A program made the position numbers and the translations under genes. Shown piece by piece: positions 1 through 64,000 of a stretch of DNA of 64,000 bases. The first letter of the stretch is position 1. Every line of letters starts with the position of its first letter. The notes below the pieces were generated by a model. It worked only from the letters and a program-made list of their open reading frames with translations, ran no database searches and was not told the origin of the DNA. Origin of the DNA: Polystyrenella longa. Its GTDB lineage: Bacteria > Planctomycetota > Planctomycetia > Planctomycetales > Planctomycetaceae. Location: NCBI RefSeq assembly GCF_007750395.1, contig NZ_CP036281.1:2627001-2691000 (forward strand). The letters run 5' to 3'.

Positions 1-270
1 CTGCAACAATTCAAACCCTGAACCAATAAGACCAACGATCACCCAGACGAGAAATGCTTTGGCAACGGGCCTGTGAACAAGCAACGGTCCCGTTAACACC
101 CAGACGATCAGCGAAAGACCGGCGAAAACGGGGATATGCATGAAGTTAACCAGCGAACCGAAAACATACCCCAAGTCTGGAAGTGGGGTCAGCATCATGA
201 TGAACAGTAGAGCGACAAACGTGATTGGTATCACGTAGCTCAAGTTCAGGCGAGGGAGACTGTTCAGCAT
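1..270 (-). CDS. VanZ-like membrane protein, C-terminus cut by window edge
   Basis: The first 90 codons read without a stop from an ATG at 270 down to base 1, so the C-terminus lies outside the window. Three hydrophobic segments are visible, at about residues 12-30, 43-58 and 66-85. The second begins with HIPVFAGLSLI and the last ends in GFELLQ. This arrangement, a His-containing helix followed by a helix ending in E..Q, is typical of VanZ-like proteins, small integral membrane proteins found near cell-envelope genes and named after a teicoplanin-resistance protein. The function of most members is unknown. The family call is by eye on a partial sequence. Confidence 0.7.
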   Translation of the reverse strand, partial: MLNSLPRLNLSYVIPITFVALLFIMMLTPLPDLGYVFGSLVNFMHIPVFAGLSLIVWVLTGPLLVHRPVAKAFLVWVIVGLIGSGFELLQ

Positions 271-433
271 GTTTGGCGTCGTTGCGTTTGTTGTTCGGCA
301 GGAAAAGATGAACTATGATGAAACTCGTTCTGATCACTCCAGTGTTAATATCACAACGGGATCAGACACATCATAACAACATTCAAGTGGAATACGTTCC
401 TTCGGGAGCGGCCAGTGAGAAAGCAATTCTTCT

Positions 434-745
434 ATGATTCACGTCATTGCCACAATCGAAGTTCGGGAAGGTCAACGAGAAGCATTTCTGGAGCAATTCC
501 GACAGATAATTGAGCCTGTTCGTGCTGAAGAGGGGTGCCTCGAGTATGGTCCCGCGATTGATGCCGAAACCGATATCCCTGTGCAGACAAAGAAAGGGGA
601 GAATATCGTTACTGTTGTTGAAAAATGGGAGTCACCCGAGGCGTTGAAGGCCCATTTCCAAGCCCCTCATATGCTTGAATACAAAGTCAAAGTGGCCGAT
701 ATCGTCACGGGGACACGCATCGAGATTCTCTCGTCCGCAGAATAG
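434..745 (+). CDS. antibiotic biosynthesis monooxygenase (ABM) domain protein, YgiN-like
   Basis: 103 residues forming one ferredoxin-like ABM domain. The start MIHVIATIEVREGQREAFL, the central EEGCLEYG and the later VVEKWESPEALKAHFQAPHM are the hallmark segments of the family. Members are small dimeric cofactor-free oxygenases or quinol monooxygenases, and some have no known substrate. The length is normal for a single-domain member. A purine-rich GAGAAAG lies about 10 nt ahead of the ATG. It stands alone between two minus-strand genes, so the context does not suggest a substrate. The family is secure, the exact reaction is not. Confidence 0.85.
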   Translation: MIHVIATIEVREGQREAFLEQFRQIIEPVRAEEGCLEYGPAIDAETDIPVQTKKGENIVTVVEKWESPEALKAHFQAPHMLEYKVKVADIVTGTRIEILSSAE

Positions 746-785
746 CGCTGATGGCAGACCCGGACCTGCTTCAATCGAATCTGCT

Positions 786-1331
786 TCAATTTGTGGGCGG
801 TGCTCGGTCGCCGTTTTCTGTCAGCAGTTGCTCCAATTGGACAACTGCTTCTTCTTTGTACGGATAAAAAATTGGCTCAGGTTCGGTTTGCTCCATTTTC
901 AACTGGATCAACTGCTCCTGAGTGAGCGGAATCTCGTATGTATCGGGAACATCGCCTGATCCAGGTTCCAGCAGAACCAGCGGAATGAGGTAGCTCGCCC
1001 CGTTTTCGACACGGGAACTGGGCAGATTTGAGACTGCGAACTGTTCGCCTGCAGTAATCTGAGGATCGTATTTCCAGAACCGTTTCAGTTGCACCAACCC
1101 CTGCTCTTTGTCGATGACTTCCGCCTCAACAACGGTCTGGGCTCGCTGGAGTTGCTGCCAGTTGAGCGTGACGGGGTTGGCGGTAAAGAGCACCAACAGG
1201 GAGAATCCAATCAGCCAGATTAACGTCACCCAGAAGGCGAACAGGAAATAGGCTTTGGAGCGTCCAGGTTGCGCCGATTCGTTAATGGGGGCCTCGGCTG
1301 GCATCCAATGGTTCCGTATCTGGTAAGTCAT
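786..1331 (-). CDS. hypothetical protein with one N-terminal membrane anchor
   Basis: 181 residues that I do not assign to a family. A short polar N-terminus is followed by one strong membrane segment at about residues 28-50 (core FWVTLIWLIGFSLLVLF). The remaining roughly 130 residues are soluble and probably lie outside the membrane. They read like a small beta-rich domain: the segment after QTVVEAEVIDKEQG resembles the repeated strands of DUF3592-type proteins, but the match is weak. The gene is monocistronic, and its stop lies 40 bp from the stop of the convergent ABM gene. No promoter or terminator is obvious. Confidence 0.6.
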   Translation of the reverse strand: MTYQIRNHWMPAEAPINESAQPGRSKAYFLFAFWVTLIWLIGFSLLVLFTANPVTLNWQQLQRAQTVVEAEVIDKEQGLVQLKRFWKYDPQITAGEQFAVSNLPSSRVENGASYLIPLVLLEPGSGDVPDTYEIPLTQEQLIQLKMEQTEPEPIFYPYKEEAVVQLEQLLTENGDRAPPTN

Positions 1332-1454
1332 TGCAGGCTGAGAAGTAAAGGATCATCCTCTACGAATATGACAGCATCATACTGCAGTGATACGGGCGGT
1401 CCAACTCTGGGGAGGGCCTCCGGCCTGATTCAATAAGATGTTCCCAGATATTCA

Positions 1455-1490
1455 CTCAGGAACAATAAGCTCAGGAACAATAAGCTCAGG
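1455..1490. repeat. 15-bp tandem repeat, 2.4 copies
   Basis: The unit CTCAGGAACAATAAG occurs twice without change at 1455-1469 and 1470-1484, followed by CTCAGG. It sits in the noncoding stretch between 1331 and 1597 and is not part of any convincing reading frame. It is probably a slippage product. Confidence 0.8.
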
Positions 1491-1596
1491 CCGGGCCAGA
1501 CTTAGAGTATTCCTGAACCCCTCGGTTGGGTGTTGGTCGGGCCTTGCTTATAGCGATTAAGTCAGCCACAACTAATATTGAAAATGAGTTCCCAAT

Positions 1597-2010
1597 TCAG
1601 GAAGCGATTTTTTTGCGAAAGACGGGGGCGACGTCAATTTCGTATTCTTTGTCGAATGCGGTATTGAACTGATAGACACCGAAGAAGTCTTCCAGCCGGT
1701 CCCGATCGGTTTTTCGCATCTCGCCGTGTTCGATTAATTCAAACACGATACGGCCAAAGTCGTCTGTGGTGCTGATTCCCCACTCTTCAAAAACGGTTGA
1801 GGTCAGCAAACCGTATTGCTTCAGGGCAAGTTCTTTGATTCCGATAAGTAATTCCGGACCGGAGATGTGCATACCCTCTTCGTTGGCGTCGAGAGCAAGT
1901 TTGTCGAGCTTATCCTGCATGTATCTCAGCGACTGGAACACAAAATGGTAAGCTTGGGGATGGTAGCTTAATTTTTTGCGATTTCGCTGACTGGTGGTGC
2001 TCATAGTCAC
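1597..2010 (-). CDS. Planctomycetes/Verrucomicrobia-restricted conserved protein (TIGR04138-type, Minf_1886 family)
   Basis: 137 residues. After a basic start the body opens with AYHFVFQSLRYMQDKLDKL and contains HISGPELLIGIKELALKQYG and FGRIVFELIEHGEMRKTDRD. I recognise this pattern as the small protein family found almost only in Planctomycetes and Verrucomicrobia. Its function is unknown. No membrane segment or signal peptide is visible, so it is presumably cytoplasmic. The start is GTG at 2010, with GAGGA 8 nt upstream; an ATG six bases further in is the alternative. It is a useful lineage marker for this window. Confidence 0.85.
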   Translation of the reverse strand: MTMSTTSQRNRKKLSYHPQAYHFVFQSLRYMQDKLDKLALDANEEGMHISGPELLIGIKELALKQYGLLTSTVFEEWGISTTDDFGRIVFELIEHGEMRKTDRDRLEDFFGVYQFNTAFDKEYEIDVAPVFRKKIAS

Positions 2011-2495
2011 GATTCTGGTCCTCGGTGCTCGTGGACAAATTCAAGTCAAAGAAAATGAAGTGATGCCTGCATAAGGGACACAGGACTTAATAATAAGACG
2101 TTTTAGAACCCATTCAGGTTCAGATAAAATCGTAATTTGACTCTAAATCGATCTCTTCCTGAATGGAGAAACCTCAGCTGCTGGGCAGTTAAGCACTTTC
2201 CATTCCAAATATGCTGTTGATCAAACAGGATATTTTAGACCGAAACCCTGATTTCGAACAGTCTTAAGTATTTCTTAAAGAACAGTATATCGTGTCGACC
2301 GGTCCGTGGGAATCGGAGAAATTGGCCTCCAGCATCATATTTAGATCGACATTTTGCAGCAAAGCTAAACTTTGATCAAGAGCGAAGTTTCCTCCAGTTG
2401 CAGGGTTAGCCCTGACTATTCTGGATGAGGATGGGTTTGGACGCATATACCTCTGAAATTACCAGTGAAATACCCTTACCCATTTCTGCTTTGTC
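2011..2495. other. intergenic region without a convincing gene
   Basis: 485 bp between two minus-strand genes. A 60-codon open stretch on the minus strand (2264-2446) has no ribosome-binding site and no family resemblance, and I treat it as chance. The part nearest 2010 should hold the promoter of the preceding gene, but no clear -35/-10 pair is visible. Confidence 0.5.
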
Positions 2496-3371
2496 TTAAC
2501 TTGCTGAAGTGGGAGGCTCCTTTGCTGGAGAAACAGGCTTTTTGCTTCCCCCTTTAATTACGGTCACGATGTCGGTCATCTCGACGAGATTTTTACGAGA
2601 ATCGTCGAATTGCACCCAGACTTTCTGGGCAAGAACCTCTTGGCCCACGACTTTCCCCTGCCCTTTTTTCGTGATCACCATGGCGCCCAGCTTGGGAAGT
2701 TCGCGTCGCATATCGACGTACGTGTCGTATTCGTACCGAAGACAGCACTTCAGACGGCCACAACGACCGGAGATTTTGTTCGGGTCCAAGGTCGCTTTTT
2801 GCAGCTTGGCCATCTTCATGGAGACAGGAGGCATTTCATCGAGGTGGGTATTGCAGCAGGTTGGTTTTCCGCAGTCACCATAATCGGCCAGCAGTTTGGC
2901 TTCGTCCCGAACTCCAATCTGACGCATTTCGATTCGCGTTTTGAATTGGGAGGCAAGGGATTTGACTAGCTCGCGGAAGTCGACTCGTTTCTCGGCGAGA
3001 TAATAGAAGATGAGCCGCTCGCCGCCGAAAATATACTCGGCGTCCACGAGTTGCATTTGCAACTTACGTTCTTGAATCAACTTTTCGCAGCCCTGAAACT
3101 TTTCCTTTTCCTGGGCACCATGTTGATCTTTTTTCTGCCAGTCATCGTCACTGGCGTCTCGGAGGATACGACCGACTTTTTCGAGATCGGCGCTTTTTTG
3201 CTGGCTCAGGAAGAGTCGAGAGCGTTCGGTCGCTTCGCTAAGAACCTCGCCCCACTCAGTTCCCCGGTCACTTTTGACGATCACCTGATCGCTGCGACGT
3301 TGTTCTTTGGGTGAGGTGAATTCAGCGAGTTTGCGGATATTCCCGTAACGGACGATATAGTTGTTAACCAT
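2496..3371 (-). CDS. ricT: PSP1-domain protein RicT (YaaT-like)
   Basis: 291 residues. The N-terminal PSP1 domain starts VNNYIVRYGNIRKLAEF, and the conserved cysteine block follows: GDCGKPTCCNTHLDE, then GRCGRLKCCLRYEYD. These paired C-x4-CC clusters are what defines RicT. In Bacillus subtilis RicT (YaaT) forms an iron-sulfur-containing complex with RicA and RicF that helps RNase Y mature mRNAs and affects sporulation and competence. Whether planctomycetes have the partners cannot be seen here. The gene lies downstream of holB on the same strand, as in Firmicutes, but with a 433-bp gap. The C-terminal 25 residues are a Lys/Pro-rich tail. Confidence 0.88.
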   Translation of the reverse strand: MVNNYIVRYGNIRKLAEFTSPKEQRRSDQVIVKSDRGTEWGEVLSEATERSRLFLSQQKSADLEKVGRILRDASDDDWQKKDQHGAQEKEKFQGCEKLIQERKLQMQLVDAEYIFGGERLIFYYLAEKRVDFRELVKSLASQFKTRIEMRQIGVRDEAKLLADYGDCGKPTCCNTHLDEMPPVSMKMAKLQKATLDPNKISGRCGRLKCCLRYEYDTYVDMRRELPKLGAMVITKKGQGKVVGQEVLAQKVWVQFDDSRKNLVEMTDIVTVIKGGSKKPVSPAKEPPTSAS

Positions 3372-3804
3372 AGAGCGTTATTACCTTCGACAACCGTCAT
3401 CCCTGTCTTCCCCGACTCCCCTCTTCTGTAGCTTTGCTCGTTATCGCTGCCAATGCAGAACACGCAATGGTAGCAAATGAGTGAAGGAGGGATCCCTGTC
3501 TGGCGAGTTGTCTATGTCACCTGGCCTTACCGATCGAGATGGTTTGTGAAATTCCGTTTCACTTTGATTCCATGTCAGCAAGGTTGGGTGTTGAGTGAAG
3601 TGAATTTATGAAAAACTGATCCCGCGAAAACGGGCAGATTGGAAAAGCAGCTTCGCCGGTCAATTCATTCCTCTTTTGTTTCTGGTAAGAAACCTATCTG
3701 GAAATGATTCAGCTATCGGGCGAGCACTGATTCACTTTTATCATCACAACTTCTGAGCGTAGTGGCAAGTCGGGCTCTCAAAGTCTACCGACGAAAATCA
3801 GTTC
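3372..3804. other. intergenic region between holB and ricT
   Basis: 433 bp with no convincing ORF on either strand, no strong intrinsic terminator and no RNA gene that I recognise. It probably carries a promoter for ricT, because the spacing is too long for simple read-through coupling. Confidence 0.45.
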
Positions 3805-4842
3805 TTATGTTCCAGCCGTTTGGCGTTTAATTCGGCTTAGTTCATCGAACAGCCCTTCAATGAGCGAGCCCACTGGAAGGAATTGCTCCAGATGCTGTTG
3901 CGCCACGAGCGAGCGGTCGTACATTTTCTGTAACTGATTGAACTGCTGTTCTTCAGTCCGAGTCCCCCTACCTGAAGGAATTGTCTGGACGATACGATTC
4001 ATTTCGTCCTGGCAGTATTCCTGAACAAATCGCAATGCCCAGCCGGTGGCGTGCCGCTGGGTCGGATTATCGGAGCCGATCGATTCCACCATCTCGAGCA
4101 TCTGACTGGATATCTGAACCCAGTTGAAATCCTGCTGGCTCAGAATCTTGAAGATCTGTTGTCGCAGTGTCAACCAATCGTGTTGCAGAAACTCCCGGGC
4201 CGTTTCCAGACTTCCTTCGCTATGAGGGGCGATTTCACTGGCGCGCTCTGCTGTATCGACCAGTCCTGTCTTCACTAGTAAGCCAGCAACCTGGTCAGTC
4301 GAGAGTGCGTCAAACCGGACCATCTGGCAGCGCGATCGAATTGTCTGCAGGATGCGTTGTTCTTTCTCGGCGACGAGAATAAGAATCGATCTTTCGGGCG
4401 GTTCCTCCAGCGTCTTCAGGAGTGCATTGCCGCTGGATTCGTTGAGGAGATGCGCATCGTTGATGATTGCGATTTTTCTCCGGGCCGACATTGGCTTCAG
4501 GGAAATATCATGACAGAGTCCAGATTGACCTCTGTTTTCACGGGGACCTATGAACGATTCAATCGGGATTTCCGACTTGCCTTCAGGAACGCCAATCGCA
4601 AAGAAATCGGGATGCGCTCCTCCCTCGAACTGGTGGCAGTTGGAGCATTCTCGGCAGAAATCGAGATCGGAATCAGGATGCCGATCACAGAACAGGCTTT
4701 GCGTCAACAGGTGGGCGAATGTTCGTTTGCCAATGCCCGCAGGTCCGACGAAAAGATAGGAATGAGAAAGTCGGTCCCGCGCAGCCGCCCGTTGGAATGA
4801 CTCATGTTGCTGTTCGTGTCCAGCCAGATCGTTCCAGTGCAT
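3805..4842 (-). CDS. holB: DNA polymerase III subunit delta' (clamp loader)
   Basis: 345 residues. The protein has the AAA+ fold of clamp-loader subunits: a Walker-A-like GPAGIGKRTF near residue 35, a four-cysteine zinc module (CDRHPDSDLDFCRECSNC) at about residues 52-69, a Walker-B region with LLNESSGNALLKTLEEPPE near 130, and the sensor motif TIRSRCQMVRF near 165. The SRC motif is the arginine-finger signature of delta'. It takes part in loading the beta sliding clamp at the replication fork. The C-terminal third matches the helical collar region. It stands upstream of ricT on the same strand. Confidence 0.92.
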   Translation of the reverse strand: MHWNDLAGHEQQHESFQRAAARDRLSHSYLFVGPAGIGKRTFAHLLTQSLFCDRHPDSDLDFCRECSNCHQFEGGAHPDFFAIGVPEGKSEIPIESFIGPRENRGQSGLCHDISLKPMSARRKIAIINDAHLLNESSGNALLKTLEEPPERSILILVAEKEQRILQTIRSRCQMVRFDALSTDQVAGLLVKTGLVDTAERASEIAPHSEGSLETAREFLQHDWLTLRQQIFKILSQQDFNWVQISSQMLEMVESIGSDNPTQRHATGWALRFVQEYCQDEMNRIVQTIPSGRGTRTEEQQFNQLQKMYDRSLVAQQHLEQFLPVGSLIEGLFDELSRIKRQTAGT

Positions 4843-4887
4843 GAGGGGCTCTGTTGAGAGAGGAATGAAAAGCGATCGAGAGTTGAT

Positions 4888-5160
4888 TTAAGAATCGACT
4901 GCGGGTTCGATCCATCCTAACGTGGTCGTGGCCGTCAGGGAACCATCGACGGGAACGACGATCTCCTTTAATCGACCGTCAACTGGGGCATCGACGATGA
5001 ACAGGATTCCAGGGCTCAAAACTTCTAGCAACCGATCACCGGCAATGACTTCATCGCCGATATCAATCAGCCAGTTGGTCACCTTCATTTGGCCGGTAAA
5101 CCGGTCCGGTTGCGGCAAGGTGATCGGGATCAACGGGGGTTTTGCAGCAGACGGGCTCAC
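4888..5160 (-). CDS. lipoyl/biotinyl-fold protein lacking the modified lysine
   Basis: 90 residues with the sequence pattern of a biotinyl/lipoyl carrier domain: NWLIDIGDEVIAGDRLLEVL, a hairpin turn, then DAPVDGRLKEIVVPVDGSL. In true carriers the turn reads D-K-A with the modified lysine; here the aligned residues are SPG, so there is no lysine to modify. The GTG start overlaps the lipA stop (GTGA, 5157-5160), which implies translational coupling. There are no other domains, so it is not an E2 enzyme. It may act as a non-covalent partner, a decoy or a structural homologue of a carrier. The fold is likely, the role is unknown. Confidence 0.7.
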   Translation of the reverse strand: MSPSAAKPPLIPITLPQPDRFTGQMKVTNWLIDIGDEVIAGDRLLEVLSPGILFIVDAPVDGRLKEIVVPVDGSLTATTTLGWIEPAVDS

Positions 5161-6065
5161 TTGAGATCGTCTCGACCAAGTACTTCGGCCATTTCACCAG
5201 CGTGATAGCTCGAACGGACAAAGGGGCCACTGGCGACCAGCTTAAAGCCCAACTTGCGAATTTCATCGCCGATTTCGTCGAACTCTTCCGGTGGCAGAAA
5301 GCGTTCTACCGGGAGATGATCGAGCGTTGGTTGCAGGTATTGGCCTAGCGTAAGAATGTCGCAACCAACGCTTCGCAGGTCGGCGCAGACTTCCAGTACT
5401 TCCTCCCAGGTCTCTCCCAGCCCCATCATCAGACCACTTTTGGTGGGCATGTTGGGATCCATTTCCTTCACCTGAGTCAACAGGTCAAGCGTTCGTTGAT
5501 AATCAGAATTCCGTCGGACACGATGATACAACCGAGGAACTGTTTCCGTGTTGTGGTTATAAACGTCCGGTCGGGAATTGACGACGGTGGCGATGGCGTC
5601 GCGGTTACCTCGGAAGTCAGGGGTGAGGACTTCGACGGCAGCACCCGTTTTATCGCGAACGGCTTCTACGCATTTGGCCCAGTGCTCTGCTCCCCCATCA
5701 TCAAGATCGTCACGGGTCACAGAGGTGATGACGACATATTTCAAACCAAGCCGGAGAGCGGCTTCAGCGACTCGTTCGGGTTCATCCAGTTGAAGCGCTT
5801 CGGTTTTCCCTTTTTTGATCGAGCAGAATCCGCAAGGTCGGGTGCAGACGTCGCCTAGAATCATCAGGGTCGCTGTTTTGTGTGACCAGCATTCTGTCCG
5901 GTTAGGACATTTCGCGCTTTCGCAGACCGTTTCCAGCTTGAGGTCCGAGATGACTTCGTCGGTATACGCCATGCCGGGTGTGGGCAGCGGTCGTTTTAAC
6001 CATTTAGGAAGTCGGGCTCGAGGGGCTTGTTCAGGACCATTGGGGAGGATGTTAAGCGTCGACAT
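5157..6065 (-). CDS. lipA: lipoyl synthase
   Basis: 302 residues from the ATG at 6065 (MSTLNILPNG). The frame stays open upstream to 6146, but that extension lies inside lipB and looks unrelated. Both iron-sulfur sites are intact: the auxiliary cluster CESAKCPNRTEC and the radical-SAM motif CTRPCGFCSI. The conserved serine motif RSSYHAGE is at the C-terminus. The enzyme inserts two sulfur atoms into protein-bound octanoyl chains on GcvH or E2 domains. It overlaps the end of lipB by 14 bp and the downstream lipoyl-fold gene by 4 bp, so the three form one operon. Confidence 0.96.
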   Translation of the reverse strand: MSTLNILPNGPEQAPRARLPKWLKRPLPTPGMAYTDEVISDLKLETVCESAKCPNRTECWSHKTATLMILGDVCTRPCGFCSIKKGKTEALQLDEPERVAEAALRLGLKYVVITSVTRDDLDDGGAEHWAKCVEAVRDKTGAAVEVLTPDFRGNRDAIATVVNSRPDVYNHNTETVPRLYHRVRRNSDYQRTLDLLTQVKEMDPNMPTKSGLMMGLGETWEEVLEVCADLRSVGCDILTLGQYLQPTLDHLPVERFLPPEEFDEIGDEIRKLGFKLVASGPFVRSSYHAGEMAEVLGRDDLK

Positions 6066-6846
6066 AAATTTGTTTCTTTTTGCGGACCAGCAAGGGATGG
6101 CCGGTATACACATGGTAGCGGGAGTAGTCAAACGTCTCAGCCACATGGCGGATCATGCTTTCACGCACTTTGTGCATGGAGACAGGTCGAACCTGCTGAG
6201 CCGCCATCGACGTCAAACGCACTCCCATTGTATTCATTTGAGCCCAGCGTACCAGTTCCATGTCCGGGCAAACATTGAGAAAGAGCCCATGAAACGAGGT
6301 CCACGACTTAACCGCGGCGCCGATAGTCCCAAGTTGACCGGAATGGCAGAAAATGCCTGGATCATTTGCCCCTTCAGAAAGATTATCGGCTCGATTGGCC
6401 TTAATCTTCATCTCTCGGCACATTGCGATCGTGGCTTCCTGCAGTTGGTGTCGATATTCCTCCAGGCCTATTTCGAGCCGATTCAGGGGAAGAATGGGGT
6501 AAACGGCCAGCTGACCGGGAGCATGCATAATAGTGCCACCGCCTCGATTGACCCATTTTAGTTCAATCTGTCGGGCACGGAGGTCCTGCTCATCGACCAG
6601 GATTTGCGAGCGGGATGCTTCGCGTCCCATGGTGATCATCGGAGGATGTTCGCACAAAAGCAGCCCCCCCATCTTGTCGGAACGTCCGCTGATCTCGTAG
6701 ATCAGCCTTTCCTGCAGAAACTGGGCAGCTTCGTATTCCACCAAACCGAGCAGATGAACTTCCAGTGCATCTGACCGGGTCAGGGTGGTTACTGATTGTG
6801 TAGGTGAATGCGACATTGAAGGCGGATATCCGGTAGAAAATTCCAT
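6052..6846 (-). CDS. lipB: LipB-family octanoyltransferase homologue without catalytic Cys/Lys
   Basis: 264 residues with the BPL/LplA/LipB fold. LLLCEHPPMITMGR, NRGGGTIMHAPGQLAVYPI and TSFHGLFLN align well with LipB. In E. coli and Mycobacterium LipB the catalytic lysine precedes the helix ending in FHG/LHG, and the catalytic cysteine is in a PCG motif about 11-20 residues after LN. Here the lysine position is Gln (GQLGTIG) and the PCG region reads QMNTMGVRL, with no cysteine. The only nearby cysteine is in LNVCPDM, at a different position. The protein may be inactive, regulatory, or use other residues. It is operonic with lipA. The start could also be the ATG at 6816. Confidence 0.82.
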   Translation of the reverse strand: MEFSTGYPPSMSHSPTQSVTTLTRSDALEVHLLGLVEYEAAQFLQERLIYEISGRSDKMGGLLLCEHPPMITMGREASRSQILVDEQDLRARQIELKWVNRGGGTIMHAPGQLAVYPILPLNRLEIGLEEYRHQLQEATIAMCREMKIKANRADNLSEGANDPGIFCHSGQLGTIGAAVKSWTSFHGLFLNVCPDMELVRWAQMNTMGVRLTSMAAQQVRPVSMHKVRESMIRHVAETFDYSRYHVYTGHPLLVRKKKQIYVDA

Positions 6847-7295
6847 TTGAACCAGTTGATCTTATCCCCCTCAAGGTAAGGAGACAATAAGCCTCCTGTA
6901 AAGAGGCGAAGTGTGGCTGCCTTTTCGATTTGATGTTACATCGGAAAATGAAGTAAAAAGTCTGTTTTCTACTGGACAACCTTGGACGCGGTCGTCGCAT
7001 ATAATACCGAAGTGATCAGGCAGTTGAGGAAGAGCCTCTCTTGTTCTCTCACCGGCAGAATCGGTGGAAACCTTCCCCTCCCTTGCACAGAGTTCTATAA
7101 TCGCTTGTCTGATATAATAAATACGAACCTGTTTCTCTAAATGGACTCGTATTCCTAAGGGTTCGATGATTCCCTCGTCGAGATGAAGAAGACTCACTTG
7201 GAATCACGACTCATTCTAAAATTCTGTTGTAGCTCCTCAAGGGGCGACAGAATGAATTCCAAAAGAGATCAGCATTAGAAATAAAGCTCAGACTG
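6847..7295. other. divergent intergenic region between lipB and smpB
   Basis: 449 bp that must carry promoters in both directions. Two TATAAT hexamers on the plus strand (7096-7101 and 7113-7118) are possible -10 elements, but neither has a good -35 at the right distance. An open frame on the minus strand (6871-7197) has no ribosome-binding site and no recognisable family, and I do not call it a gene. No tmRNA-like sequence is visible. Confidence 0.45.
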
Positions 7296-7787
7296 ATGGC
7301 GAAAAGTAAGACGAAGAAAAAGCAGAAAAAAGGAGAGGATCCCAATTCACGGGTCGTCTGTCGCAATCGTCGTGCGCGCCATGATTATGACATCATCGAC
7401 ACACTGGAGTGCGGTGTCGAACTGCGTGGCAGCGAAGTGAAAAGCATTCGAAACAGTAAAATTTCAATTGAAGAATCTTTCGCCCGGGTCGAAAACAATG
7501 AGGTCTGGCTCTTAAACGCCGACATCGCCGAGTACCCCCAAGCAACCGTGATGAATCACATGCCCCGACGGCCGCGTAAGTTGTTGCTGAAAAAACGGGA
7601 AATCGATAAGTTCGCAGAAACTGCCCAGCACGACGGACTGACGTTAGTCCCCCTGCAGGTTCACTTTACCCGTGGTCTGGTCAAAGTCCTGCTGGCGATC
7701 GGAAAAGGTCGCAAAGAGCACGATAAACGAGACAAACTGAAAACACTTGCCGACAAACGTGAAATACGAAACGCGATGCGGCATTAA
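7296..7787 (+). CDS. smpB: SsrA-binding protein SmpB
   Basis: 163 residues. After a Lys-rich start the OB-fold core follows: RRARHDYDIIDTLECGVEL, GSEVKSIRNSKISIEESF and LLLKKREIDKF. The basic C-terminal tail ends in REIRNAMRH, the part that enters the decoding site. SmpB binds tmRNA and delivers it to ribosomes stalled on mRNAs without stop codons. The N-terminal extension MAKSKTKKKQKKGEDPNS is slightly longer than usual. The gene is monocistronic, followed by a strong terminator at 7851-7888. Confidence 0.96.
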   Translation: MAKSKTKKKQKKGEDPNSRVVCRNRRARHDYDIIDTLECGVELRGSEVKSIRNSKISIEESFARVENNEVWLLNADIAEYPQATVMNHMPRRPRKLLLKKREIDKFAETAQHDGLTLVPLQVHFTRGLVKVLLAIGKGRKEHDKRDKLKTLADKREIRNAMRH

Positions 7788-7850
7788 ACGCGACGGGCCA
7801 GCCGGTTGGGCCATTCATTCAAATAACTAAGCAATACAAACAACAAAAAA

Positions 7851-7888
7851 AACAGAGGCTGGTGAATTCACCAAGCCTCTGTTTTTTT
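7851..7888 (+). terminator. intrinsic terminator of smpB
   Basis: A near-perfect hairpin: AACAGAGGCT-GGTG, loop AATT, CACC-AAGCCTCTGTT, followed by seven T residues. It lies 64 bp past the smpB stop. The A-run on its left could also let it stop the minus-strand gene ending at 7935. Confidence 0.92.
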
Positions 7889-7934
7889 ATATGAATCTAG
7901 TTCACAGGACGATTTCGAGATTAATGGTCTTCGA

Positions 7935-8639
7935 TTAATCGCTCGGCGTTTGGCGTACTTGAACCTGCAGAGCTCCCAGCATTTTTGTTAGTTCTGTCTC
8001 ACGTCGGGAGATAAACGGAACATTTTCCAGGACAATGGCTCGTCGCTCATTACTGGGGTGGAGCACCAACCGACCGGAACGGAGCAGCGTGTATTCGAAC
8101 AGGTCGTTGATTTCCTTGTCGATTCGCAGGTTGGGAGCGGAGTAACGTTTCATGTCACTCCAGATACCGTGGTGGTGCAGTAATTCGTTCGGGCGGACTT
8201 CCCAATAGTCAAACCGCACGCTGATCCAGACTCCTACAAAAATCAGCCCGAGAATCGTGGCAAACAGAAAATAGAAGCTCGCATTAGCGAACGGTGTCAA
8301 CCCGGTAAACAAGCCGGTAAAGGCGGGGAGCATATCGGGCCACTGTTTGAAGACCAGAACCAATATTACCACTACTGCCGTAATCAAGAAAAATAGCGTT
8401 AGCGAGGTGGTGCGGGGAAAGTCGAACGACAGCACTACCAGGTTCAGGCCGAAAATACCCAGGAAAATCAGCGAGAGCATTTCCGCTGTATGCCCTGCTC
8501 CCTCTGCTGTGTCGGTGAACAGCATGAAGATCCCGCAGACCAGAGCGGCCAGCAGTGTCGGATACATAAAGACGATTTTCGGATAGGGAACCAGAAAAAT
8601 AGAATGAGGAATGTTCGACTCGTGATCTGTGTTATCCAT
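7935..8639 (-). CDS. polytopic membrane protein with C-terminal PH-like domain
   Basis: About 234 residues from the ATG at 8639, which has GGAAGGA just ahead; an in-frame ATG at 8702 would add 21 residues and also has a purine-rich leader. Four hydrophobic segments are visible (around IVFMYPTLLAALVCGIF, LIFLGIFGLNLVVLSF, TLFFLITAVVVILVLVF, and ASFYFLFATILGLIFVGVW). A soluble tail of about 85 residues follows (YWEVRPNELLHHHGIWSDMKR, then RSGRLVLHPSN). That tail resembles bacterial PH-like domains, which often sit beside membrane segments. I do not know a function. Its 3' end faces the smpB terminator. Confidence 0.65.
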   Translation of the reverse strand: MDNTDHESNIPHSIFLVPYPKIVFMYPTLLAALVCGIFMLFTDTAEGAGHTAEMLSLIFLGIFGLNLVVLSFDFPRTTSLTLFFLITAVVVILVLVFKQWPDMLPAFTGLFTGLTPFANASFYFLFATILGLIFVGVWISVRFDYWEVRPNELLHHHGIWSDMKRYSAPNLRIDKEINDLFEYTLLRSGRLVLHPSNERRAIVLENVPFISRRETELTKMLGALQVQVRQTPSD

Positions 8640-8999
8640 ATGTCCTTCCGCCATTGAATGTTTCCTTCGTACAAATTCATTCCGGACCAATCGCGAGGTC
8701 ATATTCTCTCGACTTTAGAGGAGTGGTCCGGTAGTAATCGTCGCTGCGCTGTGAGGTGTGTCGAAGAGAGGTTGTATTTGAACAACCAATATCGAGGAAA
8801 CCAGAACTTGGTCGCCCTATCTTCAATAAATGAAGTTAGCGATGCAAGTTAACAGGACTGTTAGAATGTAACCTGTACCTGCCTGCGATACCAGCTACAC
8901 CCAACCTGTCCACAGGGTAACGGAAAGAATCCCATTTCGGATCAGAGCAAATCGAAAAATTGCGAAACGGATAGTAAGGTCGGCGTTGCGTCTCTGCCC

Positions 9000-9944
9000 T
9001 TATTGTGCCGGTGCCGCGTACTTATCGAGAATCGGTTTGCAGCGACGGGAAAGCGGAAAGGCGTTTTTTACGGTCAGGTTCATTTCAGCGATATGTCGGT
9101 CGACTTCTTCCACCAAGTGGGGAAGATTGAACGCAGGCCATTTCTGGTCGAGCATGTACAGCATTTCGAGTCCCCGCATGTTTTGTCGAAGCTGACAGGG
9201 AAGCAATGCGGAAATAGCAACGGCAGTGGCGGCAGTTCGATTCAGTTCCGGATCAGCCATCATTCTTAGTCCGCGATGATGCAGGAGAATGCAGCAGACG
9301 AGATCTTCCGGCAAATTCCAGCGATGTGCCAAGTTTGCACCGGCATAACTATGAGTCCATCCGAACTTCTCTTGTTCGAATTCGCAGATCGACGCCGGCA
9401 TATCATCGCGGCAGTCGAGGTAGTTTACATAATCGTCGTACAAATCGTTGGTTAGTACGGGGAGCAGGTAATCAGAAATCATCCCGCCGGCGAAGGCGAG
9501 GTCGATGTCCGTGTTCAATAACTTGGCTACTTCACGCGCAAAGACCGCCTTTTGTAGACAGGCATTCCAGAATTCGACCTGATTCAGCAGTTTGGATTTT
9601 TTCGCCTTCACTGCCGCCTGCATTCCGGTCGTAATAACGAAAGTCATACATTGACGTTGCCCCAGTAGGGAAATCGCTTGCTGGACGTTGCGGGCTTTGT
9701 GTCGTAACCCGAGGGCAGACGAATTGACGTACCGCAGCATTTCTGTCGCCAGACCGGTATCTGTTTCGATAATCTGGCCCAGCTTTTTGGGAGATACGTT
9801 CGGGTCTTTGCTCTCTTCGATATATTCAGTGACAGCATGGGGCAACGCAGGAAGACTGATGGTCGGAGGTAACGACTCCATGGTGCTGTTGCCCAGTTCG
9901 CGTTCCAGAATCGCGGCCCAGTTTACGGTACTGCTGTCAGACAT
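9000..9944 (-). CDS. HDOD domain protein
   Basis: 314 residues. The HDOD core runs from about residue 28 to 235: SLPALPHAVTEYIE, DTGLATEMLRYVNSSALGL, VQQAISLLGQRQCMTFVI, and EKFGWTHSYAGANLAHRWNLPEDL followed by LLHHRG. HDOD proteins are non-catalytic relatives of HD phosphohydrolases and often act in c-di-GMP or other signalling, commonly paired with response regulators. No second domain is attached and no signalling gene is adjacent. The last 70 residues are helical and unassigned. Monocistronic. Confidence 0.88.
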   Translation of the reverse strand: MSDSSTVNWAAILERELGNSTMESLPPTISLPALPHAVTEYIEESKDPNVSPKKLGQIIETDTGLATEMLRYVNSSALGLRHKARNVQQAISLLGQRQCMTFVITTGMQAAVKAKKSKLLNQVEFWNACLQKAVFAREVAKLLNTDIDLAFAGGMISDYLLPVLTNDLYDDYVNYLDCRDDMPASICEFEQEKFGWTHSYAGANLAHRWNLPEDLVCCILLHHRGLRMMADPELNRTAATAVAISALLPCQLRQNMRGLEMLYMLDQKWPAFNLPHLVEEVDRHIAEMNLTVKNAFPLSRRCKPILDKYAAPAQ

Positions 9945-10570
9945 CGTTAATCAGAGATCCAATGCGATTTTAGTCGAAGGAAAATGAAAGGTTCGCTTCC
10001 CGAGAGTCATCCATTCCGCTGAACGGTTAGCAATGACGGTAACGCGTTTGATGCGAGAGGGAGGCGAGGTATTTCACCGAAATTCGGTCGGCATTCAACT
10101 CTAAGACAGATATTAGTAAGTCTCATGGAATACAGCGTATTGCCAAAGCGAATTCCAACAAGCCACTGAAGCTATACCGGAATTAACGATTGTACCGATG
10201 AAGCTTTCAGTGATATGCATTCGTACTTTGAACATTGACTCAAATGTTCCACGGAGCTTTCGGGGATGAAAACGAGAGATTCGGCTGAAATACGGTTGGC
10301 GTGTATCTTTTCAACGTGAAGTGAAAGTTGTATTGTGAACGCCATAAGCAGGCTGGTTATTCAGGGCTGTCTCATTATTTGAGAATGGAATTGAGGAATA
10401 TCAGTGTCGGTTTCAAATTACTGCGCTGATGCACTGCGATTGCACGGGTGAAGATCGAATTCTGTCCACCGTTTTTAATGGCGGTCGAATTATCTCTCGC
10501 TGACGAATAGACCGGTAACCTGCTGCGACCCGACAGTTTTCAGCTACCTGAATTAAGGAGAAAGCGACTA
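9945..10570. other. intergenic region upstream of gcvH
   Basis: 626 bp with no convincing gene. I looked for a glycine riboswitch ahead of gcvH and found no matching aptamer core. The gcvH start at 10571 is preceded by a good ribosome-binding site (AAGGAGAAAG, 10554-10563). A promoter is expected here but no clear hexamer pair is visible. Confidence 0.5.
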
Positions 10571-10951
10571 ATGGATCCCGCACAATTGAAATACTCAGCC
10601 AGCCATGAATGGGTGGCGGTGGAAGGAGAGACGGCCACACTCGGTATCTCCGCTTTCGCTGTAAAACAGTTGACGGACCTCGTCTATATTGAGCTGCCTG
10701 CGGTGGGCACTCAGATTAAAACGGGTGAACCTTTCGGTGAAGTCGAAAGTGTGAAGGCCGTTAGCGACTTGTATGCTCCCGTGGATGGTGAAGTCCTCGA
10801 AGTGAACGAATCGCTGCAAGATAATCTCGGCGTACTTTCTGACGATTCCTTCGGTGAAGGTTGGATGCTCAAAATTAAACTGCAGGATCCTTCCCAAGTC
10901 GATTCTCTGATGGGGCAAGAAGCCTACAAGCAGCATTGTGCTACTGGCTAA
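10571..10951 (+). CDS. gcvH: glycine cleavage system H protein
   Basis: 126 residues, normal for GcvH. The lipoylation site is in ESVKAVSDLYAPVDGEV, with the lysine at about residue 61. The start YSASHEWVAVEG and the end QEAYKQHC also fit the family. GcvH carries the aminomethyl group between the P, T and L proteins on its lipoyl arm. A strong ribosome-binding site precedes the ATG. gcvPA follows after 373 bp. A small hairpin (ACGGCC/GGCCGT, 10958-10976) lies right after the stop, without a T-run. Confidence 0.96.
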   Translation: MDPAQLKYSASHEWVAVEGETATLGISAFAVKQLTDLVYIELPAVGTQIKTGEPFGEVESVKAVSDLYAPVDGEVLEVNESLQDNLGVLSDDSFGEGWMLKIKLQDPSQVDSLMGQEAYKQHCATG

Positions 10952-11324
10952 GACGAAACGGCCTTCGATTGGCCGTAGATGATTGTCTGTTTAGTAAGTT
11001 CCCTGTTGTGATCATACGAGATTGCTTCTAGTCAGAGCATCGCCTCCAACATGGACACTCAAGATTTGGTCAGGCCCGTTTCTCATTCGACTTTCGGATC
11101 GAGCTGCCTAGAATCGATACGAGGCAGTGGCCACGTCGTTGATCGGCTTGTACTGCCTTAATTTTATAGCCGCTTTCCATTTAACGATTCCCATTTGACC
11201 AACCCCTCTTTTAGTCCACCCATTCCGCATTGTGGAATCTCGTGAAAATTTTAGATGGGGCTGGAAGTGAATAGCGGGCCTTGATGTTCAAGGATTCGTT
11301 GTTCGATTTCAGGAGAGAGTTCTT
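10952..11324. other. gap between gcvH and gcvPA
   Basis: 373 bp without a credible ORF. It starts with the small ACGGCC/GGCCGT hairpin and ends with the ribosome-binding site AGGAGAGAG (11311-11319) for the TTG start of gcvPA. The length suggests a separate promoter or processing between the two genes. Confidence 0.45.
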
Positions 11325-12683
11325 TTGTCTTATTTACTGAATACCCCGGCACAGCAGTCTGAGATGCTGGACGCGATTGGGGTCTCGTCGATTGACGAGT
11401 TGTTTAACACGATTCCCGAGAACTTTCGTCTGGGACGGGATCTGAATCTGGGTGATCATGTCTCCGAAATGGAACTGACCGCGCAAATCCAACAGCTCGC
11501 TCGGCAGAATGCCTCGTCATCCAGCCACGTCTGTCTCATGGGCGGCGGTGCTTACGACCACTTCATCCCGGCAGTGGTGGATGAAATCGCATCACGCGGC
11601 GAATATTACACCGCTTATACCCCCTACCAGGCGGAAGCAAGCCAGGGTTCACTCCAGACCTTCTTCGAGTTTCAATCGCTTATCTGTGCACTTACCGGCA
11701 TGGATGTGGCGAATGCATCGTTGTACGAAGGGGGAACGAGTGTCAGTGAGGCTGCCTTCATGGCGATGCGTGTCACACGGCGACATAAAAAAGTAGTCGT
11801 CCTCGAATCGGTTCACCCCGAATACCGACAGACCTTGCAAACTTACCTGCAAAATCTGGAAACCGAACTTGTTGTTGTGCCCACTCCTTCCGGAACGGTA
11901 GACCTCAAACAAGTGGCGGCAGTCATGGATAAAGAGACCGCTTGTCTGATTGTACAACAACCCAACTTCTTCGGTTCGCTGGAGCAGGCGGCAGAACTCA
12001 CCCGTATGGCGAAAGAAGCGGGAGCGTTGTCGATCGTTTCTGTTGATCCTCTGTCGCTGGGTGTATTGAAACGGCCCGGAACTTATGGAGCCGACATTGT
12101 CGTGGCTGAAGGTCAGGGATTAGGGATACCGTTACAGTTCGGCGGACCGTTCCTGGGTATCCTCGCTTGTGACGAAAAATACGTTCGGCGCATGCCCGGA
12201 AGGTTAATTGGTAAAACGACGGACAGCAAAGGGGAAGATTGCTACGTCCTCAATCTACAGGCTCGTGAACAGCATATTCGTCGAGACAAAGCGACCAGTA
12301 ACATTTGTACGAACCAGGGTTTGATGGCGATTCGGGCGACTGTTTATCTTTCTTCGATGGGCCCGAAAGGGATGCAGGAAGCTGGGAAACGCAGCTGTCA
12401 GGGGGCTCACTATCTAGTGAACCAGTTAAAAGCGAATGGATGGAAGGCTCCCTTTGCCGCTCCCTATTTCAAAGAGTGTGTCCTGACGCCGCCCGCCTCG
12501 GTAAGCGAAGTGGTGACGCAGGCTCAAGAGGGTGGTTTCCTCGTTGGACCGGTGCTCGATCGGTTCACGGATGCATTCTGCGAAGAGACCCAGGAGCAAT
12601 TGCAGAATTCGTTACTCCTGGCAGTGACGGAAAAACGGACACTGGAAGAACTCGACCAGTTGGTCGGGGTACTGGCCAGCTAA
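11325..12683 (+). CDS. gcvPA: glycine dehydrogenase (decarboxylating) subunit 1
   Basis: 452 residues starting at TTG 11325, set by AGGAGAGAG five bases upstream; no better start lies near. The family pattern is clear: MGGGAYDHFIPAVVDEI, EYYTAYTPYQAEASQGSLQ, FEFQSLICALTGMDVANASLYEGG, and QLQFGG-type QFGGPFLGILAC. GcvPA pairs with GcvPB to form the two-subunit P protein that decarboxylates glycine with PLP and passes the aminomethyl group to GcvH. The PLP lysine is on the other subunit. It is followed after 72 bp by gcvPB. Confidence 0.95.
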   Translation: MSYLLNTPAQQSEMLDAIGVSSIDELFNTIPENFRLGRDLNLGDHVSEMELTAQIQQLARQNASSSSHVCLMGGGAYDHFIPAVVDEIASRGEYYTAYTPYQAEASQGSLQTFFEFQSLICALTGMDVANASLYEGGTSVSEAAFMAMRVTRRHKKVVVLESVHPEYRQTLQTYLQNLETELVVVPTPSGTVDLKQVAAVMDKETACLIVQQPNFFGSLEQAAELTRMAKEAGALSIVSVDPLSLGVLKRPGTYGADIVVAEGQGLGIPLQFGGPFLGILACDEKYVRRMPGRLIGKTTDSKGEDCYVLNLQAREQHIRRDKATSNICTNQGLMAIRATVYLSSMGPKGMQEAGKRSCQGAHYLVNQLKANGWKAPFAAPYFKECVLTPPASVSEVVTQAQEGGFLVGPVLDRFTDAFCEETQEQLQNSLLLAVTEKRTLEELDQLVGVLAS

Positions 12684-12755
12684 CCCTCCGTAAGATTGCG
12701 TCTCCTACTTCTGTTTAACGATTCAATTGTCAGTTTATACCGAGTTCATTGTTTC

Positions 12756-14282
12756 ATGCGAAATCAACACTCTACCCGTTCTATTTTTGACATTTCCCGC
12801 TCTGGCCGACGGTCGACCCGCTTTCCGGAACACCCGGCGAATCCGGAGATGTCGTCAGTCGAAGAAGCGATCCCTGCAGAGTTCCTTGCGGAGGAAATGG
12901 CTCCCCTGCCCGAGTTGGCCGAATCTGATATCGTGCGGCATTATGTGAATCTGTCGACGCTCAATATGTCGGTAGATACGCATTTTTATCCGCTCGGCAG
13001 TTGTACGATGAAATTCAATCCGAAGCGACATGAACGCTTAGCCGGGACTCCCGGTTTGATTGATATGCATCCGTATCAAACAGCAGAAACTTCCCAGGGA
13101 ATGTTGAAAATCCTGTTTGAACTTCAGGAAATGCTGGCCGAGATTGCCGGACTTCCCGCTGTTAGCCTCCATCCGGCTGCCGGGGCTCAGGGAGAATTCA
13201 CTGCGTTACTGACAGCGGCTGCTTACTTCCGAGATAAGGGCGAAAACCGAACCCGCGTTATCTTTCCAAGTAGTGCACACGGCACCAACCCGGCCAGTGC
13301 AGCTCTTGCCGGCTTCGAATGCGTTCAATTGAAAAAATCGGCGACTGGTCTTGTTGATATCGAAGAACTGCAGGCTCATCTCGATGACCAGACGGCGGTC
13401 TTTATGATTACGAATCCCAACACCATTGGAATGTTTGAGCCCGAGATCGGACGTATCTCTCAAATGCTGCATGATGTTGGTGGACTTGTTTATATCGACG
13501 GAGCCAACATGAACGCTATTCTCGGAAAGACTCGCCCGGGAGATTTTGGCGGCGACATGATGCATTACAACGTTCACAAGACATTCACTGGTCCTCACGG
13601 TGCTGGTGGACCAGGCGCCGGACCGATTGCGGTTCGAGATTTCCTGGCCGACTATTTGCCCGCCCCCATCGTAACGAAACAACGGGATGAATCAGGTAAC
13701 GAGGTCTATGGTCTTTCGCGACCTGCCAAATCCATAGGCCAGGTGCGAAGCTTCTTTGGAAACGTGGGTATCTTGCTTCGCGGCTATTTTTACCTGAAGA
13801 CTTTAGGGGCTGTTGGCCTGCGGGAAGTTTCGGAACAGGCCGTTCTGAATGCGAATTACCTGCTGTCACAAGTCAAAGACTTTCTGCCTGTACCAGGTGG
13901 AGATGTCTGTATGCATGAATTTGTGGCCTCGGCGAGTCCTGTGTTGAAAGACCGGGGTATCTCCGCCATGGATATTGCTAAACGCCTGCTGGACTATGGT
14001 GTGCATGCTCCAACTGTTTACTTCCCGCTGGATGTGCCGGAAGCGATGATGATGGAGCCCACCGAAACGGAATCGAAGTCGACTCTTGATCGCTACGCCG
14101 CTTTGCTGCGTACGATTGCGACAGAGGAAGACCCGGAGATGGTTCATAGTGCCCCTCATACAACACCAGTTTGTCGACCGGATGAAGTCAAAGCGGCGCG
14201 GCAACCCATTCTGAAGGCGACCTTACCCGCGACGGGTGTCGATGAACCGACGGAAGAGCCGCTTGTAACCCGATCTGTATAA
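12756..14282 (+). CDS. gcvPB: glycine dehydrogenase (decarboxylating) subunit 2
   Basis: 508 residues from the ATG at 12756 (MRNQHSTRSIFDISRSGRRS), which matches the usual start of the family; the frame is open 60 bases further up but that part is not family-like. PLP-binding features are present: FYPLGSCTMKFNPK, HPAAGAQGEFTALL, SSAHGTNPASAALAG and the lysine motif MHYNVHKTFTGPHGAGGPG. The last 30 residues are a family-atypical Pro/Glu/Thr tail. It forms the P protein with GcvPA. The lipM-like gene follows after 23 bp, so the transcript probably includes it. Confidence 0.95.
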   Translation: MRNQHSTRSIFDISRSGRRSTRFPEHPANPEMSSVEEAIPAEFLAEEMAPLPELAESDIVRHYVNLSTLNMSVDTHFYPLGSCTMKFNPKRHERLAGTPGLIDMHPYQTAETSQGMLKILFELQEMLAEIAGLPAVSLHPAAGAQGEFTALLTAAAYFRDKGENRTRVIFPSSAHGTNPASAALAGFECVQLKKSATGLVDIEELQAHLDDQTAVFMITNPNTIGMFEPEIGRISQMLHDVGGLVYIDGANMNAILGKTRPGDFGGDMMHYNVHKTFTGPHGAGGPGAGPIAVRDFLADYLPAPIVTKQRDESGNEVYGLSRPAKSIGQVRSFFGNVGILLRGYFYLKTLGAVGLREVSEQAVLNANYLLSQVKDFLPVPGGDVCMHEFVASASPVLKDRGISAMDIAKRLLDYGVHAPTVYFPLDVPEAMMMEPTETESKSTLDRYAALLRTIATEEDPEMVHSAPHTTPVCRPDEVKAARQPILKATLPATGVDEPTEEPLVTRSV

Positions 14283-14305
14283 GGCCTTTCTGGAGAAACG
14301 AATTG

Positions 14306-15052
14306 ATGTCCTCCTGCCAGTTGCTGCTCGATCTTGCTCCTCACTCCGGTGTGTGGAATATGGCGATGGATGAAGCACTGCTGGACCGCGCGGACCGGGA
14401 CGGAATCTCTACGGTTCGGCTATACCGTTGGGAATTGCCGACGGTATCGTTGGGATACTTTCAGAAAAACGAAGTTCATGTCTCGCTCGAACATCTCCCA
14501 CGCGTGCGTCGGTTAACAGGGGGTGGTGCTATCCTCCATCACCATGAAATTACTTATTCTTGCACATTGCCGGCCTCTCACGAGTTGGCTGATCAATCCG
14601 AGCTGCTATACGAGATTATCCACATCGCATTTATAGGTTACCTCGCCGCGAATCATATTCAGTTGGAGATGCGAGGTCAGACTGTGCATGCCGAAGGTGG
14701 GTTTCATGCGGAACCTTTTCTCTGTTTCGGAAGGCAGGATGCTCGGGATTTGGTGCTGGAAAACCAGAAGGTCCTCGGTTCTGCTCAGCGACGTCGCCGG
14801 GGAGCAATGTTACAGCATGGGAGCCTGGTGATGAGGCGGTCCCCTTTTGCTCCTGAGTTCGCTGGTATCCGGGATTTGCATCCAGATATCTTATTGCCCG
14901 ATAACCATTCGTTAATGGAGGATTTGGGCCCCGCTCTTGCGAATGCTTTGCATTCCAAATCGGAGTTAGTACAAGTCGACGGAGGTCTGATGCAGGAGGT
15001 CGAAAAATGGTCAACAGAGAAATACCTGCACCTCGACTGGAAGCGAAAATGA
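14306..15052 (+). CDS. lipM: LipM-like octanoyltransferase / lipoate-protein ligase family
   Basis: 248 residues from the ATG at 14306 (TGGAGA about 9 nt upstream; a TTG one codon earlier is possible). The fold signature is clear: LYRWELPTVSLGYFQ, RRLTGGGAILHHHEITYS, and QKVLGSAQRRRRGAMLQHGSL. A cysteine in AEPFLCFGRQDA aligns with the catalytic cysteine of Bacillus LipM, and the lysine in NQKVLGSAQ with the family lysine. LipM moves octanoate from acyl carrier protein to GcvH. Placement directly after gcvPB supports this role over that of a scavenging ligase. It may supply the octanoyl transfer that the LipB homologue at 6052-6846 appears unable to do. Confidence 0.85.
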   Translation: MSSCQLLLDLAPHSGVWNMAMDEALLDRADRDGISTVRLYRWELPTVSLGYFQKNEVHVSLEHLPRVRRLTGGGAILHHHEITYSCTLPASHELADQSELLYEIIHIAFIGYLAANHIQLEMRGQTVHAEGGFHAEPFLCFGRQDARDLVLENQKVLGSAQRRRRGAMLQHGSLVMRRSPFAPEFAGIRDLHPDILLPDNHSLMEDLGPALANALHSKSELVQVDGGLMQEVEKWSTEKYLHLDWKRK

Positions 15053-15807
15053 TCAGGATTCGGCGGTTGACTTATTTGGGGCCGATTCAGATCATTTACT
15101 AGTGAGATCGATTTCCTTCCTATTTTAATCTGGAGTGAGCTGCCAGCTTCTTATTGGTGACAGGCTTTTCGATTTTCGGAAAGTCCTTTCGGGAACTCAA
15201 AACGGTCGTATCTCCCTGACGTTCCCCCCTTGTGGTGGTCGATTACTATTCTATGTGTCTATTCGCTCAACCTTCATACTATTTATTTGTCCTTATCTCA
15301 GGGTTGCAACGAATTAGCGGAAGACATGGCTAAGAAGCGAGTATACAATTTAGAGGCTACACCTCACATCTCTCTTCTTGATGCGTCTGATAGTTTGTTT
15401 ATCTTACCCAGCTATCAGAATCGCAGAATTTTCGCTGACCAGTTGTTGACACCTAACTCCTTGACTGGTAGCGTATTTGGCATATCTCATACAAGTCCTA
15501 CAATAATCAGCACTATTATACCCATTCGGACCGATGCGTAAATCATGCGCGGTTCTACGCTGAATTGCTCAGGCACCTTATTTATATTTTTGGTGCAATC
15601 GCATCAACTACAATCTATATTTACTGCTGTTTCCTTATTCCGTCTGCGCACCCTATGGCACAGGCGAACTATCTATTTTTAGGGTATTTCATTTTCATCT
15701 CGGGTTATTCATTTTATCAGCCTAAAATTTGACAACTGTGAACATGGACCTCCTCCTTTACCCGAAGGTGGAGAAAAGCTGAGATCGTTCATTTTGGAGT
15801 ACCCTGT
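15053..15807. other. long AT-rich intergenic region
   Basis: 755 bp, more AT-rich than its surroundings. The only candidate gene is a 71-codon ORF described separately (15326-15541). The right end holds an imperfect hairpin CTCCTCCTT/AAGGTGGAG (15748-15773) close to the FHA gene, without a T-run. No RNA gene is recognised. Confidence 0.45.
15326..15541 (+). CDS. small hypothetical ORF, doubtful
   Basis: 71 codons from an ATG preceded by GCGGAAGAC, a possible ribosome-binding site. The product starts MAKKRVYNLEATPHISLLD and has no recognisable family, membrane segment or repeat. The composition is Ile/Ser/Thr-rich and unlike neighbouring proteins. It could be a small lineage-specific protein, the remnant of a decayed gene, or chance. 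Confidence 0.25.
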   Translation: MAKKRVYNLEATPHISLLDASDSLFILPSYQNRRIFADQLLTPNSLTGSVFGISHTSPTIISTIIPIRTDA

Positions 15808-16908
15808 ATGCTCACGGCTGAACTTAAAGTGGTCGGCGGACGCCACCACGGAAGGATCATCCCCCTTAACACCTCGAAATTTCTAGTCGGACGCGAACAA
15901 GACTGCCATCTCCGCCCTAACAGCGAAATGGTTAGCCGTCATCATTGTGTGTTTGTACTTGATGATTACACCGTGCGATTGAGAGATTTAGGTAGTACCA
16001 ATGGTACGTTTGTAAACAACCAGCGAGTTCGCGGAATCGTTCCACTGAACGCCGGTGATCTTATTCGGATCGGGAAACTCGATCTTGAAGTCACGATCAG
16101 CGAGCCAGTGACGAACGAAAGCGGTTCGCCTACGGACACGGACACGGTGCGGCTTTCTAGCGGCGATACGTCGATGTTGCCCGGATTGCTCGATTCATCG
16201 ACCAATGCAACAGAGGGGCTGAATAGCGTTGGAGATACCACCGTCTTCATGCCAGCGGTTACGCCTACGCCCAATCCAGACGAGGTCCCTGCTTTAGAGC
16301 AGGAAGCGACCGAATCTGATACGGCAACACCGGAAATACCCGACCACGTCGAGGCTACACCTCCAAACGGATCTATTCCGGAAGAAGTGCAAGCCTACAG
16401 TGCACCAATGGGAGTACCCGGTATGCCTCCGCAAGGCTACCCACCCCAGCCGCAGATGCCGGGTTATCCTCCGCAGCAGTATCCGCCCCAGCAATATCCA
16501 CCGCAGCAATACCCGCCCATGAATTACCCTTACGGGTATCAACCGGGCATGCCGCAGCAGTATCCGCCACAAGCATACCCCCCTATGCCGGGAGGCTATC
16601 CAGGATACAGCGGTTATCCACCACAACAATCTGGATACGGTTACCCTGCTCCTCAGACGCAGCAAGTGGACGTCCCGGAGCCTGAATACGAAGAACCCTC
16701 AGAAGTAGATTCACCTTCTCAAGGGAGCGGTGGGCGAGTGGCAGCACCACTAGTTAATCTTCCAGACCCTTCCACAACAGGCGCAAAAGATCAGGTGGTA
16801 GGGTCGGACCCATCACAGGAGAATCCTGAAGGGACCAAGGAGCAAAAAGGAGAAACTGTTCCGGATGCGATTAACGGCATTATTAAACAGATGTCGCAGC
16901 GACGGTAA
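15808..16908 (+). CDS. FHA domain protein with Pro/Gln/Tyr-rich tail
   Basis: 366 residues. Residues 1-100 form an FHA domain with all phosphothreonine-binding motifs: GRE in LVGREQDCHLRP, SRHH, and LGSTNGTFVNN. About 100 acidic, Ser/Thr-rich residues follow, then a Pro/Gln/Tyr/Gly-rich stretch (about 195-290) built on PPQQY repeats, and an acidic C-terminus. FHA domains bind phosphothreonine peptides made by Ser/Thr kinases, which planctomycetes have in number. No kinase is adjacent. No signal peptide or membrane segment is visible, so it is cytoplasmic. GGAG about 9 nt before the ATG sets the start. Confidence 0.85.
   Translation: MLTAELKVVGGRHHGRIIPLNTSKFLVGREQDCHLRPNSEMVSRHHCVFVLDDYTVRLRDLGSTNGTFVNNQRVRGIVPLNAGDLIRIGKLDLEVTISEPVTNESGSPTDTDTVRLSSGDTSMLPGLLDSSTNATEGLNSVGDTTVFMPAVTPTPNPDEVPALEQEATESDTATPEIPDHVEATPPNGSIPEEVQAYSAPMGVPGMPPQGYPPQPQMPGYPPQQYPPQQYPPQQYPPMNYPYGYQPGMPQQYPPQAYPPMPGGYPGYSGYPPQQSGYGYPAPQTQQVDVPEPEYEEPSEVDSPSQGSGGRVAAPLVNLPDPSTTGAKDQVVGSDPSQENPEGTKEQKGETVPDAINGIIKQMSQRR
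16471..16515 (+). repeat. 15-bp coding repeat (PPQQY units)
   Basis: Three consecutive 15-bp units, each coding Pro-Gln-Gln-Tyr-Pro, at 16471, 16486 and 16501, differing only at third positions and one Pro codon. They are the core of the low-complexity tail of the FHA protein. Degenerate copies continue downstream. Confidence 0.85.
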
Positions 16909-16941
16909 GTGACAAGTTTTCTCTGTCTATTTTATTTGCTG

Positions 16942-16979
16942 CAGGTTTTGCTAACCTGATATTCCCGCTGATCGGGAAT
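16942..16979 (+). other. two small hairpins after the FHA gene
   Basis: CAGGTT-TTGCT-AACCTG (16942-16958) and ATTCCCG-CTGAT-CGGGAAT (16961-16979) follow the FHA stop by 33 bp. No T-run follows, so they are not a standard intrinsic terminator. They may end or protect the FHA transcript. Confidence 0.4.
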
Positions 16980-17003
16980 GGTGTCCCTTGGGGCCCTCCA
17001 GGT

Positions 17004-17032
17004 TTGACTGTTCGGAATAGCTTGCCTACTCT
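17004..17032 (+). promoter_or_regulatory. candidate promoter of the cimA leader
   Basis: TTGACT (17004-17009), a 17-bp spacer, then TACTCT (17027-17032). The -35 is close to consensus, the -10 is weak. It would start a transcript near 17039, about 50 nt before the Ile-rich leader ORF. It is called by eye and chosen partly because the downstream layout calls for a promoter here. Confidence 0.35.
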
Positions 17033-17088
17033 ATGAGATAACTTGCTCTACCAGTTTGAATCGTTGATATTTCTGTCACAATCAAGAC

Positions 17089-17235
17089 ATGCACGGAATT
17101 CATAAGGCTCGCCAGATGATTCGTCGAAATATTAGAATAGTGGACGACATTATTATTTCGGCGAGCATTGCGCAGATCAATATCGTACAGGTTAAGACCT
17201 TGGCGATTATTACTGAGCAATCGACTTCCGGGTGA
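17089..17235 (+). CDS. isoleucine-rich leader peptide of cimA (attenuator)
   Basis: 48 codons from ATG 17089 to TGA 17233-17235, or 39 codons from the ATG at 17116, which has a weak AAGG ahead. Twelve of 48 residues are isoleucine, including a triplet (codons 21-23) and a pair (codons 40-41), with three valines and one leucine. Most Ile codons are ATT. The frame ends 36 bp before an intrinsic terminator, and the next gene is citramalate synthase, the entry enzyme of an isoleucine pathway. This matches ribosome-mediated attenuation: low charged tRNA-Ile would stall the ribosome and prevent termination. It is an inference from layout; no close homologue is known to me. Confidence 0.65.
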   Translation: MHGIHKARQMIRRNIRIVDDIIISASIAQINIVQVKTLAIITEQSTSG

Positions 17236-17271
17236 CTTTGAGGTGAATCACGATTTTTGAATAAATCAACC

Positions 17272-17303
17272 AACCCTCGGGACACCTTCCTGAGGGTTTT
17301 TTT
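17272..17303 (+). terminator. intrinsic terminator / attenuator upstream of cimA
   Basis: The stem AACCCTC pairs with GAGGGTT, continued inward by one G-T wobble and two G-C pairs; the loop is ACACCTT, and seven T residues follow the stem. It lies 72 bp before the cimA ATG. The segment TTCCGGGTG at the leader-peptide stop (17226-17234) could pair, with bulges, with CAACCCTCGGGA of the terminator and act as an antiterminator. The alternative reading is a late terminator of the FHA gene, 363 bp upstream. Confidence 0.8.
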
Positions 17304-17375
17304 GTTTCCCGATCGCCTGTCGAATCGGTTTTGGGGACGAGACTCAATTTTAAATTTTCCAGAACAGAAACCAAC

Positions 17376-18974
17376 ATGGCCCGTATAAAGCTCTACGACA
17401 CAACCTTACGCGATGGTAGCCAGGGAGAAGGCGTCAATTTTTCGTTGCAGGATAAACTCGCAATTGCTCAGATGCTGGACCGCTTTGGCTTTGATTACAT
17501 TGAAGGTGGTTACCCGCTTTCCAATCCCAAAGACGAGCAATTCTTCCAGCAGATTGCGGATATCGAGCTGAAGCACGCGAAGATTACGGCATTCGGAATG
17601 ACTCGTCGTAAAGGAGTTGCGGCTGAAGACGACGATTGCATGAAGGCCCTGCGAGATTCCAAGGCACCCGTCATTACAGTTGTGGGGAAGACTTGGGACT
17701 TACACGTAACGGGAGTTTTACGCGTCGACCTCGAGGAAAACCTGGCGATGATTCGGGATTCCATTGCCTTCCTCAAAGCGGAAGGTCGCGAAGTCGTGTA
17801 TGACTGCGAGCATTTCTTCGATGGATTTAAAGCGAACCCGGACTACGCCCTGCAAACTATCAAAGCGGCAGAAGCAGCGGGCGCTGATATCATCGTGCCG
17901 TGCGATACCAACGGCGGGAGCATGCCTGACTGGGTCGAAGAAGCACTGACCAAAGTACAGGCGGAAATCAATATTCCTGTGGGAATCCATTGTCACAATG
18001 ACTGCGAATTGGCGGTTGCCAATTCTCTACGGGCGGTTCAATCCGGAGCCGTTCAAGTTCAGGGAACGATCAACGGACTCGGGGAACGATGTGGAAATGC
18101 CGACCTGATCAGCGTTGCCGCGAATTTGTCGCTTAAACTCGGTTATGATGTTCTGGCAGAAAACGGCATTGAACACCTGACGGAACTGTCCCGCTATGTT
18201 TACGAACTGGCGAATATGAATTTCCGGTCGGGGCAACCTTTCGTAGGAATGTCAGCATTTGCACACAAAGGGGGCATGCATGTCTCCGCCGTCAATCGAT
18301 TCTCTCACAGCTATGAACACATCGAACCCGAAACGGTTGGGAACTCGCGACGTATTCTGGTGAGTGAACTCTCAGGGCGTTCTAACATCGTCGCCAAAAC
18401 CAGCAAATACCACCTCGACCAGGATCCCGAGCTGATGGCCCGGATTCTGATGCGTGTGCAGGACCAGGAAAACGAAGGTTACCAGTTTGAAGCTGCCGAG
18501 GCGACATTTGACCTGCTCGTCATGAAAGAAGCCCGCATTTACCAGTCCCAGTTCAAACGGATTCACTACCGAGTGAATGTGAAGACGGAAGAGGGACAGG
18601 AACCCATCACAGAAGCGACGGTTAAAGTTTCTGTGGACGGTCAGGTTTTCCATGAGGTGGCCGAAGGGGACGGACCTGTGAACGCCCTGGATCAGGCTTT
18701 GAGAAAAGCCCTGACAACCAGCTATCCGAATCTGGCGAGCATGCATCTGGTTGATTACAAAGTACGAGTGATCAATTCCACCGAAGGGACCGCTGCCCGC
18801 GTTCGAGTTGTCATTGAAAGCCAGGACGACAAAGACGTCTGGAGCACAATTGGTGTCAGCGAGAACATCATCGAAGCGAGCTGGATTGCCCTCATCGACA
18901 GCGTCGAGTACAAACTACTGAAAGACGCCGGAACCTTTGCCAGAGAACTGGTGACCACCGACGAAAAAAGTTGA
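17376..18974 (+). CDS. cimA: (R)-citramalate synthase, TIGR00977 type
   Basis: 532 residues from the ATG at 17376 (MARIKLYDTTLRDGSQGEG); the frame extends 45 bases up without family resemblance. The TIM-barrel domain has RDGSQ, the metal-binding HCHND motif in IPVGIHCHNDCELAVAN, and INGLGERCGNADL. The C-terminal LeuA-type regulatory domain begins near residue 390. The length and the GEGVNFS motif fit the citramalate synthase branch rather than LeuA or homocitrate synthase. The enzyme joins pyruvate and acetyl-CoA to citramalate, the threonine-independent route to 2-oxobutyrate and isoleucine. The Ile-rich leader supports the isoleucine role. The C-terminal domain suggests added feedback control by isoleucine. 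Confidence 0.93.
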   Translation: MARIKLYDTTLRDGSQGEGVNFSLQDKLAIAQMLDRFGFDYIEGGYPLSNPKDEQFFQQIADIELKHAKITAFGMTRRKGVAAEDDDCMKALRDSKAPVITVVGKTWDLHVTGVLRVDLEENLAMIRDSIAFLKAEGREVVYDCEHFFDGFKANPDYALQTIKAAEAAGADIIVPCDTNGGSMPDWVEEALTKVQAEINIPVGIHCHNDCELAVANSLRAVQSGAVQVQGTINGLGERCGNADLISVAANLSLKLGYDVLAENGIEHLTELSRYVYELANMNFRSGQPFVGMSAFAHKGGMHVSAVNRFSHSYEHIEPETVGNSRRILVSELSGRSNIVAKTSKYHLDQDPELMARILMRVQDQENEGYQFEAAEATFDLLVMKEARIYQSQFKRIHYRVNVKTEEGQEPITEATVKVSVDGQVFHEVAEGDGPVNALDQALRKALTTSYPNLASMHLVDYKVRVINSTEGTAARVRVVIESQDDKDVWSTIGVSENIIEASWIALIDSVEYKLLKDAGTFARELVTTDEKS

Positions 18975-19141
18975 TACCGATTTAACAATCCACCTGCAAC
19001 ACCCTTAGCGATACTTCGTCCTGGCCCATTTCAGAGGGTCAGTTTCGGAGTCTGCACTTTCTCCTTACGCCTTCTGAAGTGAATCGACCTGATACGACTC
19101 ACAAGGCGGGCAAAACGAAGCCACGAGCAAACTCAAACGAC

Positions 19142-22117
19142 ATGACGACCGAAATCCCCAAGCAGTACGATCCGGAACAGGCCCAGCAGAAGTGGTTCTC
19201 TTTCTGGGAGGAAAATCATCTTTTTGATGCCGAACCCGATCCGAAAAAGAAGCCCCATACGATCATGATTCCGCTCCCCAACGTGACGGGGGCGCTGCAC
19301 ATGGGGCATGCACTGAACGGGACCATTCAGGACCTGCTTACCCGCTGGCGAAGAATGCAGGGTTACTCGGCATTATGGATGCCCGGGACTGACCACGCAG
19401 GAATTGCGACTCAGGCGGTCGTCGAACGGCGAATGCTTGAAGAAGAGGGTCTCACTCGGCATGACATTGGTCGCGAGGCACTCGTCAATCGGATCTGGAT
19501 CTGGAAAGATGCGTACGAACATCGAATTCTGAACCAGCTGAAAAAATTGGGAGCCAGCTGCGACTGGCGGCGCACTCGCTTTACTCTGGATGAGGTCTGC
19601 TCTCAGGCCGTTCGTCGGACGTTCTACAAATTATTCGACGATGGTTTAATTTATCGCGGTAAGCGGTTGGTCAACTGGGATACTTTTCTGCAGACAGCCG
19701 TCGCTGACGACGAAGTCTTCAGTGAAGAAGTCGATGGTCACTTCTGGACATTCACTTATCCGGTTGTCGGCTCCGATAAGAAAATCGCGTTCTCCACGAC
19801 ACGTCCGGAAACGATGCTGGGTGACAGTGCGCTTTGTGTGCATCCCTCCGATGAACGGTATAAAGACTTGGTGGGATCCAAAGTTCGTATTCCGATCAAT
19901 GGTCGTGAGATTCCAATCGTTGCCGATGCCCTGCTGGCGAAAATGGAGATGGGCACGGGGGCCGTGAAAGTAACTCCCGCCCATGACCCCAACGACTATG
20001 CCTGCGGAATGCGACATGACCTTGAGATGATCAATATTCTCAATTCCGATGGCACGATGAATGAAAACGCCGGAAAGTTCGCGGGGCAGGATCGATACGA
20101 AGTTCGCGAAGCGATAGTGGCCGAGATGGAGACGATGGGCTATTTCGTTGAAGTCGAAGCACGCAAAATTGATCTGAAACATTCCGATCGCTCTAAGACC
20201 CCTGTTGAACCTTATCTGTCTGACCAGTGGTTCGTTCGTATGGATGACCTGGCTCAATCGGCGATTGATGCAGTGGAAGACAATCGCGTTCGCTTCTTTC
20301 CCGCCCGCTATCGGAACTCGTATCTCGACTGGCTGGGTGAAAAACGAGATTGGTGCATTAGCCGTCAGTTATGGTGGGGGCATCAGATTCCTATCTGGTA
20401 CTGTTCGACCTGCACTGAGGATGATCTGAAAGCCGCTTTTGCGGACCGTGACGATGTCAGTTATCGACTTGACGAAGAGAATGGTGTCTGGTTGGTCTGC
20501 TCCGAGCACGACCTTGAGGAAGATGCGCTAGGAGCGCAGCACCAACTTGTTCGTGATGATGATGTACTCGATACCTGGTTCAGTTCTGCACTCTGGCCCC
20601 ATGCAACACTCGGTTGGCCTAATACCGAACAGAATCCACCCCGGGTAGGTTCGGAAGAATTCAGTGACACCCCTTCCGGCACGAACGAGGTTCTCGATCA
20701 CTTCTATCCCGGTTCCGTGCTGGTGACCAGTCGGGATATCATCACGTTGTGGGTGGCGAGAATGGTGCTCGCCGGCTTGTACAACATGAAAGATATTCCT
20801 TTCAGCCATGTCTGTATCCATCCGAAAATCCTCGACGGCTTTGGACAGACAATGTCGAAATCCAAGGGGAATGGCGTCGATCCGATGGACTTGATCGATA
20901 AGTACGGAACCGACGCTGTCCGGTTTACGATTGCCTCGTTCGCCGGGGAGACTCAGGATGTCCGGTTGCCGGTCGGTTATGAATGTCCCGGATGTGGCGA
21001 AGTGATTCCGCAAAAGTTGGAACATCAGAAAATGACTCCCTCCGGGGGAGACAAACCTCGAATTGAATGTCCTAAATGCAAAGAGTCATTCCAGTTCTCC
21101 AGTGCGTGGTTCGAGCCCGATGCAGATCAGGAAGTTGCCCGTGTCGTCAGTGAACGATTCGAGTATGGCCGGAACTTCTGTAACAAATTCTGGAATGCGG
21201 CCCGGTTCGCGATGATGAACCTGGAAGGTTACACCCCGGGAGAAGTCTCCGAGAGTGATCTTCAATTGGAAGACCGTTGGATTCTAAGCCGATTGTCGAA
21301 GACAACTGCGGAATTGACAGAGCTTCTCGGCCGCTATCAATTTGACGCCGCGACTCGGACATTGCGTGATTTCACCTGGAATGAATTTTGTGACTGGTAC
21401 CTGGAGATGATTAAACCTCGTCTCCGTGATGAAAAGCTGAAACCGGTTGCTCAACGAGTTCTGGTTGGAGTACTGGATTCACTGATCCGCTTATTGCAAC
21501 CATTTACTCCTTTCATCTGCGAGGAACTGTGGCAACGGTTGGCGGAGATTGCGCCCGAACGTGGGCTTCTCAAAGTCGAACCGGCTGAGAAAAGCGTCAT
21601 GCAGGCGGCTTGGCCAGAATTTCCCACTGAGTGGATTGATACTCAATTGGAGTCCCGCTTCGTCCGGTTACAGGAAGTGATTGTTGCGATTCGGAACGTG
21701 CGGGCTATTTATAACATTCCGCCCTCGACGGAACTGACATTGCTAATGCGCTGCGAGGATTTGGTTGCGAGTGACATGCAGAATGTTTCCGAGCAATTTA
21801 AAAACCTGGCCCGAGCAGTCCTCGAAGGAGCAGGAACTAATGTGGAACGCCCCCCTGCTTCTGCTTCGTTTGCTCTGGACGATGCCGATGGATTCATTCC
21901 CCTCGAAGGAATTGTCGATCTGCAGGGAGAACTAAAACGACAACAGAAAGAGGCAGACAACCTTAGAGGCGTTATCACCGGTATCGAAAAGAAACTGGAA
22001 AACAAAAATTTCGTGGAGCGCGCCCCGGAAGATGTTGTGGCAAATGTCCGCGAAACCTTGGCGACACGGCAGAAGCAACTGGCGAGTATCGAAGAAATTA
22101 TCAGTCAGCTTTCCTGA
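19142..22117 (+). CDS. valS: valyl-tRNA synthetase
   Basis: 991 residues from the ATG at 19142 (MTTEIPKQYDPE); a GTG at 19079 would add 21 residues. Class I motifs: the HIGH motif as HMGH in NVTGALHMGHALNG (about residue 53) and KMSKS as TMSKS in GQTMSKSKGNG (about 567). The editing domain is between them. After the KMSKS loop, where the chain normally passes directly to the anticodon domain, an insert of about 60 residues carries two CxxC pairs (CPGC near 615, CPKC near 642), a probable zinc ribbon. The C-terminus has the coiled-coil arm (GELKRQQKEADNLRGVI). It charges tRNA-Val. Confidence 0.95.
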   Translation: MTTEIPKQYDPEQAQQKWFSFWEENHLFDAEPDPKKKPHTIMIPLPNVTGALHMGHALNGTIQDLLTRWRRMQGYSALWMPGTDHAGIATQAVVERRMLEEEGLTRHDIGREALVNRIWIWKDAYEHRILNQLKKLGASCDWRRTRFTLDEVCSQAVRRTFYKLFDDGLIYRGKRLVNWDTFLQTAVADDEVFSEEVDGHFWTFTYPVVGSDKKIAFSTTRPETMLGDSALCVHPSDERYKDLVGSKVRIPINGREIPIVADALLAKMEMGTGAVKVTPAHDPNDYACGMRHDLEMINILNSDGTMNENAGKFAGQDRYEVREAIVAEMETMGYFVEVEARKIDLKHSDRSKTPVEPYLSDQWFVRMDDLAQSAIDAVEDNRVRFFPARYRNSYLDWLGEKRDWCISRQLWWGHQIPIWYCSTCTEDDLKAAFADRDDVSYRLDEENGVWLVCSEHDLEEDALGAQHQLVRDDDVLDTWFSSALWPHATLGWPNTEQNPPRVGSEEFSDTPSGTNEVLDHFYPGSVLVTSRDIITLWVARMVLAGLYNMKDIPFSHVCIHPKILDGFGQTMSKSKGNGVDPMDLIDKYGTDAVRFTIASFAGETQDVRLPVGYECPGCGEVIPQKLEHQKMTPSGGDKPRIECPKCKESFQFSSAWFEPDADQEVARVVSERFEYGRNFCNKFWNAARFAMMNLEGYTPGEVSESDLQLEDRWILSRLSKTTAELTELLGRYQFDAATRTLRDFTWNEFCDWYLEMIKPRLRDEKLKPVAQRVLVGVLDSLIRLLQPFTPFICEELWQRLAEIAPERGLLKVEPAEKSVMQAAWPEFPTEWIDTQLESRFVRLQEVIVAIRNVRAIYNIPPSTELTLLMRCEDLVASDMQNVSEQFKNLARAVLEGAGTNVERPPASASFALDDADGFIPLEGIVDLQGELKRQQKEADNLRGVITGIEKKLENKNFVERAPEDVVANVRETLATRQKQLASIEEIISQLS

Positions 22118-22284
22118 TTTTATTTCGAGACGGTTACCTTCCGGAAAACTCCCGTCGTATAATGAAACTGACGCACGGGATGAGATTCTATTCTGTGTTT
22201 ACGTCCAAGACCGGACGAATTCAATTCAGTAACAATTCGGTGACAATTTAGAATGGCCTGACATTGTTCAGGGGAGGACCAACC

Positions 22285-22683
22285 GTGCTGGTTCAGATGG
22301 AGCTCTCTCGGATTATTATCAGTGAAATCAACGACCAGCAGGTAATCTATCTGAAGGAAGTTAATGGGGAGCGTACTTTTCCGATTTTGATCGGACTGTT
22401 CGAAGCGTCCAGTATTAACAGGCGGGTTACGGGTGACCATCCCCCCCGTCCGATGACGCACGACTTGCTCAAGAACAGTATCGAATCGCTGGGAGGCGAA
22501 ATTCAGGACGTGATTGTCACGGATCTCAAAGAGCATACTTATTTCGCCGTCATTCGCGTGCAGCACGAGGGAGAACTGATCGAAATCGACAGTCGACCTT
22601 CCGACGCGATCGCTCTGGCAGCGCACTTTGACCCTGCCCTGCCCATTCTCGTCAGTGATACGGTCCTCGAAGAGGTTTCTTAG
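22285..22683 (+). CDS. bifunctional nuclease family (BFN/DUF151) protein
   Basis: 132 residues from the GTG at 22285, set by GGGGAGGA 6 nt upstream; TTG 22264 lies before this site and ATG 22297 is too far. The family pattern is clear: MELSRIIISEINDQQVIYLKE, RTFPILIGLFEASSI, RPMTHDLLKNSIESLGGEI, and IDSRPSDAIALAAHFDPALPI. Plant members have DNase and RNase activity; bacterial ones are poorly studied. It is 167 bp downstream of valS on the same strand, so it could be cotranscribed. No signal peptide. Confidence 0.9.
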   Translation: MLVQMELSRIIISEINDQQVIYLKEVNGERTFPILIGLFEASSINRRVTGDHPPRPMTHDLLKNSIESLGGEIQDVIVTDLKEHTYFAVIRVQHEGELIEIDSRPSDAIALAAHFDPALPILVSDTVLEEVS

Positions 22684-22917
22684 TGTAGATCAACAGTTCA
22701 CCAGTTGCGCATTTCCGCTTCGTTTGAGGCTAATTTGGTTGCTTCCTGAGTTGAGGTTCGCGAAGATAGAGTGCAGCTCGCTGCTAAAGGTATCCACCCC
22801 GCCCCTGTTCTAGCCGTTTAGTCCTGGAATGGACAACGGCCGGTAGACAGCCTTCCTTCCACCCAATCCTGCCCACTTAAACCCGTCCACTTAAACCCGT
22901 CCACTGAGGAGCCGTTT

Positions 22918-24297
22918 ATGCGGACCTTCCTGCTGACTCGATTCACATCCGCGACCTGCTTGATGCTTGGTTTACTGACAGGTCTTTCCGCTGTCGCTGC
23001 TGAGTTTCCGGCGCACTATATCTATCGGGGGTCGTTAACTCATTTTCCCGATAACAAACAGGATCGTGGACAGGAAGTCAAACGTTTTCAGATTGATGCC
23101 TTTGTGGATCAGGCTGTAAATGATGAAGTCATCATGAACTACGTCATCAGCGAAAACGGTAGCGGGGGTTGGCACTGGTCGCAACAGTTCGGGGCATTGA
23201 CTTACAACAGTGCCCAGAATGCTCAATCAGGTCGAGAATGGATGTTGCTCAATTCATATGACGACAAAGAATATGAAGTCGCTTTCCGTGCTCCCTGGTT
23301 CGAACAATTGGATCGCTTGAAAGAGAATGCGGCTTGGGAAGAATTACCGTTCGAATACACCGTTGCGAAAAATGCTCAGGACTCGTCTTCCTGGTCGGTG
23401 AAAATGAAACATAACCTGAGTCGGCATCAGGAATTGACCGTCAAAGGCGAGAGTGGTTTGGTCACGGCGGCGCGTCAAACGGTCTTCGTTGGTCAGGGAG
23501 ATCGTTTTCAGCTCGACTGGAAACTGGAAGAACAACTCCCACTCGAAGAAAATGCCTGGACTGCGATTTCCAAAATTTGGTCCTCGCTCGCGAATCTGCA
23601 ACGGGATTTGAAAGTCGATCTATACATCCCGGTTGAAGAATTGAATAAAGATCAGCTTGATTTAACGCGTGCCCAGCTTACTGCTCTCAAAACGGAATCC
23701 GCCAATACCCCGCTTGAGTCACTCGTTCGTAAAATCGAATTGCAAACAGAACTGGGCGAGGAACGGGCCGATTCGATGGCGGCGCTTTCAGAGAAGTTCG
23801 TCGGAAAAGAACCTCCCGAATTTCAGTTGGTTACTTTAAAGAATGCCAACATTGATAAAGCCGATTATGCAGGCAAACCTGTTATTCTGCATTTCTGGCG
23901 TTATCAGGATCAATCGTTGAAGGCTCCTTACGGGCAGACAGGATATCTCGATTACCTGTATAATCAACGCGAGAAAGAGGGTATCAAGGTTTACGGTATC
24001 GCTGTCGATCCCCGCCTTTCCGATCCGCAACAGAAACGTTCGGCCATGCTGCAGATCAAGAAAACGACCCGGTTCATGAACCTGAGTTATCCGATCACGC
24101 TGGACGACGGCGAACTGTTGCAGAAATTCGGCAACCCACAAATCAGCGCCGGCCAGCTGCCACTGTGGGTGGTACTCGGTCCTGACGGGAAAGTCGCCCA
24201 TTACTTCGCGGGTCACTACGAAGTGAAACCGAACGAGGGGTTGAAAGAGCTAGACGCCCTGGTCGCCGATTTGTTGACTCAGGCCACCGCGGAATAA
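22918..24297 (+). CDS. secreted protein with thioredoxin-like domain lacking cysteines
   Basis: 459 residues. A signal peptide (residues 1-28, ending SAVAAEF) is followed by an unassigned beta-rich region of about 220 residues, a helical linker, and a TlpA/redoxin-like C-terminal domain from about residue 295: FVGKEPPEFQLVTL, DKADYAGKPVILHFWRYQ, and LPLWVVLGPDGKVAHYFAGHY. In active thioredoxin-like proteins a WCxxC follows the strand ending in HFW; here the sequence is RYQDQSLKAPYG. I see no cysteine in the mature protein. It probably works in the periplasm as a binding or structural protein, not as a thiol oxidoreductase. Confidence 0.75.
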   Translation: MRTFLLTRFTSATCLMLGLLTGLSAVAAEFPAHYIYRGSLTHFPDNKQDRGQEVKRFQIDAFVDQAVNDEVIMNYVISENGSGGWHWSQQFGALTYNSAQNAQSGREWMLLNSYDDKEYEVAFRAPWFEQLDRLKENAAWEELPFEYTVAKNAQDSSSWSVKMKHNLSRHQELTVKGESGLVTAARQTVFVGQGDRFQLDWKLEEQLPLEENAWTAISKIWSSLANLQRDLKVDLYIPVEELNKDQLDLTRAQLTALKTESANTPLESLVRKIELQTELGEERADSMAALSEKFVGKEPPEFQLVTLKNANIDKADYAGKPVILHFWRYQDQSLKAPYGQTGYLDYLYNQREKEGIKVYGIAVDPRLSDPQQKRSAMLQIKKTTRFMNLSYPITLDDGELLQKFGNPQISAGQLPLWVVLGPDGKVAHYFAGHYEVKPNEGLKELDALVADLLTQATAE

Positions 24298-24499
24298 TTC
24301 GCAACGAGATGCTCGTTGCTGTCTTCCATATACTCAGAGTGCCCGAATAATCATTACAATTGATACGAAGTTCGGTGCGCCTCGATTCCGGTTAGCAATG
24401 AACTCGCGAGTAGACAGTCGGAATGACCTATTCTTTACAGGCAAACACCTGCAGAGATCCCTCGGTCTCCCCACTGATCCTCATCGAGAGTTAAGAATC

Positions 24500-25426
24500 A
24501 TGTTCAGTCACTCTATCCTTGCGCAACTGGGCCAGCCTTCAGCCCATGTTATTCTGACGCTATCGTTCTGCACGACGATTGCGTCTGTCGTTGGGTTTGG
24601 GATCGGGTACTGGTACGGCAAAAATAATCTCCGCTGGCAGATTCGCAAACTGGCACGTGATGCCTCTCGGTTCCTGCCGGCAGTTCTGCAACAACTAGAA
24701 GCGGCTGAACAAGCCTGTCGACGGTTGAATTCGATTCCTAAACTGAATCTGAATTCTCGTCAGACCGAACAGTTGGAACGCAAACAGTCAGGATTGATCG
24801 ATTCTCTTGGTCAAGTCCTCTCTCGTTTAAAACCCAGTTCGGCAACCACCAAAGCGACTGCTAAACCACAAGAGCCTGTTCCGCTCAACTGGCAGTTAGC
24901 CCCGGTCGATCATTCGCTCGACATTCCTGATTCCTCGACCGTAACGCAGAACCTTGAGAACCTGGTCGGGCATTTAAAACAGAATCAGCAAACGGGTGGT
25001 TTACTGCTGCTTAAAATGAATAAACAGGAGACGTTCAAAGAACGTTTTGGTCCTGCTTCCACCGAGCATCTTTTTAAACAGCTGACAGAACTCGCACAGG
25101 CGAGTCTCCGAGAAGAAGATCTGGTCGTCCGTCTGGATGACGATACGCTTTGTCTCTTTCTCCCTGAAACGGACTTGTCGGCTGGAACCAAGTTTTCTCA
25201 TCAATTGCGACACACAGTTCGGCACGGAAGTTTCAGGTTAAATACGAGTGACAGTGAAGTCCTGCTGACTGCGTCATTCGGTTACGCTTTCTGTCGTCCT
25301 ACCGATTCCTCGGACCAGGTGATGAATCGGGCGATCAAAGCCTTAAAGCACTCCGAAAGCAAAGGGCGAAATCAGTTGTTCGTTCATAGCGGAAGTAGTG
25401 TTCCGCGCTGTGTTACGACGCCCTGA
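24500..25426 (+). CDS. membrane-anchored degenerate GGDEF domain protein
   Basis: 308 residues from the ATG at 24500 (MFSHSILAQLG); an ATG at 24398 would add 34 residues ahead of the membrane segment. One membrane helix lies at about residues 16-36 (VILTLSFCTTIASVVGFGIGY), followed by a coiled region and a GGDEF-like fold from about residue 160. The signature position reads RLDDDTLCLFLPETD, so GGDEF is LDDDT, and the metal aspartate region reads LLKMNKQETFKERFG. Catalysis of c-di-GMP synthesis is therefore unlikely. It could sense a nucleotide or act through protein contacts. The downstream LTASFGYAF and AIKALKHSESKGRNQ segments fit the fold. Confidence 0.75.
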   Translation: MFSHSILAQLGQPSAHVILTLSFCTTIASVVGFGIGYWYGKNNLRWQIRKLARDASRFLPAVLQQLEAAEQACRRLNSIPKLNLNSRQTEQLERKQSGLIDSLGQVLSRLKPSSATTKATAKPQEPVPLNWQLAPVDHSLDIPDSSTVTQNLENLVGHLKQNQQTGGLLLLKMNKQETFKERFGPASTEHLFKQLTELAQASLREEDLVVRLDDDTLCLFLPETDLSAGTKFSHQLRHTVRHGSFRLNTSDSEVLLTASFGYAFCRPTDSSDQVMNRAIKALKHSESKGRNQLFVHSGSSVPRCVTTP

Positions 25427-25853
25427 CGGGACGAACTGAGCGAGATTTCCAACTTTCGTGCCGTTAAACTCGTATTAATATCGAGTTGTTCAACAATAGC
25501 GACGCACGTATCTGCAATTGGCTTACATCAGTTGGTTTAATGGGACTTTCTCCCTATCGGAAGAGATGGTGTGGATGTGTAACCTAAACCCTGTCAATGG
25601 GATAAGTTAGTGGGTTCAGGATAACCTCTTGCCGGATTTTTATATTTCCGATAATATCCAAGAGGTTAAGATGTCATCACATTTTTCTGAGTAAGTCTTT
25701 TCGAGCCATCCGGTTTGACTGAAATACTTTAAACTCAGATGCCGAGTGCGAAAATGGTTGTCCTCTCATACCGACTTTCAGCCTCCTTCCTCCCGTTCGG
25801 GAACGAGTCGTTCATATCGTAAACGCTTTAGATGTGTACAGGTTGTATAACAT
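25427..25853. other. intergenic region with a large inverted repeat
   Basis: 427 bp upstream of the tail-specific protease. No ORF is credible. The notable content is the inverted repeat at 25623-25667, listed separately. No clear promoter hexamers are visible. Confidence 0.5.
25623..25667. repeat. inverted repeat AACCTCTTG ... CAAGAGGTT
   Basis: A perfect 9-bp inverted repeat with 27 bp between the arms. The middle contains a second, shorter pairing (CGGA/TCCG) and is AT-rich. No T-run follows. It lies 187 bp ahead of the protease gene and could be an operator or a structured 5' leader. Confidence 0.6.
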
Positions 25854-27986
25854 ATGAAACTGCCCAAAAAAGCTCGTTCTGCCTCCGCTTTGTTCACACT
25901 CGTGATCTGTTTTGCCGGTTTCGTCTTTCTGGCGAACAGTTTTGCCCCGGCGGAATCGGTTGAGGAATCAACGACGAAGTTGGTTTGTGAACTGCTCGCA
26001 GAACATCACATCAGCCATCCTGTTATTGGCGACGAAGTGTCGGCCAAAGTTTTCCATGAATTCATTGATGGACTCGATTCGCAGAAACAATATTTCTACA
26101 AAAGTGACATCGACGAACTAAAGAAACAGGAACTCAAACTGGACGACTACCTCAAAGGGGGGGACGTGAAGTTCGCGTTTGATGCGTTCAATTTGTACAA
26201 AGAACGTGTTAAAGAGCGGGTTGATGTGGCTATGGTTCTGATAAATGAGAATCACGATTTCACTGTTGATGAGTTCCTGATCACTGATGGTGATGAACTC
26301 GAATGGGCAACATCAAAGGCAGAACTCAATGAACGCTGGCGGAAACGGATCAAGTTTGACATCCTCAATTTGAAACTCGCCAACGAGAAAAACGAAAAAA
26401 GCAACGAAACCGAAGCAGACGAAGAAAAGAAAAAACCTGTTTACGATCCAGTGGAACGATTAACTAAACGATACGAACGTCTCTATTCCAACTTGGCACA
26501 AACGCAGGATTTCGAAGTCTTCGAAATGTATATCGGAGCATTGACTCATTCACTCGATCCACATACCAGCTATATGTCACCGCAGACACTGGAAGACTTC
26601 CAGATTCAGATGAGCCTGAAGTTAACTGGTATCGGTGCTTCACTCCGATCTGAAGATGGTTTGACTGTAATCCACCGGATTATTCCGGGTGGGGCCGCCG
26701 ATAAAGATGGCCGTCTCGAAGCAGGTGATGTCATTGTGAGAGTCGGACAGGAAGGCCAGGCCGAGGATCAGTTTGAAGACATTCGCGAAATGAAGCTAAG
26801 CCGTGTGGTTCGCTTTATTCGTGGGCCAGCCGATACCGAAGTCCAACTGGAAGTTCAGAAAGGCAAAACGGACGACATTGTGCATTACACACTCGTTCGA
26901 AAAGAAGTCGAACTGAAAGAGGACGCCGTTCAGGGTGAAATTATCGATCTCGAAACGCGTGTCGAGAATGGAAAAGGTCGCGTCGGTGTGATCAAAATTC
27001 CTTCTTTCTATCACGACTTCAGTCGGAATGACAATAATGATGTTAATGTTCGCAGCACTGCCCGCGACGTCTTGCAGGTTCTGATTGATTTCCAGGAAGA
27101 GACCCAGAAAAGTGGTAAGGAACTGGATGGAATCATTATCGACCTGCGTGACAACGGTGGTGGAGCTCTGTCTGAAGCGATTGACGTTTCCGGTCTCTTC
27201 ATTGAAGACGGCCCCGTCGTTCAGGTGAAAAGTAAAGAAGGCCGCGTCTCTGTGCAGTCTGATGACAACAATGCGGTTGCCTATCGCGGTCCTCTGGTGG
27301 TGGTCTGTAACCGACTGTCCGCTTCCGCTTCTGAAATCTTTGCAGGCGTGATCAAAGACTACAAACGAGGTATCATCGTCGGTGATGAAACCACTCATGG
27401 TAAAGGAACTGTCCAGCACGTGATGCCGGTGCAGAAATCGACTTTCGGATTCCCTGTCGGCAAACCGAATGGGGCACTGAAACTGACTATCAACCAGTTC
27501 TACCGGGTGAATGGTGAGAGCACTCAGAACCGGGGTGTTGAATCGGATGTCACATTGCCTTCGATTCTTGATCACGGTGAACTGGGCGAAAAGTATCTCG
27601 ACAATGCGTTGGCGTTCGATGAGATTGAAGTTGCCGAACACGATAACTTCGGACTCGTTCTGCCGGACATTGTCACGATGCTGCAGAAACGGTCAGCTCA
27701 GCGGATCAGCCAGAACGATGGGTTTAACAAAGATTTGCGACAAATCGCCCGTTACGAAGAACGTAAGAATCGCAAGAAAGTCACCTTGAACGAAGCCGCC
27801 CTGCGAAAAGATCGCCAGGAAGATCTTGAAGAGGAAAGCCTCGAAGAGAAAATCGTGAAAGCGGCTCAGGACGATGAAAATGGTCCCCTGTTCCCGGATG
27901 AGCATTACAACAATGAAGTCCTGAACATCTCGACGGACTACATCAATGTATTGCGATCCAAAGCGAAACAAACTGTTTCCAAATAA
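25854..27986 (+). CDS. prc: carboxy-terminal (tail-specific) protease, Prc type
   Basis: 710 residues. The N-terminal signal/anchor (VICFAGFVFLANSFA) is at residues 16-35. A helical N-domain follows, then a PDZ domain (about 255-345, LKLTGIGASLRSEDGL), and the S41 protease domain with the Ser-Lys pair: serine in SASASEIFAGVIKDY and lysine in GDETTHGKGTVQH. A C-terminal extension of about 110 residues resembles the Prc-specific domain. It degrades or trims exported proteins in the periplasm, often proteins with nonpolar tails and cell-wall hydrolases. The middle contains a Lys/Glu-rich loop (about 178-200). The downstream ABC gene starts 51 bp later, with a hairpin in between. Confidence 0.92.
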   Translation: MKLPKKARSASALFTLVICFAGFVFLANSFAPAESVEESTTKLVCELLAEHHISHPVIGDEVSAKVFHEFIDGLDSQKQYFYKSDIDELKKQELKLDDYLKGGDVKFAFDAFNLYKERVKERVDVAMVLINENHDFTVDEFLITDGDELEWATSKAELNERWRKRIKFDILNLKLANEKNEKSNETEADEEKKKPVYDPVERLTKRYERLYSNLAQTQDFEVFEMYIGALTHSLDPHTSYMSPQTLEDFQIQMSLKLTGIGASLRSEDGLTVIHRIIPGGAADKDGRLEAGDVIVRVGQEGQAEDQFEDIREMKLSRVVRFIRGPADTEVQLEVQKGKTDDIVHYTLVRKEVELKEDAVQGEIIDLETRVENGKGRVGVIKIPSFYHDFSRNDNNDVNVRSTARDVLQVLIDFQEETQKSGKELDGIIIDLRDNGGGALSEAIDVSGLFIEDGPVVQVKSKEGRVSVQSDDNNAVAYRGPLVVVCNRLSASASEIFAGVIKDYKRGIIVGDETTHGKGTVQHVMPVQKSTFGFPVGKPNGALKLTINQFYRVNGESTQNRGVESDVTLPSILDHGELGEKYLDNALAFDEIEVAEHDNFGLVLPDIVTMLQKRSAQRISQNDGFNKDLRQIARYEERKNRKKVTLNEAALRKDRQEDLEEESLEEKIVKAAQDDENGPLFPDEHYNNEVLNISTDYINVLRSKAKQTVSK

Positions 27987-28014
27987 TCCCCTCACAGGGA
28001 AGCAAGACTCGACC

Positions 28015-28052
28015 AGCAGGCATGAGCCCTCTATGATATGCTCATGCCTGCT
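28015..28052. repeat. perfect 12-bp inverted repeat over the ABC start codon
   Basis: AGCAGGCATGAG (28015-28026) is the exact reverse complement of CTCATGCCTGCT (28041-28052), with a 14-nt loop that carries ATG 28038; the second in-frame ATG (28044) lies in the right arm. No T-run follows. In RNA this would hide the start region of the ABC ATPase. As DNA it could be an operator. Confidence 0.8.
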
Positions 28053-29063
28053 ATCGAAGTAAATAATCTGTCGAAGACTTACCGCGTCTACCGTAAGCGT
28101 GAGGGGCTGATGGCCTCCATTACGGGGTTGTTTCATCGTGAATATTCCGAAGTTCACGCAGTTGAAAAAGTCGGTTTCCAGATCGAAAAAGGAGAGATGG
28201 TCGCGTTTCTCGGACCAAATGGTGCCGGAAAAACGACGACGCTCAAATTACTCTCCGGCCTGATTTTTCCTACATCGGGCGATGCGAAAGTTCTGGGGTA
28301 TACACCCTGGGAACGCCATAACGACTATCGCCGTCGATTTTCGCTCGTAATGGGGCAGAAAAATCAGCTCTGGTGGGATTTGCCCGCTCAGGAATCATTC
28401 CGACTGCACAAAGAAATTTATCGAATCGATAATAAGACGTTCGATAATCGCGTCGAAGAATTGACTGAGTTGCTGGAAGTCAAAAAACTGGTTGGCCAGC
28501 CAGTCCGTGAATTGTCGCTCGGGGAACGGATGCGGATGGAACTGATTGCCGCCCTGCTCCATGGCCCGGAAGTACTGCTGCTGGATGAACCGACGATCGG
28601 ACTTGATGTCGTGTCCCAGCGACGCGTGCAGGAATTCCTCCGGTATTACCAGCAGGAACGCAAAATAACTGTCGTCCTGACCAGCCATTACATGAAGGAT
28701 GTCGAGGCTCTGTGTAGCCGAGCGATCATCATCAACGGCGGAAAAGTCAAACATGATGGTCCACTGGTGGAGATTCTGGATCGCTTCAGCAAATATAAGA
28801 TCATCGATCTGCTCTTCGCCGGGACAGAAATTCCTGCGGGTCTGGAACGCTACGGTACTATTCAGGAATCAACTCCTCCCAGGGTGAAGCTACAGGTCCC
28901 TCGGAACAAGATTCCAGAGATCCTCACCAATTTATTGTCTCAATACACAATTGAAGATGTCGGTGTACAGGAACGGCCGCTCGAAGAAGTGATCGCGGAA
29001 TTGTTCACGAGTGATCGAGATTCTGATGAACCGTCGGTTCTACCGGAAGAATCCCCTGTTTGA
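28038..29063 (+). CDS. ABC transporter ATP-binding protein (ABC-2 export type)
   Basis: 341 residues from ATG 28038, with ATG 28044 as the alternative two codons later; both are inside the inverted repeat. All ATPase motifs are present: Walker [12 protein letters not shown]-loop [12 protein letters not shown], signature [11 protein letters not shown], Walker [13 protein letters not shown] and H-switch LTSHYM. The QLWWDLP element after the Q-loop is typical of the ATPases paired with DUF990-type permeases. A 90-residue C-terminal domain follows. It pairs with the permease at 29152-30003 in an export system of unknown substrate. Confidence 0.92.
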
Positions 29064-29151
29064 CTTCAGTGTTCTTCGTCTGAGCCCGGCGCCCGTATTA
29101 TTTTAATTTGAAACATCGAGTTAACATTGCTCTCGTATTAAGAGTTCTTTC

Positions 29152-30003
29152 ATGTCGATTGCGGCCCGTTCGCGAACTATCGGAACCATTTTGCGAATCT
29201 GTATTGAGGAACGCCTCGTATACCGAGGTGATTTTGCCTTCGCAACATTACTCCGCTTTTTCCCCATTATCACTCAGATATTTTTGTGGGGGGCGATTTA
29301 TGGGGTCTGGTCCGGTTCTAGCCAGAAAACGGAACTCAACGGATACACGTTCCCCAATATGGTGGCGTATTATCTGTTCGCCATGTTGGGTCGAGCCTTT
29401 TCAAGCATGCCGGGGTTAGCGACAGGTATCTCTCGAGATGTGCGCGACGGCACGATCAAAAAGTATCTGACGCAACCCATCGATATGCTGGGGTATCTTT
29501 TCTGGCATCGTGTGGCTCACAAGATCGTGTATTACGTCATGGCAACGGGGCCATTTCTGCTTGTTTTCTTTCTCTGTAGAGCCTACCTGCCCGGTTGGCC
29601 GGATGGCTTTACGATCTGCGCCTGGATTCTTTCGCTAATGATGGCTTTCATGGTCGGATTTCTGATCGAAGCACTGATCGGCATGATTTCCTTCTGGTTT
29701 CTGGAAGTCAGCTCGCTTTTGTTCATCTATATGATGTTCAACTTCTTTCTCTCCGGTCACATGATTCCTCTCGACTGGATCCCTGATCCGTGGGGGACCT
29801 GGATGAAGATGTTACCGCTTAAGTATCTCGCGTACTTTCCCGCGTCGATCATGCTGACTGATCCGTCGGGTGCTCCCAAATATACGCATGCGGAATTAAT
29901 CAACGAACTTTCCATTGAAGCTATGTGGATTTTCATTCTGCTAGTCCTCAACCGAATTGCCTATCACCGGGGGACGCGACGCTACGGAGCCTTCGGGGGA
30001 TAA
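29152..30003 (+). CDS. ABC-2 type permease
   Basis: 283 residues with six hydrophobic segments. The start [21 protein letters not shown], the loop [19 protein letters not shown] and the central [13 protein letters not shown] are typical of the uncharacterised ABC-2 family paired with the upstream ATPase. It lies 88 bp downstream of the ATPase gene. Related systems often have two permease genes in tandem; here the next gene is kptA, so either this protein works as a homodimer or the second subunit is encoded elsewhere. The ribosome-binding site is weak. Confidence 0.87.
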
Positions 30004-30128
30004 TCGACTATTGGTATTTTCCAATAATTTCTGCGAACCTGTCGCTCTCGGGACTCTCTGTTCTCGTAAATAGATTCGAGAAACTGGTAGTAGAGAAGCA
30101 GTCTGCTGCATTACAGAGAGGAAAATAA

Positions 30129-30710
30129 ATGGACGCGAAAGAACCTCTATTAGAAAAACGAGAGCGGGTCGGTGTCAGCAAAACGATGTCGCACGCATTG
30201 CGGCACGAACCCTGGCTCTATGAATTGGAATTGGATGAGGAAGGTTGGACGCCTGTCTTACAACTCCTGACGACGCTGCAGGAGACACGACACGAATGGC
30301 AACATCTCACGATCACTCATATTGAACAGATCGTGGATTCCTCTGACAAAAAGCGGTTTGAGATCGAAGATGGAAAAATCCGAGCGCACTACGGACATTC
30401 ACTGGCTCAAGTTATTCGCAAACAACCCGCTGTTCCGCCGGAATTGCTATTTCACGGTACCAGCCCCGAGACAGTCTCGCTAATTGCAGAAGCAGGTCTG
30501 TTACCAATGGCACGGCAATACGTGCATTGCTCCGCCGATCGCGAAACGGCAACACTTGTAGGCAAACGAAAAGCCGCGTGTCCCGTTATTCTGGAAATTG
30601 ATGCGGGGCGAGCTGATCAGGCGGGAGTGCCCTTTTATCTGGGGAACGAATTGATCTGGCTGGCCGATCAGGTGCCGCCAGAATATATCCGCTTTCCCAT
30701 TGAGAAGTGA
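30129..30710 (+). CDS. kptA: RNA 2'-phosphotransferase, Tpt1/KptA family
   Basis: 193 residues, usual for the family. Motifs are SKTMSHALRHEP (the catalytic Arg-His pair), RFEIEDGKIRAHYGHS, LLFHGTS, and MARQYVHCSAD. KptA moves the 2'-phosphate of a spliced tRNA-type RNA to NAD, yielding ADP-ribose 1'',2''-cyclic phosphate. In fungi this finishes tRNA splicing; bacteria lack that pathway, so the natural substrate is unknown, with ADP-ribosylation of RNA ends suggested in some studies. GAGAGG about 8 nt upstream sets the start. It follows the ABC permease by 125 bp, with no functional link visible. Confidence 0.93.
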   Translation: MDAKEPLLEKRERVGVSKTMSHALRHEPWLYELELDEEGWTPVLQLLTTLQETRHEWQHLTITHIEQIVDSSDKKRFEIEDGKIRAHYGHSLAQVIRKQPAVPPELLFHGTSPETVSLIAEAGLLPMARQYVHCSADRETATLVGKRKAACPVILEIDAGRADQAGVPFYLGNELIWLADQVPPEYIRFPIEK

Positions 30711-30734
30711 CGTCGCCTGTTGAATCTCCATGTT

Positions 30735-30754
30735 GAGTCTCCCTACAGAGACTC
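30735..30754. terminator. small hairpin between convergent kptA and dxs
   Basis: GAGTCTC-CCTACA-GAGACTC, a 7-bp stem with a 6-nt loop, followed by TTCATT. The T-run is poor. It sits between two convergent genes and may end either transcript. Confidence 0.4.
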
Positions 30755-30771
30755 TTCATTACAGAAGGCCT

Positions 30772-32670
30772 TTAGATAAGGCTGTTCTGGCCTGCCATCG
30801 ATTCCGCTGCGCGGGCGATGCCTTCAGCGTCGAGTCCCAGGCCGGAAAGCAGTTCTGCTCGATCGCCATGCTCAACGAACTCATCCGGAATACCGAGACA
30901 GCGAAGGTGGCCTGTGCGGAGGCCTGCACCGTTAGCGGCTTCCAAGACAGCAGAACCGAATCCACCTGCGATAACATTTTCTTCAACGGTCAGAACAAAA
31001 CCAGTCTCGTCAAGGGCTTTGAAGATCGTTTCCGTATCCAGGGGTTTGATGAACCGAGCGTTGATGACTCCAACGTCGAGTCCTTTTTCCTTCAGCAGAT
31101 TGGCCGCTTCAATACAATCCGGGAAGAGTGCCCCGCAGGCAATAATGGTGCCGTCGGCACCGCTGCTGTAGACTTCTGACTTCCCGAGTTCGATAGGAGC
31201 GACCTGTCGTTCAACGGTTGCTGCGGAACATTTGGGGTAGCGAAGCGAAACCGGTCCGTCATAAGTTAAAGCGAAGTCGAGTAATGGGGCGACATCGGAA
31301 GCATCGCCAGGAGCGGTGACAACCATGTTCGGGAAGATACGCATGTAAGAATTGTCAAACACGCCGTGATGCGTAGGTCCGTCCGGTCCGCAGATTCCGG
31401 CCCGGTCCATGCAGAACGTCACAGGAAGATTCTGCAGAGCGACTTCCTGGAAGATTTGGTCAAAACTTCGCTGCAGGAACGTACTGTAAATATCGACAAT
31501 AGGCCGCGCGCCCGATTTGGCCATCCCGGCGGCGAAGGCAACTGCATGACTTTCGCAGATGCCGACGTCGAAGAAACGCTCCGGGAAGTCATCGCGAATT
31601 TTGTCGAGGTTGTTCCCCGCGCACATGGCGGCGGTCATGATGACGACTTTATCATCCCGTTCCATGCGATCATAAACAGTCTGGCTGACGATATTCGTGT
31701 AGGCCGGGCTGGAACTTTTCTTGATGGGGACTATTTCGTTGTTTTCATCCCGTTCGAAAGGAGCGGGAGAATGGAATGTCACTGGGTCTGCACAGGCGGG
31801 TTCAAAGCCGTGGCCTTTTTCGGTGAAGACATGCAATAAGACAGGGCCTTTGACATCTTTCACCATTCGCAGAGCTTCTTTGAGCCGTGGCAGATCGTGT
31901 CCGTCGACAGGGCCGATGTAGCGGAAGCCCATTTCTTCGAACAACATGCCGCCATGCAAATAAGTTTTGACGGCATCTTTGAAATGCATTAACTGTTCGG
32001 CCACAGGTTCACCCAGAACGGGGAGCTTGTTCAGCAACCATGAGACATCTTTTTTGAGACCGTTGTAGAAGGGGGCTGTGCGGGCTTTGTCGAGGTAAGA
32101 GGCTAACCCACCCACGCGAGGGCAGATCCCCATTTTGTTGTCATTTAGAATGACCAGCATATCTTTGTTGAGCCCGGCAGCATTGTTCATCGCCTCAAAA
32201 ACAATGCCGGAAGGAAGCGCGCCGTCGCCGATCACAGCGACTGATTTTCGGTCGTCTTCCGGGTAAAGTAGATCGTCGGCCGCTTTCAGTCCCAGCGTGG
32301 TGGAGACACTGCAACCGGCATGCCCCGTCATGAACAGGTCGTAGGGGCTTTCCCCCGGATGGGGGTAGCCCATCAGGCCCCCCTGATGACGGATCGTTGT
32401 GAATTCATTGAACCGCCCCGTGACCAGTTTGTGGGGGTAGATTTGGTGCCCGGTGTCCCAGATTAAGCGGTCTTTGGAGAAATCAAATATCTGGTGCAGA
32501 CCGATGCAAAGCTCAACAACGCCCAGGTTACTGGCGAAGTGTGCGGTGCGGTCGGAAACGACCTGATAGAGCGCCTCGCGAATTTCCTGCGCGAGTTCAT
32601 CCGATTCCTGATCGGAGTAGTCTTTGATGTCTCGGGGAGACTGAATCTGAGACAGTTTCGGAAATTCCAT
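30772..32670 (-). CDS. dxs: 1-deoxy-D-xylulose-5-phosphate synthase
   Basis: 632 residues from the ATG at 32670 (MEFPKLSQIQSPRDIKDYS); an upstream ATG at 32739 adds 23 residues that are not family-like. TPP-dependent enzyme features: HFASNLGVVELCIGLHQ, DTGHQIYPHKLVTGR, GDGALPSGIVFEAMNNAG-type region, KGHGFEPACADPVTFHSP, and the pyrimidine-domain DRAGICGPDGPTHHG. It condenses pyruvate and glyceraldehyde 3-phosphate in the first step of the MEP isoprenoid pathway. Its start lies 101 bp after the end of ispA, so the pair forms an isoprenoid operon. Confidence 0.96.
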   Translation of the reverse strand: MEFPKLSQIQSPRDIKDYSDQESDELAQEIREALYQVVSDRTAHFASNLGVVELCIGLHQIFDFSKDRLIWDTGHQIYPHKLVTGRFNEFTTIRHQGGLMGYPHPGESPYDLFMTGHAGCSVSTTLGLKAADDLLYPEDDRKSVAVIGDGALPSGIVFEAMNNAAGLNKDMLVILNDNKMGICPRVGGLASYLDKARTAPFYNGLKKDVSWLLNKLPVLGEPVAEQLMHFKDAVKTYLHGGMLFEEMGFRYIGPVDGHDLPRLKEALRMVKDVKGPVLLHVFTEKGHGFEPACADPVTFHSPAPFERDENNEIVPIKKSSSPAYTNIVSQTVYDRMERDDKVVIMTAAMCAGNNLDKIRDDFPERFFDVGICESHAVAFAAGMAKSGARPIVDIYSTFLQRSFDQIFQEVALQNLPVTFCMDRAGICGPDGPTHHGVFDNSYMRIFPNMVVTAPGDASDVAPLLDFALTYDGPVSLRYPKCSAATVERQVAPIELGKSEVYSSGADGTIIACGALFPDCIEAANLLKEKGLDVGVINARFIKPLDTETIFKALDETGFVLTVEENVIAGGFGSAVLEAANGAGLRTGHLRCLGIPDEFVEHGDRAELLSGLGLDAEGIARAAESMAGQNSLI

Positions 32671-32770
32671 TTGATCTTGTCCAGCATATTTCGTGACAGA
32701 TATCGAGCCGGCCTGAGCATCGAGCGATGCTGGCGGCAACTAAATCCGTAAGACATTAAATCAGTATGCT

Positions 32771-33667
32771 CTAGTGATCTCTCTCTAGAACAAAATTCGC
32801 CAGCTGCTCCAGCTGCTGACTGCGATTACCAAGTGGGGAAATCAGTTCCCGGGCACGTTGAACCAACTGTGCCGCTCGTTCCCGACTCGCTTCGACACCG
32901 AGTAATCCGGGATAAGTGGCTTTGCCGTGCGATTGGTCCTTTTGCACCGCTTTGCCCATTTTCGCCTGATTTCCGGTAATGTCCAGTAGGTCGTCGGTAA
33001 TTTGAAAGGCTAATCCCAAACAATACCCATATTCACTTAGCGCAGAAAGAGTTAAGTCGTCCGCACCGCCAGTTATGGCCCCCATTCGGAGAGCGGCGCG
33101 CAATAATCTGCCTGTTTTCCGGAAGTGAATCTTTTCGAGGCCATCGAGTTCGGTGATCGTTTCCGTTTCCGCCTGTAAATCGGCCATTTGTCCACCGACC
33201 ATGCCTTCCGGGCCAGCCGCGGCGGAAAGCTCCAGAACGCAGGACAAGGCAGCCGATTCGGGCTTTTGATGGTTGGCGATGACTTCAAATGCGTAGGTGA
33301 GTAGGCCATCTCCCGCTAGTATGGCGGTTGCTTCGTCGAACTGGCGATGATTGGTGGGGTGACCGCGGCGTAAGTCGTCATCATCCATGGCGGGAAGATC
33401 ATCATGGATTAAAGAGTAGGTGTGCACCATTTCGATGGCACAGGCGGCGGGAAGAGCGGCCTGCAGGTCGCCTCCACAAGCTTCGCAGGCAATCAATACG
33501 AGGGCGGGGCGTAATCGTTTGCCACCGGCGAGCAGGCTGTAGCTCATCGACTCCTGGAGCCGGGAGGGACAATCAGGAGAAAGCTGGAGGAACCGTTCCA
33601 GTTCTGGTTCAATCAGCTTCTGTAATTTACTCAGCGTCGATTGAAGTTCGGTTGAGGTTGGAGGCAT
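32771..33667 (-). CDS. ispA: polyprenyl synthetase, farnesyl-diphosphate synthase type
   Basis: 298 residues. The first aspartate-rich motif is in YSLIHDDLPAMDDDDLRRG, identical in layout to E. coli IspA with its two extra residues, and the second is ITDDLLD. GGKRLRPALV and GGQMADL also fit. It condenses isopentenyl and dimethylallyl diphosphate units to farnesyl, possibly geranylgeranyl, diphosphate; the chain length cannot be fixed from sequence alone. It is upstream of dxs on the same strand. The small exonuclease VII subunit gene (xseB), often found in this operon, is not here. Confidence 0.93.
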   Translation of the reverse strand: MPPTSTELQSTLSKLQKLIEPELERFLQLSPDCPSRLQESMSYSLLAGGKRLRPALVLIACEACGGDLQAALPAACAIEMVHTYSLIHDDLPAMDDDDLRRGHPTNHRQFDEATAILAGDGLLTYAFEVIANHQKPESAALSCVLELSAAAGPEGMVGGQMADLQAETETITELDGLEKIHFRKTGRLLRAALRMGAITGGADDLTLSALSEYGYCLGLAFQITDDLLDITGNQAKMGKAVQKDQSHGKATYPGLLGVEASRERAAQLVQRARELISPLGNRSQQLEQLANFVLERDH

Positions 33668-33840
33668 GAATATCTCGGAAGCTGCGGGCGGTCTGCCGGA
33701 AAGTAATATAGGGTCTGTCTGATTGGAGATCCAGAGAATGAACCGGGCTTGAACGACGGTGTTAACTCAAAATGTGTTGCAACATCATTTTATGCAAGTC
33801 CGGTCCCAGTGTACTCGAACGAAACTTCAGACGAAACTGA

Positions 33841-35031
33841 TCAGTCGTTTTCTGTTGCCGTGGCAAGGACTTGCCCCACTTGGCAGGCGGTCAGAAAACT
33901 GGGAATATGAAGTTGCTCGCGGACTGTGTGGGGATTCATCTGCCCTGCCCCGAGAGTGACCGTGGGAAAGCCGAATTCGGTCATCCAGTTCGCATCCAGT
34001 CCACCGTTAGCGATGGAGGCGAACGGTTTCATCTTCAGTTTTTCAATTGCCGCTTTGGCTGCAAGTAAGGTCGGTTCCGTTTCTTCCAGGCAGAACGATT
34101 CATACTTGAGATAGGTTTCGAAAGACAATTCGGCTTTCTTTCCATGGATGTTTTTTAAAGTACGTATCGCTTTTTCGAACGATTTTCGCCATTGATCGAC
34201 TATGCGCTGGCGGAATTTGGCATTGTGGCTACGCGATTCTGCATGCAAAGTGAAATGCGACATCACGACGTTGGTTGCGTTGCCTCCTTCGACGATTCCA
34301 GCGTTGCTAGTGCCGCGTTGTTTCCCTTTCTCAATCAGTCCATGCCATCCGTTTTCCTGCAGATCGGCGAGAGCCAGACTGGCGACCATCAGGGCGTTGA
34401 CGCCTTCTTCGGGATGAACACCTGCGTGACTGGCGATGCCGTCGATCTGGATCGTCATGGCGATATCGCCCGTGGCTCCTTTAATCAACACGTTCGGATC
34501 ACGTCCGTCCCAGTTGAAACAGAGTTTCGGGTTTCCCAGTTTTCGCGTGTCAAGTTGGCGAATTCCACGTAGGCCGAGTTCTTCTTGAATGGGCCAGAGG
34601 AAGGTCAGCGGGGGATGATCGAGTCCTTCTCGCAGAATGGTTAACAGTGTATTCAGCAGAACGGCACAGCCACTTCGATTATCGGCACCCAGGGCGGTTT
34701 TAGGATCGGCGGATTGAATATATTCGCCATCGATGATGGGTTTGCAACCGACACAGAGAGGGACGGTATCCATGTGGGACATCAGCAAACGACGTGGTCC
34801 GCGACGGGTCCCGGGAAGTTTGACAATTAAGTGGCCGACTTCTCCTGGTGGGACGGTCTTTTTGTGAGCTTGATCATGGCGGATTTGTTTTTCTGGAAGA
34901 CCGGCGCCGAGCAGTTTCTCTTTAATGTAACCGGCGATCTGTGCTTCCTCCCGGCTTTTACCGGGGATGCTCATCATCTCTGTCAGAAGTTTGATTTCGG
35001 GAAGAGATTGGTATTTGGATTTGCTGGACAT
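33841..35031 (-). CDS. M20-family metallopeptidase, PepT-like
   Basis: 396 residues. Metal-binding motifs run in the expected order: LLMSHMDTVPL (His and Asp), KTALGADNRSGCAVLL (bridging Asp), PIQEELGLRG (catalytic and metal Glu), NWDG (metal Asp), and a late ...NPHTVREQLH with the final His. A lid domain with HAGVHPEEGVNA lies in the middle. This is the layout of tripeptide aminopeptidase/PepT-type exopeptidases, which work in the cytoplasm on small peptides; related members are carboxypeptidases. No signal peptide. Divergent from the GNAT gene. Confidence 0.87.
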   Translation of the reverse strand: MSSKSKYQSLPEIKLLTEMMSIPGKSREEAQIAGYIKEKLLGAGLPEKQIRHDQAHKKTVPPGEVGHLIVKLPGTRRGPRRLLMSHMDTVPLCVGCKPIIDGEYIQSADPKTALGADNRSGCAVLLNTLLTILREGLDHPPLTFLWPIQEELGLRGIRQLDTRKLGNPKLCFNWDGRDPNVLIKGATGDIAMTIQIDGIASHAGVHPEEGVNALMVASLALADLQENGWHGLIEKGKQRGTSNAGIVEGGNATNVVMSHFTLHAESRSHNAKFRQRIVDQWRKSFEKAIRTLKNIHGKKAELSFETYLKYESFCLEETEPTLLAAKAAIEKLKMKPFASIANGGLDANWMTEFGFPTVTLGAGQMNPHTVREQLHIPSFLTACQVGQVLATATEND

Positions 35032-35236
35032 AGTCGCGTCTTACATGGATTAGGAGACGATAAAAACTGTCGAACGAGCTTGCCGCATCCCGTAGGAAGA
35101 CAGTGGCCAGTTCGGTGAATAGTTTCGGAACGAATGTTAACTCGTTAAAGTGTGGAAACAAGTCCGTAGGTGGATAGCCCACGTAGTATGTCGGTCAGCC
35201 ACGTTCGGGATCCAGTTCAAACAGGAGCGAAAGCGC

Positions 35237-36178
35237 GTGAGTTCAAAACTTGATTGCCACCCCGCATCGGCGGAGGAAATTCTAACCGCCCACCGGAATG
35301 TATTCGATGTCTGGCCAACGGACTCAGATATTGATCTTCATGTGGCGAAACGCAAAGACTCGCCAAAGTCGTTGCGAGCCAATTATTTTGTGGGAACCAT
35401 TGATGGGAAAGTCGCGACTTCGCTCCAGAGTTTTCCAACGCTGTTTCAAGTTGGCGGACGAACAGTGAAAGGAATTCAGATTGGTTCCGTTCACACACAC
35501 GCTGATTTCAGAAAGCTCGGGTATGCTGAGTTACTGATTGATTTCACCGAAAAGTACGAGGCGGAACGAGGGATCGAATTGAGCGTTCTCTACTGTGATA
35601 TTTCACTGAAGTATTATCAGAAGATGGCATATCAGGAGGCCCCTTCGAAGTCGGGTTGGTTTGTGTCCGACGAATGGTCGGAGGAACGGCTCGATTCCGT
35701 TCCTGATCTGGCTGAGATCGCTCCACGGGATGAACTGAATGCATTGATGAATCTGCATCAGCCAACGATAAATCAACGTCCTATCGGTATCTTGCGTGAT
35801 GAAGAATATTGGGACTATACCCTGCGAAAGTTCCCAAACGACTTTTTCTGGGGAATAAAAAATGCAGATGGTGAACTGTCAGGATTTGTCCGGGTCGGAA
35901 TCAAAGATGGTGTGGGAGAGATCAATGACTGGGTTTGTCGTGATGACAGTCCCGAGTTGATTCGACAGTTGATGTTGGGAATGACGAAGAAAGCGAAAGC
36001 GATGGGGCTAACTAAAATAGGTGGATGGTTGCCCGATTGCCCGACTGTGACAGAATTGGTCGGTCTTCAAGAACGTCCGAAGCAAATAACCATGTTTAAA
36101 TCTCTGTCTTCTGATCTTAATTTGGAACCTGACCTCATGGCGACGGCGAACTATTTTACTCAAATCGATCATGTTTAA
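35237..36178 (+). CDS. GNAT-family N-acetyltransferase
   Basis: 313 residues from the GTG at 35237, which has AGGAG 9 nt upstream; the frame is open to 35150 without a better site. The GNAT core is in the first half: IQIGSVHTHADFRKLGYAELL (acetyl-CoA loop region) and LYCDISLKYYQKMAYQEA. The second half (from about 170) reads like the Eis-type partner domain, with LRDEEYWDYTLRKFP and SGFVRVGIKDGVGEINDWV. The acceptor is unknown. A good terminator follows at 36236-36267. Divergently transcribed from the peptidase gene. Confidence 0.82.
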   Translation: MSSKLDCHPASAEEILTAHRNVFDVWPTDSDIDLHVAKRKDSPKSLRANYFVGTIDGKVATSLQSFPTLFQVGGRTVKGIQIGSVHTHADFRKLGYAELLIDFTEKYEAERGIELSVLYCDISLKYYQKMAYQEAPSKSGWFVSDEWSEERLDSVPDLAEIAPRDELNALMNLHQPTINQRPIGILRDEEYWDYTLRKFPNDFFWGIKNADGELSGFVRVGIKDGVGEINDWVCRDDSPELIRQLMLGMTKKAKAMGLTKIGGWLPDCPTVTELVGLQERPKQITMFKSLSSDLNLEPDLMATANYFTQIDHV

Positions 36179-36235
36179 GGTGATGAGTGGGCTCGAAGAA
36201 CGAGTCGCACAATTCAGATTAAAAATGAGCGCATT

Positions 36236-36267
36236 AAAAAAGGGGATGTAAATACATCCCCTTTTTT
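36236..36267. terminator. bidirectional intrinsic terminator
   Basis: AAAAAAGGGGATGT-AAAT-ACATCCCCTTTTTT is a near-perfect palindrome with A- and T-runs on both sides. It ends the GNAT gene on the plus strand and the HTH gene (36331-36759) on the minus strand. Confidence 0.93.
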
Positions 36268-36330
36268 GAAAATCCTCAGCAGACTTTTATGCTCAGCTTT
36301 TCAGTATTCTGAACTGTTATAAATGGTGGT

Positions 36331-36759
36331 TCAGGATTTTTTACGAGTTGTCTTGCCAACCACTTTGTAAGCGCCGGTTTTGTCATCTTTACGGAACATC
36401 TTGGGACGGTTGTAAAGACATTGATAAAGTACGTTTCCGAAATCGGCACTTTTGGTTTGATAACCGGTTTCGAGAACTTTATCTTTGAGTTCGTTGATGG
36501 TCAGGCCTTTGGGGTTCTGTTCAAGAACTTCGTATACAGTTTTGTGCAGGGGCATTTTGTTTTTAACACGTGGACGACGCACTAACTTCGAGCGTTTTGG
36601 AGCACTTGCAACCCCCAGGTTTTCAAGCTCGCTTTCGACAGTGTCGAGCTCTGCTCGGAGTTTGTCACGTTTTTTCGCGAGTTCAATAATTCGCTTTTTC
36701 TGCTTGTTGAGCATCAGCTCCAAGTCGCTAACGGGCATATCGAGAATCGACTGTACCAT
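36331..36759 (-). CDS. small coiled-coil plus HARE-HTH-like winged helix protein
   Basis: 142 residues from the ATG at 36759, with AGGGGAG about 10 nt ahead; the frame continues to 36927 without a site. Residues 10-45 form a coiled coil (LMLNKQKKRIIELAKKRDKL), followed by a basic linker (KRSKLVRRPRVKNK). The C-terminal 70 residues (PLHKTVYEVLEQNPKGLTI, LYQCLYNRPKMFRKDD) match the HARE-HTH winged helix, which in eukaryotes and phages is predicted to bind DNA, perhaps modified bases. A DNA-binding, dimeric chromatin-type role is inferred. The Lys-rich end supports nucleic-acid binding. Confidence 0.72.
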   Translation of the reverse strand: MVQSILDMPVSDLELMLNKQKKRIIELAKKRDKLRAELDTVESELENLGVASAPKRSKLVRRPRVKNKMPLHKTVYEVLEQNPKGLTINELKDKVLETGYQTKSADFGNVLYQCLYNRPKMFRKDDKTGAYKVVGKTTRKKS

Positions 36760-37341
36760 TAAGAATAATCTCCCCTGTTTGAATGAAATTGTCGTCTTGT
36801 GGATAATTAGAAGGTACGAAAAGGACCTTACGTGTTGCAGATTGCTTACAGCCTTTAAAATCCAGACAACAATGATGAAAGTAACTTCTCTCAGACTTAC
36901 AGGATCCTGGCCCGCTATTCCTGACATGGGAACGTTTTGATTAACGCCGTCTGGAGAACAAAGTAATGCAACGTCCTTTTATGAATATTGATACTCTTCA
37001 ATATGAATCGAGTCAAAAGTATAAGTAATTATTACTGACAACTTAATCAGGACTGGCATTGATCTGTGGAAATAGTCCATTTTATAGCGATTTCTTTTGG
37101 ATTTAGTTCTCCAGTAAACTCGAATACCTATACAACAAACCAGTTAAACAATGTTGTTGTATCAGAATGAACAGGACACGCATGCACTTTAGTCGCGCAT
37201 GCCTCACTATTGGACAACACCTGAGATCAATATCGATGAGCTTGGTTCTGCCGTTTTTCTGTTTATCATTGAACGTGGGATGCTTTGAAGATGCTGAGCA
37301 ATCGAGATATTAGGGTTAGCATGCAAACTGATTGACTTCGC

Positions 37342-37372
37342 ATGTCGCAAAAATATGTCGCAAAAATATGTC
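37342..37372. repeat. 13-bp tandem repeat
   Basis: ATGTCGCAAAAAT occurs twice (37342-37354, 37355-37367), followed by ATGTC. It immediately precedes, and includes, the possible start of the small PAS-like ORF. Confidence 0.8.
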
Positions 37373-37604
37373 AGATTATCATCGGGTTTGTTCGGAGCGA
37401 CGACGCTCGGCTCTAAAGATGATTCAAGGAAAAATCCCAGTTATCGCACGGAAGCAAGATCTAACGGAACAGGTTTTCGCGTTCTCAGATAATCTGAAGA
37501 TCGCAAACTGGAATTCTGAGTTCTTGCAAGTAGTTCTTGGAGTCGAATCTGATTGTGGTTTTCCGTACACTGTAATTAATACCAACTATCGATCAGCAGA
37601 TTGA
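37368..37604 (+). CDS. small PAS-like ORF, possible gene remnant
   Basis: 78 codons from ATG 37368. The segment LTEQVFAFSDNLKIANWNSE then FLQVVLGV resembles the start of a PAS domain (a strand, a turn with D-x-x-L-x-I, then W-N and a short helix), after which the ORF stops. A whole PAS domain needs about 100 residues, so this would be only its first third. There is no ribosome-binding site worth the name. A fragment of a decayed sensor gene or a chance frame are the main readings. Confidence 0.25.
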   Translation: MSDYHRVCSERRRSALKMIQGKIPVIARKQDLTEQVFAFSDNLKIANWNSEFLQVVLGVESDCGFPYTVINTNYRSAD

Positions 37605-37642
37605 ACCGAGTCATTACTTCTTAACTCTTTCGGGAGGCAACG

Positions 37643-38896
37643 GTGAGTCAGGCTATATTTCTCAGCTGTCCGAAGTGTGACCATCGTTGCAAGGTTCGTC
37701 CTAAAGAACGTCCCTTTAAAGTTCGTTGTCCGGGCTGTGAAGCGGCCGTGCGTGTACCTGCGGAGAGCGAACTCAAAGTAAGAAACGAGCCTGAAGTAAA
37801 GAGGACACCCGGTAGGAGAAAGCTTAATGGAACTCCCTCGGAAGCAGACGAAGGCAAAACTCGAAGGTCTGGAAAAAGCTCGACCGCGCGTCGACGATCC
37901 AGTTCCAGTTTTCGAAGTCGCGAATCGGTATCGATTCAATGCCCAGACTGCAAAGCCAGTTTCTCTGCTGATGCTGCCGACTATGGAAAGAAAACTTCCT
38001 GCCCTCTTTGCAGTACGTCGGTTGAAGTTCCTGATCCCTCGGGGATGTCTCAACTCAGAAAAGCGAGACAGAAGAAAAAGCCGCACAGCCTTCTGGATGG
38101 CGAGATCGCTCCTGCTCCTCGTGAACATAAAGAGAAATTGCCAACTGGCATCATGCTGTACATTGACGGGGTTCTGACATTTCCGTTTCAGCCCGAGGTG
38201 ATTTTTCGGCTATGCCTCTTCGCCGCTCTGATCTTTATTCTGGACGTGACTGTTGATCTCTGTGTTTATGCGTTGATGACCGTTCCGTACGCGTTGCGTG
38301 CCTTGGGCCTTTCCGCCATTGTGATGTTTATTATCACGGGAGGGCATGCGGCAGTGACCTTTCAGACGATTTTTGAAGAAACGTCCGCCGGTAGTAAGGA
38401 TGTACGTGGGTGGCTTGAATTCGACAAATACGAATACGCGTTTCGTCTGCTCACCATCGGCTGGCTATTTCTGATTGCGACGGTGGCTGGTTTTGTCCCC
38501 GTGATTGTGATCGGGTTTATCCTGGAGAAAGTCAACTTTTCGTTACCGGGACAAATGCCACTGGCGATGTTGCTGATGCCAATTGGCTTTTTGCTGTCTC
38601 TCGCGGCCTTCCCTTTTGTCGCATTGTCCACTTTCGAACAGCATTCTTATTTTTCCGTTTTCTCTCCCCGCATTTTCAAATCTTTATTCCGCGAATGGTG
38701 GAGCTGGATCATCGTCACTTTCGTGACATGGGCATTCTTCCTGCCTTGGGTCGTGATGCGGATGGTGGGCTCGATTGCTTATCCGTTCATCAATCTGTTT
38801 ATTCTGTCGCCCTATTTCGCCTTCATTTTCTTCGTGTATTCACGAATTTTAGGTCGACTTGCGTTCAAAATTGCTCAGAGCGCCGACTGGGACTAA
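37643..38896 (+). CDS. double zinc-ribbon polytopic membrane protein
   Basis: 417 residues from the GTG at 37643 with GGGAGG ahead. Two small CxxC...CxxC ribbons of the MJ0042 type open the protein: CPKC/CPGC at about residues 9-32 and CPDC/CPLC at about 99-122, joined by a basic Ser/Arg-rich linker. From about residue 175 on there are five or six membrane segments (LFAALIFILDVTVDLCVYAL, LLTIGWLFLIATVAGFVPVI and others). Planctomycetes have many proteins with such N-terminal ribbons; the function is unknown, a protein- or nucleic-acid-binding adaptor at the inner membrane is conceivable. Confidence 0.72.
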   Translation: MSQAIFLSCPKCDHRCKVRPKERPFKVRCPGCEAAVRVPAESELKVRNEPEVKRTPGRRKLNGTPSEADEGKTRRSGKSSTARRRSSSSFRSRESVSIQCPDCKASFSADAADYGKKTSCPLCSTSVEVPDPSGMSQLRKARQKKKPHSLLDGEIAPAPREHKEKLPTGIMLYIDGVLTFPFQPEVIFRLCLFAALIFILDVTVDLCVYALMTVPYALRALGLSAIVMFIITGGHAAVTFQTIFEETSAGSKDVRGWLEFDKYEYAFRLLTIGWLFLIATVAGFVPVIVIGFILEKVNFSLPGQMPLAMLLMPIGFLLSLAAFPFVALSTFEQHSYFSVFSPRIFKSLFREWWSWIIVTFVTWAFFLPWVVMRMVGSIAYPFINLFILSPYFAFIFFVYSRILGRLAFKIAQSADWD

Positions 38897-38962
38897 GGCA
38901 AGCTTTGTTAAGAGTCCCTCAAGTAGAAAGTCCCGTTCTGGCAGTTCCTGCCCGAGCCCAGC

Positions 38963-39481
38963 TTAGAAATTCCATTCGCTGTAGAGCTGCGAGCGGAATT
39001 GATGCCATTCACGGTGATGGTCTGGCGTTGAAGCGTTCTCGACCAATTCACAGGTCCATTTATCCATACGCCGCAATCGCTCCGCCAATGTGGCGGTCGC
39101 GTGCTTGGTGATTTTCAACGCTGCGGCGGGACGTTCTATTTCCAACTCCAGGAACCGGTCTCGGGAGAGTGAAAAAATTGTCACACGGGATGTGGCGACG
39201 ACTGTGGCCGAATGGGGGCCAGGACAGAAGAATGAAATCTCTCCGAAGACCGTACCAGGCGGGAGTGTATCCAACTCATGAGAATGTCCGTTGGAACTTT
39301 GCTTGGTAACCAGACATTCTCCCGTCGTGATGAGGTACAAACTGGTCGTCTCTTCCCCTTCTCGGATAATTGATTCGCCTGCTTCATAACAGCAGGCGCT
39401 CATCATTTCGGAGATGAGACGGCATTCGCTTGGATCGAGAGTGGCGAACAGGGGACACTGCGAAATTTGCACTTCAGTCAT
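38963..39481 (-). CDS. cyclic-nucleotide-binding domain protein
   Basis: 172 residues. One cNMP-binding domain (about residues 10-125): LFATLDPSECRLISEMM, GESIIREGEETTSLYLI, and the phosphate-binding cassette GTVFGEISFFCPGPHSATV, in which the usual arginine before S/T-A is histidine. The C-terminal 45 residues are helical with no helix-turn-helix, so it is not a standard Crp/Fnr regulator. The start lies 2 bp from the stop of gdh, so it is cotranscribed and may follow glutamate dehydrogenase expression. Whether it binds a nucleotide is open. Confidence 0.8.
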   Translation of the reverse strand: MTEVQISQCPLFATLDPSECRLISEMMSACCYEAGESIIREGEETTSLYLITTGECLVTKQSSNGHSHELDTLPPGTVFGEISFFCPGPHSATVVATSRVTIFSLSRDRFLELEIERPAAALKITKHATATLAERLRRMDKWTCELVENASTPDHHREWHQFRSQLYSEWNF

Positions 39482-39483
39482 CT

Positions 39484-40713
39484 TTAAATCCCTCCGAGGA
39501 CAGTGGCACGTCCGACACGGCCGATTCCCAACAGATAGGCCGCAAGTCGAAGTGAGATTTTTTTCTCTTCAGCGATTTGCCAGACTTTGTCGAAACTGTC
39601 CGACAGGATGCGATGAAGTTCTTCGCGGACCCGAGTGACGTCCCATTGAAAGTGCTGGCGGTTCTGTACCCATTCAAAATAACTAACGGTCACGCCGCCT
39701 GCATTCGCAAGAATGTCCGGCAGCACGATAATTCCCTTATGAGCGAAGATTTCGTCCGCTTCGGGAGTCACCGGGGCGTTAGCTGCTTCGATGATAAACT
39801 TGGCGCGAATAGTAGAGGCATTGTCTGACGTAATGACACCTCCGAGTGCCGCTGGAATCAGGACGTCGACTTCGGACGCCAGTAAGGCATCGTTGTCGAT
39901 CGGATCTGTTCCCGGGAAGTTGGAGATGCTACCCGTATCTTTAGCGTAGTCGATCAATTTCATGACGTCGAGTCCCTCGGGGTTCCAGATTCCACCAGAA
40001 ACGTCCGAAACCGCGACGACTTTGCCGCCGAGCTCTTCGATCCGTCGTGCGGCAAAGCTTCCCACGTTGCCGAAACCTTGAATCGCAAAGGTCGATCCCT
40101 GGAAGTTCTGTTTGCATTTATCGAGTAGTCGTTCTGTCAGACTGACGACTCCCCGACCGGTCGCTTCTTCACGGCCTTCCGAACCGTGTAGTTCAACCGG
40201 TTTACCTGTAACACAGGCCGGATTGTATCCGTGGAACTTCGAATATTGATTCATAAACCAGGCCATCACCTGGGCATTAGTTCCCATGTCGGGAGCGGGG
40301 ATGTCTTTGTCGGGACCAACCATGTCGTGAATGACGTCGACGAACTTACGGGTCAAACGATCTTTTTCGCCCTGGGTCAAATCTTTCACATTGACCGAGA
40401 TCCCTCCTTTGGCACCACCATAGGGAATATTGACGACGGCCGTTTTCCAGGTCATGAGTGTCGCCAGTGACAGGACTTCACTTTCATTGACTTCATGATG
40501 GTAACGAAGTCCCCCTTTCATTGGGCCGCGCGCACTGTTGTGTTGGATGCGGTAGCCGATAAAGGTCGAGATTTCGCCATTGTCCCGTTCCAGGGCAATT
40601 TGAACTTTCATTTCCCGTTCCGGGGTCAGCAGGAGAGCCTGCATGTTTTTGGATAGCCCCATGATTCCGGCAGCGTGGTGAAAATAACGGGCGGCATCGT
40701 CGTGTGAGCTCAT
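39484..40713 (-). CDS. gdhA: Glu/Leu/Phe/Val dehydrogenase, glutamate dehydrogenase type
   Basis: 409 residues. The substrate-binding region PMKGGLRYH and the catalytic lysine in PYGGAKGGI are intact, followed by [21 protein letters not shown] and the NAD(P)-binding [18 protein letters not shown]. The layout fits hexameric NAD-dependent glutamate dehydrogenase of the short type (about 410-420 residues). It interconverts glutamate and 2-oxoglutarate plus ammonia. The downstream cNMP-binding gene is in the same operon. Coenzyme preference cannot be set by eye. Confidence 0.94.
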
Positions 40714-40983
40714 AGCGATTGACCTTTTGATTTTATGGAATACTGCAGGCGGACTTGGTGTGAACCGTAAGAGGCCCGGGGTAAATCCAGAATGACGAGG
40801 GGATGTATTATGAAAAATTGTGTTTGTAAATTGTATTCAGTGGATTTAGACAACAGTGAATCAGACATCAGCCGGCTGAGGATTCTCTGACTGGATACTG
40901 CAACGAGGCACTTTCCAATTTTTCCGAAGCCAGGTTGCGGGAATCCAGAGGACCTTTTACTACTTTTTGTTACTTCTATTACG

Positions 40984-42273
40984 TCAACGCTGTTGGTATT
41001 GCTGATAAATATTCTGAGCGAGTATTCGGGCATACACAGCATGGCCCCGAGGAGAAAATTCGGCGGCATTTTGTAAAAAGAGTGTGCCAGCGTTCTGTTG
41101 TTGTTTTAACGTCACTATAGGTGAGTAATGCCGAATACCGTGTTGCTGACAGTATTGCTGTACTATTTGAAATGGGTACTCATTGCCGTATAGCTGATTC
41201 TGCTTGAACCCCAAGTTGGATCGGATGTTTCGCCCATTGCAGGCATCTGCAGAGACCTGCCACGGTTTTGGTAAAGTCGAAACAATAAACAGGCTCTTCG
41301 AATTTTCCACGAGATCTTGTATCGCGTTCAATGGTCTTAGTGCATGTTCAATGTAAAGTGACCAGTTCGGTGGATGATCGAGGGTCCAGCTTAGTTTGCC
41401 AGCGGGAGAGCTAATGTCCTGCCGGTCACTCATCGTATCGGTTGAACTCGCATTGTCCGCCCAGAGTTCGGTTCCTCGTTGGATCAGCATCAATTGCTGA
41501 GTGAATCGTTGTTGAGGTTGAGTTTTGTTTGCCAGATCGGGATGGGGGCAGACCTGCGCCACACCCTTCTCCATGATTAACTGACGTCGGGCTCGATAAT
41601 CGTCGGCGATATCACTCATGTCGAAATGGTAGATGACGAGATCGGGTTCGAGCGTCATTAATGTATGTTTGAGTTTCAGGTAGGCGAGTAAGGGACAGTA
41701 ACCGGGGACGCCTGCATTGATCACTTCCAGTTGATCAGACATGAGGGGCTGCATCGTTGCCTGAAGCTGTCGAGAGAAGGTGTCCTGCTCGTCGACGGCG
41801 GCGGCCAGAGTCGATTCGTCTCCGAGATTGAGGATCCGAAAGACTCCGGCAGGTTTGGGCACAGCGTAAGTCCCGCCTCGGCCCCCCCATTCATTGGTGC
41901 GGACGGTAACGTCTGCATGTGTGTCCGGATTGGTGCTGTGGTGCACCGAGAGCGGTTTCAGTTGATATTGGGCCTGCCAGCAGGGCGTGACCAAGGCATT
42001 TTCTGTCGGGGAACCGAGCAAATCGTCTTCATTAATGGCAGAATCAAAACGCAGTGCTACCTCCGCTGATCCGGCCAGGAAAATGACCAGTAGCGTGGTG
42101 ATGAAAAGTTTGCGGATCCAACCGATACAAGCCAAAGATCTGCATCCGTGCAGAAATAGGATAAATGAGAGAGAAAATCCAAGGCGGGAGTGTACGGAAA
42201 CGCCATATTTCTCACAAGCGGAGTTTCGCCAGTGATTTAGAGGCTTTCTACTGACCGATAACAGTCTGATCAC
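40984..42273 (-). CDS. SGNH-like hydrolase fold protein with altered catalytic motifs
   Basis: 429 residues from GTG 42273; the true start may be further in, before the membrane segment at about 53-70 (KLFITTLLVIFLAGSAEVAL). The SGNH pattern is recognisable: block I FRILNLGDESTLAAAVDEQDT, block II LEVINAGVPGYCPLLAYL, and a C-terminal FSPRGHAVYARIL. In active members block I reads GDSxT and the last block D-x-x-H; here these are GDEST and N-A-A-E, so the nucleophile and the His may be displaced or lost. It is probably exported and membrane-anchored. Planctomycetes have many such proteins of unknown substrate. Confidence 0.65.
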   Translation of the reverse strand: MIRLLSVSRKPLNHWRNSACEKYGVSVHSRLGFSLSFILFLHGCRSLACIGWIRKLFITTLLVIFLAGSAEVALRFDSAINEDDLLGSPTENALVTPCWQAQYQLKPLSVHHSTNPDTHADVTVRTNEWGGRGGTYAVPKPAGVFRILNLGDESTLAAAVDEQDTFSRQLQATMQPLMSDQLEVINAGVPGYCPLLAYLKLKHTLMTLEPDLVIYHFDMSDIADDYRARRQLIMEKGVAQVCPHPDLANKTQPQQRFTQQLMLIQRGTELWADNASSTDTMSDRQDISSPAGKLSWTLDHPPNWSLYIEHALRPLNAIQDLVENSKSLFIVSTLPKPWQVSADACNGRNIRSNLGFKQNQLYGNEYPFQIVQQYCQQHGIRHYSPIVTLKQQQNAGTLFLQNAAEFSPRGHAVYARILAQNIYQQYQQR

Positions 42274-42579
42274 AATGGGAAGGTGGCCGATCAGGACTGG
42301 GAAAACCCCTCGTCGCGATAAGACGAAACACTGAACATGCTATAAGTCCCCCTGTCCGCAGGGTATTCAATGATGAATAATCGCTGAATTTGCCTGGATC
42401 GGCGAAAATCCCCCTTTATATTCGAAGTTCAATTTCTATGATTGAACCAATCAAGTTGCTATGGTGTCCCCCCTGTAAGATCATCATAATTCCGGGCGTT
42501 CGTCCGCTCCCTCTTAGACCTGTGACCTTCCGCTGCCTCCTCTAGGCAAAATCACAGGCACTCAATTCAGTTAAGAATT
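42274..42579. other. intergenic region, left part
   Basis: 306 bp between the divergent SGNH and MFS genes. No ORF and no RNA gene are recognised. Promoters for both genes should lie here. The structured leader follows from 42580. Confidence 0.4.
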
Positions 42580-42745
42580 ATGCAGGTAAGAATTTCACCT
42601 CCGCTGATGGTGAAATCGGGTAAATACCGCTGCGGTAGATACCAGTAACGAAGCGACTACTGCCGAAGGGCTAATTTGAAGCTCGCCCGGTCAGGTTCCG
42701 ACTACCACATGGATTGTCCCCGTACGGAATCCGTTTTTTATTCAC
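42580..42745 (+). promoter_or_regulatory. structured leader of the MFS gene, candidate cis-regulatory RNA
   Basis: Several hairpins follow each other: ATTTCACC-TCCGCTGAT-GGTGAAAT (42592-42616), TACCGC-T-GCGGTA (42625-42637), a mixed region to 42705, and a terminator-like hairpin ending in six Ts (42710-42740), 27 bp before the MFS start codon. I compared it by eye with cobalamin, fluoride, glycine, SAM and c-di-GMP aptamers and found no match. It may be an unassigned riboswitch or attenuator. Confidence 0.4.
42710..42740 (+). terminator. terminator-like hairpin just before the MFS start
   Basis: ATGGATT pairs with AATCCGT (7 bp with one wobble), with a loop of GTCCCCGTACGG, followed by TTTTT. 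Because it precedes a start codon by about 27 bp, it would act in the leader and not at the end of a gene. Confidence 0.5.
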
Positions 42746-42766
42746 GACTAACCAGTAAAGACTAGA

Positions 42767-44122
42767 ATGTCCTCCTTTTCCCCGATTCATACCCGGCCTT
42801 ATACAGAACCGAATATCTACAATAAAGTCTTCTGGATTGCTTATTTCGCCAACGTAAGCGTGGTGAGTGGAAATGCGCTCACGTTTCGTTTCGCAGAACT
42901 GGTGAATTTCCTGGGGGGTACGGAAGAAATCGCAGGCCAGATCATTTCGATCTCCGTTATGGCTGCGCTGGCAGGTCGAGTTGTCCTGGGGCAAATTATC
43001 GACCGGTTCGGCATTCGTGTCGTCTGGATGTCGATGTCGATCGTCTTTACGTTCGGTTCATTGATGATCGTCAGCGTGCAAGATCTAACCTGGGTTATCT
43101 ATCTTGGAAGGATCCTGTTTGCGATTGGGCTTTCGGGGATGGTGACCAGTTCCATGGTCCACATACAGAATCAGGCCCCCGATCACCGTCGGACAGAAAT
43201 CATTGGTAGCCTCGGAAGTAGCGGCTTTGTCGGTATGATACTGGGGTCCCAGTTGGGCGATATCGTGATGTCTCTTTTCCAGAATGAGGCAGTTCAGTTT
43301 CATGTAATGTTCGCGGTGCCTGTCGTGCTGGGAATCATTTACTTAATCCTGGTCACCATTCTGACTCGCGGCGAAAAGCCTGTGAGTAAAGAGTCGCAGG
43401 TCCCTTTCTCGTTTCGGCTTTTGTGGGAACAATGGCCTGGTTGGATTTTGCTCGTCTCATTCACGATGGGAGTCTGTTTCACTTCAATCTCGCTATTCCT
43501 GACCCGCTACGCGACGGAACTCGGATTGAAAGGAATCGGAACGTACTTCACCAGTTATGCCATTTCGGCGTTGATTTTCCGAATGGCCAGCCGTGATTGG
43601 AGTCGAACAATGGGTCGGCACCGGATGGTCTTGTTCGGCCTGGCAGCGCACGCCGTAGGGTACGCTCTGTTGCCTCTGTTGACGAAAGAATGGCACTTTG
43701 TCATTCCCGCTATTTTTAGCGGCTTTGGTCACGCGATTCTGTTTCCGGCGGTTGTCTCGCTTGGTTCCGGGAGCTTTCGCAAGGAGTGGCGCGGGATCGG
43801 TACGAATGTCATTCTCGGAGGGTTCGATGTCGGAACTGTCTTGTCGGCGCCCATTCTGGGAGCCGTCATTGTTTGGGGTGGAGCTGCCGGATTTGAAATG
43901 ATGTTTTACGCCTGCAGTGCCACCGCAATTGCGACCATCGTGATCTACTCGCTGACAGCTGCGCGAATACCTGACCAGGATCTCCTGTTTGGAAAAACGG
44001 ATATCACCCCGGTTGAATCTGAAGACTTCGCGGATAAATTTCCGGAAAAAATCGAACCCGCACTTCCTGTGTTCTCGGCAGAAAGAACTGCCCGGGAGAA
44101 AGTTGGTTGTGGCGCTGAGTAA
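42767..44122 (+). CDS. major facilitator superfamily transporter
   Basis: 451 residues with about 12 hydrophobic segments. The MFS loop motif after helix 2 is present as GRVVLGQIIDRFGIRVVW, and the mirrored motif after helix 8 as FRMASRDWSRTMGRHR. A hydrophilic tail of about 50 residues ends the protein. The substrate cannot be read from sequence; sugar, anion or drug carriers are all possible. The gene is preceded by the structured leader at 42580-42745, so expression may respond to a small ligand. Confidence 0.9.
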   Translation: MSSFSPIHTRPYTEPNIYNKVFWIAYFANVSVVSGNALTFRFAELVNFLGGTEEIAGQIISISVMAALAGRVVLGQIIDRFGIRVVWMSMSIVFTFGSLMIVSVQDLTWVIYLGRILFAIGLSGMVTSSMVHIQNQAPDHRRTEIIGSLGSSGFVGMILGSQLGDIVMSLFQNEAVQFHVMFAVPVVLGIIYLILVTILTRGEKPVSKESQVPFSFRLLWEQWPGWILLVSFTMGVCFTSISLFLTRYATELGLKGIGTYFTSYAISALIFRMASRDWSRTMGRHRMVLFGLAAHAVGYALLPLLTKEWHFVIPAIFSGFGHAILFPAVVSLGSGSFRKEWRGIGTNVILGGFDVGTVLSAPILGAVIVWGGAAGFEMMFYACSATAIATIVIYSLTAARIPDQDLLFGKTDITPVESEDFADKFPEKIEPALPVFSAERTAREKVGCGAE

Positions 44123-44698
44123 TTCAAACGTCAAATTGCATGTGACCGATGCTTCGTCTGCGGAGCATCGGTTCGCAAGCGTTTGGAAATGCTAACTGCT
44201 TTAAATTGCTGGACTTAAACGGTCCCTCCCGCTTGCTTCGCGTGGAGATCTTCTTCGATTGAGGTAAAAACATCCTCACCCACCTGCTACCAGGATTCTT
44301 GGTGTAGTATGGACTCCGATATCCAGATTCTCGTTGAGAAAAGACTATACCGATATCCCCTGCCGAGCAACGGAAGAATTGTCATTAAGTCTGGTTGATT
44401 GGGGAGACGATGAAGAGATGTGGACGGAATAGCTTTTCACTAGTGCACATCACATCTTGTCCAAGGCATACTGGAAATTATCAAATATCGGATGAGCGTT
44501 GAAATCTATTCTCAGCATTCGATCCGAATTAGATTGGTGACGGGTTTCGCCGCTAAGCCGACGCTTTGACCTTTGAATTTTGCCGACGTGGACAGTCCGA
44601 TTTTCTAATTGCCTTCGAGAAGTCACCCGTTTAACGATGACTCAATAATTTTTCGTATTGCCCCATTTCCATTCGGTATAAACAAAGATAGTAGAATT
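44123..44698. other. intergenic region between MFS and chemoreceptor genes
   Basis: 576 bp without a credible ORF. It starts with the hairpin at 44145-44172. The chemoreceptor frame is open back to 44609, but no ribosome-binding site supports that start. Confidence 0.45.
44145..44172 (+). terminator. hairpin after the MFS gene, poor T-run
   Basis: ACCGATGCT-TCGTCTGCGG-AGCATCGGT, a perfect 9-bp stem, lies 23 bp past the MFS stop. Only TC follows, so it may act as a processing or rho-aided 3' end. Confidence 0.5.
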
Positions 44699-46762
44699 AT
44701 GACTACCTCCGGTAATCGTCCTGAATCAAATGGAAACATTTCTACCATCGATTCCACAGGTGATGTGGAATCTCTATTACGTCAGATCGAAGAACTGCGA
44801 TCCGAAACCCGGATAATGGGCGCTCAGACAGCAGCGATTAATAAATCGCAGGCAGTGATTGAATTCGAAATGGATGGCACGATTGTCACCGCGAATGAAA
44901 ACTTTCTCGGTGCGGTCGGTTACCGGTTGGACGAGATTCAAGGCAAACACCACAGCATATTTGTCGGACCCGAATATGCACGAAGTCCTGAATACAAAAA
45001 CTTCTGGGCGAAGTTGAATCGGGGCGAATTCGAATCTAAAGAGTACCAGCGATTCGGAAAGAATGGCAAAGAGATCTGGATTCAGGCTTCTTACAATCCG
45101 GTTTTCAATGATCAGGGAGATCCAATACGAGTAATCAAATACGCATCTGACATCACTGCTCAGAAAATGCAAAACGCTAATTACGAAGGGCAGATAAACG
45201 CGATCAGTAAGGCACAGGCAGTGATCGAGTTTAACATGGATGGGACAATCATCACTGCCAATGAGAATTTTCTGAATGCAGTTGGATACAAATTAACGGA
45301 AGTTCAGGGGCAACATCATCGAATCTTCGTTGAAGATCGTCTGGCCAGCAGTCGCGAATATAAAGATTTCTGGGCGAGATTGAATCGGGGTGAATATGAT
45401 TCTGGTGAATATCAGCGATTCGGAAAAGGTGGCAAGGAAATATGGATCCAAGCCTCTTACAACCCGATTCTCGATGCCAGTGGAAACCCGTTCAAAGTCG
45501 TAAAGTTTGCGACCGATGTTACTGCTCAGAAATTGCGAAATGCCGACTACCAGGGCCAGATCGAAGCAATCAGTAAGGCACAAGCGGTAATCGAATTTGA
45601 AATGGATGGAACTATTATCCAAGCGAACGAAAACTTTCTGTCGACGCTCGGATACTCTCTGGCTGAGGTTCAGGGACGTCATCACAGTATGTTTGTAGAG
45701 CCCTCGTTCAAAGAGTCTCGCGAGTATAAAGAGTTCTGGGAAAAGCTAAACCGGGGCGAGTTTGAGTCCAAGGAATACAAACGGATTGGCAAAGGGGGCA
45801 AAGCAGTTTGGATTCAGGCTTCTTACAATCCTATCTACGATATGAATGGCCGACCCTTTAAAGTCGTGAAATACGCCACGGATATTACCAGATCGACCTT
45901 GGCCAAAATGGCCGTTGCCGAACTCTCACGCGATTTCGAGATGAATATCGGTGCCGTTGTGGAAGGGGTAAAAGAAGCGGGGACTACATTGCAGGGAAGT
46001 TCCAAAAGCCTGGCAGTCGCGTCTGAAGAAACTGCTCGCCAATCGCAGGTCGTTTCTGAAGCAAGTAAACAAGCCAGCGACAATGTTGAATCTGTCTCGG
46101 GTGCCGCCAGCCAGTTATCGCAGTCGATTAACGAAATTGCTTCTCACGTTCAGGAAGCGTCACGAATGACGCAACAGGCTGTACGAGATGCTGACAGCAC
46201 GATTATCACTATGAACGAACTGGGGGCATCGAGTGTCGAGATTGGTCAGGTCATCAAAGTCATCACATCGATCGCTCAACAGACAAATCTCCTCGCTTTG
46301 AATGCAACTATCGAAGCGGCCCGAGCGGGAGAAGCGGGTAAAGGTTTCGCGGTTGTTGCGAACGAAGTGAAAGAACTCGCCCGTCAGACCGCCTCGGCGA
46401 CGGAAGACATCAGTCAGAAAATCGGAGCCATCCAGGGAGCGACCAGCGGAGCGGCTAGTGCAATCAAGGTGATTGGGGACAGCATTCGCAAGATCGACGA
46501 AATTTCCACCACGATCTCTGGTGCCGTGGAAGAACAGAATGCAGCAACGAATTCCATCGCCGGGAACGTTTCCGAAGCCTTTAAGGGAACGGAGGAAGTG
46601 ACGAACAATATCGCCAGTGTGTCGGAAGCAGCCGGGGAAGCTGGTAAAGGAGCGACCGAAGTTCTCGACGCCGCCAACCGTCTGGCCGATGAATCGTCGA
46701 CTTTGGAACAGATCACTCAGAGCTTCCTGCGAACCTTCCAGGAAAAAGTCTCTCAGATGTAA
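44699..46762 (+). CDS. soluble methyl-accepting chemotaxis protein with three PAS domains
   Basis: 687 residues from ATG 44699. Three PAS domains of 122 residues each follow one another (about residues 48-410), each with QAVIEF.MDGTI, ANENFL, LNRGE and GSYNP-like ASYNP, then a DIT/DVT end. The C-terminal signalling hairpin (about 420-687) has the tip region [21 protein letters not shown] and [11 protein letters not shown]. There is no membrane segment and no HAMP domain, so it is a cytoplasmic receptor that would control CheA through CheW. No C-terminal CheR-docking pentapeptide is visible. The CheX gene at 54313 is the only other chemotaxis gene in view. Confidence 0.93.
44840..45937 (+). 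repeat. three tandem 366-bp PAS-coding repeats
   Basis: Units begin at 44840, 45206 and 45572, exactly 366 bp apart, each coding a PAS domain. They are clearly related at the protein level and still similar at the DNA level (for example GGCACAGGCAGTGAT-type starts), so the duplication is fairly recent or homogenised. Confidence 0.85.
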
Positions 46763-46812
46763 GTGGAACTACTTTTCTGACCGATTCTGTTTAAATAAAT
46801 CTGTATAAATAA

Positions 46813-46850
46813 AAAGGTGCTCACCGGTTGTTCGGAGAGCACCTTTTTTT
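46813..46850 (+). terminator. intrinsic terminator of the chemoreceptor gene
   Basis: AAAGGTGCTC pairs with GAGCACCTTT around a 14-nt loop, followed by T residues to 46850. It lies 50 bp after the stop. Confidence 0.92.
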
Positions 46851-46929
46851 CGTGTAGACCGGTGACCAGTTGGTATGATAGCAGAATTAAAGCTATGCAT
46901 CACCAATTGAGCACTCGGAAAGTAACCTC

Positions 46930-47802
46930 ATGATTTCTCGACTTCTTGTTTCTGTCCATACATTCGGACTCTGTTGTCTGATCATGAGCCTCTGGCTAGC
47001 CTGTACTTCATTCAGCTGCGGCGAAGAAGAGAGCGGCAAAAACCAGGTGGATCAGAAAGGGCTGATAGGGAAGGTGTTGGGGAAATCCATTTATCGGAGT
47101 GACGTTGTCGGAGAGACCGACAGTGAATTCAGGATTAACGTAGCATCCGCGTTTCTGAGCCCCCTCTTGGACAAATATAAAGAGGAGCACAAAGCGGAGA
47201 TTGATCCAACCGAGAAAGAGCTCATCATCGTGGCCGGGAATTTAGAGAAACGATTAGCAGAGGTGGAGAAGGAGGAAGGGGAATCGGAAGCATTAACTGA
47301 GCTTCAATCTGGAACCCCCTCCCCTGAAGCACAACTCAAAATGTTGGAAGATGCATTGATCGAAGTCAAAAACTTCTCGCCTGAGGAACAGGAGGAGATA
47401 GAGCAGCATAAGGAACTGCTTGATCAATACTCGAAGCGAATTGAACTCTTACGAAAAGAGATCCAGTACCCTTCCTACCGATTGGCGATCTTCATGTTCG
47501 GTCACTGGAAGTTCCAGAAACATCTCTACGACGAATTTGGTGGCGGTCGTGTGATGTGGCAGCAACGGGGAGTCGAAGCGTTCGACGCAACTCATAACCT
47601 GATTAAGCAATTTGAGGAAGAAAAGCAGTTCGAGGTTTTCGATCCCAAGGTGCGCGAGGAGCTCTATCACTACTGGACTCGCGAAGATAGCCCCTTTTTA
47701 ACGGCGGATCCGGAGAGGGTCAAAGAATCCTTCCTCCAGCCCGAATGGCTGAAGGGGATTGAATTCGACTCGGAAGAATCGGAGGAGAAAAAGCCTGAGT
47801 AG
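46930..47802 (+). CDS. secreted hypothetical protein, weakly SurA-like
   Basis: 290 residues. A hydrophobic N-terminus (residues 1-30, LCCLIMSLWLACTSFSCGEE) looks like a signal peptide, perhaps of a lipoprotein. The mature chain starts KGLIGKVLGKSIYRSDVVGE, which resembles the opening strand of SurA/PpiC-type chaperone domains, and continues with helices rich in Glu and Lys. The rest includes LYDEFGGGRVMWQQRGVEAFDA, which I do not recognise. No rotamase domain is visible. It may be a planctomycete-specific periplasmic protein; function unknown. Confidence 0.55.
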   Translation: MISRLLVSVHTFGLCCLIMSLWLACTSFSCGEEESGKNQVDQKGLIGKVLGKSIYRSDVVGETDSEFRINVASAFLSPLLDKYKEEHKAEIDPTEKELIIVAGNLEKRLAEVEKEEGESEALTELQSGTPSPEAQLKMLEDALIEVKNFSPEEQEEIEQHKELLDQYSKRIELLRKEIQYPSYRLAIFMFGHWKFQKHLYDEFGGGRVMWQQRGVEAFDATHNLIKQFEEEKQFEVFDPKVREELYHYWTREDSPFLTADPERVKESFLQPEWLKGIEFDSEESEEKKPE

Positions 47803-47808
47803 GAAGGC

Positions 47809-48084
47809 CTACTTTAAAGCTTTGCCTGATTCGATATCTTTGACCAGTTCGGCCAGAATGGCGGGATCTTCCTTTTCAAGGATGTGCGCAATTCGGCTTT
47901 TGGGAACTTCGAGGCGTTCCATCATCTTTTCGGCCCGCTCCCAGTGCTTGGCCTTCTTCTTTTCGCTGGTTTCCAGGTAAAGGTTGGTCACGAGTTCACT
48001 CAACTTCTGTGAGTCGATGGACTCCCGGTTGTCGTAGTACCGGCCAATGATTTTTTTCTGATGTTCCGAATAATCACGACTCAT
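47809..48084 (-). CDS. small conserved-looking hypothetical protein
   Basis: 91 residues from the ATG at 48084 (MSRDYSEHQKKIIGRYYDN), with AAAGGTCG about 6 nt ahead; the frame is open to 48195 without support. It is highly charged and helical: a motif RYYDNRESIDSQKLSELV is followed by KHWERAEKMMERLEV and RIAHILEKEDPAILAELVKDI. No membrane segment. I do not know a family, though the composition is that of a genuine soluble protein. It ends 6 bp from the stop of the convergent gene. Confidence 0.6.
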   Translation of the reverse strand: MSRDYSEHQKKIIGRYYDNRESIDSQKLSELVTNLYLETSEKKKAKHWERAEKMMERLEVPKSRIAHILEKEDPAILAELVKDIESGKALK

Positions 48085-48206
48085 GAAGTCGACCTTTTTT
48101 AAAAATCGAGAGTAGGTAATGCAGTGTTGTGACTGACGAATTTGTAACGTCAGGCGATATAGACTGTTTTCAATTCCTGATATGGTTTTCGGCAACCCAG
48201 GGCACT

Positions 48207-49304
48207 TTATTGAGCTCGTTTGTAAAACGGAAGAGGCACTACCTGAGCCGGCTGCCGTTTACCCCGAACATCGACTTCGAGTCTTTGTCCCGTCTCAGCG
48301 AGATCGGCTCGCAGATAACCCATCCCGATTGATTCCTGAAGTGTCGGGCTGAACGTGCCGGAAGTGACTTCCCCGACCTGTTCCTCGCCCAGAAAGAGCA
48401 GCGCTCCCTCTCTTGCAATGCGACGCCCTTCCAACTGGAGACCGACTCGTTTGACCGTTCGTGGCGATTCGGTTCGCTTTACGAGAACATCATGGCCGAT
48501 GAAATTGGTCCCTTTCAAGTGAACCCCAAATCGAAGTCCGGCGGTGATCGGATCGATCTCTTCGTTCAGTTCGTGCCCATACAATGGCATGGCTGCTTCA
48601 AGCCGCAAAGTGTCTCGACAACCCAAACCGGCGGCGGTGATACCAAATTCGCTTCCGGCCTCCATCAATGCTTTCCAGAGGAACAGTCCTTCATCAGAGG
48701 GAAGAATGACTTCGTATCCATCTTCTCCGGTGTAGCCTGTACGGCTCAGCAGAACGGGTTTATCGAACAGCGTTGTTTCGATGAGTTGGTAATAACCTAA
48801 TTGGCTTAAATCAGCAGGTGTATGTGGTTGCAGGATGTCGATCGCCCGAGGCCCCTGCAGAGCACACATAAACTGTTCAGTAGTTTTGTCTTCGATGGTA
48901 ACGGTGTAACCCGTTTGGTGCTGATGAAGCCAGTTCACGATTTTCTCGCGATTGGAGGCGTTCACAACCAGCATGAACTGGTTGGCCAGGCGGTACAACA
49001 GGACGTCATCCAGAATTCCCCCCTGCTCATTCAACACGAAACCATATTTAACCTGTCCAACTTCCAGTTTAGAAGCGTTTAACGTCAGTACATGTGACAG
49101 GAAAGCTTCTGCATCGTCGCCCGAGAACCAGAGCCGTCCCATGTGGGCGACGTCAAACAGCCCAGCCCGTTGCCGGACGGCTTCGTGCTCAAGTACAATC
49201 GTGGTGTACTGAATGGGCATCTCCCATCCAGCAAAGTCGACCATCCGGCCATCCTGTTCCACATGCCATTCGTGGCAAGCTGTCTTTAAACCTGTCTCAG
49301 TCAT
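48207..49304 (-). CDS. gcvT: glycine cleavage system T protein (aminomethyltransferase)
   Basis: 365 residues. MVDFAGWEMPIQY, GLFDVAHMGRLWFSG, YGFVLNEQGGILDDVLLY, and LSRTGYTGEDGYEVILPS are family signatures, and the C-terminal barrel has GEVTSGTFSPTL. It transfers the methylene group of the H-protein-bound intermediate to tetrahydrofolate, releasing ammonia. It is 33 kb from gcvH-gcvPA-gcvPB, so the system is split across two loci. No other folate or glycine gene is beside it. Confidence 0.95.
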   Translation of the reverse strand: MTETGLKTACHEWHVEQDGRMVDFAGWEMPIQYTTIVLEHEAVRQRAGLFDVAHMGRLWFSGDDAEAFLSHVLTLNASKLEVGQVKYGFVLNEQGGILDDVLLYRLANQFMLVVNASNREKIVNWLHQHQTGYTVTIEDKTTEQFMCALQGPRAIDILQPHTPADLSQLGYYQLIETTLFDKPVLLSRTGYTGEDGYEVILPSDEGLFLWKALMEAGSEFGITAAGLGCRDTLRLEAAMPLYGHELNEEIDPITAGLRFGVHLKGTNFIGHDVLVKRTESPRTVKRVGLQLEGRRIAREGALLFLGEEQVGEVTSGTFSPTLQESIGMGYLRADLAETGQRLEVDVRGKRQPAQVVPLPFYKRAQ

Positions 49305-49575
49305 CAGTTCCTGTTTCCTCTTGAATGCATATCTCTCTGGTTTCGCTCAGCCACTCCGGCGACAAAACAGAGCTGTCCGAATTGTAGCGAAGCCTGCCGC
49401 AAATCTGCAGACAAGTGTTGCCGTTTTTCATTGAAAACAGCGATCCTGTCGATCCAGCCTTGTTCTATAGTGTTCCACTCTGTTCGAAGCGGTTATGGTG
49501 GAAAGAGTAATAGCTCGCTTCCTATCCCTCGATAGTGCTCATGTCGTTCCGATTCTGGAGACTTGAAAAATAATC

Positions 49576-50958
49576 ATGTTAATTCCAACGCATCAACTTC
49601 ATACGTATCTGACAGGACTCGTACTTACTTTCATCTTATCAGTATCTATTTCGGCAGCAGATGAATCTGCAGAAGTGGAAGTGCAGCGACCTCCGAATAT
49701 TCTGTTGATCACGGCCGATAACCTGGGCTATGGAGATCTTGGGTGCTACGGCAACGAGATAATGCAGACTCCACACCTTGATCAGTTAGCCCGGGAAGGG
49801 ATGCGCTGTACCAGTTTTTATACGGCCTCCCCCACCTGCACTGTCTCCCGGGCCACGTTACTGACGGGACGATATCCTCAACGGATTGGCTTGAATCATC
49901 AATTGAGTCGTGAGGAAAACTACGCCGCAGGTTTATCGCTGAAAGAAAAACTCATTCCGGAATATCTGAAACCGCTGGGATACAGGACGGCCTGTTTCGG
50001 GAAATGGAATATCGGATTTGGTGAAGGTTACCGACCTACCGAGCGTGGTTTTGATACATTCTTCGGGTTCGCTGCAGGAAACATCGATTACTACCGATAC
50101 GTCTATAATGGTCGCCACGATCTCTGGCGGAACGAAGAGGAAGTATTTGAAGAGGGATACAGTACCGACCTCTTTGCGGACGCTGCCTGTGAATATATCG
50201 AACAGGAAAATAAACGTCCATTCTTCATTTATCTTCCATTTAATGCGCCGCATTTTCCGAGCGTTGGGAACAAACAACCTGGAGAACCGAATGAGTGGCA
50301 GGCTCCCGTGTGGGCATTTGAAAAATATAATTACGATCCGGATACGGACGATCCTCAACAACGTTACCGGGCCGTGGTAACTGCACTTGATGCGGCGATC
50401 GGACGAGTGCTACAGCAGCTTGAAACATCGGGCGTTGCCGAAAATACGTTGGTTATCTGGTATTCCGACAATGGTGCATTCATGTTGAAAGACCGTGGCT
50501 TGGAAGTGAGTACGAATCATCCTCTGCGAGAAGGAGGAGTCACGTTATGGGAGGGTGGGATCCGAGTCCCCTGTATTATTCGGTTCCCCGGTGAAATCAA
50601 GGCTGATCAAGTTATGAACGATCCATTCATCAGTTTGGATCTTCTTCCGACATTGGTTCAAATTGCTGGCGGCTCTCTCAAAGGGGAACCTCAATCTGAT
50701 GGACAGGATGTCTGGCCGTTAATGACTGGGGTTTCCAGTCCGAAGAACGCCCGTCCGTTCTTCTTTGAATTCCGTCAATACAGCGCTCTACGGCAGGGGA
50801 AATATAAGATTATCCGAGAAAAACCAACGCAGGACTTTCAATTGTTTGATTTGACAACGGATCTCGCGGAGAGCAAGGATCTTTCCCGTCAACAACCTTC
50901 AGTTCGTGCAGAACTCGTAAGTCAGTTTGAGATCTGGAAAAGTCAATTCGAAGAATAA
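49576..50958 (+). CDS. secreted sulfatase, formylglycine type
   Basis: 460 residues. Signal peptide at residues 1-27 (LVLTFILSVSISAADE). The sulfatase motif is PTCTVSRATLLTGRYPQ with the cysteine at residue 88 that would be converted to formylglycine; it reads C-T-V-S-R where C-x-P-S-R or C-x-A-S-R is usual. The metal-binding start is TADNLGYGDLGCYG, with Asn where most have a second Asp. Later YSDNGAF and the C-terminal domain are intact. Planctomycetes have many sulfatases for marine sulfated polysaccharides; substrate unknown. The beta-propeller gene follows after 27 bp, probably an operon. Confidence 0.92.
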   Translation: MLIPTHQLHTYLTGLVLTFILSVSISAADESAEVEVQRPPNILLITADNLGYGDLGCYGNEIMQTPHLDQLAREGMRCTSFYTASPTCTVSRATLLTGRYPQRIGLNHQLSREENYAAGLSLKEKLIPEYLKPLGYRTACFGKWNIGFGEGYRPTERGFDTFFGFAAGNIDYYRYVYNGRHDLWRNEEEVFEEGYSTDLFADAACEYIEQENKRPFFIYLPFNAPHFPSVGNKQPGEPNEWQAPVWAFEKYNYDPDTDDPQQRYRAVVTALDAAIGRVLQQLETSGVAENTLVIWYSDNGAFMLKDRGLEVSTNHPLREGGVTLWEGGIRVPCIIRFPGEIKADQVMNDPFISLDLLPTLVQIAGGSLKGEPQSDGQDVWPLMTGVSSPKNARPFFFEFRQYSALRQGKYKIIREKPTQDFQLFDLTTDLAESKDLSRQQPSVRAELVSQFEIWKSQFEE

Positions 50959-50985
50959 ATCCTTCACTCGCCAGGGAGCGATGTT

Positions 50986-52185
50986 ATGTCTTTAAAATCG
51001 ATATTCGCGCGGACGACTTTATTGTTGATCGCTCTCGGGGTTAACTTGATGTCGGCTGATTCTATTTGTGCAGCGGAGCCTGAACTTTCCAAACTCAAGA
51101 TTGGATATACAGAACTTCGCACGAATCTTCCCGGAGGTCGGCATGCCAATGTGCGAACGTTTCGGGCGGCGATTTCTCAGGCGGATGGTTCAGATAAGCT
51201 TCTTGTTGCCGAATCTTTGGTTGATAATCAGGATGTCTGGACACAGTTCGCGGGCTGGTCGCCCGATGGTCGACAGGCGATTATTCTCCGGGGTTGGCAG
51301 GATCCACAAAACGCAACGTGGGAAGAAGAACACAAGAGATTCCGAATGGAGAAAGGGAAATGGGAACTGGATACCATCCTCTACGACCTTGAATCAGGAG
51401 CAATGTTGAATGTGTCGGATGTGGAACGCGTCAGTCACTATAATGGTGGACTCTTTTATCTTCCGGACAACGCAGGCTTGGGGTTCACGCCGCTTATTGA
51501 TGGAAAATCGCAAACGTATTTGATGGATTTGGATGGTAGCAATAAACGGAATGTGACGGGTGAGGATAGTGGTTTCGCCTATGGCTACTCCGCCAGCCCC
51601 CAAGGGGACCTGATCAGCTACCATGAAAATTATCAGATTTTTCTCTCTCAACCGGATGGTTCGGGAAAGATGCAGATCGAAACGGGAAACTCTTTTAATT
51701 TTGGTCCGAGTTGGTCCCCGGATGGGGAATGGATCATGTTTCTGAGTGGCAAACATTATCAAAGCAACCCTTACCTTGTTCGTCGAGACGGGACTGGTCT
51801 ACGAAAACTGGTCGATCTCGGCGGATACGAAAGCCATATCCTGTTTCTTGATGTTCCTGATTACCATCAGGGGAGCAGTGATCTGCCTGTCTGGTCGACG
51901 GATGGCAAGTTGGTCTTCTATACCGCAATAGTGAATGAGAATGTAGAACTCTTCCAATGCTCGCTTGCGGGAGAAGTCACTCAATTGACGAATAGCCCCA
52001 GTGGGACATTGCACTACCATCCACAACCCTCTCCCGATGGTAAATGGTTGCTGTATGGTTCAATGCGAAAGGGAGTGCGTCAATTGGTGGTCATGAATGT
52101 CGAGAATCGGACCGAGTTTGAGGTCACTCACCTAAGTAAAGGCCATGCCGCGATGTGGCCGCATTGGTGTCCTTATGGAGAATAA
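50986..52185 (+). CDS. secreted TolB/PD40-like beta-propeller protein
   Basis: 399 residues. Signal peptide at residues 1-30 (LLLIALGVNLMSADSICAAE). The rest is built from PD40/WD40-like blades, each with a W/S-P-D-G-K type turn: AGWSPDGRQAIIL, PSWSPDGEWIMFLSG, PVWSTDGKLVFYT and PQPSPDGKWLLYGS. Such TolB-like propellers bind sugars or proteins. It sits 27 bp after the sulfatase gene on the same strand, so it probably works in the same extracellular polysaccharide process. No catalytic residues are evident. A strong terminator follows. Confidence 0.82.
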   Translation: MSLKSIFARTTLLLIALGVNLMSADSICAAEPELSKLKIGYTELRTNLPGGRHANVRTFRAAISQADGSDKLLVAESLVDNQDVWTQFAGWSPDGRQAIILRGWQDPQNATWEEEHKRFRMEKGKWELDTILYDLESGAMLNVSDVERVSHYNGGLFYLPDNAGLGFTPLIDGKSQTYLMDLDGSNKRNVTGEDSGFAYGYSASPQGDLISYHENYQIFLSQPDGSGKMQIETGNSFNFGPSWSPDGEWIMFLSGKHYQSNPYLVRRDGTGLRKLVDLGGYESHILFLDVPDYHQGSSDLPVWSTDGKLVFYTAIVNENVELFQCSLAGEVTQLTNSPSGTLHYHPQPSPDGKWLLYGSMRKGVRQLVVMNVENRTEFEVTHLSKGHAAMWPHWCPYGE

Positions 52186-52238
52186 ACAATCGGGAAAATC
52201 TGGGCTCCCAGCGTCTATGAAAACATCTATGAAAAAGA

Positions 52239-52274
52239 AAAAGCGGAACCTTTCCGGGAAAAGGTCCCGCTTTT
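52239..52274. terminator. bidirectional intrinsic terminator
   Basis: AAAAGCGG-A-ACCTTT, loop CCGGGA, AAAGGT-C-CCGCTTTT: a 14-bp stem with one A-C mismatch and A/T runs at both ends. It separates the sulfatase/propeller pair from the convergent sthA. Confidence 0.9.
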
Positions 52275-52311
52275 CTGCGAGATGGTGTGAGCAGGTCGCT
52301 CACCTGGGGGA

Positions 52312-53862
52312 TTACTTCTCGGCTTCCATAGTGGCAACCACCTGTTGCTGTTCGCTGACGGGGGCCTCTTCTTCCTGGCTCACTTCACTATCCTCAGATA
52401 GTTTGGCATCGCCAGTTAAGTTTTTCTGTTCTGCTTCGGCAGTTTTGTAAGAACTCTCTGACAACTCCAGGTCGAGTTGGAGTTTGTTCAAACCGTCGAA
52501 CGCAGCCACCTTGTAGGATTCCGACATGGTGGGGTAATTGAAAACAGTGTCGCGGAAATACTCAATCGTTCCGTCGAATGCCATGACAGCCTGGCCGATG
52601 TGTGTCAGCTCTGTTGCTGATTCACCGATGCAGTGGACGCCGAGCAGTTTCTTGGTTTCGCGATGGAAGAGAATCTTCAACATTCCGTGAACGTCACCCG
52701 AGATATGTCCCCGTGCGATTTCATGGTAACGGGCCACACCAACTTCGTAAGGAACTTTATCCTGTGTCAGTTGGTGCTCCGTTTTTCCGATCATCGAGAT
52801 CTCGGGAATCGTGTAGAGCCCGTAAGGGAGTTGGTCGACGTGGTCGTACTTTTTGTTAAACATGTTGCAGACAGCACGACGGCCCTGCTCCATGGATGTA
52901 CTGGCCAGTGCCGGGAAGCCGACGATGTCACCCACCCCATATATGTGGGGTTGCCAGGTGCGGAAGTTCTCGTCACACCACAGTCGGCCACGTTCATCCG
53001 TTTTCAGTCCGGCGGCGGGAAGATCGAGTTCATCGACATCACCTACACGACCAGCGCTGAATAAAGCAGTATCGGCGATGAGTCGTTTTCCACTTTCCAA
53101 TTGAACTACCACGGATCCATTACGTTGGCGGTCCATACTGGTGACATCTTCCCCCAGTCGCATCACCATTTCGAGTGAGCGGGCATGGTAAAGAAGTGTT
53201 TCAATCACTTCCCTATCGCAGAAATCGAGCAGTCTTTCGCGTCCATCGACGACAGTCACTTCAACGCCCAGAATGGCGAACATAATGGCATATTCAATTC
53301 CTATGACGCCACCACCGACGACGATCATCGACCGGGGAATATCTTCCAGGTCCAAAATCTGATCGGTGTCGAAGATTGATTTTCCATCGAAATCCATATG
53401 ATCGGGGCGAGCTGGTTTGGTTCCGCAGGCGATCAGAATCTTGTCGCCTGTGATTGAATGGTCCACATCGCCTTTTTTGGTCAGAATGCCAACGGTGTGC
53501 TCGTCCAGAAATTGAGCGTCTCCACAATGGACATCGATTCCGTTACGTTCCAACTGGTCGTGAATCAAATCGCGTTCATGCTGTGTGACTTGGGCGATTT
53601 TCTTACGGAGGTCGTCCATTTTGATGTGGCGTTTGCGACGATACAGCTCTGAATAAACTTCTCGCTGGCGATAGCCAGTCAAGTGCATGATTGCTTCACG
53701 CATTGTTTTGGAGGGAATCGTTCCCGTGTGCAGGCAGACGCCTCCCAGTCGATTGAGTTGTCGCTCGATGAGAGCGACTTTTTTGCCCATCTTAGAGGCG
53801 GCAATCGCTCCTTTGTGGCCTGCCGGTCCACTACCAATCACAATGAGATCATAATGTTTCAT
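52312..53862 (-). CDS. sthA: soluble NAD(P) transhydrogenase
   Basis: 516 residues. A flavoprotein of the disulfide reductase family: FAD-binding VIGSGPAGHKGAIAAS, the redox-loop position GGVCLHTGTIPSKT with one cysteine instead of the CxxxxC pair (as in E. coli SthA, GGxCTHxGTIPSK), NAD-binding VVGGGVIGIEYA, and the dimerisation domain at the end. It passes hydride between NADH and NADPH. The first 465 residues match the family; the last 50 are a Glu/Ser/Gln-rich acidic tail that SthA proteins usually lack. Monocistronic. Confidence 0.93.
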   Translation of the reverse strand: MKHYDLIVIGSGPAGHKGAIAASKMGKKVALIERQLNRLGGVCLHTGTIPSKTMREAIMHLTGYRQREVYSELYRRKRHIKMDDLRKKIAQVTQHERDLIHDQLERNGIDVHCGDAQFLDEHTVGILTKKGDVDHSITGDKILIACGTKPARPDHMDFDGKSIFDTDQILDLEDIPRSMIVVGGGVIGIEYAIMFAILGVEVTVVDGRERLLDFCDREVIETLLYHARSLEMVMRLGEDVTSMDRQRNGSVVVQLESGKRLIADTALFSAGRVGDVDELDLPAAGLKTDERGRLWCDENFRTWQPHIYGVGDIVGFPALASTSMEQGRRAVCNMFNKKYDHVDQLPYGLYTIPEISMIGKTEHQLTQDKVPYEVGVARYHEIARGHISGDVHGMLKILFHRETKKLLGVHCIGESATELTHIGQAVMAFDGTIEYFRDTVFNYPTMSESYKVAAFDGLNKLQLDLELSESSYKTAEAEQKNLTGDAKLSEDSEVSQEEEAPVSEQQQVVATMEAEK

Positions 53863-54312
53863 GAAACAACCAGTACGCTAAGAGATGAATTGAGGGGATG
53901 AAGTGCATCAGTTCGACGACGAAAGTTCCACTTGTCGAAGATCCCGGAACTAAAGATCAGCAGCACGATGCTTGGTACCCAAAGCAGTCGCAGCAGGAAC
54001 TTCAGCGCGCGAAATAATATAGTGTTAGTTTTTATCGATCCCGAAGGACGCGGGGTTTAACCGTATTCAGAAGGAATACGTAAGATCGGCGGCATCTGGG
54101 TAGAAATGACGATTGAACCGAATTTAAGGGTAGCTGAGACCGCGCAAGATGGAAGTGAGATGCGAAGACAGTCGTTCCCGTCCCTGAAAAAGTGGACGTA
54201 ACATTTCCGCAGAAGAGGCAAAGTGCGAAAGAAGCGATCATCGACGTTTCAAGCTCAAGCGTCGGCAGCGTGCTATAAGCTCCGATTCAGCGACGAGAAT
54301 CGAGGATGAGAT
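53863..54312. other. intergenic region between sthA and cheX
   Basis: 450 bp without a credible ORF. A small hairpin GTATTC-AGAAG-GAATAC is present near 54064-54080. The left end should carry the promoter of sthA. Confidence 0.45.
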
Positions 54313-54801
54313 TCAGGAGTTAGGCAGATCAAACAACAGTGTGAGTGTGCATATGCCTATATCCGTATCGAGCAGAATATGTTGCGAGCTGTCCCAGTCG
54401 GATTCAAAGAACAGTTTGTTTTCATCGACCAGAATTTTAGGCAAACCAAGCTGAAGCTCTTCTCTGCTAAGTTCTCGTTTTCCTTGTCCACCAATCATGT
54501 TAGCCATTTCGCCTACAGCATCTATGACGAAGTCATCGAGATCTTCGGGTTCCAGGCCGGTTAAACGATTGAGTACTCTTTTCGCCGAGTGTTCTGTCAC
54601 GCTAATGCAGACCATACCGTTGTAAGAACCGGAGATGCTGACGCTGGCAGTGATCGGTTCGAGAGTGTGGCTTCCGATGGGCAAAACTTCTTTAACCACG
54701 CATTTGCTCTCCAGCATCAACGTGAAAAAAGAATATGCCGCGTCGCAGAACGGCTTCGAGAGCTTTTGTTCCCCGCTAAGCCTGGTTGTGATCGTTGACA
54801 T
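54313..54801 (-). CDS. cheX: CheX-type chemotaxis phosphatase
   Basis: 162 residues. The CheC/CheX pattern is clear: the phosphatase helix DAVGEMANMIGGQGKREL carries the conserved Glu and Asn, and the strand LEPITASVSISGSYNGMVCI precedes it. CheX dephosphorylates CheY-P. It has one phosphatase helix, as CheX does, and not two like CheC. The soluble PAS chemoreceptor at 44699-46762 is a plausible partner in the same network, although 7.5 kb away. Monocistronic. Confidence 0.88.
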   Translation of the reverse strand: MSTITTRLSGEQKLSKPFCDAAYSFFTLMLESKCVVKEVLPIGSHTLEPITASVSISGSYNGMVCISVTEHSAKRVLNRLTGLEPEDLDDFVIDAVGEMANMIGGQGKRELSREELQLGLPKILVDENKLFFESDWDSSQHILLDTDIGICTLTLLFDLPNS

Positions 54802-55180
54802 GAAAAAAGCTCTCGAAGGATTTTGATACTACTGGCTATTCCTGCTCAGGTAGACAGTAGTGATCTATTTCTGCTTACCTGTATTAACTTCGGTTCCCGG
54901 AGATGCGAGGGATTAACCTCAGGTAAACATCATATCTGTATCGGTTAGTCGAATCGTGACCGTTGGCCCTGCTGATCAGAGAGGGCGAATGACTCCCAAG
55001 TATCGCACAGTCATTTGCAATCTAGATCATTAATGACCAGATGGCCTTGTTGTACTTTTGCCTCACCGCTGTTCTGATTAAAAAGAAACAGACCTCCCAT
55101 CCTTGATTGCGAAAACTGTTTTGATCTGCATATTCGACATTTTCGGATTCTGTGGACAACTATTGTTCAACAGCGAATGG
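54802..55180. other. intergenic region
   Basis: 379 bp without a credible ORF, hairpin or RNA gene that I recognise. Confidence 0.4.
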
Positions 55181-56209
55181 TCAACGAGGGTCATCACACC
55201 GTAGTTGATTCCATGTCATCTGGAAGTCGATAGGACATTTCGCATTCAATGTCATCGGGCACCGGGTGATAGGGTGGCGAAATTGCATTTCCACACAATG
55301 CAATGCATGACGACCCGGTTGCATAAAACGGCTGAACTCTTTTGATATCGGACCATTCTCGCCTGCACCTTCATCGTTTGTATGACTTGAAATCGCTAGC
55401 CGTGCTCCCTTCAGTTCATCGTCCACTCCATAGAACTCGTCCCCCCCCACTGGATGGCCGCAGGCGGCAAAATGAACACGAATCTGATGCAAACGGCCTG
55501 TCACTGGTTTGGCTCGGACAAGCGTGTGACGGGGGCCGCGGTCAATTACTCGAAACTGAGTGAGAGCCGCTTTCGCATCTCGAGCATGGTCGCCGGCAGA
55601 CATCAAAATCGTTTCGCATTCGGGATGCGTTCCTATAGGGAAATCGATTACACCTTCATCCCTTTTCATAACACCTTCCAGAATGGCCAGATAAGTTTTG
55701 TCAACTTTGCTCCTCTGGAACTGCAATGACAACTCGCGATGAGAAAGATGCTCCTTGGAGAGCAGAATCAATCCACTGGTCATGCGATCGAGGCGATGAA
55801 CGATACCGGGTCGCAGAAGCCCCTTATAAGTGGTTTGCTGATCGAGATGATGCTGAACGGCATTGCATAACGTTTCGGACTGAATTGTACCGACAGGATG
55901 GACCGTCATCGGTGCGGGTTTATTTATGGCCAGCAGCCAGGGATCTTCATGGACAATAGAAAGTTCGACCTCTTCCGGCGCAATTAGTTTGTCCGGTGGT
56001 TCAATCAATTTAATATTCACCCGTTGGCCTGGATTGACTCGATCTACCAGCAACGCTTCCCGATTGTCGATGAAGACAGCCCCGGCATGAATCATACGTT
56101 GCATTCGCCAAGGCGAATAATTTCGCAGGTGCTTAATCAGAAAGCTGTCTATGCGCACTCCCTTCAAATAGCTTTCAACTATGAATTCAAAACGGGGGAG
56201 TGAAATCAT
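55181..56209 (-). CDS. RluA-family RNA pseudouridine synthase
   Basis: 342 residues. An S4-like N-terminus (YLKGVRIDSFLIKHLRNYSPW, MIHAGAVFIDNREAL) is followed by the catalytic domain: LLAINKPAPMTVHPVG, GIVHRLDRMTSGLILL with the catalytic Asp in HRLD, and TGRLHQIRVHFAACGHPV. The usual HRLDKDTSG appears as HRLDRMTSG. Members modify 23S rRNA or tRNA uridines (RluA, RluC, RluD); the exact position cannot be given. The C-terminal part is about 40 residues longer than usual and contains a Gly/Asn-rich loop (near 285-300). Confidence 0.9.
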   Translation of the reverse strand: MISLPRFEFIVESYLKGVRIDSFLIKHLRNYSPWRMQRMIHAGAVFIDNREALLVDRVNPGQRVNIKLIEPPDKLIAPEEVELSIVHEDPWLLAINKPAPMTVHPVGTIQSETLCNAVQHHLDQQTTYKGLLRPGIVHRLDRMTSGLILLSKEHLSHRELSLQFQRSKVDKTYLAILEGVMKRDEGVIDFPIGTHPECETILMSAGDHARDAKAALTQFRVIDRGPRHTLVRAKPVTGRLHQIRVHFAACGHPVGGDEFYGVDDELKGARLAISSHTNDEGAGENGPISKEFSRFMQPGRHALHCVEMQFRHPITRCPMTLNAKCPIDFQMTWNQLRCDDPR

Positions 56210-56369
56210 ACGAATTTATCAATGGGCGAAGATAAGGCTTGAAGAGACAGGCTCAATGTCTGATGATCGAAGTGTCTCATCTTATCGAGATCGCTTCAGT
56301 GCAGGAAGAAATCGACTCATAAAAACTGCACTCCTCTCCCCTTCCCGACCTACCAACAGGAGCTCTCCC

Positions 56370-57692
56370 ATGGATCGTCGATATTTTCTCAAAGCAGGTG
56401 CCCTCTCTGTGGCGGCCGCCTCCCAGGTTACCGCGACTCAGTCTGCCAAGGCGAATGCGAGTGAACGACTCCGTGTTGGTGTGATGGGTTCCGGGGGACG
56501 CGCCCTGGGTTTGTTGAAAACATTTTCGGAGAATCCGGAGGTTGAAGTCGTCGCGATTTCTGATATCGACAGCCGTAAACTACCCCAGGCTGTGGAAGAA
56601 GTGATGAAACGCCAAAAGACACGTCCCGAAACGATGAAAGACTTTCGAAAAATCATCGACGACCCTTCGATCGATGCCTTGGTTGTGGGAACGCCCGATC
56701 ATTGGCATGCCATTCCTACCATCATGGCTTGCCTGGCGGACAAAGACGTGTATGTGGAGAAGCCGGATGGAAACAACATTGAAGAAGGACAACGAATGGT
56801 CGCCGCGATGCGTAAAACTGGCCGCATCGTGCAGATGGGGTCGCAGCACCGCTCAACCGACCGCATGAAGTCTGCAATCGCTTATGCAAAAGAGGGGCAT
56901 TTGGGACGATGCCTGTTTGCAAAAGCATGGGAAAGTGCCAAACAGGGAAATATTGGTAAACCGGCAGACGGGACTCCTCCAGAAGGAGTCGATTACGATT
57001 TCTGGCTCGGTTCCGCTCCCGAACGACCGTTCAATCCCGTCCGATTTCATGGGCATTGGCGATGGTTTTACGATTACGGAACCGGCGATCTGGGCAATGA
57101 TGGTGTGCATCGACTTGATATGGCGATGGCAATCATGGACGCTGCTGCGGAAGCTCAGGGGGAACAACCTCTTGGTCTGCCTCGTACAATCTCGGCAGCA
57201 GGGGGAAAGTGGTACTTCGATGATCTTCAGGAGTTTCCGGACACCTTACAGGTTACTTATGAATTCGCCGGAGAGCGGCCCAAAATTCTGACTTACGAGA
57301 TGAAACTGTGGGTTCCCTATAAATACTATGATGAAACGGAGGCGGCAGTTATTTACGGTGATCAGGGTTACATGGTCGCCGGAAACCGGGGCTGGCGAGC
57401 GTACACGTCCGGAGGCAAACTGGTCAAGGAAGTCGCGGGAGACACCCATGAACGTCCGCACGTGCAGAACTTCGTCGATTGTGTGAAAAGTCGCAAAAAG
57501 CCCGTCTGTGATTTGGAGACTGTCGGCCATCCGGCCTCAGTCCTTTGCCATTCCGGAAACATCGCTGCCAGAATTGGACGTACTGTCACGTTGGATCCTG
57601 AGACGGAAACCTTCGTTGGAGATGACGAAGCGAACGCGCTGAGAGGTCGACCGGACTATCGCAAACCGTGGTCACTACCGGAGATATCTTGA
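56370..57692 (+). CDS. Tat-exported Gfo/Idh/MocA-family oxidoreductase
   Basis: 440 residues from ATG 56370, set by AGGAG 9 nt ahead; the frame is open to 56181 without a site. The N-terminus MDRRYFLKAGALSVAAA is a twin-arginine signal (RRYFLK), followed by the NAD(P)-binding LRVGVMGSGGRALG and the conserved VEKPDGNNIEEG (EKP lysine) and GNDGVHRLDMAMAIM. The C-terminal domain fits members that act on sugars. Planctomycetes encode many such periplasmic members. It starts close to the divergent RluA gene. Substrate unknown. Confidence 0.9.
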   Translation: MDRRYFLKAGALSVAAASQVTATQSAKANASERLRVGVMGSGGRALGLLKTFSENPEVEVVAISDIDSRKLPQAVEEVMKRQKTRPETMKDFRKIIDDPSIDALVVGTPDHWHAIPTIMACLADKDVYVEKPDGNNIEEGQRMVAAMRKTGRIVQMGSQHRSTDRMKSAIAYAKEGHLGRCLFAKAWESAKQGNIGKPADGTPPEGVDYDFWLGSAPERPFNPVRFHGHWRWFYDYGTGDLGNDGVHRLDMAMAIMDAAAEAQGEQPLGLPRTISAAGGKWYFDDLQEFPDTLQVTYEFAGERPKILTYEMKLWVPYKYYDETEAAVIYGDQGYMVAGNRGWRAYTSGGKLVKEVAGDTHERPHVQNFVDCVKSRKKPVCDLETVGHPASVLCHSGNIAARIGRTVTLDPETETFVGDDEANALRGRPDYRKPWSLPEIS

Positions 57693-57929
57693 CAGCCACG
57701 CTCTTCTCTATACTCCCTATCTTTTCCGTTTTGTTCGATACAACTGTAAGTCCTTCGCTGATTGCTACATTTGTCCGATTTTACTGGAGAGGATTGACTG
57801 GAAGAGTCGACGTAAGAAGCATGGCTTGCGCTAGAGAGATTCTCATCGTGAGCCGGATTGTTTATCAGGAAAAGGCAACAATCGGGTTGCTTCTTACAAA
57901 TATCGCCGCACCGACAGGGAGGTTGGGGC

Positions 57930-59078
57930 ATGCTTCTGAACAAATTGTATGGTTGGAAATCGGGAATTGCCGTTTTATGCCTGTCTGTCGCCATGACGGG
58001 CTGTGCATCCAGCGGAGGCTTTCTAGCCAAAATGAAACCGAGTTCCATCCGCAAGGTCTGGAACAAAAGTCGTACAGGACTTGAGGAACCGCAAGAAGTT
58101 CACGAATCGTATGCGAAGTGGCAGGAGCAGCAGGGAAACCTGACTGAAGCACGTCAGTCGTATGAATTTGTGCTTAAGCAGAACCCCAAATCCGTTGATG
58201 CGATGTTGGGGCTGGCAAGGCTGGATCAACTGGGCGGACAAGCGGAGCGTGCTGAAAAAGCGATTCAGGATGCTCAGTCGATTGCTCCCAATGATCCTTC
58301 CGTGTTGAGTGCACTTGGTCAGTTTTATGTTTCCCAGGGGCGATTTTCTGAGGCCACTGACGCACTACAACAAGCCGCACTCATCTCTCCCAACGACACG
58401 ACAGTTCAGTATCATCTCGGCGTAGCTCTGGCTCGCAGTGGCGATCTCGATAGTGCCCGACCTTACTTCGTCCGCACTGTGGGCGAAGCCGAAGCGCATT
58501 ACAACATTGGCTACATCCTGAATGAAATGGGACAATCTGTTGCTGCCGAACAAGAGCTGATGGCTTCTCTTCAGAAGAAACCCGATCTGCAATCGTCACA
58601 ACAATTGCTGGGTGATATTCGCGGACAGCATGCTCAGACGATGTTGGCTCAAGGACAAGTCCCTCAGCAACAATTCGTTCAGCAACAGCCAGTTCAACAA
58701 TACGCTGCGATGCCTCAGGGAATGCTAGTTCAACAGGCTCAGCCCGGAGCGATGCCCGCCTATCAACAGGTGCAGCAACCTGTTCAGCAGCCGATGCAAC
58801 AGGGTGTGATGATGGGATCACCAGTCCAGCAAGTTCAGGCTCAAATGCCTGGTCAGCCTAACCACCAAGTCGTGGAAGCTTACTGGCAGAACCAGAACAG
58901 TGTTGCTCCGCAGAATCAGGTCACCCATGCCAGCGGAACACCGCAACAACAGCATGTGCCTATCATTCAGCAACAATACATCGGAGGACAACCTCCCGTG
59001 CAACAGGGTCAACTTCAACAGAGTCCGCAAGGTCAGCAGATCGAGCAGTGGAATCCTCAGGGAACAGCTCAGCGTTAG
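57930..59078 (+). CDS. TPR lipoprotein with Gln-rich C-terminus
   Basis: 382 residues from the ATG at 57930, set by GGAGG 8 nt ahead; the frame is open to 57858. A lipobox (LSVAMTGC, cysteine near residue 24) makes it a lipoprotein. Four or five TPR units follow: YAKWQEQQGNLTEARQSYE, VDAMLGLARLDQLGGQAER, PSVLSALGQFYVSQGRFSEA and VQYHLGVALARSGDLDSARP. From about residue 245 the chain is Gln/Pro-rich (QQQFVQQQPVQQY and many similar stretches). TPRs mediate protein contacts, so this is a scaffold in the cell envelope. A strong terminator follows. Confidence 0.85.
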   Translation: MLLNKLYGWKSGIAVLCLSVAMTGCASSGGFLAKMKPSSIRKVWNKSRTGLEEPQEVHESYAKWQEQQGNLTEARQSYEFVLKQNPKSVDAMLGLARLDQLGGQAERAEKAIQDAQSIAPNDPSVLSALGQFYVSQGRFSEATDALQQAALISPNDTTVQYHLGVALARSGDLDSARPYFVRTVGEAEAHYNIGYILNEMGQSVAAEQELMASLQKKPDLQSSQQLLGDIRGQHAQTMLAQGQVPQQQFVQQQPVQQYAAMPQGMLVQQAQPGAMPAYQQVQQPVQQPMQQGVMMGSPVQQVQAQMPGQPNHQVVEAYWQNQNSVAPQNQVTHASGTPQQQHVPIIQQQYIGGQPPVQQGQLQQSPQGQQIEQWNPQGTAQR

Positions 59079-59125
59079 ACCGATTGCAGGTTGAACTCCC
59101 AAGTTCAAACACATAAGTACCAATG

Positions 59126-59167
59126 AAAAGAGGCTTTCCGATTCAGTTCGGAAAGCCTCTTTTTTTT
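59126..59167. terminator. bidirectional intrinsic terminator
   Basis: AAAAGAGGCTTTCCGA, loop TTCAGT, TCGGAAAGCCTCTTTT: a perfect 16-bp stem followed by T residues on the plus strand and preceded by A residues. It serves the TPR gene and the convergent Bax-inhibitor-1 family gene. Confidence 0.95.
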
Positions 59168-59225
59168 GTCATGTACAGGAAGTCCCCACGATTGAGCCAG
59201 TGGTTGTCAGCGCGATTGACTTCGG

Positions 59226-60002
59226 TTAGTCGCGGCTTGTCAGTTTCATCAGAAGCTTCAGGATTTCGATGTACAGCCAAACCAACGTCACCAGTAGACC
59301 GTAAGCTCCATACCACTCCATGTATTTGGGAGCACCATGTTCAGCACCCTTTTCGATGAAATCAAAATCGAGAACCAGACAAAGGGCAGCGATAATTACG
59401 ACAATGACGCTGAAGCCAATGCCGATGGGTCCGCTACGATGAATGTAGGGGACGGTCGATCCAAACAGATGCAGCACGAACGTGGTTAGATAAACGAGAG
59501 CAACTGCACCCACTGCGGCATACATGCCTGTTTTGAATTTCTCAGTCGCGCGAATCAGCCCCATGTTATAGGCCGTCATCATGGCGAACAGGGTTCCGAA
59601 TGTCAGACAAACGGCTTGGAATACGATTCCGGGAGCAACTGCCAAGTATTGGGCCTGAACCCAGGCGGAAACAGCTCCCACGAAGAATCCTTCGGCAATG
59701 GCATACACAGGTGCTGCCCAAGGGGCCTGCCGTGGCGAGAAGAAGATCACCAGCCCCATGACCAGACTGGCCACGATGCCGCCAATCATCCAAGGCATGG
59801 CGATGCCCATATTGGCATTCAGACCTTCCATCGGATCAATCAATGTCCAGGGAACGGCGCCTGCAGCAACCACGATTAAAACGAGAAATGAGGTTTTGAT
59901 CGCGGTTCCCTTCACCGTCATGGTGTCGGTACTTGCTATGCCGCGAGAAAACGTGTCCGAAAACTGATCCGACGTAAAAACGGGGTTAGACGAACGTAAC
60001 AT
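59226..60002 (-). CDS. Bax inhibitor-1 / YccA family membrane protein
   Basis: 258 residues with seven hydrophobic segments. After a polar start of about 30 residues the helices begin at TSFLVLIVVAAGAVPW; the family motifs are YAIAEGFFVGAVSAWV and the late DFDFIEKGAEHGAPKYMEW, in which an Asp/Glu pair lines the proton or calcium path in BI-1 relatives. The end is VWLYIEILKLLMKLTSRD. Bacterial members (YbhL, YccA) affect protein quality control or ion leak. Its promoter should lie in 60003-60411. Confidence 0.92.
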   Translation of the reverse strand: MLRSSNPVFTSDQFSDTFSRGIASTDTMTVKGTAIKTSFLVLIVVAAGAVPWTLIDPMEGLNANMGIAMPWMIGGIVASLVMGLVIFFSPRQAPWAAPVYAIAEGFFVGAVSAWVQAQYLAVAPGIVFQAVCLTFGTLFAMMTAYNMGLIRATEKFKTGMYAAVGAVALVYLTTFVLHLFGSTVPYIHRSGPIGIGFSVIVVIIAALCLVLDFDFIEKGAEHGAPKYMEWYGAYGLLVTLVWLYIEILKLLMKLTSRD

Positions 60003-60411
60003 AAAATGAATTCTCCCTGAATTGGTTGGGCTTCAATCATGTCTGTGGGACTGATAATAGAGGAGATCAATCCATACCAGGCAGTATTGAAAGTGAAAGA
60101 ATTGAACGTAGTTCGGGAAGGGTTCCCCGGAGTTTTGAATTGATTTGAATCGCTGCATTCTAAAGTTCCCAGATTCGATGTACAAGTGTTGTTTTAGTGC
60201 AATGGGAATAATTCACCAGTTGGGAGAAGTTCCCATCTGGAATCCGCTTTGGTTCTGTTCAGCTGATCCAGGCTGATCCTTTGCTGCACTGAGGAGACCT
60301 GTCTATGATGGGTTCGCGTTCGTTGATTTGCTTAGTTGATTTACTTGAATGAATAAAAAGGGAACTGGTTTCATGAAGCCGGTTCCCAATGCTGCCGGGA
60401 CTGGGAGAGAA
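60003..60411. other. divergent intergenic region with two hairpins
   Basis: 409 bp. One hairpin, CCAG-T-TGGGA/TCCCA-T-CTGG (60216-60240), has a T-T mismatch. Another, GGGAACTGG/CCGGTTCCC (60360-60387), is preceded by AAAAA, so it reads as a terminator on the minus strand. A start codon at 60373 would lie in its loop, which supports the later start at 60412. Confidence 0.55.
60360..60387 (-). terminator. minus-strand terminator-like hairpin at the 5' end of the oxoprolinase gene
   Basis: GGGAACCGG-CTTCATGAAA-CCAGTTCCC on the minus strand, followed by TTTTTATTC. It would stop antisense transcripts coming out of the downstream gene before they reach the BI-1 promoter. No minus-strand gene upstream of it is known in this window. 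Confidence 0.5.
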
Positions 60412-63400
60412 ATGCTGGAATTCTGGATCGATGTAGGTGGAACGTTTACCGATGTGCTGATGCGCGAGCCGAAAGGCCGCATTCACACGTTCAAGACGCT
60501 CAGTTCGGGAATCACCAGAGGGAGCATATTCACACAAATCGACAGTCAGCAATTCGTCGATCCGCTGCGGCAGAATGACCCTTCCCAGTTCTGGATCGGG
60601 TACGAGATTAAGTTGTTTGATGAGTCGGGAACGCTACTGAAAAGCTCGACCGTGACTGGCTACGATAGTTCTACAGGCCAAATCTCATTAGCGGATTCTA
60701 TTCTCGAATCCGCTGTAACGGGTTTGACTTATGAATTGACGGCTGGTGAGGAATCGCCCGTACTCTCGATTCGATATCTCCTCGGGCTGAAACTCGACGA
60801 GAAAATCCCTCCGGTGATCGTCAAGCTGGGAACCACTCGGGGAACGAATGCCCTGCTGACTCGTTCGGGAGCTAGGACGGCCTTCATCACGACAGAAGGT
60901 TTCCGCGATATTTTGTTGATTGGCAATCAGGACAGACCGCGTCTGTTTGATCTGAAAATCGAAAAGCCTGAACCCCTTTTTGAATCAGTCGTTGAAGTCA
61001 AAGAGCGGATGACGGTTGAGGGAGAAGTTTTAATCTCTCCCAACCTTGAAGCCATTCGCCGCGAACTGGAGAGTTTGAAGAGTACCGGGATTGAGTCGAT
61101 CGCGATCTGTTTGCTACACGCCTTCGCTAATAGCGAACACGAAGAGATGGTTGAATCAGTAGCTCGAGAGATTGGTTTTCGCAACATTACTCGCTCAAGC
61201 CAGTTATCCCCTTTGATCAAAATTATCTCGCGAGGCGACACCACTGTGGTGGATGCTTATTTAAATCCCGTTCTGCAAAATTATGTCTCCCGACTTCGAT
61301 CCCGGTTGGGAGATTCGCGAATTCAGTTGATGACTTCGGCAGGCGGATTGGTCGATGCAGATCACTTCAGCGGCAAAGATAGTATTCTTTCCGGGCCAGC
61401 GGGCGGGGTCGTTGGTTTTTCTGAAGTTGGTAAGCAAGCCGGTTTTGCCAAGTCAATCGGGTTCGATATGGGAGGCACCAGCACCGATGTTTCTCGGTTC
61501 GATGGTGTCTTTGAACGGGAATTCGAAACTCGTAAAGCAGGTGTGCGGATCGTTGCCCCCATGCTGGCGATTGAAACTGTCGCGGCGGGTGGTGGGTCCA
61601 TTTGCGATTTTGACGGCGTTAAGCTGCACGTCGGTCCTGCAAGTGCTGGTGCCGATCCGGGCCCTGCCTGTTATGGTGCAGGCGGGCCACTGACCGTCAC
61701 GGACGTCAATCTGTATCTTGGAAAAATTCTACCGCAGTATTTTCCGTTCCAACTCAATCAGGAAATCGTCGGAATCAAACTGCAGGAAATCTGCGACCGA
61801 ATTACCGCATCGCCCCTCGGAAAGAACTACACGCCGGAAGAATTGGCCGAAGGATTCCAGCAGATCGCGAATGCGAACATGGTTCGAGCGATTCGCAATA
61901 TTTCTGTAGCCAAAGGATATGACCCGGCCGAGTATGCACTCATTAGCTTCGGCGGCGCGGGGGGACAACATGCATGTGCAATGGCTCGTTCTCTCGGAAT
62001 GCGGGACATTGTGATACACCCCTACGCCGGAATTCTAAGCGCTTATGGAATCGGTCTCTCCGATGTTCGCCAGTTTGCCGAACGTTCATTGCTGAGTCTT
62101 TATGATAATGACTTCGAGTCGACTTTAGATTCTCTCTTCGCGGAGCTAGAGCATGAAGCAACTGCACAAGTTCTGGCGGAAGGTGTTCGCGAAGAACAAC
62201 TGCAATCTCCAATAAGGTCATTAGAACTGCGTTATTGTGGTGTCGACTCGACGATTGTGGTTACGTGTTCCGAAGGCGACGGTGACTATAAAAAGCAATA
62301 CGGACAACTTCATCAACAGCGATACGGTTATCAGCATCGAGAACGAGATGTTGAAGTCGTGACGGCCCGAGTAGAAGTGATAGGCCGGATGCCTCGACCC
62401 GAATGGCCTGTTCAATTAGAGTCGACGGGCGAACTGACATCGTCAGAAAGAACTCCCGTTTTATTCGCTGGCAAATGGGAAACAACGTCGATCTATCATC
62501 GCCGGGAATTGAAACCGGGAAATCAAATTGCCGGCCCTGCAATCGTTTGCGAACCAACAAGTACCGTCCTGATCGATCCCGGTTTTTCAGCCCGAATCGG
62601 TCAGCAGGGTGAATTGCTGATTAAAGATGTCAGCCAGACGACGCAGTTTCAGTTATCCGCTAAAGAAGTCGACCCAGTTCAGTTGGAGATTTTCAATAAC
62701 CTCTTCGCTTCGATTGCCGAGCAAATGGGGGTGACATTACAGAAAACTTCCTGTTCAACGAATGTCAAAGAACGACTCGATTTCAGTTGCGCTATCTTCA
62801 CTCCGGCTGGTGATTTGGTCGTCAACGCGCCTCACATTCCCGTTCATCTGGGAGCGATGGGTGAAACGGTACGCCATATTTTGAAAGACAATCCTGAAAT
62901 TGAACCGGGAGATGTCTTTGTCACGAACGATCCCTACCGGGGTGGTTCCCATCTTCCTGACGTCACCGTGGTGACGCCCGTGCATGACGAGCACTCAGAC
63001 GAGTTGTTATTTCTCACTGCCAGCCGCGCGCATCATGCGGAAATCGGCGGGATCGTGCCCGGTAGCATGCCACCCTTCTCTACTAACTTGGCCGAAGAAG
63101 GTGTCGTCATCCGGAACTTTAAACTAGTAGATCGGGGGGCGTCGCGTGAGGCTGAGCTACGGGCATTGTTACTTTCCGGTCCGCATCCGTCCCGGTCTGT
63201 GGAAGACAATCTTTCCGATGTTTCGGCCCAGGTCGCGGCGAATCAAAGTGGCGCAATTCAATTACTGGATCTGGTTGAACGTTATACTCAGCCGGTCGTG
63301 CAAGCTTACATGAGATTTATTCAGGAGGCCGCCGCCGCAAAAATGCGAATGGCTTTGAGAGAACTTCCTGATGGTATTTATGAACGAACAGATCATCAGG

Positions 63401-64000
63401 ATGATGGGTCTCCTGTCCGGGTGAAGATTACCAAACAGGGAGAATCGGCCCATGTTGATTTTACGGGAACGGGGCCGGTTCTTCAGACGAACCTTAATGC
63501 CAACCGGGCGATTGTGACTGCCGCTGTATTATATGTCTTCCGTTGCATGATTGACGAAGACATTCCGCTGAACAGTGGTGTCCTCGAACCGATTACGATT
63601 AATCTGCCCGAATGCCTGCTAAGCCCTCCCGAACAGGACCGTCCTGAAGACTGTGCCGCCATTGTGGGAGGGAATGTGGAAACGAGTCAGAAAGTCGTCG
63701 ATATCCTCCTGGGTGCGCTGGGGCTGGCGGCGGCCAGTCAGGGGACAATGAACAATCTCACTTTCGGCGATGACTCTTTCGGTTACTACGAGACGATTTG
63801 CGGAGGAAGTGGTGCGACATCCGATGCGGCCGGTACGGACGCGGTACATACGCATATGACCAATACACGCATGACCGATCCGGAAGTCTTCGAGAGACGC
63901 TATCCCGTAAGATTGTGGGAGTTCTCGGTCCGCACAGGTTCTGGCGGTGCCGGGCGTTTTCCGGGAGGCGATGGGATTACTCGACGAATAGAATTTCTAC
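60412..64000 (+). CDS. 5-oxoprolinase / hydantoinase A-B fusion, cut by window edge
   Basis: 1196 complete codons read without a stop to the right edge. ATG 60412 has GGGAGAG ahead; ATG 60373 (13 codons earlier) lies in a hairpin. HyuA-like part (residues 1-740): EFWIDVGGTFTDVL, KLGTTRGTNALLTR, SIGFDMGGTSTDVSRFDG and SAGADPGPACYG, the actin-like ATPase motifs. HyuB-like part (from about 757): QLEIFNNLFASIAEQMGV, VTNDPYRGGSHLPDVTVV and SRAHHAEIGGIVPGSM. Fused members hydrolyse 5-oxoproline (or hydantoins) with ATP in the cytoplasm. Most are about 1250-1290 residues, so 60-100 residues are missing. Confidence 0.94.
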   Translation, partial: MLEFWIDVGGTFTDVLMREPKGRIHTFKTLSSGITRGSIFTQIDSQQFVDPLRQNDPSQFWIGYEIKLFDESGTLLKSSTVTGYDSSTGQISLADSILESAVTGLTYELTAGEESPVLSIRYLLGLKLDEKIPPVIVKLGTTRGTNALLTRSGARTAFITTEGFRDILLIGNQDRPRLFDLKIEKPEPLFESVVEVKERMTVEGEVLISPNLEAIRRELESLKSTGIESIAICLLHAFANSEHEEMVESVAREIGFRNITRSSQLSPLIKIISRGDTTVVDAYLNPVLQNYVSRLRSRLGDSRIQLMTSAGGLVDADHFSGKDSILSGPAGGVVGFSEVGKQAGFAKSIGFDMGGTSTDVSRFDGVFEREFETRKAGVRIVAPMLAIETVAAGGGSICDFDGVKLHVGPASAGADPGPACYGAGGPLTVTDVNLYLGKILPQYFPFQLNQEIVGIKLQEICDRITASPLGKNYTPEELAEGFQQIANANMVRAIRNISVAKGYDPAEYALISFGGAGGQHACAMARSLGMRDIVIHPYAGILSAYGIGLSDVRQFAERSLLSLYDNDFESTLDSLFAELEHEATAQVLAEGVREEQLQSPIRSLELRYCGVDSTIVVTCSEGDGDYKKQYGQLHQQRYGYQHRERDVEVVTARVEVIGRMPRPEWPVQLESTGELTSSERTPVLFAGKWETTSIYHRRELKPGNQIAGPAIVCEPTSTVLIDPGFSARIGQQGELLIKDVSQTTQFQLSAKEVDPVQLEIFNNLFASIAEQMGVTLQKTSCSTNVKERLDFSCAIFTPAGDLVVNAPHIPVHLGAMGETVRHILKDNPEIEPGDVFVTNDPYRGGSHLPDVTVVTPVHDEHSDELLFLTASRAHHAEIGGIVPGSMPPFSTNLAEEGVVIRNFKLVDRGASREAELRALLLSGPHPSRSVEDNLSDVSAQVAANQSGAIQLLDLVERYTQPVVQAYMRFIQEAAAAKMRMALRELPDGIYERTDHQDDGSPVRVKITKQGESAHVDFTGTGPVLQTNLNANRAIVTAAVLYVFRCMIDEDIPLNSGVLEPITINLPECLLSPPEQDRPEDCAAIVGGNVETSQKVVDILLGALGLAAASQGTMNNLTFGDDSFGYYETICGGSGATSDAAGTDAVHTHMTNTRMTDPEVFERRYPVRLWEFSVRTGSGGAGRFPGGDGITRRIEFL

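Follow-up and report, generated by a model that had tools for sequence, protein, structure and literature searches.

A conserved leaderless-type promoter enclosed by an inverted repeat found only within the genus, at an ABC exporter ATPase gene of Polystyrenella longa

We describe here a perfect inverted repeat at the 5' end of an ABC exporter ATPase gene in the planctomycete Polystyrenella longa. Judged by sequence comparison, the repeat is confined to the genus, and the leaderless-type promoter that it encloses is conserved more widely. The DNA analysed is a single stretch of 64,000 nucleotides (the window; contig NZ_CP036281.1, positions 2,627,001 to 2,691,000 of the forward strand), and coordinates below are those of the window. 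As to the function of the repeat, we lean, tentatively, toward a fold-back mechanism acting on RNA that enters from the upstream gene.

Sequences compared

The ATPase orthologs come from two sources, whole genomes within the family and class and one scan of named genomes, nearly all of them labelled planctomycetes. No relative in that scan exceeds 77%, and its output may omit records very close to the window's genome. In the family 151 genomes matched, and loci were drawn from the best 30 places, from 60 more places and from earlier ortholog searches. Dropping two loci with too little upstream DNA and merging exact duplicates reduced 206 loci to 160, of which all but three have an ATG in the range searched, leaving 157. 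The counts of upstream proteases and T-runs, permeases, -35 columns and third codon positions are based on an earlier set of 109 distinct loci instead of the 160. Species of one genus were counted separately, and the counts are not independent events. The genome sample, 464 kb in all, consists of 20 stretches of 20 kb plus the window.

Results

The start codon and the neighbouring genes

The junction comprises the following features.

25854-27986, + strand: tail-specific protease gene (S41/PDZ/TSP_NTD), upstream, the source of any read-through RNA
28009-28014, + strand: -35-like hexamer TCGACC, from a consensus scan, with matching columns in same-family loci
28015-28027, + strand: left arm, 13/13 complementary to the right arm, taking up 13 of the 17 bp of promoter spacer, from its 5' end
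28028-28039, + strand: repeat loop, containing the -10 hexamer and the beginning of a non-conserved first ATG (28038)
28032-28037, + strand: -10 hexamer TATGAT, 6 nt 5' of the ATG at 28044, a box conserved in relatives
28040-28052, + strand: right arm, spanning the predicted +1, the start codon and the following two codons
28044-29063, + strand: ABC exporter ATPase gene, 339 aa, Pfam PF00005, start by alignment in relatives, mRNA predicted to be leaderless
29152-30003, + strand: ABC-2 permease gene (ABC2_membrane_6), likely partner of the ATPase

The first-pass annotation had offered two ATGs as equal candidates for the start of the ATPase, one beginning in the loop (28038) and one in the right arm (28044), with a tail-specific protease 51 bp upstream. 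The positions are right: the protease stop ends at 27986, and from there it is 51 nt to the first ATG and 57 nt to the second. The equality did not survive comparison: the first ATG reads AGG in congener G001, and an ATG stands at the position of 28044 in 134/160 distinct orthologous loci, window included. Together, these observations support a single start, the second ATG at 28044, within the right arm. A Shine-Dalgarno sequence is absent, the bases preceding 28044 being CCTCTATGATATGCTC.

The protein is nameable no further than an ABC-2 type exporter ATPase; among the NCBIfam matches listed (25 of 187), none reaches its cut-off. A permease match lies no more than 700 nt downstream of the ATPase in at least 67 of 109 loci, a set that includes some truncated ones. 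ABC-2 type systems often have two permeases. In the window a single ABC-2 permease gene (29152-30003) comes after the ATPase gene; the gene listed next on that strand, directly 3' of the permease at 30129-30710, encodes a Tpt1/KptA RNA 2'-phosphotransferase (PF01885).

A leaderless-type promoter kept in relatives

The first-pass annotation was silent on a conserved promoter whose -10 box sits in the loop. At the locus its layout is TCGACC-17-TATGAT-6-ATG, and a consensus scan of 27700-28300 returns this one promoter; shuffled sequences give 0.4, so the scan alone proves little and the promoter rests on the comparison with relatives. A TAnnnT box stands 5-10 nt 5' of the ATG in 114 of the 157 loci with a start, mostly at 6-7 nt: there are 54 matches at 6 nt, 39 at 7, 12 at 8 and 7 at 9, and any other spacing within 0-39 nt has 0-5 matches. 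The remaining 43/157 loci have no such box at 5-10 nt, which counts against a leaderless promoter. Within the same family the box is present in 34/68 loci, and the -35 columns of these 34 show T at 82% and G at 88%, with TCGAC at spacer 17 in 11/34. More distant loci, those under 66% identity (for example L036, L037 and many of L091-L125), carry a box close to TATAAT 6-10 nt before the ATG in 30 of 41 cases, and the short-leader design of the ATPase gene therefore reaches beyond its own family.

Control genes behave differently. By the control method, orthologs of dxs have the box in 1/25 loci (30 given, five without a usable start) and orthologs of the permease in 0/30, against 19 locus-spacer matches in 30 loci for the ATPase. 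Among 272 ORFs of the window's own genome the box occurs three times at 6 nt and eight times at 7 nt; widespread leaderless promoters were not seen in these ORFs, for which first-ATG calls are rough. Sites of the form TCGAC-n-TAnnAT-n-ATG number 11, against one for the reversed control, and of the six on the + strand only L151, besides the ATPase, opens a long ORF (242 aa).

A -10 box 6-7 nt before the start and conserved in relatives is the hallmark looked for in leaderless genes. With such spacing, transcription should begin at the AUG or no more than a few bases away. The ATPase mRNA is thus probably leaderless, with a 5' end near 28044 as judged from the spacing. A comparative study whose tables include a single planctomycete species counts Planctomycetes as one of the phyla that show signals of leaderless mRNA and/or ribosomal protein S1 (PMC5397173); searches of an open-access library listed no transcription-start map of a planctomycete. 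What emerges is a leaderless-type promoter of one transporter gene, kept across many planctomycete genera and rare among the ORFs sampled in its own genome, which makes leaderless initiation testable at one defined locus.

Geometry and rarity of the repeat

The repeat occupies 28015-28052 exactly as first annotated, and its arms pair perfectly; the arms and loop, given then as 12 bp and 14 nt, are in fact 13 bp (100% complementary) and 12 nt. The RNA of 27990-28080 folds at -33.1 kcal/mol, with a z of -4.85 against 200 shuffles. In the 464-kb sample there are 13 perfect inverted repeats with arms of at least 13 and loops of 3-20, this one included, and two first-order Markov copies of the sample have no arms of at least 13. 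Since strong repeats are so few and the Markov copies gave none, plain chance is unlikely at 28015-28052. The last of the 20 sampled stretches holds a further case, at L145:14073-14134, a 22-bp perfect inverted repeat with an 18-nt loop and without a T-run. An Rfam covariance-model search of 27500-28600 found no match at E <= 1.

Terminator-like A-run/T-run ends are found on 8/13 of the strong repeats. As the first-pass annotation observed, no T-run follows the repeat at 28015-28052, so that it lacks the form of an intrinsic terminator, a G+C-rich stem and then a T-run, and a terminator scan finds none that uses the stem on either strand. There is no T-run between protease and ATPase in either the window species or congener G001. 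Among the 22 other loci with the protease upstream, 12 have a T-run of terminator type 52-86 nt past the protease stop; in the other 10 the repeat is absent and the T-run pattern finds no match, and the repeat is therefore no general substitute for a terminator. Protease synteny was considered as the reason for the repeat and rejected: of the 95 loci whose upstream DNA extends to 900 nt or more, just 24 have the protease there, and the repeat is missing from 22 of them.

Conservation within the genus

Only two of the 160 distinct loci carry the repeat, the window (13/13 pairs) and congener G001 (12/13 pairs, in register). In the other 158 loci it is absent, the best pairing being at most 10/13, about what shuffled DNA gives. 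L194, the next closest relative, with 83% identity across the part that is present, shows the -10 box but no repeat. In the 65% complete assembly of congener G002, neither the ATPase nor the protease has an ortholog. Conservation of the arms, which the first-pass annotation had made a touchstone, thus fails outside the genus and holds in one congener. There, the outermost pair has changed on both sides, from A-T to G-C, one pair of the G001 stem is lost (A.A), and U.G and U-A pairs are gained further in.

The two genomes are otherwise well diverged, with third codon positions 49.5% identical over 200 codons (G000, the window's own genome, against G001). Against this background 11/13 left-arm bases are kept (P 0.010 at the neutral 49.5%, 0.058 at 0.6), as are, in a count by eye, 16 of the 19 arm positions on which coding places no constraint (P 0.002 at 49.5%, 0.023 at 0.6 and 0.13 at 0.7). 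Of the loop positions outside the -10 box, also counted by eye, 2/6 are kept. Some of the arm bases may be kept as promoter sequence.

Masking of the start codon

The gene's own mRNA, beginning near 28044, would lack the left arm and so could not form the hairpin, and masking would apply only to read-through RNA, since only RNA from upstream holds both arms. The first-pass annotation had proposed that the repeat masks initiation in mRNA unless opened; computed folding bears this out for RNA with both arms and not for the gene's own mRNA, which probably starts without the left one. In read-through RNA, opening the region from -15 to +15 costs 23.3 kcal/mol at the locus and 28.3 in congener G001, the two highest opening costs of 134 orthologous loci, and the corresponding z-scores of 5.3 and 6.9 are the top two of 127 loci that have them. 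Among 439 candidate starts in 464 kb, the two ATPase ATGs (28038, 28044) rank 1 and 2. On computed folding, then, the start is hidden in a stable stem of upstream-initiated RNA, as in genes of the T4 gene e type. In the predicted leaderless RNA, opening the first 15 nt would take only 2.1 kcal/mol at the locus and 0.6 in congener G001; in the window's minimum-energy fold of the first 60 nt the AUG is paired, weakly, which counts against the fold-back mechanism.

A general rule, by which starts would be masked wherever the upstream gene is close and a T-run is missing, was tried and rejected: the difference is not significant against loci with no close upstream gene (p = 0.27 without Polystyrenella), nor against all other loci with this genus included (p = 0.11). 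In one further relative, L021, the protease is again upstream and the T-run pattern finds no match. Over the 90 nt that precede its ATPase start, the start region is strongly paired in read-through RNA, with an opening cost of 23.0 and a z of 3.27, without a repeat of the 28015-28052 type.

Discussion

Overall, we believe that the most likely function of the repeat is that of a fold-back silencer, with a DNA operator next. In this proposal, which we hold tentatively, the element would be a genus-specific silencer of read-through RNA around a leaderless promoter, working like that of T4 gene e. RNA polymerase would use TCGACC-17-TATGAT, starting at or beside A28044, and the gene's own mRNA would open with AUG, without the left arm, and be translated. 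Read-through RNA from the protease gene would carry both arms, and its 13-bp stem would bury the AUG; with the AUG buried and no Shine-Dalgarno sequence, this RNA would remain untranslated. Expression of the transporter would then depend on its own promoter only. The repeat, the promoter, the start codon and conservation in the genus are each supported at the sequence level, and it is the 5' end of the transcript, the existence of read-through RNA and the translation block that we infer. A bolder form of the proposal, in which a chromosomal, non-phage fold-back insulator replaces a terminator so that only leaderless, never read-through, transporter mRNA is translatable, is more doubtful still. 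Against the fold-back silencer stand its presence in two species only and the fact that a symmetrical 13-bp element in DNA is just as compatible with an operator.

A dimeric operator, suggested in the first-pass annotation, is on balance unlikely, and it is the strongest of the alternatives. A repressor would bind both arms as DNA, cover the spacer, the -10 box and the start, and shut the leaderless promoter. The symmetrical half-sites do lie over the promoter, with a dyad centre at 28033.5, within the -10 box, and conservation of the arms with a symmetrical A-T to G-C change fits an operator; the T to A change in the congener's left arm, however, breaks the symmetry. The half-sites, with 25 bp from one to the next and 12 bp of gap, are widely spaced, and this counts against an operator. 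So do the genome searches. The second copy that the first-pass annotation had raised did not materialize: the exact pattern occurs once in the 6.1-Mb genome, and paired arms with up to three mismatches give one site each in the window's genome and congener G001 and none in congener G002, at its 65% completeness. Single arms with up to one mismatch have only two further sites, against 15 for a reversed control pattern. A regulator with a single target would still be compatible with these counts. In addition, Pfam finds no DNA-binding domain or regulator among the four neighbouring proteins scanned. A precedent can be found in leaderless acuR of Rhodobacter, which has an inverted-repeat operator over its promoter (PMC3017554).

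Improbable, in our estimate, is a functionless product of chance or template switching, kept in two species by descent and promoter constraint. Two species are few, and the near-shuffled pairing in 158/160 loci fits this explanation; 12/13 pairs in register at 49.5% third-position identity, and the Markov copies of the 464 kb without an arm of at least 13, speak against it. Least probable is a 3'-end hairpin of the protease mRNA that blocks exonucleases or aids termination and that the ATPase promoter merely overlaps: the stem does end 66 nt after the protease stop, near where 12/22 other protease-upstream loci have their T-run, but it has no T-run of its own where 8/13 strong repeats have A/T-run ends, the terminator scan is negative on both strands, and the placement of the arms on promoter spacer and start codon is left unexplained.

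Regardless of which function applies, the arrangement has relatives among known systems. According to the published account, the acuR operon of Rhodobacter sphaeroides is leaderless, the repeat TAATAGAC-n6-GTCTATTA overlaps its promoter, and the operon is repressed by AcuR, the product of its first gene (PMC3017554). The likeness lies in an inverted repeat that extends over the promoter of a leaderless or leaderless-type gene, and the difference in the regulator, the operon's first gene in acuR and not seen among the four neighbours scanned here. In the fold-back inhibition of the IS10 and IS50 transposases, an internal promoter is flanked by inverted repeats that give protection against transcription from outside; unlike these, the gene here is no transposase.

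The closest known systems are the start-masking hairpins of phage T4 gene e (lysozyme), soc and I-TevI. For gene e and I-TevI, two reports describe long transcripts from upstream whose folding conceals the start region, and a late promoter just upstream that yields translated mRNA without the 5' strand of the hairpin (PMC3014915, PMC2988022). None of the titles listed in a literature search announces the combination of a leaderless gene with a start-masking hairpin in read-through RNA. The upstream-initiated RNA of gene e hides the start as it would here, where the conserved promoter and spacing would have the gene's own RNA begin past the 5' arm. By the same reports, T4 masks a ribosome-binding site, whereas the start here is predicted to be leaderless, and T4 late promoters need a phage sigma factor, whereas the promoter here looks sigma-70 type. 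Also unlike T4, the gene here is a chromosomal transporter ATPase. If the fold-back proposal is true, a trick of phage T4 is used by a chromosomal gene, separating two adjacent transcription units without a terminator.
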